NCBI GenBank assembly: GCA_037447655.1
Contig: JBBHKE010000656.1
Coordinates: forward strand, 145,686 to 209,685
Reading direction: 5' to 3'
DNA length: 64,000 bases
DNA from: Zygnema cylindricum
Taxonomy: Eukaryota > Streptophyta > Zygnematophyceae > Zygnematales > Zygnemataceae
The stretch's first letter is position 1. Every line of letters starts with the position of its first letter. The translations under genes were made by a program, and so were the position numbers. The notes beneath the pieces were generated by a model that did no database searches, had not been told where the DNA came from, and saw nothing but the letters and a program-made list of their open reading frames with translations. Positions 1 through 64,000 of the stretch are shown here, piece after piece.

Positions 1-1302
1 CTTGAAGTGGGAGACTTAAGAAAACAAATTTTACGGGAAGCTCATGAGCATTTAGGACATCTAGGTCGAGATAAAACTCTTAGTCGATTGCAAAGTAGAT
101 TGTTTTGGCTTGGGATGGCAAAGGAGGTGTCAAAACACGTGGAAAGTTGTGTCCCATGCCAACAAAGTAAACCTAGTACCCAAAAACCTAAAGGTCTCTT
201 AAAACCTTTGGATATCCCTGAAAGACCGTGGGAATCTGTCAGTATGGATTTTATTGTCAAGTTGCCTGCTACATCTAAAAAGAATGATAGTATCATGGTC
301 GTAGTCGATAGGTTCAGTAAAATGGCAATCTTTATCCCTTGCAAAACAACTCATTCAGTTGTAGATATTGCAAAGTTATATTTTGACAACGTGGTCAGAC
401 ATCATGGAGTCCCTCTATCTATAGTCAGTGATAGAGATTCTAAATTTACGTCTGCTTTTTGGAAAGAATTACAGCAAAATTTAGGCTCTGAATTGAAAAT
501 GAGTACCGCTTATCATCCTCAGACAGATGGACAGACAGAAAGGATGAACCGTACACTAGAGGAAATGCTTAGGACTGTTTGCAGTGGAGTTCAGAACACA
601 TGGGAATCTAAATTGCCATTAATGGAATTTGCATACAATTCATGTAAACATGCTAGTACAGGATTCTCACCATTTAAAGTTGCATACGGATACCAACCTA
701 GAGAAGCATTGGACTTAATAACAGGGGTCACTCAAGAGAATAGAGGTTCTGGAACAGAGTTTTGGGAATACGTTCAAACAGTTTGGAAAACTGTCCGGGA
801 TGCATTAGTGGAGGCACAAAGGAGGCAAGAATTAAATGCTAACCTCAAACGGGGTGATTGGGTGTTACGCACAACTGAGAAGGTTTCGCTTTCTACAACT
901 CATTACAAGTGCAAGATTAAGGGACAATCGGATCCTACGGGGAAATTTTCTTCTAAGTACATTAGACCATTTACTATAATCGAGATGATATCGTCAGTTG
1001 CTACCAAATAGGACTTCCCGCCTTCAACAAAAATTCATCCAGTGATACATATCAGCCAATTGAAACCAGCGAATCTTCGACCAACTGAAGGAGAATTGGA
1101 ATTGGATCCCTCAATAATTATAGAACCTGAAGTCCACAGATGGGTAATAGATTTGGTTGGTCAACGGTTCAGGGTCGGCGATACTATATTCTGGCAAGTG
1201 CATTATCTAGGAAGGCCTGAGGATGAGTTGACTTTAGAGGATAAAAATTCATAGTTTTTACAGAGGTATTGGAGGGATAATAATATAGAAGTCCCGTCTT
1301 GA
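1..1302 (+). pseudogene. Ty3/gypsy integrase and chromodomain, 3' end of pol
   Basis: This is the 3' end of a gypsy polyprotein entering from the left edge. The long frame from position 7 has the HHCC zinc-binding region (C48 and C51) and a complete integrase core, with D81 (MDF), D142 (VSDRD) and E178 (GQTER) giving a D-x35-E spacing. A basic C-terminal region follows. After an in-frame TAG at 1009-1011 the same frame resumes with the HPV-HISQLKP linker typical of gypsy integrases, then a chromodomain-like segment (YLGRPEDELT, about 1180-1230). A second TAG lies at 1252-1254, and the frame ends at a TGA near 1300. The presence of a chromodomain points to the chromovirus branch. The two stops indicate a dead copy, although the catalytic triad is intact. 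Confidence 0.9.
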
Positions 1303-1333
1303 GAATTAAAGGTGTTTAAATGAGGTCATTTAA

Positions 1334-2442
1334 AAATAATGAGGGGATGATGTAACAACAATAACGGATAGAACTTGTTTATAAAGGGGTATTTAGGTAT
1401 TATGATTATAGAGTACTAAATTTGGTAGACGTGCGCAAAAGAATCACGCTATTTGGAGTTATATTTTAAGAGTTATAGCAAGGGTGTATTTAGGTGACAG
1501 CGTGGGGTCTAAACAACAAGTGGGTATCATTGAAATGGGTTAAGGGTCAAATTAGTACCGAAATTACGCGTGTACGTTTCTTAAAGTTCTAACGAAATGT
1601 TTAGTATGCACGGTGCTTCGTTTTGTACAAATTTTAGTACGAAACGTCACTTTTACTTAAGGGAATTTCGTAGGAAAAGTTTCGCGTGCGAAATTTGTTA
1701 CGCACGATCGTGGGAAGTAGCGTTTCGTTTGGCGCGCACTTTTGCACGTAAATTTTACGTAGTAAAACGGAACGTTTGATTGGTTAGTAAAGTGCTAAGT
1801 AGTTAGTAAGAGATTTCGCACGTTTTTGCATTGGTCAGTCTGAGTCTTTACTGATCAATGATTGGCCCAGGTAATAGCCTGTTAAAACGGAGCGTTGACT
1901 CTGGCTTGGCGAGTCCAGGGCGATGATGGATAAATAGTGAAGTGTAAGAGGAGAGTAGACATCTTTTCCTTTGGAAAAGTTTGTGGAAATTCCAGCTGAT
2001 CTTGGTCCTAAGCGATTAATACCAAATTGGAGAAAAGGCATTTTGCATTGAAATCTCTTATTAACTAAATAGTGTTTTAGTAGTTAAGAGATAGAATTAT
2101 TAAGAGTGGAGAGTAGTGGAAGAAAATTTAATCAGAAGGGTTGAGCCACGAGGGCAAGAGACCAAGCTAATGTTATGTGGATAGAAGCTTCTTCTAATTT
2201 ATAGTTTATCCTTTTGTGAGTGTTGTCCAATGTGGATGTGTATTTTCCAATGTGTGGAATGTGTGGTTGGGATTGTTTGTAGTAATGGGATTTTCAGAGA
2301 GGTAGGAAATCCTGTTACACTTATTCCGATTCACACTTTGTGACGTGACGTGACGCGACGAATCAAAGTGTACGGAATCTGACGACAATTTCGCCAACCT
2401 TATTTTGTGTACAGATTGTGTCAAAATCGAGGAGCGACACAT
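1334..2442 (+). repeat. polypurine tract and probable 3' LTR of the gypsy element
   Basis: A purine-rich run (AATGAGGGGATGA) lies about 35 bases after the pol stop and is followed at 1351 by TGTAACA, a standard LTR start. That fixes the left boundary well. The right boundary is uncertain: a candidate CGACACA end lies near 2440, but the sequence around it recurs at 3188-3398, so the LTR may be shorter or rearranged. No gene was seen inside. Confidence 0.5.
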
Positions 2443-2533
2443 TGTGGTGGAAAGCGAAAAAAAGACAACATCTCATTGCACCACTTATTTAGGCATTTCA
2501 TCACAAGATGACACACAAGATGATATATATATA
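2324..2533. repeat. ~210-bp direct repeat, copy 1
   Basis: This segment is nearly the same as 3188-3398. Each copy starts with a short imperfect hairpin (CACACTTTG ... CAAAGTGT) whose loop contains repeated TGACG units, and continues through GAGGAGCGACACA and a stretch ending in a TA-rich tract. The two copies flank a copia RT fragment. They may be LTR-end plus leader sequence of one element family, but the family was not identified. Confidence 0.7.
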
Positions 2534-2584
2534 TATATAGTGGGTCCTCAAGAAAAAAACGGGTGCTTTTAGTGATAATGCTAG

Positions 2585-3120
2585 AGTGGTATTTAGAGGT
2601 TTTTAGTAACTGAAAGAAGTTGGTTTTACAAAGACGTATGCGCTAGTAGTATGTAAAGTTTTTCATCAACGGGAAGAAGGGAAGGAGAAAGGAGTTGATT
2701 ATACAAAGATATATGCGCCTATTGTAAAATGCGACTCTTTATGGATGATTTTGGCAATTGCGGCAGTTGGAGAGAAACACATCTACCAAATAGATGTTAA
2801 AACAACGTTTTTGAAAGGAAAACTTGAATAAGGAGCGTGCAAGAAGATTCGGAAGGGAGTTGCCTCGAAGAATGGGGAGGCATAGCGCATGCGAAAGTCC
2901 TTATATGGGTTAAAGCAGAAGGCCCGTACTTGGTACCTACAGTTACATTCGGTGTTAACCGATTTCAATTTTAAATGGACTACTTTAGATTCGGGCGTTA
3001 ACATTAAGGGGAAGGGAGTTCACCAAATAATCTTCTCAATTTACATGGAAAGTTTATTAATGACTAACACTCTGCAAAAAATCACCAAATTGAAGGCTTT
3101 CCTGCGCCGTCATTTTTGTT
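2585..3120 (+). pseudogene. copia reverse transcriptase fragment (copia X, N-terminal half)
   Basis: In the plus frames this reads as copia RT: a GVDYT-x-IYAPIVK segment, then MILAIAA and YQIDVKTTFLKG (the QxDVKTAFLxG motif), ending in a stop after KGKLE. Further on KSLYGLKQ appears (2889 onward), followed by a degraded tail. Stops and frameshifts break it several times, and a stretch near 2610-2650 looks like a diverged partial duplicate of the VDYTK region. The C-terminal half is found again at 4683-5395, beyond a repeat copy and a solo LTR, so this is one disrupted element. Confidence 0.8.
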
Positions 3121-3187
3121 AGTTTTGGTGCGATCTTTGGCGATTTATTTGTACTAGCAAGGATTTATTTATACTGGCAGACTTCTA

Positions 3188-3398
3188 CCGATTCACACTT
3201 TGTGACGTGACGTGACGCGACGAATCAAAGTGTACGAAATCAAACGTCAATTTCGCCAACCTTATTTTGTATACAGATTGTGTGAGAATCGAGGAGCGAC
3301 ACATTGTGGTGGAAAGCGACGAAACGAGAATATCTCATTGCACCACTTATTTAGGCATTTCATCACAAGATGACACACACGATGATATATATAATGCT
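3188..3398. repeat. ~210-bp direct repeat, copy 2
   Basis: Second copy of the 2324-2533 repeat, with the same hairpin and TGACG-rich loop and the same order of landmarks, differing by scattered substitutions. The 350 bases that follow, up to the solo LTR, contain no recognisable gene. Confidence 0.7.
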
Positions 3399-3755
3399 GC
3401 AAGGCATTTAAAATAACTATCTAATGGAAATGTCATGCAGATCACTCTCAAACTCAGAATACTCTCAAGATTCATAGAAGAAGCATTTACTTTATTTGAT
3501 CAGAACTCTTTGTACATTCTTTATTAGGAACCTTATCATAGAACATGGAAGGAGAATGCAACTTTATTAAAGATAGTTTGTAGGAAAAATTTGTACTCCA
3601 ATCGGGGCTCACTTCGGCTTACACCTTGTGGCCCCTAGACTATAACTACATTTCTTCAGATGCCTAAACCTGTCCAATCTATTGGTTTGTTTTTATGCCT
3701 CTCCCATTGCTATCTTCCTAGTGGTTTGTACATGCTAAGTTTTGCAGTGTTAGAT

Positions 3756-4675
3756 TGTTAATATTTGAGTATTTTCTAGGTCTTTATTTAGGATAAAGAA
3801 AAGAGCAGAGGCAGTTTGCCTCTGACTCCCTTTTCTAAGCCCCCACACTTGTTCTAGTCACTAAAGGCTAGAGAGGGAGCTAGAGCCATGGCTGCCTAAG
3901 CTCTCCATAGAGACACAAGTAGATACTGGTAGGTTTACTATAAAGGTATTTGATGGACCTAGGAATCGATCTTGGTACCTACCGTCCGTCAAACAACCCT
4001 TAGTCGTTAGCTTTGTACGCTTAGTCTAAGACTAGTGCTACGACATATAGGGTTTGATAAATATTTAGATAGTTACACGTAGAGTTTTTCACCGGCACGC
4101 AAGATAACAAGTTTGGATGTGACAACAGTCACCTGTATGGTCTTATCGTACAGTTGATGTACAGAAAGTACTCTGGCCCTGTACTTTTCTCTACGGTACA
4201 TTCTTGTGATTGGCGCTGTTTTTAAGTAGAAGGGGTTAAGAGAGGGAATAGGAATTAGAATATTTTGGGTAGGTAGCCGCCTCTCCCAGAGAGCACCTTG
4301 TATAAATGGCTAACTTTGAGCATCCACAACTATGAATTCAGTTGACCAAATTTAGTGATTCTTTTTGCTCCGGACTCAAGAGAGTCCAGGCTACATAGAG
4401 GTGTAGTCGGTCAGAGTATTTTCTTACGAGGGTGGCTGCATTTCTAAGGGAAAGTCAAAGTGGGGAATGTTATCCAAAACTCATATTCTAACTTTGCATT
4501 CTGTGGTGGAACTGAGCACACAAAAGGTCTTATTTCAAAGGGGTGAAGCTATAATGGGGTTCTAATTGTTAAGGGGTCAATCATTTCGGTTTATATATAC
4601 TTGGAGTCGGCACTATCTAGATTAACTTCTTTGGACGTGCGAATTTTGTGTGGCAATGGAGCCCATAGAGTTTCA
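3756..4675 (+). mobile_element. solo LTR of a copia family, 920 bp
   Basis: It starts TGTTAATATT and ends AGTTTCA, and is bounded by the identical 5-bp duplication TAGAT at 3751-3755 and 4676-4680. It resembles the solo LTR at 58806-59978 along much of its length: both have the TATTTTCTAGGTC start, the GCCATGGCTGCCTAAG block, and the end with CTTGGAGTCGGCACTATCTAGAT. There is no internal coding region, so the element was probably reduced by LTR-LTR recombination. It sits inside copia X. Confidence 0.85.
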
Positions 4676-4682
4676 TAGATGT

Positions 4683-5395
4683 CATATGTTTATAAGTTGG
4701 GTGGTCACTGGTTTATATGACTGTGTAAAACTATCACATTTTAAGGTAACGGACCTTAGAGACGTCCGTTACATTTTGGGGATTGTTGTTATTTGATATC
4801 CAAATGGAGATCTCAAACTTAGTCAAGCTCAATACTACAAATAAGTGTTAACACGGAGTGGCATGTCGAATGCGTAACCACTCTTGTCGCCTACGGATCT
4901 TAAGTGTAAGTTTAATAAGGAATCGTTGATGGACGTGCGATATCGATAAGCTATCGGAAATATTATGTTCTTGAGTGTGTGTACTTGTCCGAATATTGTG
5001 GCATCATTTTCAATTGTAAGTCAATTCTATCATGAACCGAAGAAATCACATTTGTAGGCTGTGAAGAATGTATTTCTATATTTTGCCGGTACGATTGAGA
5101 TTGTACCAACGCACAAATAGGATAGTTGCTTGGACGACATTGGTTAATGCGATGCTGATTGGGGAGGAGATTACGATTATGGAAATTCAACGGCTGGATA
5201 CACATTCGTAATCCGCAGCACGACCATTTTGTGGAGTCCACGTCTACAACCGGCAGTTGCATTAATTTTTAAGGAGGATCAGTAGATGGTGGCTTGTCAT
5301 GTTGCTAAACCATCTAATTGGTTAAAAAAGATGTTGGTGAATTAGCTTGCCATGTTGCGAAAGCATCTACTTGGATCAATGAGATGTTGGTGAAT
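4683..5395 (+). pseudogene. copia RT C-terminus and RNase H (copia X, second half)
   Basis: Plus-frame translation gives HFKVTDLRDVRYILG, the conserved block following the YVDD region in copia RT, then a degraded RT tail, and an RNase H start (DADWGGDYDYGNSTAGYTFV). It continues to ACHVAKxSxW-x3-MLVN near 5290-5395. That last block is present twice in tandem with a period of about 53 bp, so a short duplication occurred here. Numerous stops and shifts show an old copy. It continues the fragment at 2585-3120. Confidence 0.8.
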
Positions 5396-5414
5396 TGAAG
5401 ATTTTGATTGACTG

Positions 5415-7320
5415 TTTGCAAATCTCTTGATAGGGGTTACATGGAGTTTTTCACTCCATGCTTTGTATTGTTTAAAGTACTCTGGGGCTTTTGATTTTTT
5501 TTTCAGAAAATATACTCTTCAATACCGAGACCAATCATCAGTGATGGTCATCATATACCTCGTACCTCCGAGCGATGGCAATTTTGCCGGACCCCAAATA
5601 TCTGTGTGTACCAAGTGTAGGACTTTTTCTACTTTATAATAGGTTGTTTTTGGGAAGGATAGCGAATGGCCCTTCCCTTAAGCATACCCGCTAGAGTCAC
5701 TCAAATTCTCACTTTCTTCTAACTGAATTCCTTCCACTATTCCTATATTTTTCATTTTTTTTTACTTATCTAAATGCACATGTCCAAGCTTCTTATGCCA
5801 CAATATTATATCATGAACACCAGCATAGTAAAGATTCTTTTTTTCATTGCTTAAAATAAGCCTAAACATCTATTGGCTACCATTTTCAGTTGTGAAGTAA
5901 ACTTCCTCTTCAAAGCTAGGAGAAAAGACTCCTTTCTTTATGTTAGTTTCAAAACCCTTATAATCTAATACAATTGTTGAGATAAGATTCTTGTTCAACT
6001 CAAAAATAAACAACATATCAGAAAATAAAACTATAAATATTGTTCCTTCCACTAATACTTTATGATCTACTAATCCTACCAAAGTAGTAATGACTACCCT
6101 CCTATCCCCATACTCTATCTCTAGAATATGAATCTTTTTTATTTTTGCGAACATATGTTTATATTTACACATGTGCATAGAAGCATTCACAATCCAGCGT
6201 GCTTCACTTATCAATCCCGTGAATGCACATTTTTGTTTTCGTGGAATTTCGACATCGGTCTTCACCTCCATCTCCTCATCCAACAAGAGCTCATCATCCT
6301 TGGACTCCTCCTCATGTACCTCAGTCACAAGTGCTTTCTTTTTCCCTTTCGAAGGTCCACCAGTCTTCCCGTTTTTTAGCCGAAACTAAGTTAGCTTTGA
6401 ACACCCCGCCATATAGTTCCCTAGTTTCTTGCAAAAGTGAAAAAGCCGCTTGGGAACCCTCGGTTTAAACTCATCGGACTGATTTTTCTGTCCCTCTCCT
6501 CCATAGTTTTTGAAGGGTTTCTTTGAGCCCCTATTCCTCCAATCGGTCTCGGTTGTTAAGGCTTGTCTGCTCTTTCCTCCCCTTCGGATCTCGTTAGTAT
6601 TCTCACGGACAAGAATCAACTCTACCACTAAATTCCAGGTTCACCTGAAGGTCGCTAGATCATGTACACGATTGGCTATGTTCGTGTACTCATCGGGTAG
6701 CTTCATGAGTAAGTAACTAGCCTTTTCTTTTTCAGTTTCTATTCTTCCAGTACTCTCTAACTCCATAAAAAGTGTAGCAAGCTTATTGCTGAAATCTAGC
6801 ATTTTCCCCCTTTTGTAGACATATGCAACTATTTTATGATATGCCAACTGTTGTTTTTGAAAAATACCACTTCGGTACATATCTATAAATGCCACCCATA
6901 GATCGGATGCTCTTTCTACTTGCAAATGAGGAGATGTAAGTCCTTAAGTGAAATGTCGGAGAATGAAATGCTTTGGTGCCATATTATTATACTCCCAAGC
7001 ATCAATATCATTCTCCTCGTTTTTTCAGAACAAATGGTAAGAACGCCGAACTGGTTTTTATTGGTGTGGATATCTATTTTTCCTTTCCTTTGTCTACCAC
7101 CTCCCCTTCCTTTTTCTCCTCTGTTGGGGTTGGATTTGCATCTTTGGTTAATCTGCTCCCTCCAAACTTTGGATGGATGCATAAGCTGGATGGACGCCTC
7201 ACTCGTCCACTCACTATTCCCCAAAACCTTTTCTCTCCTATAGCTCTTGTCATCATACTCTCCTGGTATATCAAGTCAGCTCCGTTAAAGATGGGCACCT
7301 TAGAGGTTGGGCCCATAATC
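5415..7320 (-). pseudogene. truncated copia gag-protease-integrase (copia B)
   Basis: Read on the minus strand from about 7313, gag begins MGPTSKVPIFNG, the same start as copia A and D (MGPPSRVPIFNG). The order is gag helices (6641-6925), a CCHC-like remnant (FHFCKKLGNYMAGCSKLT, 6386-6628), then the protease/gag_pre-integrase region with ASMHMCKYKHMF and DMLFIFELNKNLIST (5870-6328). The integrase N-terminus follows, recognisable down to about 5415, where the element stops abruptly. There is no RT or 3' LTR, so this is a 3'-truncated copy. The PBS at about 7306-7320 is a two-mismatch version of the half-tRNA-Met site seen in copia A and D. Confidence 0.85.
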
Positions 7321-9028
7321 TGAAACTTTGTGGCCACCATAGGTCCTCAAAATATGCAGCTTATACTAAGTCTCTAGGATAACCCTGACCCCCTTGTGTT
7401 TGATTAAGACTGTGTGCCATCCTGCCATCCTGATAGAATACAAATTGAACCAACAAATTGAACCAACTTCATCCTTGTGAAGACAAGACTCCCCCGAGTG
7501 AGTAGCAAAAAGAATCGACTAATTTTCTCCCCTGAGCAGTAAGTTACTAATGGTTTAAGATGGCCTTTTATACAAGTGCTCTCTGAGAAAGAGAGGGCTA
7601 CACTAGAATCGGCTACGTCTTAAACCTCTCTCTAAGCTTCAACTTCATCCCTGTGAAGACAAGACTCCCCTGATTGAGTAGCAAAAAGAATCAACTAATT
7701 TTCTTATTAATGGTTTAAAATGGCCTTTTATACAAGTGCTCTCTGAGAAAGAGAGGGCTACACTAGAATCGGCTACGTCTTAAACCTCTCTCTAAGCTTC
7801 AACTTCATCCCTGTGAAGACAAGACTCCCCCGAGTGAGTAGCAAAAAGAATCAACTAATTTTCTCCCCTGAGCAGTAAGTTATTAATGGTTTAAGATGGC
7901 CTTTTATACAAGTGCTCTCTGAGAAAGAGAGGGCTACACTAGAATCGGCTACGTCTTAAACCTCTCTCTAAGATTCAACTTCATCCCTGTGAAGACAAGA
8001 CTCCCCCGAGTGAGTAGCAAAAAGAATCAAGTAATTTTCTCCCCTGAGCAGTAAGTTATTAATGGTTTAAGATGACCTTTTATACAATTGACCTTTTATA
8101 CAGGTGCTCTCTGAGAAAGAGGGGGCTACAATAGAATTGGCTACGTCTTAAACCTCTCTCTAAGCTTCTACTGAAGTACGGCACCAATCAAATATCTCTG
8201 CGGTTAAAAAAGGTACAGGTGTCGGAGTACTTTCTTTACGACCACTCTACGGCATGGCCAAGATGTTCCCGTCTGTCTATGCCGACTCTACGGCATGGCC
8301 AAGATGTTGACTCTACGGCATGGCCAAGATGTTGACGTCTGTCCACGCCGAACTTGTTCTGATGATTTCCAAAGATGCGGCGAACTAATGAGGTATTGCC
8401 ACGTGTCATTTGGTGTGGCAATGACCGAAAACTGCCTAGGCGGCCATTCCGAAATGTCGGCTCATATTATGGTTGTTCGATATAGACCGGCTTTAATGCC
8501 AACCGTTGAAACAAATGTCCGAGACATTTGTTTCGTGCGGTGCCCGTATACATACCATATGTTCAACTGGTTGTATGTACTAGGGTCCGTTTGTTCCGCT
8601 AAATGGAATTAACTATAGGTACATGTTTAAATAGTAGTCAAACCCTATATTCTCAGCACAGCTCCTAATCTATAGGACAAACGCTAAAGGCTACTGGCCA
8701 TCTTGACGAACAGTAGGTACATCTTGACGGACAGTAGGTACCAAGATCAAATCCTGGGTCCGTGAAGTCTACCTTTTAGGTAACTCTACCTCTGGACTGC
8801 TTCCTGTCTCTTTGGACAGCATAGGCAGCCATGGCTCTAACTTCCTCTCCAGTCTTTAGTGACTACGATCTCCAGTCTTTAGTGACTACGATCTCCAGTC
8901 TTTAGTGACTACGACAAGTGTAGGGACTTGAGAGTGGAGTAAGAGGCAGGTTGCCTTTGCTTCTTTAATATTTTTTTCTACACTAATCAGACCTAGAAAA
9001 TACCTAACAATAACTATTAATTTCTATA
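7321..9028 (-). mobile_element. 5' LTR of copia B, expanded by tandem repeats
   Basis: On the plus strand it starts TGAAACTTTGTGG next to the PBS and ends near TTTCTATA (minus-strand start TATAGAAATT, a one-base variant of the TGTAGAAATT start of related LTRs). At about 1.7 kb it is some 650 bp longer than the LTRs of copia A. Much of the excess is the tandem array at 7465-8168. Two smaller triplications also occur: CTACGGCATGGCCAAGATGTT three times (8248-8333) and CTCCAGTCTTTAGTGACTACG three times (about 8848-8915). Confidence 0.8.
7465..8168. repeat. tandem repeat, four copies of ~176 bp
   Basis: Copies begin AACTTCATCC at 7465, 7641, 7801 and 7977. The second copy is about 16 bp shorter because it lacks the CTCCCCTGAGCAG part, and the fourth has an extra short duplication of GACCTTTTATACA. 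Each unit spans GAAGACAAGACTCCCC through CTCTCTGAGAAAGAG to TCTAAGCTTC. The unit corresponds to a segment that is single-copy in the LTRs of copia A. Confidence 0.9.
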
Positions 9029-9774
9029 TAACAAAGTTACAGGTTTTCCACATTTAATTGTAAAGTTTTTGGTATTGGATAGTCCATATATGTGTGAGAA
9101 AACCATCTTTTTTGGTATTTTAGAATTTTCTAGGGTGATAGTATTTTGGCGCTAATCAGATTGTCACATTACTACAAGATTTATGATTACAAACATAAAT
9201 TTCATCAAAGATACACAATCTCAACATAGTAATAGAATTTCAACATAATTTTATGACGAAATCTAAAACTATCCACTATGTGCATAAACAACTTAATTAT
9301 TCTTGTTAATCGAACAAACAAAATCATTTCATATGCATCTGAATCTTCCACGATTTTAGTTGGCGCTATCCATGATGATGTTTATAAAGCTCAATTGTGA
9401 AAAAAGAAAAATTAATAATGACAAGAGAAATGCACACTGATCAAATCGACGGATATGAAAACCCCATATATATTTATTTTTAGAAACTCATGACTAACAA
9501 CATGTCATCTACATTTTTTATACCCTTAACAAATAAGCAAAACGACCATCCACTAAACACTAAAAAGACACTAGAAACAATCTAAGCCCCTATGCGAAAA
9601 GTTCCAAAAACCAAACGCCTATATATAGTCCAATAATGAAAAACGGACATACAAAAACTTCATAGTTACTCCTCATCACCATATCAAGTTTATCGAACCC
9701 TCCCTCAATTTCTAAACATTTCCTTTCGAACATACGCCAATTCAAACATTTTTAATAAAATAGGTACATCTCCA
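9029..9774. other. AT-rich intergenic region, no gene seen
   Basis: This is the stretch downstream of the minus-strand LRR gene. It has no long open frame and no repeat shared with the rest of the window. It presumably holds the 3' UTR and polyadenylation region of that gene, but no specific signal was assigned. Confidence 0.5.
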
Positions 9775-12700
9775 TTACTCATATACTTCCACTTCACACA
9801 AGGTTAACTGAGTCTTTTTACGCGTTCGAACCCACAGCCAACGACCACGCATTCCTTGACAATTCTTTTGATATGGATATGCAATTCCATTTTTTGCATA
9901 CGTGTACAGATTTGAAGGATCACATTGGGTTGCACAAGCAAAATATTGGTTGATAGTGCTTATCCACACTTCAACATTGTTAAAGTAATCATAAACATTT
10001 TTTACTTGATTATCAGATCGGCTGTACAGTAACACACGATCGATGCAAATCACCTGCTTCAAATCAATCACCACGTATGGTATGTCGGGTTGAACTAGAG
10101 TTGAGGTACATGAAGAGGAGTTGAAAGTTCCGGTTGCAGGAACGTTTCCGTCCACGATATTCTTAGGTTTACAATTTACACACCCTACACTCGTCGATGT
10201 TTGAAACACCCCTTTGTTTAAAGCCCTATTTAGGGGAGGAACTTGGGGTGGTGAGCACGCAGTTGGAGGAAGAAGAGATGGCGGACAACGGGGTGGAGGA
10301 GGTGAAGGAGGAGGTGGGGGTGGAGGAGGAGGAGATGGGGGTGAAGGTGGAGGAGGTGGAGGAGGGGGTGAAGGTGGAGGAGGTGGAGGAGGGGGTGAAG
10401 GTGGAGGAGGTGAAGGAGGTGGCGGTGAAGGGGGGGGAGGTGAAGGAGGAGGGGGAGAAGGTGGTGGTGGCGGAAAAATAGCTGCGCATGTATGTGTTAT
10501 GTTAAAACCTCATCAACTTGCAAGTAGAAAGGATTCCATAATCAACTAAAACAGTTAAACCGCACAAAAATAAAAAATGCTACGTGTAACCACCAAAGAC
10601 CATCACATCAACCAATACTAAAAAAAAATGATATTCTTGCAACTTCTTCCACTAGTAAAAAAGAAATCCAAAGTGGAATCGGGAGTACAAGGAGTTGTGA
10701 TTTTAATAAAAAATGATTCTAAATTTTTTCATCATTTTCAAAAAAACAATTCTTATAGAACCAACAGAGATTTGATGACATTCTTTCTGGATCTTGTTAG
10801 GTTAAAAATTTTAAATCAGATGTTCAAGTTCCATTATTACGTCAATGCTTTCTATTTTTGGTAAAAATGGTAGATTTCTAGCTTTGCCAAAATCTGAATT
10901 ACAACCGAAAGTACATTTCTACATATCACTGTGTTTGATATTTTAGGATGAGTTAGTACGTGACATTAAAGTTTGCAGAGAAATCAAAAATTCGACCAGC
11001 CTTATAAACCTACAATCCCCCCATAAACGAAACGTCTCACACAATGTAATAAAAATAGTGACTTCCAGATGCAAAATACATTGAAAAGAAATTGTCACGC
11101 ACAAACACACAAACATACGACAAATTTATTGTTCCTAAACAACCATGAAAGCAAACAGAAGCCTCAACAGTTTTCATACCCAAAAACTACAGCAATTTTC
11201 TCTGGTTGTCTTGGATAGTCAATATGTTTTAATGCAAATCATGGGTAAGGACTTACGTTCACAAATATAACTGTTCCCCTCACTGCTGTACACTAGAGTA
11301 CAAGTACATGTACTTATAGAAGCGGGCGGAGGTGGAGGAGGTGAAAGTGAAAGTTGCGCTGCACATGTTATGTGATATGTTAGAACCTTATCAACTCCCA
11401 AGTAGTGAAAAAAATGCCCTAACTAAACGTTAATACCAAAAGACGTCACTTCAATCAATACTCCAAGCGACCATATATTACACTTGTAACCTTATCGACT
11501 GGTAAAAGCCCTCTACATGTCAAAGTGTTCAATATTTTAAAGAAACGATTGGGCTATACGGGGTCACAAATTAGTCTGTTTTAGCGCCGAAATCTGATAT
11601 TTTGAACGACGTTCTTAAACTACAAGTCCGCCAGATTAAAACCCGTGGATTTTTAAATTGTTTTACGTTGCTTACGTCTAAAAACTTCACCAACCAAAAC
11701 CCGTCATGCACAAAAATACACTTGCACAAAGGGGGAGTTTCTTGATTTAGAAAAAAATAATGAAAACAAACAGAAAAATGTGAAATCGTATCGGCTTATA
11801 GAGAAAATACCGCAAGGGCCCGTAGGATCCGTCTCCTGGCAAAACGATTCACATTCGCTGAGACTTCGTTGGTTGCCAGTATCACAATCGAATGGGATAA
11901 GACTGGGAATCAAAATGCAATTGTCTTCCAACGCATCACACGATGGTTGACCATTGACTCTTGAAACTGGTCCGATGAAATAATTGCTACTCAAATCGCT
12001 GCAAGTGCAATAAATCATTTTGAAAAAAAGCAAGGTAAGCAAATATTGTTATAATGAAAGCATGAAAGTAGGGAGAAATATAGGAAATGGATATACCCTT
12101 CATATCACATTTAGGAATTTGGAGTAAAATTCGAACAAGAAAAGAGATTGAAACATAAAAAAATTTGTTTCAAGACTAAATTGATGAATAGGAAAATACG
12201 AGTGTGATTAGCCAGATACATAATATGCCACTAAAATTTATCAAACAAGTCATTTGCAGTGTACAAATGAGATTGGGAGAACTAAGTGATAAAAAGGAGA
12301 GAGGGAAGGAGCAAGAGGGGGGGAGGGTGGTAAGGTCCGAAAGGTGATGTTGAAAGAAAGAAGGAATATACATGTGAATTTTTGTAGCGATTGAAAGTGC
12401 ACTGGAGAGGGGCAATTTGCCTGAAAAGATATTACGTTTCCACTATTTCTAAATTTCAGAACAGATTGAAAAATCTGATATGATGGTTTGAGGATATTTT
12501 GCGATGATAATTTCTTAGCAACCTTCAAGATATTTTTTCTTAAATAAAAAATTTCGACTCTTAATTACAGATAAAATTCTCTTCGCCTACCATAACCCAT
12601 GTTATTTTACAGATTTTGATGCTTTTGAACTATAACATAACCGACATGTTAGGTCTTACATGCTCCGCAGAGATTTCAATTGGTCGATAGGTGGAATACC

Positions 12701-14407
12701 TCCACTCAAACGATTGTTACGTAGATAACTGCATAGGTATACAGCAAAACAGATCTCAAATTTTTATATGGTTTTTAGGATTTTTTTTGGATTCTAGGAT
12801 TTTTTAGGGTTTTTGAGGGTTTTAAGTTTTATAAGAATTTTGTAGAAGCAGCCACAAATTCCTTCGCATGCTCAACCGAAACATCAAAAACAATATGGAA
12901 TGAAAACAGTCGAAAATGTAGGGAGAAGTACTATATACGGATATTACCACAAAAATTGAATATATTTGCATTGCCCCGAAAACCCTATTTTTACCAATTC
13001 GTCAATTAATTATTTGATAGAAGTGTCATTCCTAAAATTAAAAACCATGAACCCAACAAAACAATTTATCGGCACGTCCCATAATCATAACATGTCATAT
13101 TTTTGGCGACCCATCCTTCTAGCTTTTAATCTCATCACTCTCCAAGACACATTTCAAGTGGATAAAAAAAAATCAAACAATAAATAAAATAAAACTAAAA
13201 TCATCTGCAAAAAAATATTATAGCCGCTACAAATGGAGTGGAAAAAACACGTATGAATTCCATATAGCCCCAATATTGTACTTTTCCTCAACTATAAACA
13301 ATCAATTTAGAGAAAAAATTTAAAATACAACATAGCATCAATTACAGAAACGCAACCTCACATTATTTTCATGTCCACATTCAACAAAGATGTTGGAACC
13401 AAAGAAAACCAATGTCGTATATTAACAATTAAAATATAACGTAACTTTGATGTAAATAATTGAGAAGTACCATTGACATAGTTCTATGACTTACCAGGTA
13501 CCAAGGGATGTTAGTTGATTAAAGGATGATGGAATACTTCCGGTCAACATGTTGTTATGTAAATATCTGCCACCATCCAACACATCATTAATGTATAATT
13601 ATTTCTTAATTTCTGATTCCTTTGGTTTTCTAGTAATGGGGCACACGGATATATGACATGACAAGTTATACGTGAAAAAAATCCACATGGGCAATAAAAC
13701 ATTGCATTTGAAAATACTTGTCCTCCGATTTATAGTGGAAGCTTTTCTTTACATGGTTCTGTAAATTTATGTTTTGTTTTTTATTTCCAATTTTAAAACC
13801 ATTTGATATAGAACAACGTGAATGAAAGAAGGGGAAGTAATCGACTAGGGATATAAACGTGTGTCTGTATATTGTAAACATATATTTGCATGATTGCAGG
13901 AGTCATTTTTTATCTGTTTAATTCTTCGACACTTCAATCCTTTTTCACTCTACAATCTTAGACATCAAAAAATGTATTTTTATTGTCAATTTTTAACACC
14001 TTTCATCAAATACATAACCATATGCAGTGTCATGTGTCTTACAAGTATCGGAGATTTGTCAATCGGCCGATGGACGATGGAATACTCCCACTCAAGCCAT
14101 TGAACCTAAGATCTCTGAGAAATGTAAGAAAAAGTATAACAAATTAAAATACAAAAAGTAAAGCATTAAAATTAAAATACAAAAAAATCAACAAGCCCTT
14201 GAAACCAACCTCGAACCAAATACAGCATCCACCCTCAGCTCAAACCAAAAAACCTAAAAAAATAACAAAGAAGATAAAAGTAGGTTTCACAAAGAAAAAA
14301 AAAATTATTAGATGCCTTTCGTTTCATAAACTTACAAAGTTGATAGTTCTGTGAGATCTCCAATCTCTGGTGCAATAGTACCACCTAGATCCAGATTATC
14401 AAAGTTA
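9775..14407 (-). CDS. LRR / proline-rich / F5/8C-domain protein, multi-exon, 5' end missing
   Basis: Seven exons were read on the minus strand: 14336-14407, 14043-14114, 13495-13566 (72 bp each), 12660-12728 (69 bp), 11811-11998, 11257-11358 and 9775-10481. All have AG acceptors and GT donors, and phase is kept across every junction. The first four each encode one plant-type LRR (for example NGLSGSIPSSIGRLTNL). The fifth has a last partial LRR and a Cys-rich segment. The sixth is SPPPPPP plus Cys. The last encodes a Ser-Pro-rich extensin-like tract of about 75 residues, then a discoidin/F-lectin-like domain (VIDLKQVICIDRVLLYSRSD ... GRWLWVRT ... LTLCEVEVYE) ending at TAA. An extracellular or wall-associated role in sugar or matrix binding is inferred. 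No kinase is present. The N-terminal cap and signal-peptide exons were not found. Intron-exon evidence supports a functional host gene. Confidence 0.85.
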
Positions 14408-15150
14408 CTGCACCGCCCACAAACGGAATGTTGAATGAGATGCCTTTCCCTATCTCTCCCTGTCTACCTTCCCCTCCTCCCTAATAATAGTTGAATAGAC
14501 ATTTCCATCTAACCCCATATGTTGTCAGAAGAGTTCCCTCACTCACACACCAAGAGATCTTTGCACCCTCATCTCACTGGAATTTATCTCTGCCTCACTC
14601 TCCTCTAATAAACCAAAAAATAATTTGCATCCGCCTCCCATTTATTTTCCATGAAAACCTTCGTTTCCCACTCCCCCCTCCCTCGTCTTCCCTTTTGAAC
14701 CCACCGAAACAGTCCTAAACGTTTGAATGTCTAAACAGCACCTTCTGGGGTTTTTGAAAAAAAAAAAATTCCCCCATCCATCTGCTGACACGTGCCTTAA
14801 CACTCTCCACAACACGTCTTTCCTAAGGAGGCTTACCCAACTCCTTGTAAAAATCTCTCATTTTCTGTGAAAGAGTTTCTTAATTCTTCGCACCCTTATC
14901 TAAGCTATACCAAAAGAGAAAACTAAATCCTCCTCTCATTGGTTGTGACACATAGATTGTTATCCTCATCTCCCCTCCCTCGCCTCTCCCCTTCTCTCTC
15001 CTTCACCACTGCTTTCTCAAGCCTCCCAAGCGCCCGAGCATCGCAGCAGTTAGCGCAGAAACCTCAGTAGGAATTCAGTGCGGAGTTCAGTGCGAATTCA
15101 GTGCGGAATTCAGTGCGAAATTCATGCAACAGCCAATGCATGTAGAGCGT
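14408..15150. other. region upstream of the LRR gene, no exon assigned
   Basis: This should contain the 5' exons and promoter of the minus-strand LRR gene, but no signal-peptide or LRR N-cap exon could be identified. It is pyrimidine-rich on the plus strand. At 15065-15125 a short GAATTCAGTGCG motif is repeated four to five times with slight changes. Confidence 0.4.
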
Positions 15151-15159
15151 GAAACATGA

Positions 15160-15830
15160 ATCCAACGCAAAATTCAACCCGCAATCATTGCAGAAGAGGC
15201 GGCAGTCAGACAGTTACATCTCCTGCACGCGAGAGTTTCCATTGCAGACGATCCGCAAGCTATCGTCGAAGTCAGCGCTGTAGCATCTTATCTCCGGGAA
15301 GTTCCACCAGTTCGTGGAGACATCCTTCATCGCTTGCAGAGCCGCTCCTGCCACAGCCGCAGAAGCGACAAACATGCAGAAGCGACAAACATGCGTCAGA
15401 GGACCGAATCAGTTCGAGGTTTCTCACATGCGAAAACGCAAACTTCAAGCAAAGAAGAGCGGGAAAAGAGAGCGAAAGGAGGAAAAAACGTACGGTCTAC
15501 ATCGAATATTTGTCCACTGACTCCAACGAATGCCACGTGGCATACTGCGATTAACACGCCAACGATAGCCGTAGCGACGGCCATGGCTGTACACACGTTG
15601 CGAGGCTGTACGGAGTCTGTAAGATGTGCGAGGCTGGGAGGCTGCCAAGATTCGAAGGGATTCTTGGCGTCTGCCGAACAGGAAACTTCTCCTTCAGAAA
15701 TCTCCCCTGGTTCAAACTGTGCGACGGAGGCGACTTTTATCGCTGCAATCCTTTTTCACACGTGCGAAATGGTCTTTAGGTCGAAGGACAAAAAGGTTAA
15801 CGAAGGCGTCACCACACGTCTCAAACTAGA
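15160..15830 (+). other. coding-like GC-rich segment of unknown function
   Basis: One plus frame stays open from about 15160 through 15981 without needing its internal ATG at 15334. Its first part looks protein-like (AIIAEEAAVRQLHLLHARV, then ASYLREVPPVRGDILHRLQ). Base composition is clearly more GC-rich than the flanks. From about 15640 the frame runs into the left inverted-repeat arm, where the FHTCE-x-V-x-RSKDKKVN reading is also seen in the right arm on the other strand. No family was recognised. It could be a host gene fragment captured by a transposon, a host exon, or chance openness. There is no clear start codon context or splice model. Confidence 0.3.
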
Positions 15831-16830
15831 TCTGCGGATCGCTTTCCATGCATATTTCACTAAAAAATGTGGCCCTTCCGTTCTTAAATCGTTGCGCGGT
15901 TGTGTTTTCACTCACGTGTCCGTCTATATGTCGAATACCGTAGTATCGTACTTGGTACAATCCATCCGCGGAATCCGCTAAGCTGGCGAGTGTACTTCTG
16001 TTTTGTTTCTTACGACCAGCTGGCTCGGCACCGACACAGCTTTTGACGGTTACATGGTCAATCACGAAAGTGTACATATCAGTACAATCATTACACGCGT
16101 TTGTAACCAGCAAGTACCTATCGAGCAATTTTGTTTACTAATATTCTTTTTGCATGTGTGAACACTTTAGAATTTTGTACTGCCTAAAGTAAACGCCTGG
16201 CGCTCATTGGGCCAGCTGTTACATCACGTCATGTCGCTTTGAGTGACGCGTTGGGCCTCTGAAGCAAACATGCGAAAGCTCACTGATTGGACGATGGCGA
16301 TAGGCGGCAATCCTGTGGGCCTGACGAGTCTGCTAAAGACTGCGCGCCGTACAGCACTAGTACGATCGACTCTTAGTTGATTGTACTTCTGCTTTGATTT
16401 GCTGCACCTAGATGTCGGCGTCTCGACGAGCGCTAAACTCCGTCTGACACAACTTTTGTCGGTTGGATGGTCCTTCGTGAACGTTTGATTGTACTTCTGA
16501 TTTTACTTTTTGTCGTTTTTGGCCCAGATGGGGGAGTTCTCAACGAGAAATTCTTCGTCTGACACAACATCTGATGATGGTTGAAAGCATAGTTTAGGGA
16601 TGTGCATCGAACCTGGTCTATCATGTTTTAAGGGTTTCAACTCACAGACACTTGTACAAATGTACTAATGTGGATGGTATTTACTGGACATGTACTTGTG
16701 CCTCGATTGTACTTTATTTTTGACTTATTAAAAACTGATGGAGCCGACTGCACGATAGTTCTCTCCGTCAAAACCGACACAAGTTTTGACTTTTTTTAGG
16801 GATGGCCGGTCTTTAGCGTGTACGAATTAG
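15640..16830. repeat. left arm of a large interrupted inverted repeat
   Basis: Blocks here recur in reverse complement at 29880-32230. Examples: 15770-15830 against 32045-32110, 16000-16150 against 30725-30905, 16190-16370 against 30540-30715, 16600-16660 against 29873-29940, and 16740-16830 against 30250-30350. Similarity is partial, with several blocks out of strict order because of internal subrepeats. The arms flank about 13 kb that includes hAT, MITE and copia insertions. This suggests a large DNA transposon or foldback structure, but the ends and a target duplication were not identified. Confidence 0.65.
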
Positions 16831-16840
16831 TACATTTTAT

Positions 16841-18473
16841 TAGTGTTGGGTATCGAGGACCAATTGCCGATATTCAATATGTACCGAATTTTATGTAACC
16901 GATAATCGATATATTGCCTCGATATATCGATTATCGAAATATCGCGATATTTATCTGATACATCGCCAATATATCGTATCGTCAATATATCGAGGCATTT
17001 AAAAAAAAAAATGAAAATTTTCACAGGTTTCCAAAGTCACGAGCCTTCGGACAAGATGACCGTTGAATCTTTGCCGAAAAGAAATACGGTTTTTTCCTAA
17101 AAGTCAGCAGAGTGAAGGAGATCTTTGAGGTACATTGACGCGGTACACTTGCGAAGTACACGTACGTAATACGCAAGTACGGATTTCCATACGAAAATGG
17201 TCGGTTTTCAAATCTTTGACGATTTTAGGGTGTGTCCCCATGTGCATAAGTAAGGGTTTTTTCCTGTCGTTTTGCCGTAAAACTTAGCGCCGTACTGCCT
17301 AAGTTGCAACCGTACGAAGGAATCACAAATTTGTAGAGTACAATTTGCGTCATCCCTGAACTTAGGATGTACGAAAAGTTGTCGTCTTGTGCTTTTCGAC
17401 CCACTTCGACGACAAAAAACGTCATCTTCAACCTTATCTTTAAAACACATGCGCGATGTGATTTAAAATTAGGTTTTTTCGATTGACAAATAGGAACATA
17501 TTTTCGCACGTGCCGTAAATTTCGACAAAAATCCTACGATTTCCAAGGACAAAGAAAAGTACATAGTTCGCTATGTTTTGTCCGTTTCGGTTCTAATACG
17601 ACAAAGATAAGTACACAATTTGTTTGGATTTGTCCGTTTTCGTCTAGTACGGATTTTTTTTTTTGCAGGGGTCTTCAAATTCCGATGCCATTTCACGTCG
17701 ACCGGACAGGAGACGCGAAGGCAAAGCGCCTCATCTTCGACCGTGAAATTGCACAGGCTGGAAGGCGGTACGTCTACAATGTCACGGTAAGACATGCGAC
17801 GTCACACGCAGGTACAAAAAATATCGTGCGACCACAGATTGTCGACGTTGACAGCCGTCACAGGTATTGTCGACGTATACAATCGTCACAAGCGTAAGTT
17901 ACGATTTCGTCATTACAGACATAGGGACACTTGAAAACCGGGTCCGGCAGATCCGCGCTAAAATACAAAGTAATTTCGCTAAGTTACAAGTACATGGGGA
18001 CACACCCTTAGAGATTGGATCGTCAACTTCCAAGGACCACTCAAATCACAACACGTATGTAAAAACCTGTTTACAGAAGATACGCGATGTTAACCGAGGC
18101 CTCTGTAATACAGAAATTTTGATGTCCGTACTATTACAGATACCTCCTCATGTAACCATACCCCAAATAAGTAATCATATGAATTACAGAATTTGTACTA
18201 TTTTGTCGGTTACATTTTGCGGCGTCTACCTTTAAGTCACGGAACGAAAATCACGTCGTACGTGGCGTATCAGACAATTTGTTTTTTTAGATAAAATAGC
18301 ATATTATATTAAAATATAAAATATTAAATTTTAAAAAATACTATACATCGCATATATATAGCGATAATTTATGTTGGTCTCGGTACGATATATCGAGGAG
18401 TCTGCTCAATCGATATTCGATATATCGAATATCGAAATTATCGCGATATGAACTTACCCGATACCCAACACTA
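16841..18473. mobile_element. non-autonomous hAT-like DNA transposon 1
   Basis: It has terminal inverted repeats TAGTGTTGGGTATCG at the left and CGATACCCAACACTA at the right, flanked by the identical 8-bp duplication CATTTTAT (16833-16840 and 18474-18481). An 8-bp TSD with such TIRs fits the hAT superfamily. The subterminal regions are dense in TATCGATA-like palindromes. No transposase frame is present. About 780 bp of its length is a later MITE insertion (17228-18007), leaving about 850 bp of original element. Confidence 0.85.
17228..18007. mobile_element. MITE with TTA target duplication, copy 1 (inside hAT 1)
   Basis: Its ends are GGGTGTGTCCCCATGT and the reverse complement ACATGGGGACACACCC, with TTA on both sides (17225-17227 and 18008-18010). 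At 780 bp it has no transposase. A TTA/TAA duplication and short TIRs suggest PIF/Harbinger-type mobilisation; this is an inference. The right half contains several GTCGACGT / GTCACA repeats shared with the other copies. Confidence 0.85.
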
Positions 18474-18584
18474 CATTTTATAAACGTGTAGAATCGCCAA
18501 TGATCTTCCGAGCTTTTTCCGTTTCATACTTTTTTCTTTCCATGTGTGAACTCCTTTATCATTTGTACAGCTCGTTCAGCTCGA

Positions 18585-18805
18585 TGTCGTAAGCCTATGA
18601 AACAAACCTCGCAATTGGATAATTGCGAATTTCGGCAGAAATCCTGAAAGCCTGCTGTCGTGACGTCATTTGTAATGATGACGCAGCAGCGTGTGCGACT
18701 CGCGGACATCAAGGCTAAGGGTTGTGAACGGAAGGAATCGAGCAGATGGGTGCCGACGTGGCGTATCACATTCCGGGGAGGGCCTATCTGGCGGGCAGAG
18801 GAGAC
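18585..18805. repeat. left arm of a local inverted repeat
   Basis: The arm matches 19034-20095 in reverse complement once the MITE at 19146-19920 is removed. Landmarks in order are GACGTCA, GACATCAAGGCTAAGGGTTG, GAATCGAGCAGATGGGTGCC and GGAGGGCCTATCTGGCGGGC. This arm carries the undisturbed counterpart of the MITE insertion site (single TTA). The spacer (18806-19033) ends in another hAT-like terminus (GATACACAACACTG near 19010). Confidence 0.75.
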
Positions 18806-19033
18806 GTTCGGCAATGTATACGTGTATGTATTATACGTATAATGTTTATATATATATATGTCGATTGTCCTTAACGACATATTTTTGCATTTGTGCCGAT
18901 AACCACCAATATTAAATTATTATTATTTATCGCTCTCCCGACTGATAACGATTGCCGATATACCGGAGATCGGTTTTACTGCCGATATAAAAACCACTGA
19001 TACACAACACTGTCATTTACATCGCCTGGACAA

Positions 19034-20095
19034 AGGGCTCCTCAGACGTCTCCTCTGCTCGCCAGATAGGCCCTCCCCGGAATGCGACATGCCGACACGC
19101 CAAGTCGGCACCCATCCGCTCGATTCCTTCCATTCACAACCCTTAGGGCGTGTTCCCATGTGTTCAAGTAAGGGTTTTTTTTTCGTCGTTTTCACAAAAA
19201 ATGGGACTTCTAACGAGAAAATATTACGCCGTACGAAAAATGGGCAAAAACACAAGTACATTTTGCTTCATCTTGGAACTCGGAAAGTACGGCAATTCGG
19301 CGATATTATCATCGCGACACACTTCTAGCTCATCTTCACACTTGCACTGGAATCAAATCCCGATCTGATTTTAATCAAAATCCTACCTTATTGACAAATA
19401 AAAAACCAGGTTTGCACACGTCAAACGTTTTCAACTTTTTTTTTGCAGTTGGGTGAGTACACAAAAAAGAAAGTTGGTTGTCCATTTGGAAACAATTCGT
19501 TTGTTTTTTTGGTTGTACGGACAAACAGAACTACGCACATGGTAGTGAAAGAAAGCCTGACGTCTACAATGTCACGTTGAACATTGAATGACACTTTCAC
19601 TACAGTACTGTACCGCCCATTTGTAGATATATGTGATTGCTTATGTTGTCCACGTGTGGGCGTCTACAAATGTCAGGAGCTTGTTGGCGTCGACAAATGT
19701 CCGCAGTTTATCCGGAGCTCGTTGGCGTCTACAAAAGTCCGCAGTTTGTTGGCGTCTACACGTCTCGCAAAATATTGGCGACGTCAACAACTATCACATA
19801 TTCGAAGTAATGAAGGCGCAACTAACGATTGACATAGGCACACTTTGAAAAGTACACTGTAAAATCTAGGCTAAAATCCAAAGTAACGTTTCAAAGTTTG
19901 GGTTACATGGGAACACGCCCTTAGCCTCGACGTCCTCGAGTTGCACGTCACTCTTATCGTTTCCTGCGATGTAAATGTGAAGTCGTGTAAATGTGAAGTC
20001 GTAATTATAAGTGACGTCACAACAGTAGGCACTCATAATTTTTGCCGAAATAAGCAATCGCGCAACAACGAAGGTTACTTCACAGGCTTGGGTAT
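19034..20095. repeat. right arm of the local inverted repeat, split by a MITE
   Basis: Reverse-complement partner of 18585-18805. It contains the MITE at 19146-19920 and a short internal duplication GTAAATGTGAAGTCGT near 19970-20000. A related GTGGCATGGCACACTTTGGG block also occurs at about 22460-22535, so this repeat has at least one further fragment in the window. Confidence 0.7.
19146..19920. mobile_element. MITE with TTA target duplication, copy 2
   Basis: Its ends are GGGCGTGTTCCCATGT and ACATGGGAACACGCCC, flanked by TTA at 19143-19145 and 19921-19923. It is 775 bp long, and the TIR differs from copy 1 at three positions. The paralogous arm at about 18700-18740 has the same flanks joined by a single TTA, so the insertion and its 3-bp duplication are directly demonstrated. 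Between 19660 and 19770 a GGCGTCTACAAA-type unit is repeated four times. Confidence 0.9.
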
Positions 20096-20346
20096 GGTCC
20101 CGTGTATTAAAGTATCGACTTTTTTCTGTCGTTTCACCCAAAACGCAGATTCGTACGAGAAAAACTTTAGCCGTACAGAAAAATCAATTATATAAAAGTA
20201 AGCAAACGTCGATAGTTTGAATGTACTTCATTTTTGTCGTCGTGTGAATGCATTTTGGCGTTTTTCTTTATACGACGCCCGGACAAGAGAATCCAGCCCG
20301 TCAAAAAACTTCATCGGAAATCACCTCGCGACTGGATTTCAGGGAT

Positions 20347-20947
20347 AGTACACCGCGAATCGTAATTAGAGTAAAGAAAAAATTAGAGTAAAAAAAGTAA
20401 AAAAAATAATTAGAGTTATGAACTCTAATTTGTGTGATGTAACTTTTTCAAAAAGGATATTTACTCTAATTTTTCAATAACTCTAATTTGGGCGTAAATT
20501 TGGGCGCTGGATATATCCACTGTAAATTAAGTACAATTGCATAATCACACAAAACATACAGTTTCACGTCATTATGATGTTTGCATTACGCAATTTGTTA
20601 ATACGCAGTTATATGAAAACGGCCTGTACTAAATCATTATTTGTACTTTTAATAAATTACAGTTTAGCACGGTCGGACACCTTGTTAATACGTAGTTACA
20701 TGAAAACAGCCTGTACTAAATCATTATTTGTACTTTAATAAAGTACATTTTAGCACGGTCAGACACCGACCTTACACCACACTATTTAAAACGGCACTGT
20801 ATTAGAGTTATTAACGCTGATTCAAAAAGTACCATAAATAACGTAAATAATAATTTAGAATAATGTACTCTATTCATAGTGATAGAGTCAAAATTTGGGG
20901 TGATAGAATTAGTGTACATAACTCTAATTACGATTCGCGTTGTACCA
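20347..20947. mobile_element. AT-rich MITE-like element with long TIRs
   Basis: The ends share the inverted motif CGCGAATCGTAATTAGAGT, preceded by GTACA. Inside, a segment of about 85 bp from TAATACGCAGTTATATGAAA to TAGCACGGTCGGACACC is duplicated in tandem (about 20608-20766). Short AACTCTAATT motifs recur in both orientations. No coding region is present. A clean TSD was not resolved. A partial end of the same kind, in inverse orientation, lies near 29830-29860. Confidence 0.65.
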
Positions 20948-22330
20948 CCTAAACAACGAATGAAAAACGGTCCACACGCGCGCCGCACGAGTGGGAAAAT
21001 TTTAGGACGAGGGAGAGCACTCGCTATTTTTCTCCCTACCTGTCACTTGCATGTACGGAAAGGACGAGTATTATTTATGTCGATATTATTCCAGTATTAT
21101 GTCGATATATCGGGCCGATAATGGCGATATATTGTATCGCGCTATATCGAACCTTGTTCTCGTTTTTTTAATTTTATTCGTAGGTGTTTGTGTCCTCTTA
21201 CACGTTCTAGATATTATTTTCTAGTTTTTAGAGAATTTTTGTAGTTAATGATTTTAAAACGTTTTTGTTTATGATTTTCACTTCATAGTTATTTCGAATA
21301 TCTTAATTTTTTTTTTACATCAATGTTCAAAGGTGTTTCATAGATTTTTTTTATCGTAAAAAAACGGAATGTTTCTGGTGACGTCTAGTGCTTTTGTTCA
21401 CTTTATTGCCAGCAAAATGCCCCAATCTTGCTGCTTTTTGTAGTCTTCCTCACCCCCTATTATCCCGTTTTGTAATGAAACGGGTGTGTCATTTGAATAA
21501 AATGATTTTTATGCGTGTTATTATTATTTTTTTTTCATCTAGTCTAGATGCTTACTCTAGAGCAGTACACCGGTGATTTTCGAAGTGTAGAATTCTCAAT
21601 TTTCAATAATCATAGATGATACTAAAAGAATAAAAAATCTCTCTTAGACCCCAAAAGATATTGAAGGTTTAAAATTTCTCGTGAAATCGTTTTATATTCC
21701 ACTTTTGCACGGTCCATTGCCAATAACAAATACCAAACCATATGGAGTCCACTTGTTGTTAAAATCTTAATGCATTTTAAACCACATAGTTTACACCAAG
21801 ATGTTTTTGAAAAATATTGTGAAAGAAACATCAAAATATCAAAATCAACATAGGTGGGTAAAATGCCACCATTACTCTTACAAAGAGCGTTTAAAATTAG
21901 GGATGTTCTACACATTACAACTTCATCTCAAGTTTAATACCCACTATATTTGTACCATGTTAGTGTACTGATTTCAATGATTGTATATTGGTTTTAAGGA
22001 ATATATTAGGCAGTAGAAATGTACAATAGGCTACCTAAAAGTTGTTAAAAACCATAACAAAATAGAAATGCAATTTGTAGACACTGAACGATTTTATACA
22101 ACTTTACAATAATCTCATTTAAAGCATTGTGTGGAAGTGCCATTATAATCATTTAAAGAAAACGCTTATTACTAATTTACCCCAAAAAATTGATAGATTG
22201 AATTACACTTTTGTAGAACTACAACCATATTGTTGAAAGTATACATAATGGCGGTTCCTTACTAACGTAGGGGAATATTATTTTGAACATAAATTTATAA
22301 CATGAAAATGTGGCAGATTTTTTTTTTTTG
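20948..22330. other. AT-rich region, no gene seen
   Basis: No open frame with a recognisable product and no clear transposon ends. A short TATCGATATATCGGGCC-like remnant of the hAT family occurs around 21080-21155. The rest is low-complexity A/T sequence. Confidence 0.5.
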
Positions 22331-22439
22331 GAACAAATAGTGTTGTTAACATTAGTTTATGATCTCAGGCCAACTAAGCCGCGATCGAATGGTTTTTTTT
22401 TACTATAGTTTTCCAATTCGCATATTACACAAAAGAACG

Positions 22440-22890
22440 AACGCCCTAATACGAGTGGACAGGTGCCGACGTGGCATGGCACACTTTGGGGAGGGCCTAA
22501 TTGGTGGGCAGTGGAGACGTTTAGGGAGGCATTTGCCAGGGTAGTATAAATTTTAGTTGTTCTGTATTAGTGGGTTTTTTATCGGAAGGTAATCCCACTG
22601 CTAGTATAGCGGTGATTGGTATCGACGAGGAGACCGATAAACTCCGATTGTTCGTTATTGTTGATTATCGTCACAAATGCAAATATATAGGTAGCGATAA
22701 TATACCTAATCGATAAATTACCTAGGGGATAAGGGGTTCTAGTAAAATTTCAACGTCAAAGTATGTAACTATATGAAACCATTCATTTGAAATATAAAGT
22801 ACAGACCAATAAATATCGAATATCATTAGGTAAAAAATATACATATTGGTTATAGTTATACGGCTACCGATATGCAACACTAGACTAAAT
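22440..22890. repeat. fragment of the hAT-like / inverted-repeat family
   Basis: It contains the GGTGCCGACGTGGCATGGCA block of the 18.6-20.1 kb repeat, then TATCG-rich subterminal sequence ending in CCGATATGCAACACTA near 22886, a variant of the hAT right terminus. The matching left terminus was not found, so this is a truncated copy. Confidence 0.5.
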
Positions 22891-23059
22891 TCCTCCCCCT
22901 GGAAAGGAGAGTATATTATCTCGCGAAGCACACATTTTTTTTTCAAGGTGTCCTTAGTATATTTGTTAGATACACAAAAATAAAACATATCAACACTTAA
23001 CTTGAAATTATGTGGGCTCATTTGCCTCACATGATGCACAATTCACAAATAACCACTAG

Positions 23060-24235
23060 GGTAACATCAACTCACTTCGGTTTCCCTAAAAATAACTGCC
23101 ACCTTGGCAAAAAAAGACTCTGACCAACCTCACCCTTGTGAAGACAAGACTCCCCTAAGTTCAACGCAAAAAAAATCATTGAATTTGCTCCCTTGAGCAA
23201 TTAATTATGGCTGGTCAAAGATGACATTTATAGTTATAAGCTCGATTAGAGAGAGGTACCTAAATTTCACTAAGTCTTAGTCGGTCTACTCACATCTACG
23301 TACTACTAAACCCTATTCCGGTAGGAATAGTGTATAATACAAAAGGTACATTGGCCAATGTACTTTTTGTACGGCCATTGTACGACATGGCCTTCAAGGT
23401 GACGCCTTTCAAATAGGGAGCCATGGTTCATTCTCCCATCTTCTCTAGAATCCAATAATGTGGCGCCATGTGGCATCGCGTGACGATATCTCCAAAAGCC
23501 CTCAAAATCACATTCCGGGTGGCGGCTGCATCGACGCCCGTCCGATTATATATATTTACACGTTTCCAATTTGCATCCATAGATGAATCATTTCACATGC
23601 GCCTCATCTCTAGTTTAGTGTACTTTAAACGTTGCGTTATAATTAATATGTTTATCAAACCTAATAAGTGTATCTCCCCTTTAACGACTTAATGGATAAG
23701 GCGGCATGTTATTCTGAACTTCCAAGACCCAGGTTTAAATCTAGTCGAAGCTAACATTTTTGGCAAAACCCCCCTCTACTTCAGTCTGCAACCTTCTAAG
23801 TAAGGCGACAACCATGGCGTGTCTTTCATCCTCTCTCTCTCTCTCTTTAGAGTAACTAAAATATGGAAGTGAACTATTAATTACCTCTTTTCAATACTCC
23901 CCTTAGTTCTTAGTCACTTTTCAATTTTAATCCACAGTTTTCTGTGCAATAAACCAACTTAGGGGAAGGCACAGGTTTTCTCATCATGTCCGCAATCATT
24001 TTTATATAAGTTTTAGGAACCAGTTTACTGACATTATTTTCAACCTTCTCTGTGACAAAGCTTAGTCTAATATCGATATGCTTAGCTTTGAACTGATGTT
24101 TGAGAATTGTTGCAATTGAGATAACAGCTTGATTTTCACAAAAAACATTATAAGTTCCAAACTTCATGAACCTAAGTTCTTCAAGAAGAGATTTCACCCA
24201 CATGAATTCTTTGGTGGCAACACATGTTGTTCTAC
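23060..24235 (-). pseudogene. copia 3' fragment: RNase H C-terminus and LTR
   Basis: Minus-strand coding from about 24235 reads as the last part of copia RNase H: FMWVKSLLEELRF, CENQAVISIA, KAKHIDIRLSFV and ADMMRKPVPSPK, ending at a stop near 23910. A polypurine stretch (AAGGGGAG) and an LTR starting at 23896 follow, extending down to about 23060. That LTR shares the GAAGACAAGACTCCCC and GACATGGCC blocks with copia A. The 5' part of the element is missing at a junction near 24235. The LTR contains a (CT)n run at 23830. Confidence 0.75.
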
Positions 24236-25276
24236 AACCACCGTTGCAGGAGGAGGACAAGCAGTAGTAGTGGAAGTAGACATGAAAAAAAACAGAAACT
24301 ATCAAAGTACCTACTCAACAACCAAATTTGAACTAACACAAAATAAGACTCAGACAGCAAATATGCCTCAAATTTGCCACAGTGATAAACAATACAGTAA
24401 ACTGAAAATTTCCAAAATTGCAGCCCAAATGACCTAGTAAACCATAAGATATGATGTCTGGAAGTTTCCCGAAAACTGCCCTTAGAAAATCATATTCCCA
24501 ATACTGGATAATACAAAATTGGCTAAGTCCTAAAATATATACTTATAGTGAGTATCTACTGGTCACACTAATTTGGGTGACTGTACTACGCGACTATCCT
24601 GACTGACGACAAAGTATCCAGCCTGTACTTTACTGTACCCAAAGTACCTCCAAAAACCTAATTATTATTTTCCAAAGACCTAATTAATAAAACACTAATT
24701 TTTAATACACTAAACTACAAAACATTGTTATTCAAATATTTACAGATGACGAACTGTACAAAATGTTCCAGGTGCTTAGTCATGGTAGTCGCTAAAGTCC
24801 AGCCGACTGTCGTAGGGTAGTACGAAGCACTTGAGTGCTTCTTCACTTGTGGTCCCACGTGAATCATGCCTCGTCACTTGTGGTCTTTTGTAAATCACGC
24901 CCTGTCATCTGCGGTCCCACGTGAATCATGTTTGTGGTCCCAGGTGAATCGCGTTCGTCAACGTCTCTCAAAATCAATGATCATGTATCGTACAACTTAC
25001 TTCCGAAATATCCGGATGTTTCCAAAAATAGTCGTACCATATATTTTCGGAGGTATCCGGATCTGATTCCATCCATCTGATCTGGTGATTCGAATTGTGT
25101 GCTGCGTGACGCGTGTCGACGCCACTCCGTAAAACCTGTAGAGGTACAATACACTCTATTGTACTTTGGCTACTATAACACTAATAAAGGTAAGTATTAT
25201 GTACAACTACTTAGAAACTATTCTAAGTCTTTTTGGTCTACTCTATTTACTAAACTAAAGATTTCAAATCTCAACA
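24228..25276 (-). mobile_element. probable LTR of the copia fragment at 25.3-27.3 kb
   Basis: Directly downstream (minus strand) of the pol stop and a purine run AGGGGAG, the sequence starts TGTTGAGATTTG at 25276. It would end near 24228, where plus-strand TGTTG abuts the RNase H fragment, giving about 1.05 kb. A TCACTTGTGGTCCCACGTGAATCA-type unit is repeated three to four times at 24840-24950. The lower boundary is inferred only from the break in the neighbouring RNase H reading. Confidence 0.45.
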
Positions 25277-27343
25277 CTCCCCTAAATCTTTAGACTCAAT
25301 TATCACTTAGTCCAACAGCTTCTCTACAAAATTGCAACTTAGGAGCAGGGAGGGCTTTTGTTAACATATCAACCACCATCTTCTCATCCGGTAAATAACA
25401 CAACTTAATGACTTTTGTAAGTACTTTTTCCTTGACAAAGTGAAGTTTAACATCCATGTGTTCGCTTTAAAAATGATGGTTGCGGTTAAAGGCAATGGCT
25501 ATGGCTTCCTGGTTGTCACACCAAATAGATTGAGGACATGTTTGCATGTACCCAAGTTACTGTAGAATAGACTTGACCGATAGGAGCTCCTTGAGTGGTG
25601 AAGCTGCTGCCATATATTCAGACTCCATTGTGGATTGAACTGTAACCTTTTGTAATTTGCTACTCTTGCAGCAAGTTCCATCTCCAATCTTAAGCACAAA
25701 ACCAATTGTAGATTTCTTGCTTGGCATGTCCCCATAGCTAGCATCGCTCCACGTTTGTATTCTCACCTCTCCTCCTCCGAGTACAAGCTTGAGATTTCGA
25801 GTACCTGCAAGATATCTCAACACCCTTTTCGCTGCTTCCCAGTATGCCCTTTTAGGATTCTGCAAACTTCTACTCAAGACTCCCACATCTGCTACAATGT
25901 CGGGTCTCGTACTGTTCATGAAATATATGAGACTTCTAACTACCTGTCTATATGGCTTTGAGGCCATAAACTCTTCCTCCCCTGTCTCTAGACTCCCACC
26001 AACCATTATGCCTGAATCTGTTTTAATTCCTTCCAATTTCTGCCTAAATTCCATGGGAGTTACGGATCCTTTCAAATTTTTCATTTCAAATCTTTCCAGC
26101 ATGTTACCTATTGTTTTTTTTATGAGTCAACATAATCAACCTTTTGTTTCTATCTCTTTCTACCTGTAAACCTAAAATATACTTAGCCTCACCGAGGTTC
26201 TTCATCTCAAACCTGGATCTTAAAGCCATTATAATACTGTTTATTTCATCCATTGACTTACTTATTAATAATAAATCATCCACATATACCGCAATGTAAA
26301 TTATCCCATCCTCCCCTTGGAGAACATATACAGAATGATCTGAGCTAATTCTCTTAGAACCCAACCCAGTCAAAAACTCATCTAACTTCAAATTCCACTG
26401 ATACGGGTCTTGTTTTAGCCCATACAAAGAATTCATCAATTTACACACTAATTCTTCCTTTCCCTTTTCAACATACATTTCAGGTTGTTTCATATAGATA
26501 GTTTCTTCCAACTCTCCATGTAAGAAGGCGGTTTAAACATCCATTTGATGTATTTCCATATTGTATATAGCCGCTACACTTAGCAAAATTCTAACAGTGG
26601 GAAATGTGACAACTGGAGAGAAGGTTTCCTCAAAGTCAATACCTTCTTTTTGATTATACCCCTTGGCCACTAGTCTGGCCTTATACCTTTCGATGTTGTT
26701 GTCCAGGTTCAGCTTCACCTTGAATACCCATTTGCTGCCGATGGCTTTTCTGCCCGGAGGAAGATCCACCATAGACTTCATTTCTTCGTTTGCCGCCTCA
26801 ATCCAGTGATTTCTCTTGGGTGATACAAAGGCCTCCTGAATTTTTAAAGGCTCCTCTGTAGCTGTAGAAAAAGCAAAGTGAGAGCTTGTTTGCAGACGGC
26901 TGGTAGATCTCTTCCCCCCCGGAAATTATGAGGCTGAAATCGTTGGTAGCCTTGAATTGGATTGCCTTCTCTGAGCTACGACCTGTGGTTGTTGTGCCGG
27001 TGTAATAGTTAGTTCCGTTTGAGTCGGAACTTGGGGTAAAACATCTTGTGAAGGCACAACCTAGACTGAAGGAACAACAGTGTACTTGGTTGTGGAAAGA
27101 AAACTTGCTGCGTATGGTGAAAAATGACATATTCCTGTTGTTTCATTGGTTTGTCTGGCAGTTTAAATAAGTCAACTGAATCCAACACATCTTTAATCTG
27201 AATATTCCTAGAAATAATCACCTTCTGTTTCTCAAATACAAAAACTCTATAACCTTTTGCATTATCATCATACCCCATAAAAATTCCTGGTAAGCCCTTA
27301 GCCTCCATTTTCCATCTATCCTGTGAAATATCTACATAAATTT
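25277..27343 (-). pseudogene. copia integrase C-terminus, RT and RNase H (5'-truncated)
   Basis: Minus-strand frames give, in order: integrase C-terminal GYDDNAKGYRVF (27009-27308), RT N-terminus ([20 protein letters not shown], 26533-26781), the RT core with an intact YVDD (AVYVDDLLLISKSM) and LKNLGEAKYILG-type block (26104-26511), and RNase H (TWSDASYGD ... STMESEYMAA, 25557-26102). Frames change several times, so it is dead. It belongs to a copia family different from A, C and D, because its LTR is unlike theirs. The 5' end stops at 27343, where it abuts a hAT remnant. Confidence 0.85.
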
Positions 27344-28334
27344 TGTTGTCCGTACTATTACAGAAAAACGTATTTTTTTGTTGGTTACATTTTGCGGCGT
27401 CTACCTTTAAGTCACGGAACGAAAATCACGTCGTACGTGGCGTATCAGACAATATGTCGTTTTCGCTAAAATAACATATTAGGGTGGACTTCCATTAGAG
27501 GAAAAGTGGGGTTGTTTACTATGCCGTATGATTTTGTATAGATTTGTACCATTTTTTTTTTTGTCAGACGAAACATGACGAAACATGTCTACTGCATGGC
27601 TCCAATATTATAGGCGTAAGTATCGACCGTTGGATTTTTCACTATTTTAGATTCGCGAAGCAATCGCGCACCTCGTCCTGTTTGAAGAGACTCTCCTTGG
27701 CGAGGAGAGTTTCTTCAGACTCGTCGCGTATCAATGGTACACGTGAAAAGTAAAAAAATATCCACCATGAACAAGCAATGAGAATGGAACACGTCCTACA
27801 CGCCATGTGCATTCCGCCACGGTGTATGAAGGTCGACTGAAATATCTTTGCACCCTCCTTCTGACATCCGCTGACCTTAAAAGTTTGCGGCGCATTTTTG
27901 AAATTCCGTTTCAAAATTTTGATTTTCAATTTCAAAATTAAAACCTGGTGGCAAAATTTTCGTACGAATCATTAACTACCTCCGCCCGTACAAATATTAT
28001 GTATAGAGCTTGAAGAATTTTTCTAGATTTTAAGAATCTGAAAATTAGCCTATGTGGCGCCAATCATAACTGAGAAACGATGTCTATTGGCACGACATAA
28101 TGGAAGGCCGTGCCAGTAAACATGAGAAATAGATGTATCCGCATGTTTACTTGGACCACCTTATGGAGAACATGCCTTATATAAAAATACAAAATATTAA
28201 ATTTAAAAAATACTATATAACGCGATGATTTATGTTGGTCGCGGTACGATATATCGAGGATTCTGCTCGATCAATATTCGATATATCGAATATCGAATTC
28301 ATCGCGATATGAATTTATTCGATACCCAACACTA
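27344..28334. mobile_element. right half of a hAT-1-type element, carrying a MITE
   Basis: The sequence from about 27344 matches 18121-18300 of hAT 1 (landmark GGCGTCTACCTTTAAGTCAC), then resumes after the insertion at 28177 with the AT-rich segment and the terminus CGATACCCAACACTA at 28334. The left terminus is lost at the copia junction. It shows that the 3' region of hAT 1, including part of a MITE sequence, is present in a second place. Confidence 0.75.
27482..28176. mobile_element. MITE-like insertion with TTA duplication, diverged copy
   Basis: Flanked by TTA at 27479-27481 and 28177-28179. The ends GGGTGGACTTCCATTAG and CTTATGGAGAACATGCC are only imperfectly complementary. Comparison with hAT 1 at 18290-18310, which lacks this block, shows that about 695 bp was inserted. 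It is probably a degenerate or different subfamily of the other TTA-TSD elements. Confidence 0.65.
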
Positions 28335-28499
28335 CTTATAGCTGAAACATAAGGGAATGTAAGTGAATGTACCCTAAAAATCCAAAAAACATAATTCTAA
28401 AAAGTAAGGAAATATACGGATGCTGTACGTAAAAGTATGGAAAATGTTTGGAAACTGTACTGAAATATAAGAGAATGTAAGAGAATAAACCCTAAAAAC

Positions 28500-29378
28500 T
28501 AGTGTTGTGTATCGGTAAAAAAGTTATCGCGATAACACCGATACCGATAGTTATTGGTTATCGAAAGGTCAGAGGTCCCGATATATCGGGCCGAGACCAA
28601 CAAATTCCATATCGGCGATAACTTCAAAAATATATAGTACGCATAATATAGTACTTTATTATATACTGTATTTTAAAATTTACATTATATAGCGTGGCAT
28701 GCCACGTATACGAACCTGTTCCATAACTATTTAACTGGAAATTATTACGGGAAACGCAGCACAGGAAACGTTGGCCGGTCAACTGAACAAGAATTTTACG
28801 GCAACTTACAGAACTGTATCGACTAACTGGTGAACATGGAACGGATAAAGGACGGCGGACACAAAGTACAACGGACGCAAAATAACATTCTGCGCGCCGG
28901 CAAAATCGAACGGACGACTTGGAATGAGAGAATGCGAGTGGACGGCCAGCGTGAGCGCCGACATTCCGGAATGGCTCTTCTGGCGGCTTATGCCAAAGAA
29001 GCCGACAGATTGACACGTGGCAGGTTTCCAGTGGATCTCAAGGAAGAAAGGGACAAAGTCGTGGCGTCGGATGTGAAAGGTACATCGTTTTTTTGGGTTC
29101 GTACAAAAACAGTACAGACCTCATGGCGGCTACTACACTTTCTGTCCAGGGAATATGACGTACAGTTGAATGTATATGCTGTACATTTATGTGTACGGTC
29201 CTTACATATATCGCCAAAAGTTATTGATATAGGTGTTATCGCCAATAAAACCGATAAATATCGGGTATTTATCGGTGATAATACCGATAGCGATATATCG
29301 TACCAATATATCGATTATCGGGTACCCGAAAAAGGTCCATATCGGTTATCGGCAAATCCTTACCGATACACAACACTA
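28500..29378. mobile_element. non-autonomous hAT-like DNA transposon 2
   Basis: The TIRs are TAGTGTTGTGTATCGGTAA and its inverse TTACCGATACACAACACTA. An exact 8-bp duplication CTAAAAAC flanks it (28492-28499 and 29379-29386). It is 879 bp with no transposase. It shares the TATCG-rich subterminal style of hAT 1, but the TIR differs (TGTATCGG for GGTATCG), so it is a separate subfamily. Flanks are short iterations of GAATGTAACCCTAAAAA-like sequence. Confidence 0.9.
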
Positions 29379-29879
29379 CTAAAAACCCTATTATTAACCT
29401 TAAATAATTTAAAATTACGAAATTGTACAAACACTGTACGTAAATGTACGAAAATGTAGGGATACAAAACCGGGTGCTCATTTTATTTATGTTTCAAAAT
29501 AGTTCAATGCGTATCGTACGTAATATTCGCGCGTTCGTTTTGTGCGTAATATGCGAATTGGACAATGGAAGAAAGAGGTGCAAACTCGTCGACAAAACTC
29601 ACGTTCTCATATGTTCGTCCGTCGACCGTGTGAACAGCGCGACGGCATACAAATTGTCAGATTTTGTACGAATACACATATTACTGTAGACATCGAAAGG
29701 GCATGTATTTATTATTCAGGACAACCCAGATGACAGTTAGGGATTAATTAGTATATATATTTTTTTCAAAATAAAAAAAATCCCGATTAGTGTTAAAAAT
29801 TAACACTAATTTTTTTTTTACGCTTTTTATTCCTTTACTCTAATAGCGATTGACGGTGTACAGGAAAGACCATCCAAAT

Positions 29880-32230
29880 TAGTACGAGTGTTCTGTGAGT
29901 TGAAACCCTTAAAACATGATGGACCAGATTCAATGCACAACCCTGAAAAAATTAAGACATATATTGATAATAAAGGCAATGGAAACCTTGCAACCATTCA
30001 ACCGTCAGATGTTGTGTCAGACGAGGTTACAGGAATTCACGGTGAGATTTCGAAATCTTGGCAGAAACCGTCAAAATTTCAAATCAGAAGTACAATCACG
30101 CGTTCACGAAAGGCCATCCAACCGACAAAATTGTGTCGATGGAGTTAACGCTCGTGGAGACGTTGCCGTCTTGGTGTAGCGAATCAAATCAAGAGTACAA
30201 TCAACGTAGATTCTATCGTGCTAGTGCTGTACAGCGGAGTGGGACAAGGTTAAGGATTGCACTAATTCGAACACGCTAAAGACCGGCAACCCTAAAAAGT
30301 CAAAATTTGTGTCGGTTCTGACGGAAAGAACTGTCGTGGAGACGCCTACGTCAGGCTATAATATAAGCCACAAATATAATTCAATCAAAGTAAAAGTACA
30401 CGTTAACGACTGCCCCAACGAGCCGTCAAAAATTGTGTCAGACGGAGTTAACGGAAGTGGAGATGCCGCCATCTGGTCGACAAAGGCAAATCAGAAGTAC
30501 AACAAAGCGCTGATATTAGTGCCTTACCGATTCGATTGTACGAGTGCTGTACGGCTTGCAGTCTTTAGCAGACTTGTCAGGCCCACAGGATTGCCGCCTT
30601 TGGCCATCCTCCAATCAGTGAGCTTTCGCAGGTTTGCGTCGGAGGTCCAATGCGTCACTCGGAGCGACATGACGTGATGTGACAACTGGCCCAATGAGCG
30701 ATAGCCATTGACTTTAAGCCGTACATATTTAAAAAGTGTTCACACATGCAAAGAGAATATTAGTAAACAGAATTGCTCGATAGGTACTTGCTGGTTACAA
30801 ACACGTGTAATGATTGTACGAATATGTACACTTTCCTGATTGCCTATTCAACCGTCAAAAGTTGTGTCGGTGCCGAGCCAGCTGGTCGTAAGAAACAAAA
30901 CAGAAGTACACTCGCAAGCTTAGTGCACCACCGATTCGATCGTATCAAGTACGATCCGGTATCTGAAACATGTACGGACACCTGAATGGAAATCACAACC
31001 GCGCAGCGATTGAAGAACGGGAAAATAACGTACGCACACCGATGGGCCACGTAATTGTACAATATGTACGAAAAGCGATCCGCAGATTTAGGGTATTTTC
31101 GCATGTGGTAAAGTTACAGTTATTTCGTGTCGTTTTCCTTCATAACTTAGAAAAAAACGAGAAAATCCGCAGCCGTACCAAAAAATTGAAATTAGCACCG
31201 TACAAGTTACATTACAGTGAAACTTTAGACGTACGTAAGTTTGTCGACTAGCGCGATGCAATTTGTCGTTTAGCGCATTTCGACCCATTTTCGCGTCCTT
31301 TCATCACACGTTCAAACTTTACGTCAAATCACCTCGCGAGGTGATTTTAAATATAGTCCAAAAAGGAGAGCGAATAGGAAGATGTTGTCGCACATGTCAG
31401 ATTTTTTGACAATTTTTGTCCGCGGAGTACCAAAAAAAAAACCCACTGCACGTTTCCAACCTATGCGTGACTTTTTTCCGTGCGCTTTTTTTCGTACAGG
31501 GCCCGTGGAGGGGGGTTTCGACCAACTGACGCCATTTCGCAAAAGCGAAGATGGTGAAAGCGCCTCTCTTTCTCTCCCTCTCCACCTAACGCGTCTATCT
31601 CACAATTCTTGCAATGAAAAAAGGCAAGAAAGGTATCAAATGAAAGATCTATGAAAAATATTTGTTTTGGCTGTCTTTTAGCTTAATTTGATGGCAAGTA
31701 GAGTGAGAACGGACGAAAAAACAAAATCGGGAAACCATGGCGGAATGTTTTGGAATTAGTGACGTCGACGCTATCATAAGTACGCGTGATGTCAAAATGT
31801 CACAAACCCTAAACATCTACAATGTCACAAGTAGGTAGACGTCTACAACCGTCTCTATTTTGTAAACGTCATCGATTGTCGCGAGTTTTGTACTCGTGTA
31901 CAATCGTCACAAATTACACCCACGTCTACATCCGTCACAATTTAAAGTTACGATTTCATTTCTTTACATACGAATGCTCTGAAAATTGTACGGAGAATCT
32001 TCGCTAAAAAACAAAGTAACAAGACTAAGTTTCGGTTACATGCGAAAATACCCTTAGTTTTGAGACGTGTGGTGACGCCTCCGTTAACCTTTTTGTCCTT
32101 CGACCTTAAGACCGTTTCGCACGTGTGAAAAATGACTGTAGAGATAAAAGTCGACTCCATCGCAACATTTCAAACCAAAGGAGTTTTCAATCAGTAAAAG
32201 GTTTACGGTTCGGCCGATGCTAAGAAACCT
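29880..32230. repeat. right arm of the large interrupted inverted repeat
   Basis: Reverse-complement partner of 15640-16830, lengthened by the MITE at 31091-32053. Within it the motif CCGTCAAAAnTTGTGTC recurs with variations at about 30001, 30118, 30300, 30424 and 30850, usually followed by GAGTTAACG and GGAGATGCCG-type sequence. The arm therefore contains direct subterminal repeats as well as being inverted relative to the other arm. ORFs in it are short and not conserved as proteins. Confidence 0.65.
31091..32053. mobile_element. MITE with TTA target duplication, copy 3
   Basis: Its ends are GGGTATTTTCGCATGT and ACATGCGAAAATACCC, flanked by TTA (31088-31090 and 32054-32056). It is 963 bp. 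The left arm of the large inverted repeat (about 15825-15840) has the same flanks without the insertion, giving an empty site. The interior carries CGCGAGGTGATTTTA, a CGTACAGGGCCCGTGG segment, and the GTCTACAA / GTCACAA repeats near its right end that also occur in copies 1 and 2. Confidence 0.85.
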
Positions 32231-32550
32231 TTCGTAAACTTTGTAGAACAAATAAATTGCGAAAACCATAGTACAATTTGCGTCCTTTAGAAACTTAGAA
32301 TGTACTATAGCTTGTCGGTTTGCTATTTTCGGCCCACTGCCACGTCAAGGAACGTCATCTTCAAACTTTATTTGAAAACGACTCGCGAGTCGATTTTATT
32401 TCAACGAATAATATTACGTGCTTGCAAGTGTTGCAAACTTTCAAAACAATTTCACAAAACGTGAATTACACTCAAAAAAAAATTTGCAGCTTGTACACAC
32501 TGTTTTCCGTACAGGGGCCGCGGGGGGGGGTCTCGAGCAACGGATGCCAT
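32231..32550. repeat. fragment of a TTA-MITE relative, left of the element E insertion
   Basis: It resembles the interior of the MITE at 31091-32053 (CGACTCGCGAGTCGATTTTA, then CCGTACAGGGGCCGCGG), and its continuation appears at 49815-50000 (GCCATTTCGCAAAAGC, TTTCTTTCTCTCCCTCTC, as at 31540-31590). The two pieces were separated by insertion of element E with the 5-bp duplication GCCAT. Confidence 0.6.
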
Positions 32551-34616
32551 TGAAAGAACACAAGGATCGACACACTTCACAAACAATAAACCAATATGCA
32601 CAACAGAAGCTTACACATAAAAAATCTCAATCAACTCACAACAAATCACATGGGCCAAATATAAGTTATATTTAGCCGAAAGCTTTTCAATACAATCTCT
32701 CACTCTTCTTACTCATTCTCATTTCTAACTTTCAGTAAAGACTTATTCTCACTCACACTCACACTGAATACCTTTTTTTGATGATATCTTTCCTAACTCT
32801 ACTGACTAACTAAATACTCATTCTAAATATCAAGAACAAATACAGTTGAAATAAATACAATGCAAACACTCCCTAAACATAATGACCAAGTGCACCCTGA
32901 GTGCGCCTGCCATGGCCTGCAACATTCAGCTACCTCTAATCTGACAAATGGCCATGGCAACATTAAGCTACCTCTAATCTGACAAATGTGTTGTTGAAAA
33001 AGATATTTTATAGTCTTGCCTTCTTTATCTTCCAGCAGCCCTCATACTTGTCGTAGTCAATGAGGACTTGCAGGCAGCCATGGCTACCCCATCCAGGCAA
33101 GGAGAAAGAGCAACTGTTATAGTTTCATGCAAAAGTTAGGCGATCAATAGTGGGACTAGATCCAGTGACCTCCGGATAGACTGCCGTATGGCGTAGCCGT
33201 CAGCCATATCCGGTAGGTCTTCATGAAACGTTATTCATATTGGGTTTGATACATATTTATAATGTAACGCGTCGGCATACTTCATTTAGTATATTACGTG
33301 ACGAAGTGAACATGAAACATGCGGGACTGCACGAAATATAGTACCGCACGAAACAACATCGCATTTCGACGAACGAAGTTGAAAGTCTTTGCGATCAATG
33401 GCTCGCGAAGGAGTTGGAATTCGAGAGTGGTTTTGGCGGTTTGCTGAGCATATGTCCGCCGGTGACACGTGGCAAGGGATGATTGGACAACGCGTATTGT
33501 GGAGGGAGCAACTTCGGTTCAATAACTGACATACGTAAGCGGAGTAGCCATGCCGTACTATGAAACTCTGAGACCTCCATAAGACCTCAGAGTGGACAGT
33601 TTCCAAGAAGCCTTTAGGATAACCCTGACCCCTTTGTGTTTCAGCAAAAATAACTACCACCCTGGCAGACAAAAACTCTGACCAACTCCACCCATGTGAA
33701 GATAAGACTCCCCTGAGTCGATAGCAAAAAGAATCTCTAAATTTACTCCCCTGAGCAGTAAGTTATGGAGGGTCAAAGTTGACCTTTTGTACAGAAGCTC
33801 TCTGGGAGAGAGGGTCATATCTTCTAATTTTTCTAAGTCCTATCTCTCTCACAGACTCTATCTACTGATGTACGGAACCAATCAGAATTTCAGTTTTGTA
33901 CACAAAAGTACAGCTGCCGGTGTACTTTATATACGACCATTGTACAATATGGCCTAAATGTCGACACGTGGTATGTCCGGATTCGCTCCCTTAATCCTCG
34001 CAGATGCCGTGATCCAATGTCATTCCGCCACGTGTCATCCTATGTGGCGATGACCACAAACCGCCGAAATCCGCTTCCGCGATCTCGGCGTTAATTCCGG
34101 CCGTCCGATTAAATTCACATTTAATCGTAGCCGTAAAAAATACATGCGCGGTATTCGTTTCACTAAAGAAATAAATGCGCGGTATTGGTTTCGTATCCGT
34201 ACCGAAATCCGTACTTTTACGTTTACTGGATATATGTCTCCCGTAAACAGTTACAGTTAAATGAACTATCATACATATAAATGTTTAACTAATTATCAAA
34301 CCATATAGTACATAACACTACTCCTAGACTTAACGACTAAGGCTACCGGCTATTGGCTCCCGGCCGGCAAGTACCAGGATAAAATCCTGTCGCCGGCACA
34401 TATCTTTTAGTAAATTAAACCCCTAACTAAAATATATTTTCCCGTAAACCTCTGGATAGCCTAGGTAGCCATGGCTCTAGCTACTTCTCCAATTTCTCAG
34501 TGACTGCGACAAGTTTGAGAAGTTGGAGAGAGAAGTTAGAGGTAGACTGCCTCGGCTTCTTTCTTATTTCTATTCAGACCTACAAAATACTTAAAAAAGA
34601 CCCTTAATTCTACACT

Positions 34617-37600
34617 CCCCTTATTTTCTAGTCAATCTTTAATTTCAGACCACACTTTTCCCTGCACAAAATTAGCTTAGGGGAAGGCACAGGTTTGGTC
34701 ATCATATCTGCTACCATCTCACTATCTGGTCGGTACTCTAAGCTGATTATTTTGTTTTCTACTTTCTCTCTAACAAAGCTGAGTCTAATGTCCATGTGTT
34801 TAGCTTTAAAATGATGTTTAGGATTGGCAGAAATAACGATTGCTGCCTGATTTTCACAAAAAAATTTATGCACACCACTCTTAAGGTGACCAAGCTCACC
34901 AAGCAAAGACTTGACCCACATCAATTCTTTTACAGCAGAGCAAGAGGCCATATGCTCAGCCTCCATGGTGGACTGAGCAATAACTTTTTGCTGTTTGCTA
35001 CTCCAACAGCAAGCCCCATCACCCACATATAATACATATCCAGAAGTGCATCTTCTCATGGGAGCATCACCATAACTGATATCACTCCAAGTAGTGATGT
35101 CAGTATTCTCCCCACCCAAATGCAACCATAGATCCCTAGTTCCTATCAAATATCTAAGGACTCTCTTAGCTGCCTCCCAATCCCTCTTAGTGGGAGCATT
35201 TAGACTTCTACTCAGCACTCCTACAGCTGCAGCTAAATCTGGCCGGGTACAATTCATAAAATAGATTAGACTTCCCACTACTTGCTTGTAAGGAATATTC
35301 TGCATGAACTTCTGTTCTTCAGGAGATAATTCCTCGTTTAAGACTATGACTCCTTCTTCCTCACTCCCCTCACTTCCCTTCTTCAACTCCATTGGAGTTG
35401 TACAACTATTAGCTTTATCCATTTGAAATTTTTCAAGCATGTTCCTTATTGCTTCCTTTTGAGTCAATGTTATAATTTTTCTTTTTCGGTCTCTCTCTAC
35501 TTGAATTCCCAAAATATATTTTGCTTCCCCCATATCCTTCTTTTCAAATCTCCTCTTAAGATCGGTTTTCAGTTTATTAATTTTTTCCATTGATTTACTT
35601 AAGATGAGCAAATCATCAACATAAATTGCAATAAAAATAAAACCTTCCTCATCTTCGAAAACATAGATTGAGTGATCTGAGCTGATCCGGATATATCCCA
35701 GACCGGTAAGAAACTCATCAAGCTTCTTATTCCACTGTCGAGGCGCCTGTTTCAAACCATAAAGAGATTTAATCAGCCGGCATACCTTACTCTCCTCTCT
35801 TTCCTCCACAAACCCTTCGGGTTGTCGCATGAAGATCTCCTCTTCCAATTTCCATGCAAAAAGGCTGTCTTGATGTCCATCTGGTGCACTTCCATGTCTT
35901 CCGCTGCTGCTAAGCTGAGAAGTATGCGGACGGAGGGAAATCTGACCACCGGGGCAAAGGTTTCCTCGTAGTCAAATCACTCTTTTTGAGTAAATCCTTT
36001 TGCCACTAAACGAGCCATGTAGCGCTCGATTGTGTTATCTGGGTTCAGTTTTAATTTGAAAACCCACTTAGAACTGATTCGTTTTTCGGTTAGGTGGACA
36101 ATCCACCAGCTCCGAAGTATCGGCTGCCATAATTGAGGCCATCTCCTCATTGATGGCTGTCTTCCACCTGTTTCTTTCTGGACAAGTCATTGCCTCTATA
36201 TAAGTTTGAGGTTCATCTTGATGAGATGGTTTAGTTACCTTGTTATTAACCTGTTTTTCTTGTAGTCTTTTGCTACTTCTCCTTCCCCCCTCAAAATCTG
36301 AGGCTGGAATAGATGGTTCTCGTGGATTCTTTCGAACAAATTCGGCTTCTCCCCTATCCCTTGATTCCGAATCAATTTCCACCACATCTTCCGCTTCGGG
36401 TAGAGTTGTCACTGGAGTTTCCACAGTCGAGTCCTTTCCGGTCTGATTTGTATCTGCAAGAATGTCATCTTCTCTAAAACCCGGATAGTTAGGGAGCTCA
36501 AAGTCATCGGAATTTTCTGACTCAAATCTGATTTTTACTGACTTTGTATATTTGAAGGGATCCACAAACTTTCCCTCATCCATAACTACTAGATGTTTTA
36601 CTAAGATTATATCTTCTCTTTTTAGATCATAAACTCTATGTCTTTTAACATCCTCATCATATCCTAATAAGTATCCCGGTTTTCCTTTAGGATCTAGCTT
36701 CCAATTAGACCGATCTGTATCTAGACTAAATACTTGACTGCCGAAAACCTTTAAGTGAGATAAGTCTGGTTTCCGGCCTGTCCATCTCTCATAAGGTGTT
36801 TGATCTTTTATAGCTGAAGTAAGAACTCTTTTTTTGAGGTAATTAGCATAGTTCATTGCTTTTGCCCAAAATCTTTTTCCTTTCCTCTTATCCGACAACA
36901 TACTTCTAGCACTATCACTTAGTGTTCTATTTAACCTTTCAGCTACCCCATTCTGTTCCGGGTTTTCTAGAGTTGTCTTATGGTGTTGGACCCCATCTTC
37001 CCTCAAAAAATCCTCAAACTATTTAGAAGTATACCCTCCACCATTGTCACTCCTTATTCTCTTGATTCAAGTTTCATGAAGTTTTTCGCTCCATGCTTTA
37101 TATTGTCTAAAACAATCTTGAGCTTCGGACTTGTTTTTCAAAAAATACACTCGGGAATACCGAGACCAATCAGCAGTGATAGTCATCATAAATTTCTTCC
37201 CCCCCGGTGAGGGCACTTTAGCCGGTCCCCAAATATCTGTTTGTAATAGATCTAGAATTTTTTTCTCCCTTATAGGTGGCTGTTTTAGGAAAGGGTAATC
37301 TGTGTGTTTTACCTTGAGCACATCATCTACAATCACTTATATTATCATTCTCACTAAACTTAATCCCTTCCACCACTCCCATCTTTTTCATCTCTCTTAA
37401 CTTGTCTAGATTCACATGCCCAAGCCTCTTATGCCACATCATAATATCATGAACACCAGCATAATAAAGTTTCTTCTTTTCATTACTTAAAACCAGCCTA
37501 AACATCCCATGGCTACCTTTCTCAGCAATGAAATAGACATCCTCCTCAAAACTAGCAGTAAAGACTCCTTCCCTAGTGCTAGTAAAAAAACCCTTATCAT

Positions 37601-38961
37601 CTAATACGGATGTAGAGATGAGGTTTTTGTTCAGCTCCGGAATAAACAATACATCGGAGAATGTTACTATGGATGTCTTTCCTTCTACTAACACTTTCAA
37701 ATCTACCGATCCTACAAGAGTAGTGGTGACTATCCTTCCATCCCCGTACTCTATCTCTACGGTGGGAATATTTCTTATCTTAGTGAACAGGTGCCTATCC
37801 TTACACATGTGCATGGAGGCACCTGAATCTACAATCTAGCCTGCTTCACCTTTCAATCCACAGTAAGCACATTTCTGCCTTTGTGGTATTTCAACCTCGT
37901 TTTTCGCCTCTAACTCCTCATCCAAAAGGAGCTCATCGTCTTGTCCTCGAATTCCGCCTCATGAACCTGTGTCACAAGGGCCTTTTTCTTTCCTCTCGGT
38001 GTACCACCGGTCTGCCCCTCTTTTAACCGAAGCTCGGTTAGCTTAGTGCACTATGCCATATAGTGCCCAGGTTTCTACAAAAATGACATAAACCTTTCGG
38101 AGTCCTTGGTCCGAACTCGTCGGTCTGATTTTTCTGCTCCCTCCCGCTATAGTTTCCGACCGGTTTCCGGGAATCCTTGTTCCTCCAATCGGTCGCAGTT
38201 GCCAAGGCTTGGCCACTCTTTCCTCCTCTTCGGATCTCAATCATATTCTCCCGAACAAGAATCATCCCTACCACTAAGTTCCATATCCACCTTAAGTCCG
38301 GCAAGTCCTGCACACGATTCACTATGTTCTCGAACTCATCGGGTAACTTCATCAGTTAACAATTAACCTTTTCTTTGTCACTAAAATCTTTTCCCGCACT
38401 CTCTAGCTCCATGAAGAGTGTAGCAAGCTCATTGCAAAAATCGAACATCTTCCCCCCTTTGTATACATACACCTTAACTTTCTAATCAGCCAACTGTTGT
38501 TGCTGAATCGTACCATTTCGGTACATCTCTATGAGAGCCATCCAAAGATCGGATGCCCTTTCTCCCTGCAAATGAGGACATGCAAGTCCTAGAGTGAGAT
38601 GGCGTAGGATGAAGTGCTTTGCCGCCATATTGTTGAAGTCCCAGGTTTCAGTATAATTCTCCTCGTTCCTCCGAATAGGTGACATGAATGCCGAACCAGT
38701 TGCTATTGGTGTGGTTGCCTCCTTCTCCTTTCCTTTGTCCACCACCTCTCCATCTTTTATTTCCTCCGTTGAAGGTGGATCCTCTTTTCTGGTGAATCTG
38801 CTTCCTCCAAACCTTGGAGGAATTCCAAGACTTGATCGACGCCCCAACCGTCCACTCACTATCCCCCAAAACCTTTTTTCGCATTGAGCTCCTATCATCA
38901 TATTTTCCGAATATATGAAGCCAGTTCCATTAAAGATTAGTACCCTAGAGGGTGGGCCCAT
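34617..38961 (-). pseudogene. copia A gag-pol (gag, protease, integrase, RT, RNase H)
   Basis: The start ATG at 38959-38961 gives MGPPSRVLIFNG. The order is gag (38038-38961, interrupted), a degraded CCHC finger (CHFCRNLGTIWHSA), protease plus gag_pre-integrase (37323-37814: MHMCKDRHLF, DVLFIPELNKNLIST, MWHKRLGHVNLDKL), integrase core (36068-37336: TDIWGPAKVPS, EQNGVAERLNRTLSD, TPYERWTGRKPDLSHLKVFG) and an RT/RNase H frame open for 406 codons (34628-35848). The RT frame has AIYVDDLLILSK, intact YVDD, and RNase H with TWSDISYGD, TMEAEHMAS and KHMDIRLSFV. Several stops and frameshifts break gag and integrase, so it cannot make the full polyprotein. It is the best preserved copia in the window and the template used to recognise the others. 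Confidence 0.92.
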
Positions 38962-38965
38962 AACC
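38951..38965 (-). promoter_or_regulatory. primer binding site of copia A, half initiator-Met tRNA type
   Basis: Immediately inside the 5' LTR, the plus-strand sequence GGTGGGCCCATAACC equals the anticodon-arm sequence of plant initiator tRNA-Met as I recall it. The element-sense strand is therefore its complement over 15 bases. This is the Drosophila copia / Ty5 style of priming by an internally cut tRNA rather than by the tRNA 3' end. The site overlaps the gag ATG. Confidence 0.75.
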
Positions 38966-40403
38966 TAAAACTCTGAGACCTCCATAAGTCCTCAGAGTGG
39001 ACAGCTTCCAAGAAGCCTCTAAGATAACCCTGACCCCTTTGTGTTTCAGCAAAAATAATTGCCACCTTGGCAGACAAAAACTCTGACCAACTTCACCCCT
39101 GTGAAGACAAGACTCCTCTGAGTCGATAGCAAAAAGAATCTATGAATTTGCTCCCCTGAGCAGTTAGTTATGGAGGGTCAAAGTTGACCTTTTGTACAGA
39201 AGCTCTTTGGGAGAGAGGGTCCTATCTTCTAATTTTTCTAAGTCCTATCTCTCTCACAGACACTATCTACTGATGTACGGAACCAATCAGATTTCAGTTT
39301 CGTACACAAAAGTACAGCTGCCGATGTACTTTATGTACCGCCATTGTACGACATGGCCTAAATGTCGACACGTGGTATGTCCGGATTCGCTCCCTTAATC
39401 CTCGGAGATGCTGCGATCCAATGTCATTCCGCCACGTGTCATCCGATGTGGCGATGACCACAAACCGCCGAAATCCTCTTCCGCGATCTCGGCGTTAATT
39501 CCTGCCGTCCGATTAAATTCACATTTAATCGTAGCCGTAATAAATACATGCGCGGTATTCGTTTCACTAAAGAAATAAATGCGCGGTATTGGTTTCGTAT
39601 CCGTACTGGAATCGGTACTTTTACGTTTATTGGATATATGTCTCCCGTAAACAGTTACAGTTAAATGAAATATCATACGTATAAATGTTTAACTAATTAT
39701 CAAACCATATAGTACATAACACTACTCCTAGACTTAACGACTAAGGCTACCGGCTATTGGCTCCTGGCCGGCAGGTACCAGGATAAAATCATGTCGCCGG
39801 CACATATCTTTTAGTAAATTAAACCCCTAACTAAAATATATTTTCCCGTAAACCTCTGGATAGCCTAGGTAGCCATGGCTCTAGCTACTTCTCCAATTTC
39901 TCAGTGACTGCGACAAGTTTGAGAAGTTGGAGAGAGAAGTTAGAGGTAGACTGCCTCGGCTACTTACTTGTTTCTATTCAGAACTAGAAAATACTTAAAA
40001 AAGACCCTTAATTTCTACATACTATAGGTGTACAAGAAGTACAACGGTATCTGTACCTTCTTGTACCTTGCACTCTTTTGATTAGATAGGTACACTAGTA
40101 GTAGGTTTAGAGAGGTAGTTTAGGACTTAGAATATTTCTTGGGTTTCAGCCTTTCTCCCAAAGAGCACTTGTATTTATAGGCCAACTTTGGTCAGCCATA
40201 ACTAAATGCTCAGGGGAGCAATTTCAGTGATTCTTTTTGCTCCAGACTCAAAGGAGTCCAAGCTACACGAGGTGTAGTTGGTTAGAGTTTTTGCGTCCCA
40301 GGGTTGGACTTATTCTATGCCAGAGTCAAAACTAAAAATATTATTCTAGAGGCTTCACATAAGCTGGACGTTTTGTGTACCAATGGAGGTCAGAGAAATT
40401 ACA

Positions 40404-43400
40404 GGTTAGGGTGCCCATTTTTAATGGAACAGGGTTCATTTATTAGGAAACCTTGATGAGGGGGTGCATTTTTTGAAAAACGGCTATGGGGCATTGTGAG
40501 AGGTCGTGTGCGTCCGCCATCTGCAAAATTTGGAGTTCCACCAAGGTTTGGAGGGTCTCACGTAACATGAGGATATGCGGGGGCAAAGGAAGTAGAGGAT
40601 GTTGGAGAAAGCAACGTGTTGGACACACGGAAGGAGAAGGGGAAGGAGAAACTCACACCGATGGCTACTAGATAAACTCCAATAGCAGATGTTCAGAAAA
40701 TTGAGGCGAATGATACTTAAATATGGGATTTCAAGAGTTTTTTGGCAACTCATTTTATTCTCGGGCATCTCACTAAAGGAGTGGCTACACCTCATCTTCA
40801 TGTGGATAGGGCTGACAAGTTGTAAGAAACTCTTGTCAACATTTACAAGAGTGGTATGATTCAGTAGCAGAAGATCAGAAGGTACAAGCATATGTGTACA
40901 AAGGGGGAAAGATGTTTAATATTTGTAATGACTTGGCTGGGTTATTCATGGAGTTGGAGAGTGCAAGGAAAAGAGAGACCGAGAAACAGAAGGTGAATGC
41001 TTTGCTAATGAAATTCCCAGATGAGTATGGGAACATTGTTAACAGGGTTTGGGATTTGTCAGATCATCTTTGGATCTGGGATTTCGTTGTGGGGATGATT
41101 TTGGTTCGGGAAAGCATAATTGAGTTTCGTAACGGAGGAAAGAGTGTTCAAGCATTGGCTGCTGGAACTACCTTTAGGGGATAAGGATTACAAGAAACCT
41201 TATAGGAACTTTGGTGGAGGAGGAAGAGGAAATCATGACGGATCTGGACTAAGGGCGCCCTAGGGGCTTTGCCATTTTTGTAAGACGGCGGGACACTTCA
41301 TGGCGTAATGCACTAAGTTGACGGAGTTGAGATTGAAGGTGGAACCGATTAGAAAATTGGCCGCAAGGAAAAACAAAGCATTTCTGGCGACACAAGTCAT
41401 GGGAGAGGACTTCGATGATGACGATGGAGAACTTCTCCTCAACGTGGAGTTGGAGGTGAAAGGTGAGCCGGAGATTCCAAAGAAGCAAAACTGTGCTTTT
41501 GGTGGAGTGAAAGAAGTTCTTGAAGAAGGATGGATCATTGATTGAGGAGCCTCTATGCATATGTGTAGAGAGAAATCATTGTTTACCAAAATGAGAAAGA
41601 ACCCTACTATAGAGATAAAGTATGGGGATGGGAGTATAGTGACCACTAATTTAGAGGGATTAGTAGATCTGAGAGTCTTAGTTGATGGTAAGACATCTAT
41701 AGTAACTTTCTTTGATGTACTTTTTATTTCTAGAGTTGTCTTATCTCTATATCGGTCTTAGATGATAATGGTTTTGAGACTAGTACTAAGATTGGAGTCT
41801 TTGTTGCTGTTTATGAGAAAGAAGCCTACTTCACAGCTGAAAAGGGTAGCAAAGGAATGTTTAGGCTGAATTTGAGTAATAAAAAGAAGGGAATTTACTA
41901 TGCTTCTGTAAGTGATTTGATGATGTGGCATAAAAGATTGGGACATGTGAATCTAGATAGATTGAAGGAAATGAAGAAAATGGGTGTAATTGAGTGAATA
42001 CATTTTGGGGATAATGAGACTTTGGATGATTCTAGTGGGTGTGCTTAAGGAAATGCCCACAGATTGCCTTTTCCAAAAGCCCCAAAATATAAGGGTGAAA
42101 TGGCTTTAGACTTGGTTCATACTGATATATGGGGAACGGCCAAAGTGCCATCAGTTGGAAAGAAAAGAATTAAGCTTACTATCACTGATGCTTCATGAGA
42201 CACTTATAAAGAGAGTGAGGAGTGATAATGGGGGGGAATTCACTTCTAAGGAGTTTGAGGATTACTTCAAAGAGGAAAGGGTTCAACACTTAAAGACTGT
42301 CGCAAAAAACCCAGAACAAAACAGTGTTGCCGAGAGACTAAATCGGACATTAAGTGATAGTGGACGTAGTAAGTTGACGGATAAAAAGATAAGAAAAAGT
42401 TTTTGGGCAGAAGCTATGAATTGTGCTAACTATCACAAAAATAGAGTCCTTACCTCGGTGGTAAAAGGACAAACACCTTATGAAAGATGGACAGGGAGAA
42501 AACCTAATATTTCACACTTAAAGGTGTTTGGAAGTCAAGTATTTAGCCTAAACAAAGAAAAATCTGATTGGAAATTAGATGAAAGAGGAAAGCCAGGATA
42601 CTTACTTGGGTATGATGAAAATGTAAAGGGGTATAGAGTTTATGATCTTGGAAGAGAATACAAAATTCTAGTAAAACACTTGGTAGTTATGGATGAAGGA
42701 AAGTCCATAGATCCCTTTAAGTACACTGAACCGGTCAAAATTAGAATTGAATCCGAAAATGAGTTAGATTTAGATTCTTCTAACCGAACTTCGATTCACC
42801 TTGACCTTGCAGAGGAAGAGAAAAAATGACCGAGAGTGACCGTCTCTTAAAGTCACAACTTCCAGTTTAAATCGAGGAATAAAACGAGGAAAGACCGGAA
42901 ATTGACGATGAATGTCTGGAGATGGACTCCATGGATAGGGGAGATGGTGAAGCTATTAGAGAAACCAGAGATTACCCTCCATCCCATTGTCGGAGTTTGA
43001 AAGAGGAAAGAGAAGAAGCAAGAGACTTCAAGAGAGACAAGTGAACAACAAGGTAACTAAGCTGTCACATTTGAGCGAACCCTTGACGCACTCGGAAGCA
43101 TTTAATAGTCCAAAACCTAGGAGATGGAGGACAACTATTTATGATGAGATGGCTTCCATTATGGAAGCAAACTCATGGGAGTTGGTGGATTGTCCTCCGG
43201 ATTGAAAGTCAATAGGATGCAAGTGGGTTTTTAAGTTGAAGCTCAATCCGGATAATACTATCAAGCGATAAAAGACCAGATTGGTGGCAAAGGGGTTTAC
43301 ACAAAAGGAGGGAATCGATTATGAGGAGAAATTCGCTCGGATTGTTAGATTTCCCTATGTCCGGATTCTACTTAGTCTAGCGGTAGCGGAAGACACGGAA

Positions 43401-44667
43401 GTGCACAAGATGACCATCAAAAGCGCTTTCTTACACGGAGAATTGGAAGAAGAGATCTTCATGCGACAACTGGAAGGATTTGTGGAGAAAAGAGAATAAA
43501 GTAAGGTGTGCAGATTGATAAATTCCCTTTATGGACTATAGCGAGCTCCACGCCAATGGAACAAGAAGGTGTACGAGTTTTTAACGTGTTTAGGATATAT
43601 CCAAATTAGTTTGGATCATTCCATCTACTTATTTGAGGATGAGGAAGGTATAACTTTTATTGCCATATATGTTGATGGTTTGCTTGTTTTGAGTAAATCA
43701 ATGGAGAAAATTAATAGATTGTAAAAGGATTTAAAGAGTAGATTTGAAATGAAAGATTTGGGGGAGGCAAAGTATATTTTGGGAATTCAGATGGAGAGGG
43801 ATAGAGAAAAAAAAAATTAGACTAACTCAAAAGGAAGCAATTTGAAATATGCTAGAAAAATTTCAAATGGATAAATCAAAAAGTTGTACGACTCCAATGG
43901 ACTTAAAGAAGGGAAATGAGGGGAGCTCAAAAGAGGGAATCTTGATCTTGGATAATGATTTAGGACGTAAGGAAAGTAAGTTCATGCAAACTATTTCGTA
44001 CAAACAGGTTGTCTGTAGTTTGATTTATTTTATGAACTTTTCTCGTCCTGATATAGCAGCAGCTGTGGGAGAATTAAGTAGGAGTCTGAATGATCCTATG
44101 AAAAAATATTGGGAAGCGGCCAAAAGGGTCATGCGGTACTTGATAGGAACAAGAGATCTATAGTTGCATTTGGGCGGGGATAATACTAACATCACCACTT
44201 CGAGAGATGCTAGTTATTGGGATGCTTTGATGAGGAAGAGTACTTCTATGTTATATGTTGGGAATGGAGCTTGTTGTTGGAGCAGCAAGCAATAAAAGGT
44301 GATTGCTCAGTCCACCATGGAGGCTGAGTATATGGCCTCTTGTTTGGTTGTGAAAGAATTAATGTGGGTGTAATCTATGCTTGAAGAATTGGGATATATG
44401 AAAAATGGAGTGCAAAAGTTACTTTGTGACAATCAAGCTGCGATAACAATTGCGGTAAACCCTAAGTATCACTTTAAAGCAAAACATATGGATATTCGTT
44501 TGAGCTTTGTTAAAAAAAGGTTGAGAATAAAATAATTAGTTTGGAATATAAACCAGATGGAGAGATGGTAGCACATATGATGACTAAACTGGTTCCTTCT
44601 CCCAAATTGATATTTTTTACGGAGAAGTGTGGACTGAAGCAAAAGCTAGACTAAAAAATAAGGGGAG
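40404..44667 (+). pseudogene. copia C gag-pol
   Basis: This follows a degraded PBS (GGTTAGGGTGCCC at 40404). Gag remnants run 40440-41310, including EYGNIVNRVWDLSD and a CCHC-like CHFCKTAGHFMA that is out of frame. Protease/gag_pre-integrase lies at 41318-41990 (MHMCREKSLF, MWHKRLGHVNLDRL), integrase at 42050-42830 (TPYERWTGRKPNISHLKVFG, EQNSVAERLNRTLSD), RT at 43000-43850 and RNase H at 43850-44655. The RT active site reads YVDG, not YVDD (about 43660-43680). Many stops and shifts are present. A deletion in the integrase core removes much of the region between TDIWG and the second catalytic Asp. It is older and more damaged than copia A, in agreement with A having inserted into it. Confidence 0.9.
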
Positions 44668-44833
44668 TGTAGAAAAAGGTATTTTATAGTCTTGCTTTTT
44701 TAGTCTTCCAACAGCCCTCATACTTGTCCTAGTCACTAAGGACTTGCAGGCAGCCATGGCAACCCCATGTAGCCAAGGAGACAAAGCAGAAGTTTTAGTT
44801 TCATGTAAAAATTAGGCGATCACTAGAGGTACT

Positions 44834-45741
44834 TGTAAACTTTGATCCTCCATCTTGACTGATCACTTACATCTAAGCAACCTTAAACTGCCTAAACAAC
44901 ACTCTTCATAGAATCCTTCAAAGTATCTTGACTTCTCAAGTCTCAACTTTTATCAAACAATATACCTTGGACACATAACCTGTCCCCCTGATATCTATTA
45001 AAGACTTCCTGCTTTAAAGAAATCAGATGTCAGACCTTGAAGTCAATTTATCTTACAAACATTCAGATAATTACTTCCCTTCTGACCATAATAACCTTCT
45101 GAAATACTCAGATTATACTTGATCAGATTTACACTTCAATATTCACATTCAGAATCACACAAAACACAAATCAAATGAAATTTCTTTAATGTTGATAAGA
45201 ATGTAAACATACAATGTAAACAAATCTGATAATCTTCTACTTTCTACAATGGTAATTATATACTTTCTAAACTAACACAGTTCTTCCTTTGAACATAACG
45301 AACTAAGCTATATCAGATTGAAACATTCAAACTTTGTAATCTAAGAAATTTGAATTTTCTTACTAAGTTTGAAACCAAAATATTTGAATTTCAAAATTCA
45401 GTTGAGTTACACTGGATTTTCCGGGTAAAATTTGAAGTTAAAATTTCCCGCAGTATTTTGTCGTTTCGATTATCTTTTGCAGTGACGTTGTATCATTTAA
45501 AATTTGACGTGGCGTATTTAGGACAAAATATCTGATGTGGCATACAAAAATATTTTTTGTGTAACCTTTCGAATTTTACAGCGTACCAAAAATAGTAAAT
45601 CGTATTTTCATCGATATTTGTTGGCGTCTTTTGTTTTGTTGATTTCCGAGGTAACGATTTGTTACAGTGACGAGAAAAGTTCATCGCTACAGTTTAGCGA
45701 CGAGTAAAGTTCTTTGATACAGATTGAAGTTAAATCCAATA
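44834..45741. mobile_element. 908-bp insertion in the copia C 3' LTR
   Basis: It is bounded by the 5-bp repeat GTACT (44829-44833 and 45742-45746). It starts TGTAAACTTTG and ends AATCCAATA. Comparison with the 5' LTR of copia C (about 33165) shows that it is an insertion. Size, TG start and 5-bp duplication fit a solo LTR, although the end is TA rather than CA. It is AT-rich, with many ATCAGATT-like motifs and a TTTAGCGACGAG / CAGTGACGAG repeat near the right end. No relative was seen elsewhere in the window. Confidence 0.7.
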
Positions 45742-46687
45742 GTACTTGATCTGGTGACCTCTAGATAGACTACCGTATGGCGTAGCCGTCAGCCGTATCC
45801 GGTACGTCTTGATGAAACGTTATACATATTGGGTTTGATACATATTTATAATGTAACGCATCAGCATACACCATTCAACATATTACAGGACGAAGTAAAA
45901 ATGAAACGTGCGGGACCGCACGAAATAAAGTAGCGCACGAAACGACATCGCATTTCGACAGGCAAACTTGAAAGTTGTTCGTGATCGACCGCTCGCAGAG
46001 GAGCCCGAATTCCGTAGTGGTTTTTGGCGGTTTACTGAGCATATATTAGTGGGTGATACCTGGCTAGGGATGATTGGACAGCGGAGATTGCGGAGGGAGC
46101 AACTTCGGTTCAGGAACTGACACGCGTCAGTGGAGCGGCCATGCTGTACTATGGTCGTACAAGAAGTACAACGGTACCTGTACCTTCTTGTACCTTACAG
46201 ACTTTTGATTGGATTGGTACTCTAGAAGTAGGCTTAGAGAGGTTGTTTACCACTTAGAATATTTTTTGGGTTTCAACCTCTCTCCCAAAGAGCACTTGTA
46301 TTTATAGGCCAACTTTGGTCAGCCATAACTTAATGCTCAGAGGAGCAATTTCATGCTCAGAGGAGCAATTTCAGTGATTCTTTTTGCCGCACACTCTAGG
46401 GGGTCCACGCTACACAAAGGTGTAGTCAGTCAGAGTTTTTGCGTCCCAGGGTGGGACTTATTCTATGCCAAAGTCAAAAGTGAAAATAGTATCCTAGAGG
46501 CTTCACATAAGCTAGACATTCTGTGTACCAACGGAGGTCAAATTCTGTGTACCAATAGAGGTCACAGAATTACATGTGCTCTATGGAGTTTGACAAATTA
46601 CTCTTTGTGAATCATAGAAAAATCGATCAGGATCGTAGCAGGATTAGTCGCACAAAGGTATTGTCACTTCGTTGTACACATAGCAGA

Positions 46688-47005
46688 GGTCACAAAAGTC
46701 AATATTTTATATATCTAAACTGACCGTTTATCTTTTTTCAAAATCTGAGTACCTGACATCCGACCGAGTTATCTCTCCCTCGTTAATGTTGACTCTTACC
46801 CGAAACTCGTTAACGAAAAAAAAAGTTAACCGAAACTCGATTTCTCCCGACTAACCGTACACGCTCGTACTCAAATAAGTAAAGTTTTAATGGTACATTT
46901 CCTTTATACCTTCCACGATACCAAGAGAACAAAGTGCTATAATGTTGGATAGTATGGACATAGAACACTTTCATTTCTTTTTGTTTTTTGCTTACCTGAC
47001 AGTAA

Positions 47006-47074
<69 letters not shown>

Positions 47075-47196
47075 TGAATCAACTGCCCGAATCTACCCGG
47101 CCCCCCAAATTTGGCACTCGAATCCATTCCGGATCCGACGCGGACGGTAGGTTAACGGTTGGCTATGGTTTGTGTAAACTGTTTGCGACTTGTGAC
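46688..47196. mobile_element. ~500-bp MITE-like insertion in the element E 3' LTR
   Basis: The other LTR of element E (about 49605) runs uninterrupted through this point. The insert begins near GTCACAAAAGTC and ends near GACTTGTGAC, an imperfect terminal inverted repeat. It contains a long (AT)n microsatellite. No TSD could be fixed with confidence and there is no coding capacity. Confidence 0.5.
47009..47070. repeat. (AT)n microsatellite, about 31 units
   Basis: An uninterrupted AT dinucleotide run of roughly 62 bases inside the MITE-like insertion. Open frames through it encoding alternating Ile-Tyr are artefacts. Confidence 0.95.
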
Positions 47197-47422
47197 ACAT
47201 AATATCCGAGTGGACGCAATGATCGCGTCACGTTTCGCGAACCAACATTTCTTTGAAATCGTCCTCGAAATTGTCCAACGCCCGTACAGAGAAATGTTGA
47301 TTGCACCTAGCCGTCACAAAAGTACAAAAAGAAACAAAACATCATCGGCGCACTGTAATGAACCAAACATTTGACTACGCGATTTCGGCCGATACAGATT
47401 CCCCCAATATCCTAACAATCCC

Positions 47423-49234
47423 CGTCATATTGGGAGAATCGTTTCGAGGAGCGATACCGATGTTGGTCGCCCCCTCTCCAACAAAAAATCGTACACAAAA
47501 CATAATTCCGTACCCTCACGCTAATTACTAAACGTTCTTACCAAACACACTAAACGTACACTCACTCTCTTACCCCACTTTTTCATCTCACTTTTTACGT
47601 CACTCACGTACGTCTCCCTCACATTTCACTAATTCTTTTCATCACTTCTCACTTCACTCCACTTCCTTATTAATTTAAAAAAAACAAACATCAAAATTTC
47701 TTCGCACTTTCACTTTCGTAACTCTCTAACTATACTTACTCTTAACCAACAAGTTACCCATTGCCCCCCTCCCATTTTCCACACGAAATTAAAATTGTAC
47801 CGCTTCAAGGCCAAAGTCTTCATCCGAGCTAGCAAAATATCCGTGGTTTCTTCCTTAACCATTTCCACAATCAAATTCGTGACTACGGCCACCTCTTTGT
47901 CCTCTGTCCGAGTTTCCATCACCTCAATCAAAACACTGCGCACTAACGTGTCCCAATTGCGTACAAAAGTAACATTGTTTTTTAATGCCTAGACATTTGG
48001 CAGCAAAATGTCCCAATATCAGACATTTGTAACATGTTACATTAGAATTGGTCAGACTTCTATTAGTACCTATATTTTGCATTTCTCCTCTACCTCCTCT
48101 ACCACTACCGCCTCTACTTGTGAATGATCTTCCACCCCCTCTTCCATGGAGTTAATTCATAACCGCATCTGTGGCAACATTACGGGAGGCAGATTCACCA
48201 AACGTAATTGATACCTTCACTCCTTTACTTTTACCATCTTGTGTGTTATCCACTCGCTTCAAACAACTCACCGCATACTAGTCGAGGCCTTTTTTTTATT
48301 TAATAATGTCACTGGGAGTGCGAAGGTATTCGGGAAGAGCGTTCAAAAACACTTGCAATTTGTGGTCTTTATCTAACATTCGACCAAGATTGGTCAATCG
48401 CTCCACAAGAATATTGAATCGTTTCACGACATCGTCAACATATTTGTTTTTTTTGAATCAAAATTAAATAAAATCTTGAAACACAAATTGCTCTTTATCC
48501 ACAACCCTTTTCTCAAATTGATTTTCCAAATCCACCCAACAATTATAAGAAGTTCCATAAGCTAAGAAATGATCTAAAACTGAACCATGACAACTTTTCA
48601 TTAAACCGTTAGTGGAGGAGATATCTTTTCGCTTACACAACATCCTACCTAGGAGATCTTTTGGTTCCCTCTCCTCTCCATTCACAATCTTCCGCAATTT
48701 TTTAAATTAACTCTATTTTAATATATTTTTTCCAAACAACAAAATTCGAGCCTTTGAACAACACATTTTTTTCGGACATCAAAAATTCCCCTAAAATTCG
48801 GCCTCACTGCTGAGATCTAATTCTTATTCCTCATCAATTTTCCCTTTCCCTCTACGATTGTTTTCCCATTTGTTCTTTTTGCCTTCTCCTTCGGAGTCAC
48901 CATCATCACCATTATCCGGATCATGAAACACTTGCAACTTGCTCTTTTAAACAACCAAGAGTTGTTCATCAAAAGCGCGAACAAGTCCATGATACAAGAT
49001 TTGATGCTGCTCAAACACTTGCAACTTGCGATTTGAACAGCCGAGAGTGGTTGACCTAAAGTATGAACAAAATCAAACAAGATATGGGTTTGCTCCTCTG
49101 ACAGCGTAACATTAACCTTTGTTTTATTCTTTTTCTGTCAAAACATATCACTTGGCAGGACGTCATCAAAATGTTCACCACTGATACCCTTTTCACTTGG
49201 TTTCGGCGACGTGTCAGGTTGCTCCGGTGGAGAA
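47423..49234 (-). pseudogene. element E internal region with a copia-like gag
   Basis: Minus-strand reading gives a gag core (WVDLENQFEKRVVDKEQFVF, 48464-48540, then RFNILVERLTNLGRMLDK, upstream of LQVFLNALPEYLRTPS near 48320). About 250 bases later comes a CCHC zinc knuckle CYKCLILGHFAAKC (about 48000-48045). No protease, integrase or RT motif occurs between here and the 3' LTR. A ~110-bp stretch with ACACTTGCAACTTGC is duplicated at 48925-49060. This fits a TR-GAG-type non-autonomous element. Stops indicate decay. Confidence 0.7.
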
Positions 49235-49814
49235 AAGCTTTTAATGACAATCTCTCACTCTTCTTACTCACTCTCATTTCTACCTTTCATTGACTATTTA
49301 TTCTCACTCACACTCACACTGAATATTTTGTTCTGATGTTTGTTTCTTAACTTTAAACACTTACTAAATACTCACTACAAAGATAAGAACAAAAATAACT
49401 CAAAGCAATACAATGCAAACAATCCCTAAACATAACGACCTAGTGCACACTGAGTGCACTTGCGATGGCATGCATCATTGAGCTACCTCTAATCTGACAA
49501 ATCTATTTTTTGTGGTTTGACAAAATACTCTTTGTGAATCGCAGCAGAAACATGCATGTATCATAGCACGATCGGTCACACAAAGGTATTGCTGCTTTGT
49601 CGTACATAGAATATCCACGCAGAGGCAAAGATCGCGTTGAGCTTCACAAACCACCATTTCATTTGATATTGTCCAACGGCCCGTACAAAGAAAAATGATC
49701 GCACCGAACCGTCATAAAAGTACCACCCAAAAAAAACATCATCATCTTACTCAAATGAATCAAACATTTGACAGCACAATTTTGGCCAACGCCGATGCGC
49801 TCAATATCCTAACT

Positions 49815-50130
49815 GCCATTTCGCAAAAGCAAAGGAAGACGCCTTTCTTTCTCTCCCTCTCATACTGTCAATTTTTTTTCTCACTTTTTGAAACAAAATA
49901 TGACAATATTGGTATGCAATAGATGAGTTTTGGGTAATATTTCTTTTGAATATCTTATGGCTTACATAGACACTTAAAGCCCTTTTTAACTCCATGCCCA
50001 CTTACGTTTTTCCCATATCATACACTTCCTTGAATGTTGCTTTGGTTGACATATCAACTGTTTGTTCTCTCTAGCTACAAATACAAATTCAACCTCATCT
50101 TCCGAAACTAAATATCGAACAAAGTGGCAC
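49815..50130. repeat. continuation of the MITE relative right of element E
   Basis: Starts GCCATTTCGCAAAAGC and TTTCTTTCTCTCCCTCTC as in the MITE interior at 31530-31590, and is the other side of the target that ends at 32550. It fades into AT-rich sequence by about 50000, with no gene. Confidence 0.55.
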
Positions 50131-50151
50131 TCAAATTTAATGTGTTTTTTG

Positions 50152-50460
50152 TTGTCGAGCGTGCCTGATTATTGTGAGGGAAGGGCCCACAGCCCGGAGT
50201 TGTCGGCATTGGAGTCTTGCAAATAAACCCCAAATGCGAATGCTTCCCAAAATAATCATCATGCCCATTGCTGCCCACATCTCTTCCATATATATGCATG
50301 CAAAATAAGAGAGATGCTTGGACAAGGAATAGGGATGAGTGAAGGGGGAAGGCAGAAGTTATCCCCTCCCCCTTCCTTCCCCCCCCCTTGGCCGGGGAAA
50401 GGGATTTTGGTTTTGGTAATTGGGCTGATATCCCAATTTTTCTTTGTCAACAGGAAGTCT
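50152..50460. repeat. ~300-bp direct repeat, copy 1
   Basis: Closely similar to 51618-51912. Both begin GAGCGTGCCTGATTATTGTG and proceed through AGGGCCCACAGCC, ATGCATGCAAAATA, GATGCTTGGACA and a C-rich run to GGGCTGATATCCCAATTT. The copies lie in the same orientation, 1.47 kb apart. The second sits directly beyond the stop codon of the gypsy pol at 51948, so these are probably its 3' UTR/LTR sequences. No LTR boundary was resolved. Confidence 0.75.
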
Positions 50461-51617
50461 ATTGCACTTGTTCTCTCAAAACCCACTGTCCTGATCTAGG
50501 GGGTTTCAGTTTACTCCGAAACGGTCACTCCAAAGCGAAAAAAACTCCAGACGAAGACACAAATGCACTACCACGTAGATATATATATATATAAATAAAT
50601 ATGATTGGCTCTCTAGATTTAACAATATCACTTTGCCCCAGAAAAGAGAATAAAAGATATAAAATATGAAATGTACCGAAGCAAGCTTAACATACCCTAA
50701 CAATCAACAATGAGAATTAGGGAAAGGCGACCCCTCTCCCGATAGTATTGTCAAAAGGTATGGTACTCTTGTAACCTTCAGTGCCCGCAGCTCGGAACCG
50801 ACCAAACTCTTTTTAGTTCCAAACAGTAAAAAGTGCAAAATCACCCAAAAGGAAGATAGTGCCAACTACCCGCCCGGACTGTGATTTCCACAAAAGACAT
50901 ATCCAAAACCAAGATTGCAATAGAGTCGAACCAACACAAAGATTCTCCAAAAGAAGGTTTGTTGGAATTTCTGAGGGTTTTCACAGGAGACAGTACTGAA
51001 AAGCAACCTGTCTCCTTCGACCCGAAGTGCTTTATTTATCAAAGTTTGTTAAATTGCACGTCCAAAAGTCAAAGGTACGCTATAAACCAATGAGCAGTAA
51101 GCAAGAGTAATTGAATTGACATAAGACAAAATAATCTATACTACACTTAGGGGAAAAAGTTCTGCTCTGGACTGCGACTAGATTTGCGGCTGGAAGTAAT
51201 TATTTGCTCCACTATTATAAGACAAAGTCTAAAAAATGACACTAACTTGCCAGACTTTGACCTAACGTAATTAATGGACAAAAAGTCAGCTGAGCCTGAG
51301 CTAACTTCCTACTGACGGCTAACAACATAATCTAGATGCAAATCCGGAGAGTTAGGTGGCAATCCACAATGTACCCCCCACGGAGGCTGTCGGAAACTGG
51401 TCCCATGTAACGAAATTGAAATCTTTGAAACCGTAGAACTTAGTTATACGGCCTCTGTTAGACGCAAAATAAAGTGCGTTCCGCTCAGTTTAGGAAATAC
51501 AAGGATCTCTTCCGGCTTGGTGCACTTCCTCCGCCGTATATGAAGACCGTACAGGGTAAAAAAGGCCCAGAAATCCTTGGTGATATAAAGGTATGCCTGA
51601 AAAGCACATGAGCTTGA
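50461..51617. other. spacer between the 300-bp repeats, no gene seen
   Basis: It has short ORFs only, none recognisable. A small purine run (TTAGGGGAAAAAG near 51148) and GC-balanced sequence would fit LTR material, but no second copy is available for comparison. Confidence 0.4.
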
Positions 51618-51912
51618 CAACTGTGGAGCGTGCCTGATTATTGTGAGGGAAGGGCCCACAGCCCGTAGTCATCGGCATTGGAGTCGTGCATTGGAGCCCC
51701 AAATGCGAATGCTCCCCATAATGATGATCATGCCCATTGTTGCCCTCATCCCTTCTATAGATATGCATGCAAAATAGGAGGGATGCTTGGACAGGGAATA
51801 GGGATGAGCGATGGGGGAAGGCGAAAGTTATCCCCTCTCCCTTCCTTTCCCCCCACTAGCCGAAGAAAGGGATTTGGGTCTCAGTAATCGGGCTGATATC
51901 CCAATTTCCCAC
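51618..51912. repeat. ~300-bp direct repeat, copy 2
   Basis: Second copy of the 50152-50460 repeat with scattered substitutions and small indels, ending about 35 bases before the gypsy pol stop codon on the minus strand. Confidence 0.75.
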
Positions 51913-51947
51913 CGTCTCAGTCTAGCGTGACTAATATATAAAAACAA

Positions 51948-54190
51948 TTACCCGCTCCATTCGCAATTCACACAGAACCAAGTGTTAGAGGGTAGAGGGG
52001 GTGGCTCCCATGAGGAGGGGAGATAAGCTGAATGCCAACAGTGACCACACTGGCTGCAGACCAATATGTCGTGTAGCTGGGAGGACTGAGTGCAAGCTGA
52101 TGAACTAGAAGGAGGATCGACAAAGTAAGTGAAGTGAAAAGTGGGTTCGTCTTCCAATCCCGGAAGATGGCAGGGGGCGATATTGATCTGATTATCTTTA
52201 ATTCGTCGACCATCCTTTCCCTCCAATGTAAGAACCCCTTTGTTGGAAAATTCAACCACTCTCAAAATTTCTCTCCCTGTAGGAATATCCAACGTGTCCT
52301 TCTTTTGTTGCATCCGATATGCAAATTCCCCCGGCATAAATCGTTGCTGCCGAGGAACATAATTCCCGCTCCGGCGTTGTGAATACCACAAATGATCTCG
52401 GTGTTGAGCCGCCTGCAAATTGCCCATGGCGAGAGGCATCTCTTGGTGAAATATCTTGGCTTTGTCGGCGATCAGTTTTTCGATTGTCCCCTTGTCATCC
52501 ATTTCTGGGAGGACCACCGCTTGGGCCGATGTAGCTCCTAGCAAGTTAGGATGCCGTCCAAATAGAATGAAATAAGGGCTATAGGAGTGGAGAGAAGCCT
52601 GCCTGCTGAATCTATAACCCATAGCAATCCAAGGCACTTTTCTGTCCCACTCCCCCAAATCTTCTTCAATTGCATATTTCCGTAGTGACCGCTTCAGTGT
52701 TTGTACGCACCTTTCGGCCCAACGGTCGGCTTGAGGGTGGTCACGACTAGTCAGCGGATGGTCGACTAGGCATTTTTCCAAGAGGATGGAAAATTCTCTG
52801 TCAAACTCGGAGCCTTGGTCGGTTAGAACTTCGGCAAGCGCTCGGAATTGGGCTAAAACCCTCTACAAAAAGGCATTTGCAATTGCTTTAGACTCCTTAC
52901 GGGGCAAAACCACCAACTCAATCCACTTGGAAAAATGTTCTATTATGACCAGCACGAAGCGGTTCCCACACTTGCTTGTCGAAAGAGGTCCCAAAAGATC
53001 TAACGACCACCGATAAAACATCCCTCGGATAGGAAGCGAATGAAGCTCAGTCTCGCCCTTTTTGTCAAAAGCTACCTTGACTCTATCCCATGAGGAGCAA
53101 GTCTGCACAATTCAGTTGACTTGGGTCCGCAACCCATGCCACCAATAAGAGCTCGTAACCAAGGAAGTGGTCTTCTTTTGCCCGAAGTGTCCACATTGCC
53201 GATGGAGATTGGAAATCAAAGTTTCTCGGTTAGAGAGGGGAGGAACCACTTTCCTCGTGACGTCTGACCATTTCCGAAGGAGAATAACTTTGTCCCAATC
53301 ATACGCAACCATCTCCGTCTGTACTCCGAATAATTGAATTCCACTCAAGTGGGGAAGAGGCGATCCCTGCTGGATAGATTAGAGAGCATCGGGGTCGTTC
53401 CAGATGTCCTTTTGTCCGGCCCCTATGGGTGCTTGCCCCTCCACATCGACCGAAAAGTTGACAATTCCACCCCAGATTCGGGAAGTTTGATGAAAGCAGA
53501 GGAGGCTCGAATGAGTCCCAAACTCATCTCAGGGTCCTCATTATGTCGATCCTCGGTAGAATCCATGGTGGAGGGATCAGTATTTGGGCTAAGTCCGTCG
53601 GCATTCTCATGGATTTCCCTTGCCCTATGAACAATGTCGAAATTATATTTTTGCTGGATAAGAACCCATCTGGCGAGTTTGGCGGTTAACTTACTATTCT
53701 CCATGATCTATTTCAGGGGTTGGTGATCCGTAATCAAGGTGAAATGGTTTCCGTACAAATAAGGCCAGAAATGCTGGATGGGCCAAACCGCAACGAGAAA
53801 TTCTCGGTGGTAACTGCTATAATTCCCCTCTGCCTTGTTGTTCCTCCGGCTGGCGTAGGCCACCACATATTCAGCTTTGGCATCATCGACTTGGGCCAAA
53901 ACCGCTCCCAATCCAAACCTGCTCCAATCAGTATAAACGAGAGAAGGTCTTTGGTGATTAGGCATGCGGAGAACAAGGTGCTTCTTCAGAGCATCCTTCA
54001 AGAACTGGAAGGAGATCTGTTGTTCTTCCGCCCACTGCCACTCTTAGTCCTTCCGCAATAGCAGGTTAACGGGCTGGGCGTGACTACTGAACTCGCGTAT
54101 TAACCGCCGATAGTAATTGGCCAGGCCCTGAAAGGTGCGAAGGGCCGAGATGTTCTGTGGTGGGGGAAGAGCGTTAATGTAGAAATCAAT
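51948..54190 (-). pseudogene. gypsy F: RT C-terminus, RNase H, integrase and PHD-like finger
   Basis: Minus-strand order from 54190 down: RT thumb block (ISALRTFQGLANYYRRLI), RNase H (VYTDWSRFGLGAVLAQ, FTLITDHQPLK; 53708-54001), an integrase zinc region with HRQCGHFGQKKT, and the core with SLDLLGPLS and VLTDQGSEF. The 277-codon frame 51948-52781 follows, carrying AERCVQTLKRSLRKY, FVYRM-like GEFAYRMQQKKDTLD and APCHLP. After a linker the protein ends with CSQCGHCWHSAYLP ... WFCVNCEW, a Cys/His arrangement like the second half of a PHD finger. Stop TAA at 51948. Several frameshifts are present. The RT is cut by the copia LTR near 54190, and the junction is duplicated. The style of RNase H and integrase suggests the same lineage as the methyltransferase gypsy at 61.4-64 kb (inference). 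Confidence 0.85.
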
Positions 54191-54947
54191 GGTTATTTCT
54201 TTATTTTCTAGGTCTAAATTGGAATATAGAAAGAAGCCAAGGAAGTCTGACTCTAACTTCTCTCTCAAACACTCACAATTGTTGCAGTCACTGAGAAGTT
54301 GGAGAGGAAGCTAAAGCCATGGCTACCTAGGCTATCCAGAGGTTTACGCGAAATAGATTATTTTATTTACAGATAGGAAGGTTTATCTACTTGTTGTTGC
54401 TCCAGCTGGCGTAGGCCACCACATATTCAGCTTTGGCATCATCGACTTGGGCGAAAACCGCTCCTAATCTAGACCTGCTCCAATCAGTATAAACGAGGAA
54501 AGGTCTGTGGTGATAAGGCATGCGGAGAACGGAGTGCTTCTTCAAAGCATCCTTCAAGAACTAGAAAGAGAAGTGTTGTTTTTCCGCCCACTGCAACTCT
54601 TGGTCCTTCCGCAATAGCTCGTTAACGAGCAGGGCGTGACTACTGAACTCAGGTATAAAACTGCCGATAGTAATTGGCCACGCCTTAAAAGGTGCGAAGG
54701 GCCGAGATGTCCTGTGGTGGGGGAAGAGCGTTAATGTAGAAATCAATGGATATTTCATTATTTTCTAGGTCTAAATTGGAATATAGAAAGAAGCCGAGGA
54801 AGTATGCCTCTAAATTCTCTCTCAAACACCCACACTTGTTGCAGTCACTGAGAAGTTGGAGAGGAAGCTAGAGCCATGGCTACCTAGGCTATCCAGAGGT
54901 TTACGGGAAATAGATTATTTTATTTACAGATAGGAAGGTTTATCTAC
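53834..54947. repeat. tandem duplication of a gypsy/copia-LTR junction, unit ~556 bp
   Basis: 53834-54390 and 54391-54947 are diverged direct copies. Each holds the gypsy RNase H/RT segment (GCGTAGGCCACCACATATTC to GGGGAAGAGCGTTAA) followed by the first ~210 bp of a copia LTR (TGTAGAAATCAATGG to GGTTTATCTAC). The duplication arose after the LTR inserted, because both copies contain the same junction. Only the second copy continues into the full LTR. Confidence 0.9.
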
Positions 54948-55797
54948 TAAAAGGTATATGTCGGTGACAGTATTTGATCCTGACACCTACCGACCGTCAA
55001 AGCACCGGTAGCCAGTAGCCTTAGCCGTTAAGTCTAGAAGTTCCGATACATACTATTAGGTTTGATTTGTATTTATATGTTACGACGTTGGAAAATTCAT
55101 TTAACGGCGGATGTTTACGGTTACATAGAACCTGTTATAAAAACGTACGGATTACGGTATGTACAAGAAACAAGTACCGCGAATTTTGTTTCTTTTACGA
55201 AACAAATACCGCGCATGTATTTATGACGGCTACGATTGAAATCTGCATTTAATCGGATGACCGAGAAGAAAGCTGAGATCCCGGAAGAGATTCTCGTCGG
55301 TTTGTGGTCATCGCCACATCGGATGACACGTGGCGAAATTGCGTTGGATTGCGGTATCTCCAGGATTATGGCACTGTATCCGGATATGACATGTGTCGAT
55401 ATTAAGGCCATGTCGTACAATTTCTGTACATAAAGTCACTAGCCGCTGTACTTTTATGCACAACAATTTAATATAATTGGTGCCGTACACTAGTAGATAG
55501 AGTTTGTGAGAGAGATAGGACTTAGAAAATTTGGTATATAGGACCCTCTCTCCCAGAGAGCTTTTGTACAAAAGGTCAACTTTGACCCTCCATAACTTAG
55601 TGCTCAGGGGAGCAAATTCAGAGATTCTTTTTGCTATCGACTCAAAGGAGTCTTGCCTTTTCAAGGGTGAAGTTGGTTAGAGTTTTTGTCTGCCACGATG
55701 GCAGTTGTTCTTGTTGAAACAGAAAGGGGTCAGGGTTATCCTAGAGGCTTCTTGGATGCTATCCACTCTAAGGACTTATGGAGGTCTCAGAGTTTTA

Positions 55798-55812
55798 GGT
55801 TATGGGCCCACC
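55798..55812 (+). promoter_or_regulatory. primer binding site of copia D
   Basis: GGTTATGGGCCCACC starts right after the 5' LTR and is the exact complement of the initiator tRNA-Met anticodon-arm sequence as I recall it. It is identical to the site in copia A. The ATG within it is the gag start codon (55802). Confidence 0.75.
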
Positions 55813-58800
55813 CTCTAGGGTACCAATCTTTAATGGAACTAGCTTCATATACTGGGAAAGTATGATGATAGGAGCTGTATGCGAAAAAAGATTTTGGGGG
55901 ATAGTGAGTGGACGATTCGGGCGTCCATCAAGTCTTCGAATTCCTCCAGGGTTTGAAGGAAGCAGATTCACAAAGAAAGCAGGTCTATCTTCAATGGAGG
56001 AGATAAAGGAACGAGAGGTGGTGGACAAAAGAGCGGAGAAGGAGACGACCACACCAATAGCAACCGATTCAGCATTCATGTCTCTATTCCGAGGAACGAG
56101 AAGAATGATACTCAAACCTGGGATTTCAACAATATGGCAGAAAAACAGTTCATCCTACCCCATCTTACTCAAGGACTTGCGTGTCCTCTGAAACTCTGAG
56201 ACCTCGATTGGCCCTCATAGATGATAAGGGTTTTTTTACTAGCACTAGGGAAAGAGTCTTTACTGATAGTTTTGAGGAGGATGTCTATTTCAGTGCTGAG
56301 AAAGGTAGCCATAGGATGTTTAGGCTGATTTTAAATAATGAAACGAAGAAACTTTATTATGATGGTGTTTATGATATTATGATGTGGCATAAGAGGCTTG
56401 GGCATTTGAATCTATATAAGTTAAGAGAGATGAAAAAGATAGGAGTGGTGGAAGGGATTCAGTTCAGTGAGAGTGATAATATAAGTGATTGTAGTGGATG
56501 TGCTAAAGGTAAAACACACAGATTACCGTTTCCAAAAACAACCACCTATAAGGGAGAAAAAATTCTAGATCTAGTACACACAGATATTTGGGGACCGGCT
56601 AAAGTGCCCTCACCGGGTGGGAAAATTTTTATGATGACTATCATTGATGATTGGTCTTCGTATTCTTGGGTGTATATTTTGAAAAACAAGTTTGAAGCTT
56701 ATGATTGTTTTAGACAATATAAAGCATGGAGCGAAAAACTCCATGAAACTCCAATCAAGAGAATAAAGAGTGACAATAGAGGAGAGAATACTTCTAACTA
56801 GTTTGAGGATTTTCTGAGGGAAGATAGGTTCCAACACCAAAAGACAGTTCCAGAAAACTCGGAACAGAATGGGGTAGCTGAAAGGTTAAATAGAACACTA
56901 AGTGATAGTGCTACAAGTATGTTGTCGGATAAGAAGATAGGAAAAAGGTTTAGGGCAAAAGCAATGAACAATGCTAATTACCTCAAAAATAGAGTTCTTA
57001 CTTCAGCTATAAAAGATCAAACACCTTATGAGAGATGGACAGGCCGGAAACTAGACATATCTCACTTCAAGGTTTTCGGTAGGCAAGTATTCAGTCTAGA
57101 TGTAGATCGGTCTAATTAGAAGCTAGATCCTAAAAGAAAACCGGGATACTTATTAGGATATGATGAGGGTGTTAGATGATATAGAGTTTATGATCTAAAA
57201 AGGGAAGATATAATCTTAGTAAAGCATCTAGTAGTTATAGATGAAGGAAAGTCTGTGGATCCCTTTAAATATACAAAGTCAGTAAAAATCAGATTTGAGT
57301 CAAAAAATTCCGATGACTTTGAGCTTCCTAACTATCCAGGTTTCAGAGAAGATGACATTCTTGCAGGTACAAATCAGACCGAAAAGGACTCGGCTGTCGA
57401 AACTCGAGTGACAACTCTACCCGAAGCGGAAGAGGTGGTGGAAATTGATTCGGAATCAAGGGATAGGGGAGAAGCCGAGTTTGTTCGAAAGAATTCATGA
57501 GAACCATCTATTCCGGCCTCAGATTTTGAAGGGGGGAGGAGAAGTAGCAAAAGACTGTAAGAAAAACAGGTTAATAACAAGGTAACTAAACTATCTCATC
57601 AAGATGAACCTCAAACTTATGGAGAGGCAATGACTTGTCCAGAAAGAAATCAGTGGAAGACTGCCATCAATGAGGAGATGGCCTCAATTATGGCAGCCGA
57701 TACTTGGGAGATGGTGGATTCTCCACCTAACCGAAAACCTATCGGTTGTAAGTGGGTTTTCAAATTAAAATTGAACCTTGATAACCAAATCGAGCGCTAT
57801 AAGGCCAGATTAGTGGCAAAGGGATTTACACAAAAAAAGGGAATTGACTACGAGGAAACCTTAACCCCGGTCGTCTGATTTCCCTCCGTCCGCATACTTC
57901 TCAGTGTAGCAGCAGCGGAAGACATAAAAGTGCACCAGATGGACATCAAGACAACCTTTTTGCATGGAGAATTAGAAGAGGAGATCTTCATGCGACAACT
58001 TGAAGGACTTGTGGAGGAAGGAGAGGAGAGTAAGGTATGCCGGCTGATTAAATCCCTTACAGTTTGAAAAAGGCGCCTCGACAGTGGAATAAGAAACTTG
58101 ATAAGTTTCTTACGGGTCTGGGATATATCCAGATCAGCTCAGATCACTCAATCTATGTTTTTTAGGATGAGGAACGTATTATATTTATTGCAATTTATAT
58201 TGATGATTTACTTGTTTTAAGTAAATCAATGGAAAAAATTAGTAAACTAAAAATTGATCTTAAAGGGAGATTTGAAATGAAGGATATGGGAGAAGCAAAA
58301 TATATTTTGGGAATTCAAGTAGAAAGAGACCAAGAAAGAAAAATTATAAGATTGACTCAAAAAGAAACAATAGGGAACATGCTAGAAAAATTTTAGATGG
58401 ATAAAGCTAATAGTTATACAACTCCAATGGAGTTAAAGAAGGGAAGTGAGGGGAGTGAGGAAGAAGGAGTCATAGTCTTAGACGAGAAATTATCTTCTGA
58501 AGAACAAAAGTTCATGCAGACTATTCCTTACAGGCAAGTAGTGGGAAGCCTAATATATTTTATGAATTGTACCCGGCCAGATTTAGCTGCAGCTGTAGGA
58601 GTGCTGAGTAGAAGTTTAAATGCTCCCACTAAGAAGGATTCAGAGGCAGCTAAGAGAGTCCTTAGATATTTGATAGGAACTAGGGATCTATGGTTGCATT
58701 TGGGTGGGGAGGATACTGACATCACTACTTGGAGTGATGCCAGTTATGGTGATGCTTCGATGAGGAGATGTACTTCGGATATGTACTATATGTGGGTGAT

Positions 58801-60367
58801 GGGGAAGTTGATATTTCAGTATTTTCTAGGTCTTTATAGAAAAAGAGCAAAAACAGTTTGTCCCTGACTCCCTTCTCCAAGCCCCCACACTTATTATAGT
58901 CAGTGAAGGCTTGATAGGGAGCTAGAGCTATGGCTGCCTAAGCTCACTAGAGAAGACAGGGGTAGATCAAGAAGATTTACCAAAAATATACTTGACGGAC
59001 CCAGGAATTGATCCTCGTACCTACTGTCCGTCAAGTTGTCGTAACCATTAGCTCTAACCGTTAAGTCTAGGAATAATATTAGGATATATTGTGTTTGATA
59101 AATCAATAAATTGTTACACGTAGATTAATTCGTTTAACGGAGAATAGATTCTTAGTGCATGGATACAGTTTGATTTAGTACGGAATACGGTATGGGGACA
59201 GAACGGATACCGCGCATTTGTTTCGATAGCGAAACAAATATCGTGCGTCGAATTTCAGCGGCTAGGATTATAACTGGTTTTTATCGGACGGGAGCGATAG
59301 GCGCCGCGATCACGGAAGAGGTACTTTTGGCGTTTTACGGTCTTTGCCTCGCTAGATGACACGTGGCGTGATAACATTGGATTACAAGAACTCCGGAGAT
59401 TACGGGAACAAATCTTGATTTGACACGTGGCGACATTTTGGCCATGTTGTACAATGGCCGTACATAAAGTACACCGGCACTTGTACTTTTTTGTACGACA
59501 CAGTAATTTGATTGGTGCCGTACTTCAGTAGATAGAGTTTTTGAGGGGGAATAAGATTTAGAATATTTTGGGTAGGTAGTTGCCTCTCCCAGAGAGCACC
59601 TTGTATAAATGGCAAACTTTGGCCAACCATAATTATCAATTTACTTGACCATTTTCAGTGATTCTTTTTGCTGGGGACTCAGGGGAGTCCAGGCTATACA
59701 GAGATGTAGTTGGTGAGAGGTTTTGCCTGCTAGGGTGGTTGCATTTCTAAGGGAAAGTCAAAGTGGGTAAATGTGTCCAAAACTCATATTCTAACTTTGC
59801 ATTCTGTGGTGGAACTGAGCACACAGAAAGCCTTATTTCACAGAGGTGAAGCTATAATGGGTTTCTGATAGTCAAGGGGTCAGTCATTTGGGTTTATATC
59901 AACTTGGAGTCGGCACTATCTAGATAGGCTTCTTTTGGATCTGCGATTTCTGTGGGCAATGGAGCACACAAAGTTTCAGGGGCTTGCTGTTGGAGTAGCA
60001 AACAAAAAAAGGTTATTGCTCAGTCCACCATGGAGGCTGAGTATATGGCCTCCTGCTCTGCTGTAAAAGAATTGATGTGGGTCAAGTCTTTGCTTCGTGA
60101 GCTTGGTCACCTTAAGAGTGGTGTGCAAATTTTTTTTTGTGATAATCAGGCAGCGATCGCTATTTCTGTCAATCCTAAACATCATTTTAAAGCCAAACAT
60201 ATGGACATTAAACTCAGTTTTGTTAGAGGGAAAGTAGAAAACAAAATAATTAGTTTAGAGTACTGACCAGATAGCGAGATGGTAGCAGATATGATGACCA
60301 AACCTGTGGCTTCCCCTAAGCTAATTTTCTCCAAGGAGAAGTCTGGTCTGAAATTAAAGAGTGACTA
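55802..60367 (+). pseudogene. copia D gag-pol, internally deleted and split
   Basis: Gag starts MGPPSRVPIFNG at 55802 but stops at about 56190. A junction there skips the rest of gag and the protease and resumes at DDKGFFTSTRERVF (56220). Next come gag_pre-integrase (MWHKRLGHLNLYKL), integrase (TDIWGPAKVPS, EQNGVAERLNRTLSD; 56181-57120), linker, RT with YIDD in place of YVDD (about 58195-58210), and RNase H up to SDASYGDASMRRCTS. There the frame is broken by a solo LTR (58806-59978). RNase H resumes at about 59980 (ACCWSSKQKKVIAQSTMEAE) and ends near 60367. Many point stops occur in addition. Confidence 0.9.
58806..59978 (+). mobile_element. solo LTR inside copia D RNase H
   Basis: The RNase H reading ...YVGDGACCWSS is interrupted after GATGGGG (58801-58804) and resumes with GGGGCTTGC (59979), so GGGG is duplicated. 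The insert is about 1.17 kb, begins AGTTGATATTTCAGTATTTTC (a variant of the TGTTAATATTTGAG start of the LTR at 3756) and ends AGTTTCA. It shares CTTGGAGTCGGCACTATCTAGAT and the GGACCCAGGAATTGATCC block with that LTR. It has no internal domain. Confidence 0.85.
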
Positions 60368-61433
60368 GGAAATAAGGGGAGTGTAGAAATTGATAGTTTT
60401 TTCATTATTTTCTAGGTCTAAAATAAAGTGCAGAAAAAGAAGCCGAGGTAGTCTCTGTATAACTTCTCTCTCCAACTCTCACACTTATTGCAGTTACTGA
60501 GAAGTTGGAGAGGAAGCTAGTGCCATGGCTGCCTATGCTATCCAGAGATTTACGGGGTAGTAAAGTATTTTATTTACTAAAATGTAAGCTGTCGCCCAGA
60601 GGATTTGATCGTAGTACCTACGAATAGGTAATTCCGCTAGTAGCCGGTAGCCTCATCCATTTAGTCTAGGATTAGTGGAAGACGATATAGTGTGTAATAA
60701 ATATATAAACGCTAACATATAGGCTAATTCATTTAATGGCAACTATATACGGGATACATAGAGTTAGTTACGAAAAGTACGAATTACGAGTACAAACAAT
60801 AAATAAGTACCGCGCATTTGTTTCGATAGCGAAACAAACATATCACAACTATTTATGACGGCTACGATTGAAATCGACATTCAATCAGAGGGCCGGAATG
60901 AATGCCGAGATCGCAGTAGAAGATTTCGGCGGTTTATGGTCACTGCCATATGGAATGACACGTGGTACCACGCTATTGGATTTCGGCATCTCCATGGATT
61001 ACGGAAACGAATCCAAAAAAGACACGTGTCGACATTTTGGTCATGTCGTTACAATGTTCGTACATAAAGTACACCGGCAGCTGTCCCTTTCTATACGGTA
61101 CAGTAATATGATTGGTGTCGTACGTCAGTAGATAGAGTTTTAGAGAGAGATAGGACTTAGAAAAATTTGGTAGATAGAGCCCTCTCTCCCAAAGAGCTCC
61201 TGTACAAAAGGTCAACTTTGACCCTCTATAACTTACTGCTCAGGGGAGCAAATTCAAAGATTCTTTTTGCTATCGCCTCAAGGAAGTCTTACCTTCACAG
61301 AGGTGAAGGTGGTTAGATATTTTGTTTGCCAAGGTGGCAATTATTCGTTGTGAAAGACAAAGGGGTCAGGGTTATCTTAGAGGCTTCGTGTGAGCTGCCT
61401 ACTCTGAGGTCCTATGGTGGTCTCAGGGTTGCA

Positions 61434-62257
61434 CCTTTGCTGGACGATCTCTTCAAGAGTCAACCGTCCAATAGCGGGCAGCTTTTTTCAAAGGGACTCT
61501 CGATCATAATCGTGAGTCTAAATCCATTAATACTCGCATACCATTATCATTTACTAAAGAACCTAAATTACCTATTCCATAAAATGCCTCTAGCATTACC
61601 GCTGAGGCATTAACCATTATAGAGGGTAGTATACAAGATGCGCATAGAGTCAAAAAATGCTTGGCAATATTGGCTAGCATGCTTCCGGAGACAGATAGCG
61701 ATGCTACATCCGTAGAGCTCACTCAGTCAGCGCATGCATTACAAGCACTTCAAAACCATCGTAACACCTTATCTCTCCTGGCAATTACTCTCGAAGAATG
61801 CTCAAGTCTTACTCCACACATGAGTTTTTAGATAACAAACTAGGTTTGTTCACAGTTAATGGAATAGCCCCAACTTAAACTCTCACCTCTTATGGACACA
61901 AGGGAAAAACTAGTTATCCTCGGATCAGATTTTGCAAAGGAAATAGGTCTTACCGCGGATACATTAGAACCCACTACTACTCGTTTGTTACCTTCCGCAG
62001 GAACCACCGAACCATTCTTTGGTATGACAAATGAACCACTCTGTTTCCAATTTCAGTGTCAATATGAAACCGATTTCGCAGAAAATATACCCTCACGCCT
62101 TGGTCACCAAGTGTTGTGATTATGAATGCTTCGTCGGCCAAGATGTCATTTTTCGAGTGGGGGGGGGAGGGTAAATATGCATGATCAAACATTTTCATAT
62201 AAACCAAACAATTTTCCAAACCGCAAAGCTTGCTTACCTCTTATCTCGGCTTGGTAA
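61434..62257 (+). pseudogene. methyltransferase gypsy (element G): gag-like region and protease
   Basis: Directly right of copia D a plus frame reads FAGRSLQEST, then FFKGTLDHNRESKSINTR, with stops at about 61475 and 61582. A long open part follows (LTIIEGSIQDAHRVKKC ... HALQALQNHRNTLSLL) up to a TAG near 61831, probably gag or a pol N-terminal region. The frame at 61892 has LVILGSDFAKEIGLTADTLE, which resembles the retropepsin-like region of this gypsy lineage. It then shifts by one near 62090 to continue ALVTKCCDYECFVGQDVIF. The frame shifts again to reach PNNFPNRKACLPLISAW and a TAA at 62255. The DTG-type active site was not seen. Decayed but recognisable. Confidence 0.65.
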
Positions 62258-62260
62258 CCC

Positions 62261-63476
62261 ATGCCTACTACGGCTCATTCTGCGTTTGTCTTACCAGCCT
62301 ATGCTGCAGTTGGCATAGGTGCGCATATTCTTGAATCTTTAACAGCGGACAAAATCTTATCAAAACTCGCGAGAATGCCAGAATTATTTGGCACCCCCGG
62401 ATTTATTATTGACTCTTCATATTTTGACAGATTGTATAAGTTTACTGTACCGATTTCTTTATTCAGTAGTTCGGATCCACTCGCTATTGCAATAGATCTT
62501 TCCGGGTTTCTGCCTATTAAATGGAAACGAATCAGTTTACAACGTAACCCGAACGGTCTTGTTATCTTAGATCTTTTTGCGGGAATAGGTACCACACTTC
62601 TCTCTTGTCTTAGGAACGGTATTCTAATCAAGCAGTATTATTCCGTAAATATTGACCCTTTGGCTAGATGGGCTCACTTGCACCAATGTCAAATCTTACA
62701 TGAACAATACCCTCACCTCTTACCGCAATCCGCTTTTCACAACATGTATTTAGCTTTACTACAAGATATCCGTCTGATAGGTAATCACGATTTGGCGGAG
62801 TTAGAACCAATCGACCTCCTTTTCGCTGGATGGGAATGTCAAGGTATGTCTAGAGCTGGGAAGGTTTAGGTCTAGCAGATCCACGCACTAAACTGTTCTT
62901 TGAGGTAGTGTGTCTTATCTATTTCGTTCAGTCACTGAACCCTCCCTTTGGATACGTCTTAGAAAACGTCGCAGCTCATAATGACCCGTGACCCACGGTT
63001 CTCGCAGACTACAAACATATCAAATCATTAATTAGACCGCCACTAATCATCGATGCCGCATGTCATGGGTCGTTGGCCCACCGCGTTCGTTCCAAGTGGA
63101 CGAATCTGGTGGACATATGCCGGCTCCAACACAAGCTAACCTCGCTGTCCGACCACCTAAACTTTCCATTCAAGAAGCACTTCTTCCATCTCATAAGGTC
63201 CAGACATGTGTTCAGACAAACTATCCCCTTACATTTTGTCTTAACACCTCTGGCCTGCCGTTACGTGGACTTCCTACACTAGTCCCATATTGTAACTCTC
63301 AAGCATATTCACATAACGGACCTGGTATGTTTCAGAACACGCATACGGGCAGTGTAGAACAACCTACGGCTGTGGAGCGAGAACACCTACTTCATTTCAT
63401 CACAGGCACCATTGCTGCCCCAAGACTCACTAAGCGACAGCGGTGCACATTACTTGGTCGGGTCATGGATCCACAA
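62261..63476 (+). pseudogene. C5-cytosine DNA methyltransferase domain inside gypsy element G
   Basis: Motif I (SAM binding) is LDLFAGIGT at about 62567-62592. Motif IV is AGWECQGMSRAG with the catalytic Cys codon at 62837-62839 (ECQ in place of the usual PCQ). Motif VI is LENVAAHNDP with ENV at 62962-62970. A motif VIII-like AHRVRSKWTNL follows, then a variable target-recognition region and a C-terminal block (ERE-x-LLHF-x-TGT-x-AAP ... RCTLLGRVMD) like motifs IX-X. Three lesions are seen: a 1-bp loss near 62862 just after motif IV, a TGA at 62989-62991, and a frameshift near 63108. The domain order protease-methyltransferase-RT is continuous, with no LTR between, so the enzyme is part of the retrotransposon. 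Retroelement-borne DNMTs are known from dinoflagellates and charophyte algae. Confidence 0.88.
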
Positions 63477-64000
63477 TCAGTGTCATTTGTCTTACGCAAA
63501 GGGTTTGCAGCCGGTCGATACGCACAGAACCATCCGTCTCAACCAGCTGGGGGGGGGAATATACCATTTAAACATAGTGCATCAAAATCCTCACCTTCTC
63601 TCCAGGGTATAACTTTTCAGCTTTCTCTCTTTCTTTCCTCCAAGTCCGACACAAATCACACTATTTACGATTTCTTGGAACCTAGTCACATGAGATGGTC
63701 CATCCTATTATACACAGCGACTAAATCTCCGATGCCGATACGCGCAGCACCACACTGGATAACAACATTTCCATCTAGAAGTTGGCATCATGCACTAAAT
63801 TGTTTGTATCAACCTCCGACTGAGTATGAATTGGGACAATCTTTAATAGGGGATGAAAAACTAGCGTTTGCACAGGCCATGGAAGCCATTACCATCAACG
63901 CACCTGAAAAACCAACGTGGAAATTTGGGACAGGACTAACGGAACCGGAACACGAATTGTTAGACGGTGTCATAAACCAACACAAAGACGCGTTCCCTTA
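63477..64000 (+). pseudogene. element G linker and start of reverse transcriptase, cut by the window end
   Basis: The frame that carries the methyltransferase C-terminus stays open to the last base. It contains a connector with SVSFVLRKGFAAGRYAQNHP and TYDFL-like IYDFLEPSHMRWSIL, then LTEPEHELLDGVINQHKDAFP at the edge. The last block is the typical lead-in of a gypsy RT (a helix ending in D-x-F just before the first RT strand). RT motifs themselves lie beyond the window. Confidence 0.7.

Follow-up and report, generated by a model that had tools for sequence, protein, structure and literature searches.

A decayed Gypsy fragment in Zygnema cylindricum and its sister copies: a retrotransposon lineage with a DNMT3-like methyltransferase in Pol and split terminal repeats

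Retrotransposons that carry their own cytosine methyltransferase have been published from dinoflagellates and charophytes (PMC5890265), as the initial annotation of the present DNA had stated. The closest described system is KnitGypsy-Dnmt3 of Klebsormidium nitens, a Gypsy-type LTR element whose Pol contains a DNMT3-class domain free of introns (de Mendoza et al. 2018, PMC5890265). According to the main text of that paper, the repeat order A-coding-B-A-B is found in DIRS elements and, by reference, in KnitGypsy-Dnmt3, whose methyltransferase domain gave no DNA methylation in yeast, a result called inconclusive by the authors. The same text describes adenine and cytosine methyltransferases in DIRS elements, and DNMT3 domains from SymbioDIRS-Dnmt3, a dinoflagellate DIRS element, produced de novo CG methylation in yeast (PMC5890265). 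Besides PMC5890265 and PMC12344493 (LTR Copia, DIRS), no report of a DNMT-bearing Gypsy element was noticed among the literature matches listed, which does not prove that there is none.

The element presented in this work resembles KnitGypsy-Dnmt3, as described in the main text, in its Gypsy type, in the DNMT3 class of its methyltransferase, in the place of this domain in Pol, in the A-coding-B-A-B order of its repeats and in the purifying selection on the domain. It therefore belongs to an already known kind, likened by description and not by sequence. Beyond that description, our copies have TG...CA ends with 4-bp duplications, a putative self-primer that covaries and a predicted PHD finger, which were not found in the passages of PMC5890265 on KnitGypsy-Dnmt3; the words "PHD" and "protease" are absent from the main text of that paper, which does not show that the published element is without them. 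SymbioDIRS-Dnmt3 is also similar, with a DNMT3 in Pol and split direct repeats. However, it uses a tyrosine recombinase where our element has a DDE integrase, it is reported as an independent acquisition (PMC5890265), and its CG methylation was seen in yeast, whereas the enzyme described here is known from its sequence.

The window, that is, the whole stretch of 64,000 nucleotides that was analysed, corresponds to C491:145686-209685, and its position 64000 is base 209685, the last base of this contig. The element lies at the right end of the window, where a gag tail, a protease, a C5-cytosine methyltransferase and the start of an RT lead-in follow each other within 61436-63998:

61436-63998, plus strand: decayed, 5'-truncated Ty3/gypsy (Gypsy-DNMT3) fragment, colinear with L022 639-3190 (sister copy C1344)
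61436-61831, plus strand: gag/protease linker remnant, downstream of the CCHC knuckle of C1344 (alignment to L021/L022)
61868-62119, plus strand: aspartic-protease region, decayed, colinear with L021/L022
62258-62869, plus strand: N-terminal part of the methyltransferase, motif I (62567-62593) to motif IV (PF00145)
62860-62991, plus strand: methyltransferase continuation in another frame, with motif VI ENV at 62962-62970, colinear with L022
62992-63282, plus strand: methyltransferase continuation after a stop, with the DNMT3-type block AHRVRSKWTNL at 63076-63108
63036-63536, plus strand: C-terminal block of the methyltransferase in a third frame, motif IX/X-like at about 63375-63488, colinear with L022
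63924-63998, plus strand: RT lead-in (FGTGLTEPEHELLDGV...), truncated where the contig stops; in L022, RVT_1 follows

The catalytic Cys codon of motif IV is at 62837-62839. The equivalent of the AHRVRSKWTNL block in locus L002 aligns to AHRARYFWGNL of DNMT3A. From 61436 to 63994 the DNA is colinear with C1344 (78.5% identity over 2565 columns with L022 639-3190; 76.1% over 816 columns with L021), so that neither an LTR nor an intron lies between the parts. In this respect the initial annotation, which had read a plus-strand series of frames running from protease-like to methyltransferase to RT lead-in without interruption by an LTR or intron, was right. Stop codons interrupt the window copy near 61.83, 62.12, 62.25 and 62.99 kb, and its reading frame shifts at about 62.86 and 63.0 kb; it is a dead, truncated fragment of a large lineage. 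As the fragment is cut at the contig's end, the RT, integrase and LTRs are seen in sister copies and not in the window copy.

Six window pieces, not including 62860-62991 by itself, were scanned with Pfam. PF00145 was matched by 62258-62866 (E 2e-4; 21.3 bits, just below the 22-bit cut-off), and the other five gave nothing better than E 0.046. Pfam found no match in 61317-61610 and nothing better than E 0.046 in 61583-61828; the protease piece and the C-terminal block 63036-63536 had no match of their own, and the Rfam scan of the window gave nothing at gathering scores.

The intact organization is visible elsewhere in the same 353-Mb genome, in which an own-genome search placed the methyltransferase in at least 152 places, a lower bound as 150 were scored of 1178 candidates. 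In C1344 (L021, L022), a single natural frame of 2039 codons carries a CCHC knuckle (aa 93-108, E 0.0058, below the cut-off), the methyltransferase (PF00145, E 1.6e-11), RT (RVT_1, E 1.1e-29), RNase H (E 2.1e-34), an integrase (H2C2, E 3e-15; rve, E 1.4e-11) and a PHD finger (Pfam, E 1.3e-9), and an overlapping upstream piece in the same frame matches Asp_protease_2 at E 0.0032, below the curated cut-off. In C449, which is 70% identical to C1344 in DNA over 6.2 kb, a frame of 1643 codons comprises a protease (a weak match, Asp_protease_2 at E 2.2e-4, below the curated cut-off), DNMT, RT and RNase H; the next open stretch contains rve and PHD (E 1.8e-11). The domain order is alike in these two domain-scanned copies, and the lineage is thus predicted to encode Gag-PR-DNMT3-RT-RNaseH-INT-PHD as one polyprotein. 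The initial annotation had placed a C5-cytosine methyltransferase between the protease and the RT of a Gypsy element, and this reading is supported, as seen in the single frame of C1344, with which the window fragment is colinear.

The order RT-RNase H then integrase in C1344 is that of Ty3/gypsy elements, and in PDB the RT-to-integrase part of the sister copy, not of the window copy, is closest to Ty3 Gag-Pol (E 1.2e-98). The PHD finger has its best PDB match in a PHF12 chain that contains two such fingers (E 1.1e-17). Membership in DIRS was considered and rejected, given the rve and H2C2 integrase domains of C1344; no phage-integrase (tyrosine recombinase) match was found in this copy at E 0.01. 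Animal DNMT3s are described as carrying PWWP and ADD domains (PMC12344493); the frames of C1344 and C449 gave no match to either at E 0.01.

The repeats of the element differ from two equal LTRs, being split. C1344 reads A1 (931 bp), coding region, B1 (about 243 bp), A2 and B2, and A1 and A2 are identical over their 931 bp, indicating a recent insertion. C449 has the same A-coding-B-A-B order, with A copies that are 80% alike. Directly after A1, C1344 has 17 bases that are fully complementary to A 457-473, and at the same place C449 has 14 bases, different in sequence, that are fully complementary to A 747-760; the putative self-primer site therefore covaries between two diverged copies, the only two in which it was looked for and seen. 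This length of complement was matched by no other 50-base stretch of the same sequence piece (0/351 and 0/484) and in none of 1000 shuffles for each copy. Tf1/Sushi and Tcn1 Gypsy elements have ordinary LTRs. Self-priming of reverse transcription has been predicted for both (PMC6317226, from the main text of which the word "methyltransferase" is absent), and the complement after A1 would be a signature of self-priming as described for Tf1/Sushi elements. A G-run found directly before B1 in both C1344 and C449 is likely the plus-strand primer. Together, self-primer and G-run predict a cDNA flanked on either side by B-A repeats. For the A-coding-B-A-B order to arise from such a cDNA, its ends would have to be joined and a B-A junction cut by the integrase; this junction reads GACA-GC-TGTC in C1344, C1407 and C449.

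C1407 (L024/L023) and C1344 (L021/L022) are about 99.9% identical in their shared parts. Upstream of L021 5674 there is no similarity and no A1 in the C1407 stretch examined, so that C1407 has either an exchanged 5' end or is a truncated copy.

We propose the following life cycle, to which as a whole we give a probability of about 0.6. The element RNA would prime its own reverse transcription, a stretch of repeat A folding onto the site just after A1, and plus-strand synthesis from the G-run before B1 would lead to a linear cDNA with B-A repeats. The cDNA ends would then be joined into a circle, the A2-B2 joint being the product of this end joining, and the integrase would open the circle at the B-A junction to give the A-coding-B-A-B insertion. 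The DNMT3-like domain in the same particle would methylate the free double-stranded cDNA while it is not yet integrated, and the new copy would thereby enter already marked like host DNA; the PHD finger would tether the integration complex to histone H3 tails. We infer the circular cDNA from the repeat structure. As for the methyltransferase, it is made as part of Pol and hence probably present where the cDNA is made, and free double-stranded cDNA is its most likely substrate; the PHD finger could tether integration to histone tails. The idea that cDNA is marked like host DNA was voiced for DIRS elements by de Mendoza et al. (PMC5890265). Host DNMT1-type machinery could maintain the 5mC marks of the element, a DNMT1-RFD profile match being found at two places on contig C2527, and, as a hypothesis, self-methylation might serve to evade host recognition. 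Split repeats, self-primer and DDE integrase suggest in concrete terms how the cDNA might be turned into a circle. Such a circle would be a substrate on which the methyltransferase can be tested, the question being whether a transposon places 5mC on its own DNA ahead of its insertion into the chromosome.

A broader idea, which we put forward tentatively and at well below even odds, is that DNA methyltransferases are picked up by retrotransposons that pass through free circular DNA. The Gypsy element would have re-evolved a DIRS-like cycle, with a DDE integrase opening the circle at the internal B-A junction, a DNMT3 writer acting on the circle and a PHD reader guiding it to chromatin. A shared circular stage would account for the methyltransferases of DIRS elements and, as an independent case, for those of Gypsy elements of this type.

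With the same anatomy, the methyltransferase might instead act on integrated copies or other nuclear DNA, as self-restraint or as antiviral host defence. The host DNMT1-type machinery could keep such nuclear marks too, slowed retrotransposition is one of the options named by de Mendoza et al. (PMC5890265), and antiviral defence was proposed for accessory domains of retrotransposons in a 2019 opinion paper (PMC6338049). However, in C1344 the methyltransferase is part of Pol and shares its frame with the enzymes that make and integrate the cDNA. This speaks for action in the particle, and we regard action on nuclear DNA as rather unlikely.

In PDB, the C1344 methyltransferase comes closest to human DNMT3A (E 1.7e-10), followed by DNMT3C and DNMT3B; HhaI is matched at E 0.0033 and DNMT2 at E 0.35. 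A profile of eight copies gave an order among PDB chains that agrees, with plant DRM2 at E 0.23, a low score that is handicapped because DRM enzymes are circularly permuted. The closest solved relatives are the DNMT3A and DNMT3B catalytic domains, over about 120 residues that include AHR.R..W.NL of DNMT3A. Judged by this comparison with PDB chains, the enzyme is DNMT3-like and closest to DNMT3A/B among solved structures. Partial-length matches were obtained with the dcm profile of NCBIfam and with methyltransferase profiles of PHROG, as expected for a C5-cytosine methyltransferase. No relatives were confirmed by tblastn in viral contigs or in bacterial and archaeal genomes; among phage records, 63 had weak matches, of which the 20 listed were at 27-31% identity, and none covered 80% of the query.

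The motif I, catalytic ECQ and ENV that had been pointed out in the window recur across the family. In a survey of 61 loci (seven repeating a place, giving 54 places, in a fetched set biased to open frames), the catalytic Cys is kept in 62 of 62 motif rows and the EN of motif VI in 58 of 60, and DLFAGIG of motif I is exact in 40 of 61, many copies being decayed. C5-cytosine methyltransferases as a rule have a Pro before the catalytic Cys (PCQ or PCN). Our element has the other hallmarks, namely motif I (SAM), the catalytic Cys, ENV and a downstream basic motif, but motif IV is ECQ: the Cys is preceded by E in 60 of the 62 rows, by V in two and by P in none, and ECQ is therefore a family trait and not decay. 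Human DNMT3A and DNMT3B have PC in motif IV, in contrast to EC here, and we count the E, at a position where the aligned DNMT3A chains have P, against the proposed life cycle.

This P-to-E change might mean that the domain is kept for nucleic-acid binding or polyprotein structure and is not an active enzyme. The negative yeast assay of the K. nitens relative, inconclusive for its authors (PMC5890265), points in the same direction and is likewise counted against the cDNA methylation model. Nevertheless, the conservation of Cys, EN and motif I given above argues against a purely structural role, as does selection. Ka/Ks of the methyltransferase ranges from 0.07 to 0.44, with a median of 0.16, in the 15 of 36 pairs with usable Ks (> 0.05); these pairs are non-independent and the values are given without a formal test. 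Twenty further pairs have saturated Ks, with Ka of 0.12-0.18, and one near-identical pair was excluded from the median. For the RT, the four usable pairs of 21 gave 0.03, 0.06, 0.15 and 0.26. The values indicate a methyltransferase domain that is plainly constrained, under purifying selection, and a structural role is to our mind no likelier than action on nuclear DNA. The domain is unbroken (at least 95% of its length) in nine of the 54 places, obtained from 12 rows after dropping three repeats. Worn-out copies stand beside many sisters in the same genome, some recent and unbroken, and the span from an identical-repeat insertion to lineages with saturated Ks, over at least 152 places, indicates that purifying selection can preserve a methyltransferase within a retrotransposon over long periods.

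The circular stage of the proposed cycle depends on the reading of the repeats, which might also result from recombination between ordinary LTRs or from nested insertions. A search with B1-A2-B2 as query, in which 40 were scored of 405 candidates, yielded at least 46 rows, of which 17 were B-A-B, 11 A only, seven A-B, four B-A and seven fragments or split rows. The solo-like A-B copies with duplications resemble products of A-A recombination. However, the B-A-B arrangement recurs in these 17 rows, and six contigs (C1344, C2578, C1653, C561, C704 and C1110) each have an A-only row followed downstream, in the same orientation, by a B-A or B-A-B row; in all of them but C1110, a methyltransferase match lies between the paired rows, likewise on this strand. 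Moreover, the diverged C449 has the same arrangement as C1344.

The flanks also bear on this question. The element ends read TGTC and GACA (TG...CA), and in flanks of 11 copies read by eye (the changed B end of C1653 being taken by position), a perfect 4-bp target duplication is found in five (C1344, C1653, C215, C2130 and C54). In C449 and C2578 the flanks agree in three of four bases, in C1571 they do so only when the reading is taken beyond a second, tandem copy of B's end, and in C1643, C1844 and C561 they do not match. As a control, mismatched pairings of the flanks of the first eight copies were equal in one of 56. The near-identical repeats, TG...CA ends and short duplication are those of LTR-type elements, and A-coding-B-A-B repeats with such ends, and a 4-bp duplication in several copies, can be read in this lineage. 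Among the copies with both outer ends read, C1344 and C1653 have matching 4-bp flanks, which speaks against recombination, but the flanks of C2578, C561 and C449 do not match perfectly. The six of 11 copies without perfect duplication are counted against the circular model, as is C1460, whose odd repeat order also fits recombination. On balance, we hold recombination or nesting to be less probable still than the two explanations of the enzyme's role discussed above.

C1460 (86633-87821, 75831-77259) departs from the other copies in having B-A at its upstream end and B-A-B on the downstream side. In C1307, an A-B row precedes a B-A-B row, which may be one insertion or two. In C1407, the A2-B2 joint is imprecise, with bases lost on both sides, and the B1-A2 joint is like the others, which we count in favour of the proposed cycle; such an imprecise joint was seen in this one copy.

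Finally, the idea that a methyltransferase gene or pseudogene came to lie beside Gypsy debris by chance, which the different frames of the parts within the window alone might suggest, is rejected as having next to no probability, since the many copies of the methyltransferase, its place in one frame with Gypsy domains in both C1344 and C449, with the same order, and the colinear alignment to C1344 leave it without a basis.

The surroundings of the fragment are rich in other repeats. Its left edge (61436) adjoins a repeat of about 1.03 kb at 60400-61431, read as the 3' LTR of a probable Ty1/copia element at 54753-61431, with integrase-like and RT-like frames at 56109-60266 that were named by eye. 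The two flanking repeats of this element, 54753-55794 and 60400-61431, are 75% alike, and a related repeat is nested inside it at 58814-59738. Two more copies of the 1.03-kb repeat, about 77% identical, lie on the minus strand at 33561-34595 and 38969-39999. Also on the minus strand, 52690-53872 holds Gypsy fragments, two pieces of which are 67-69% identical to the pol part of C1344. The 3' flank of C1344 (L022 7800-9901) is 85% identical to window positions 5-2100 and represents another repeat family.
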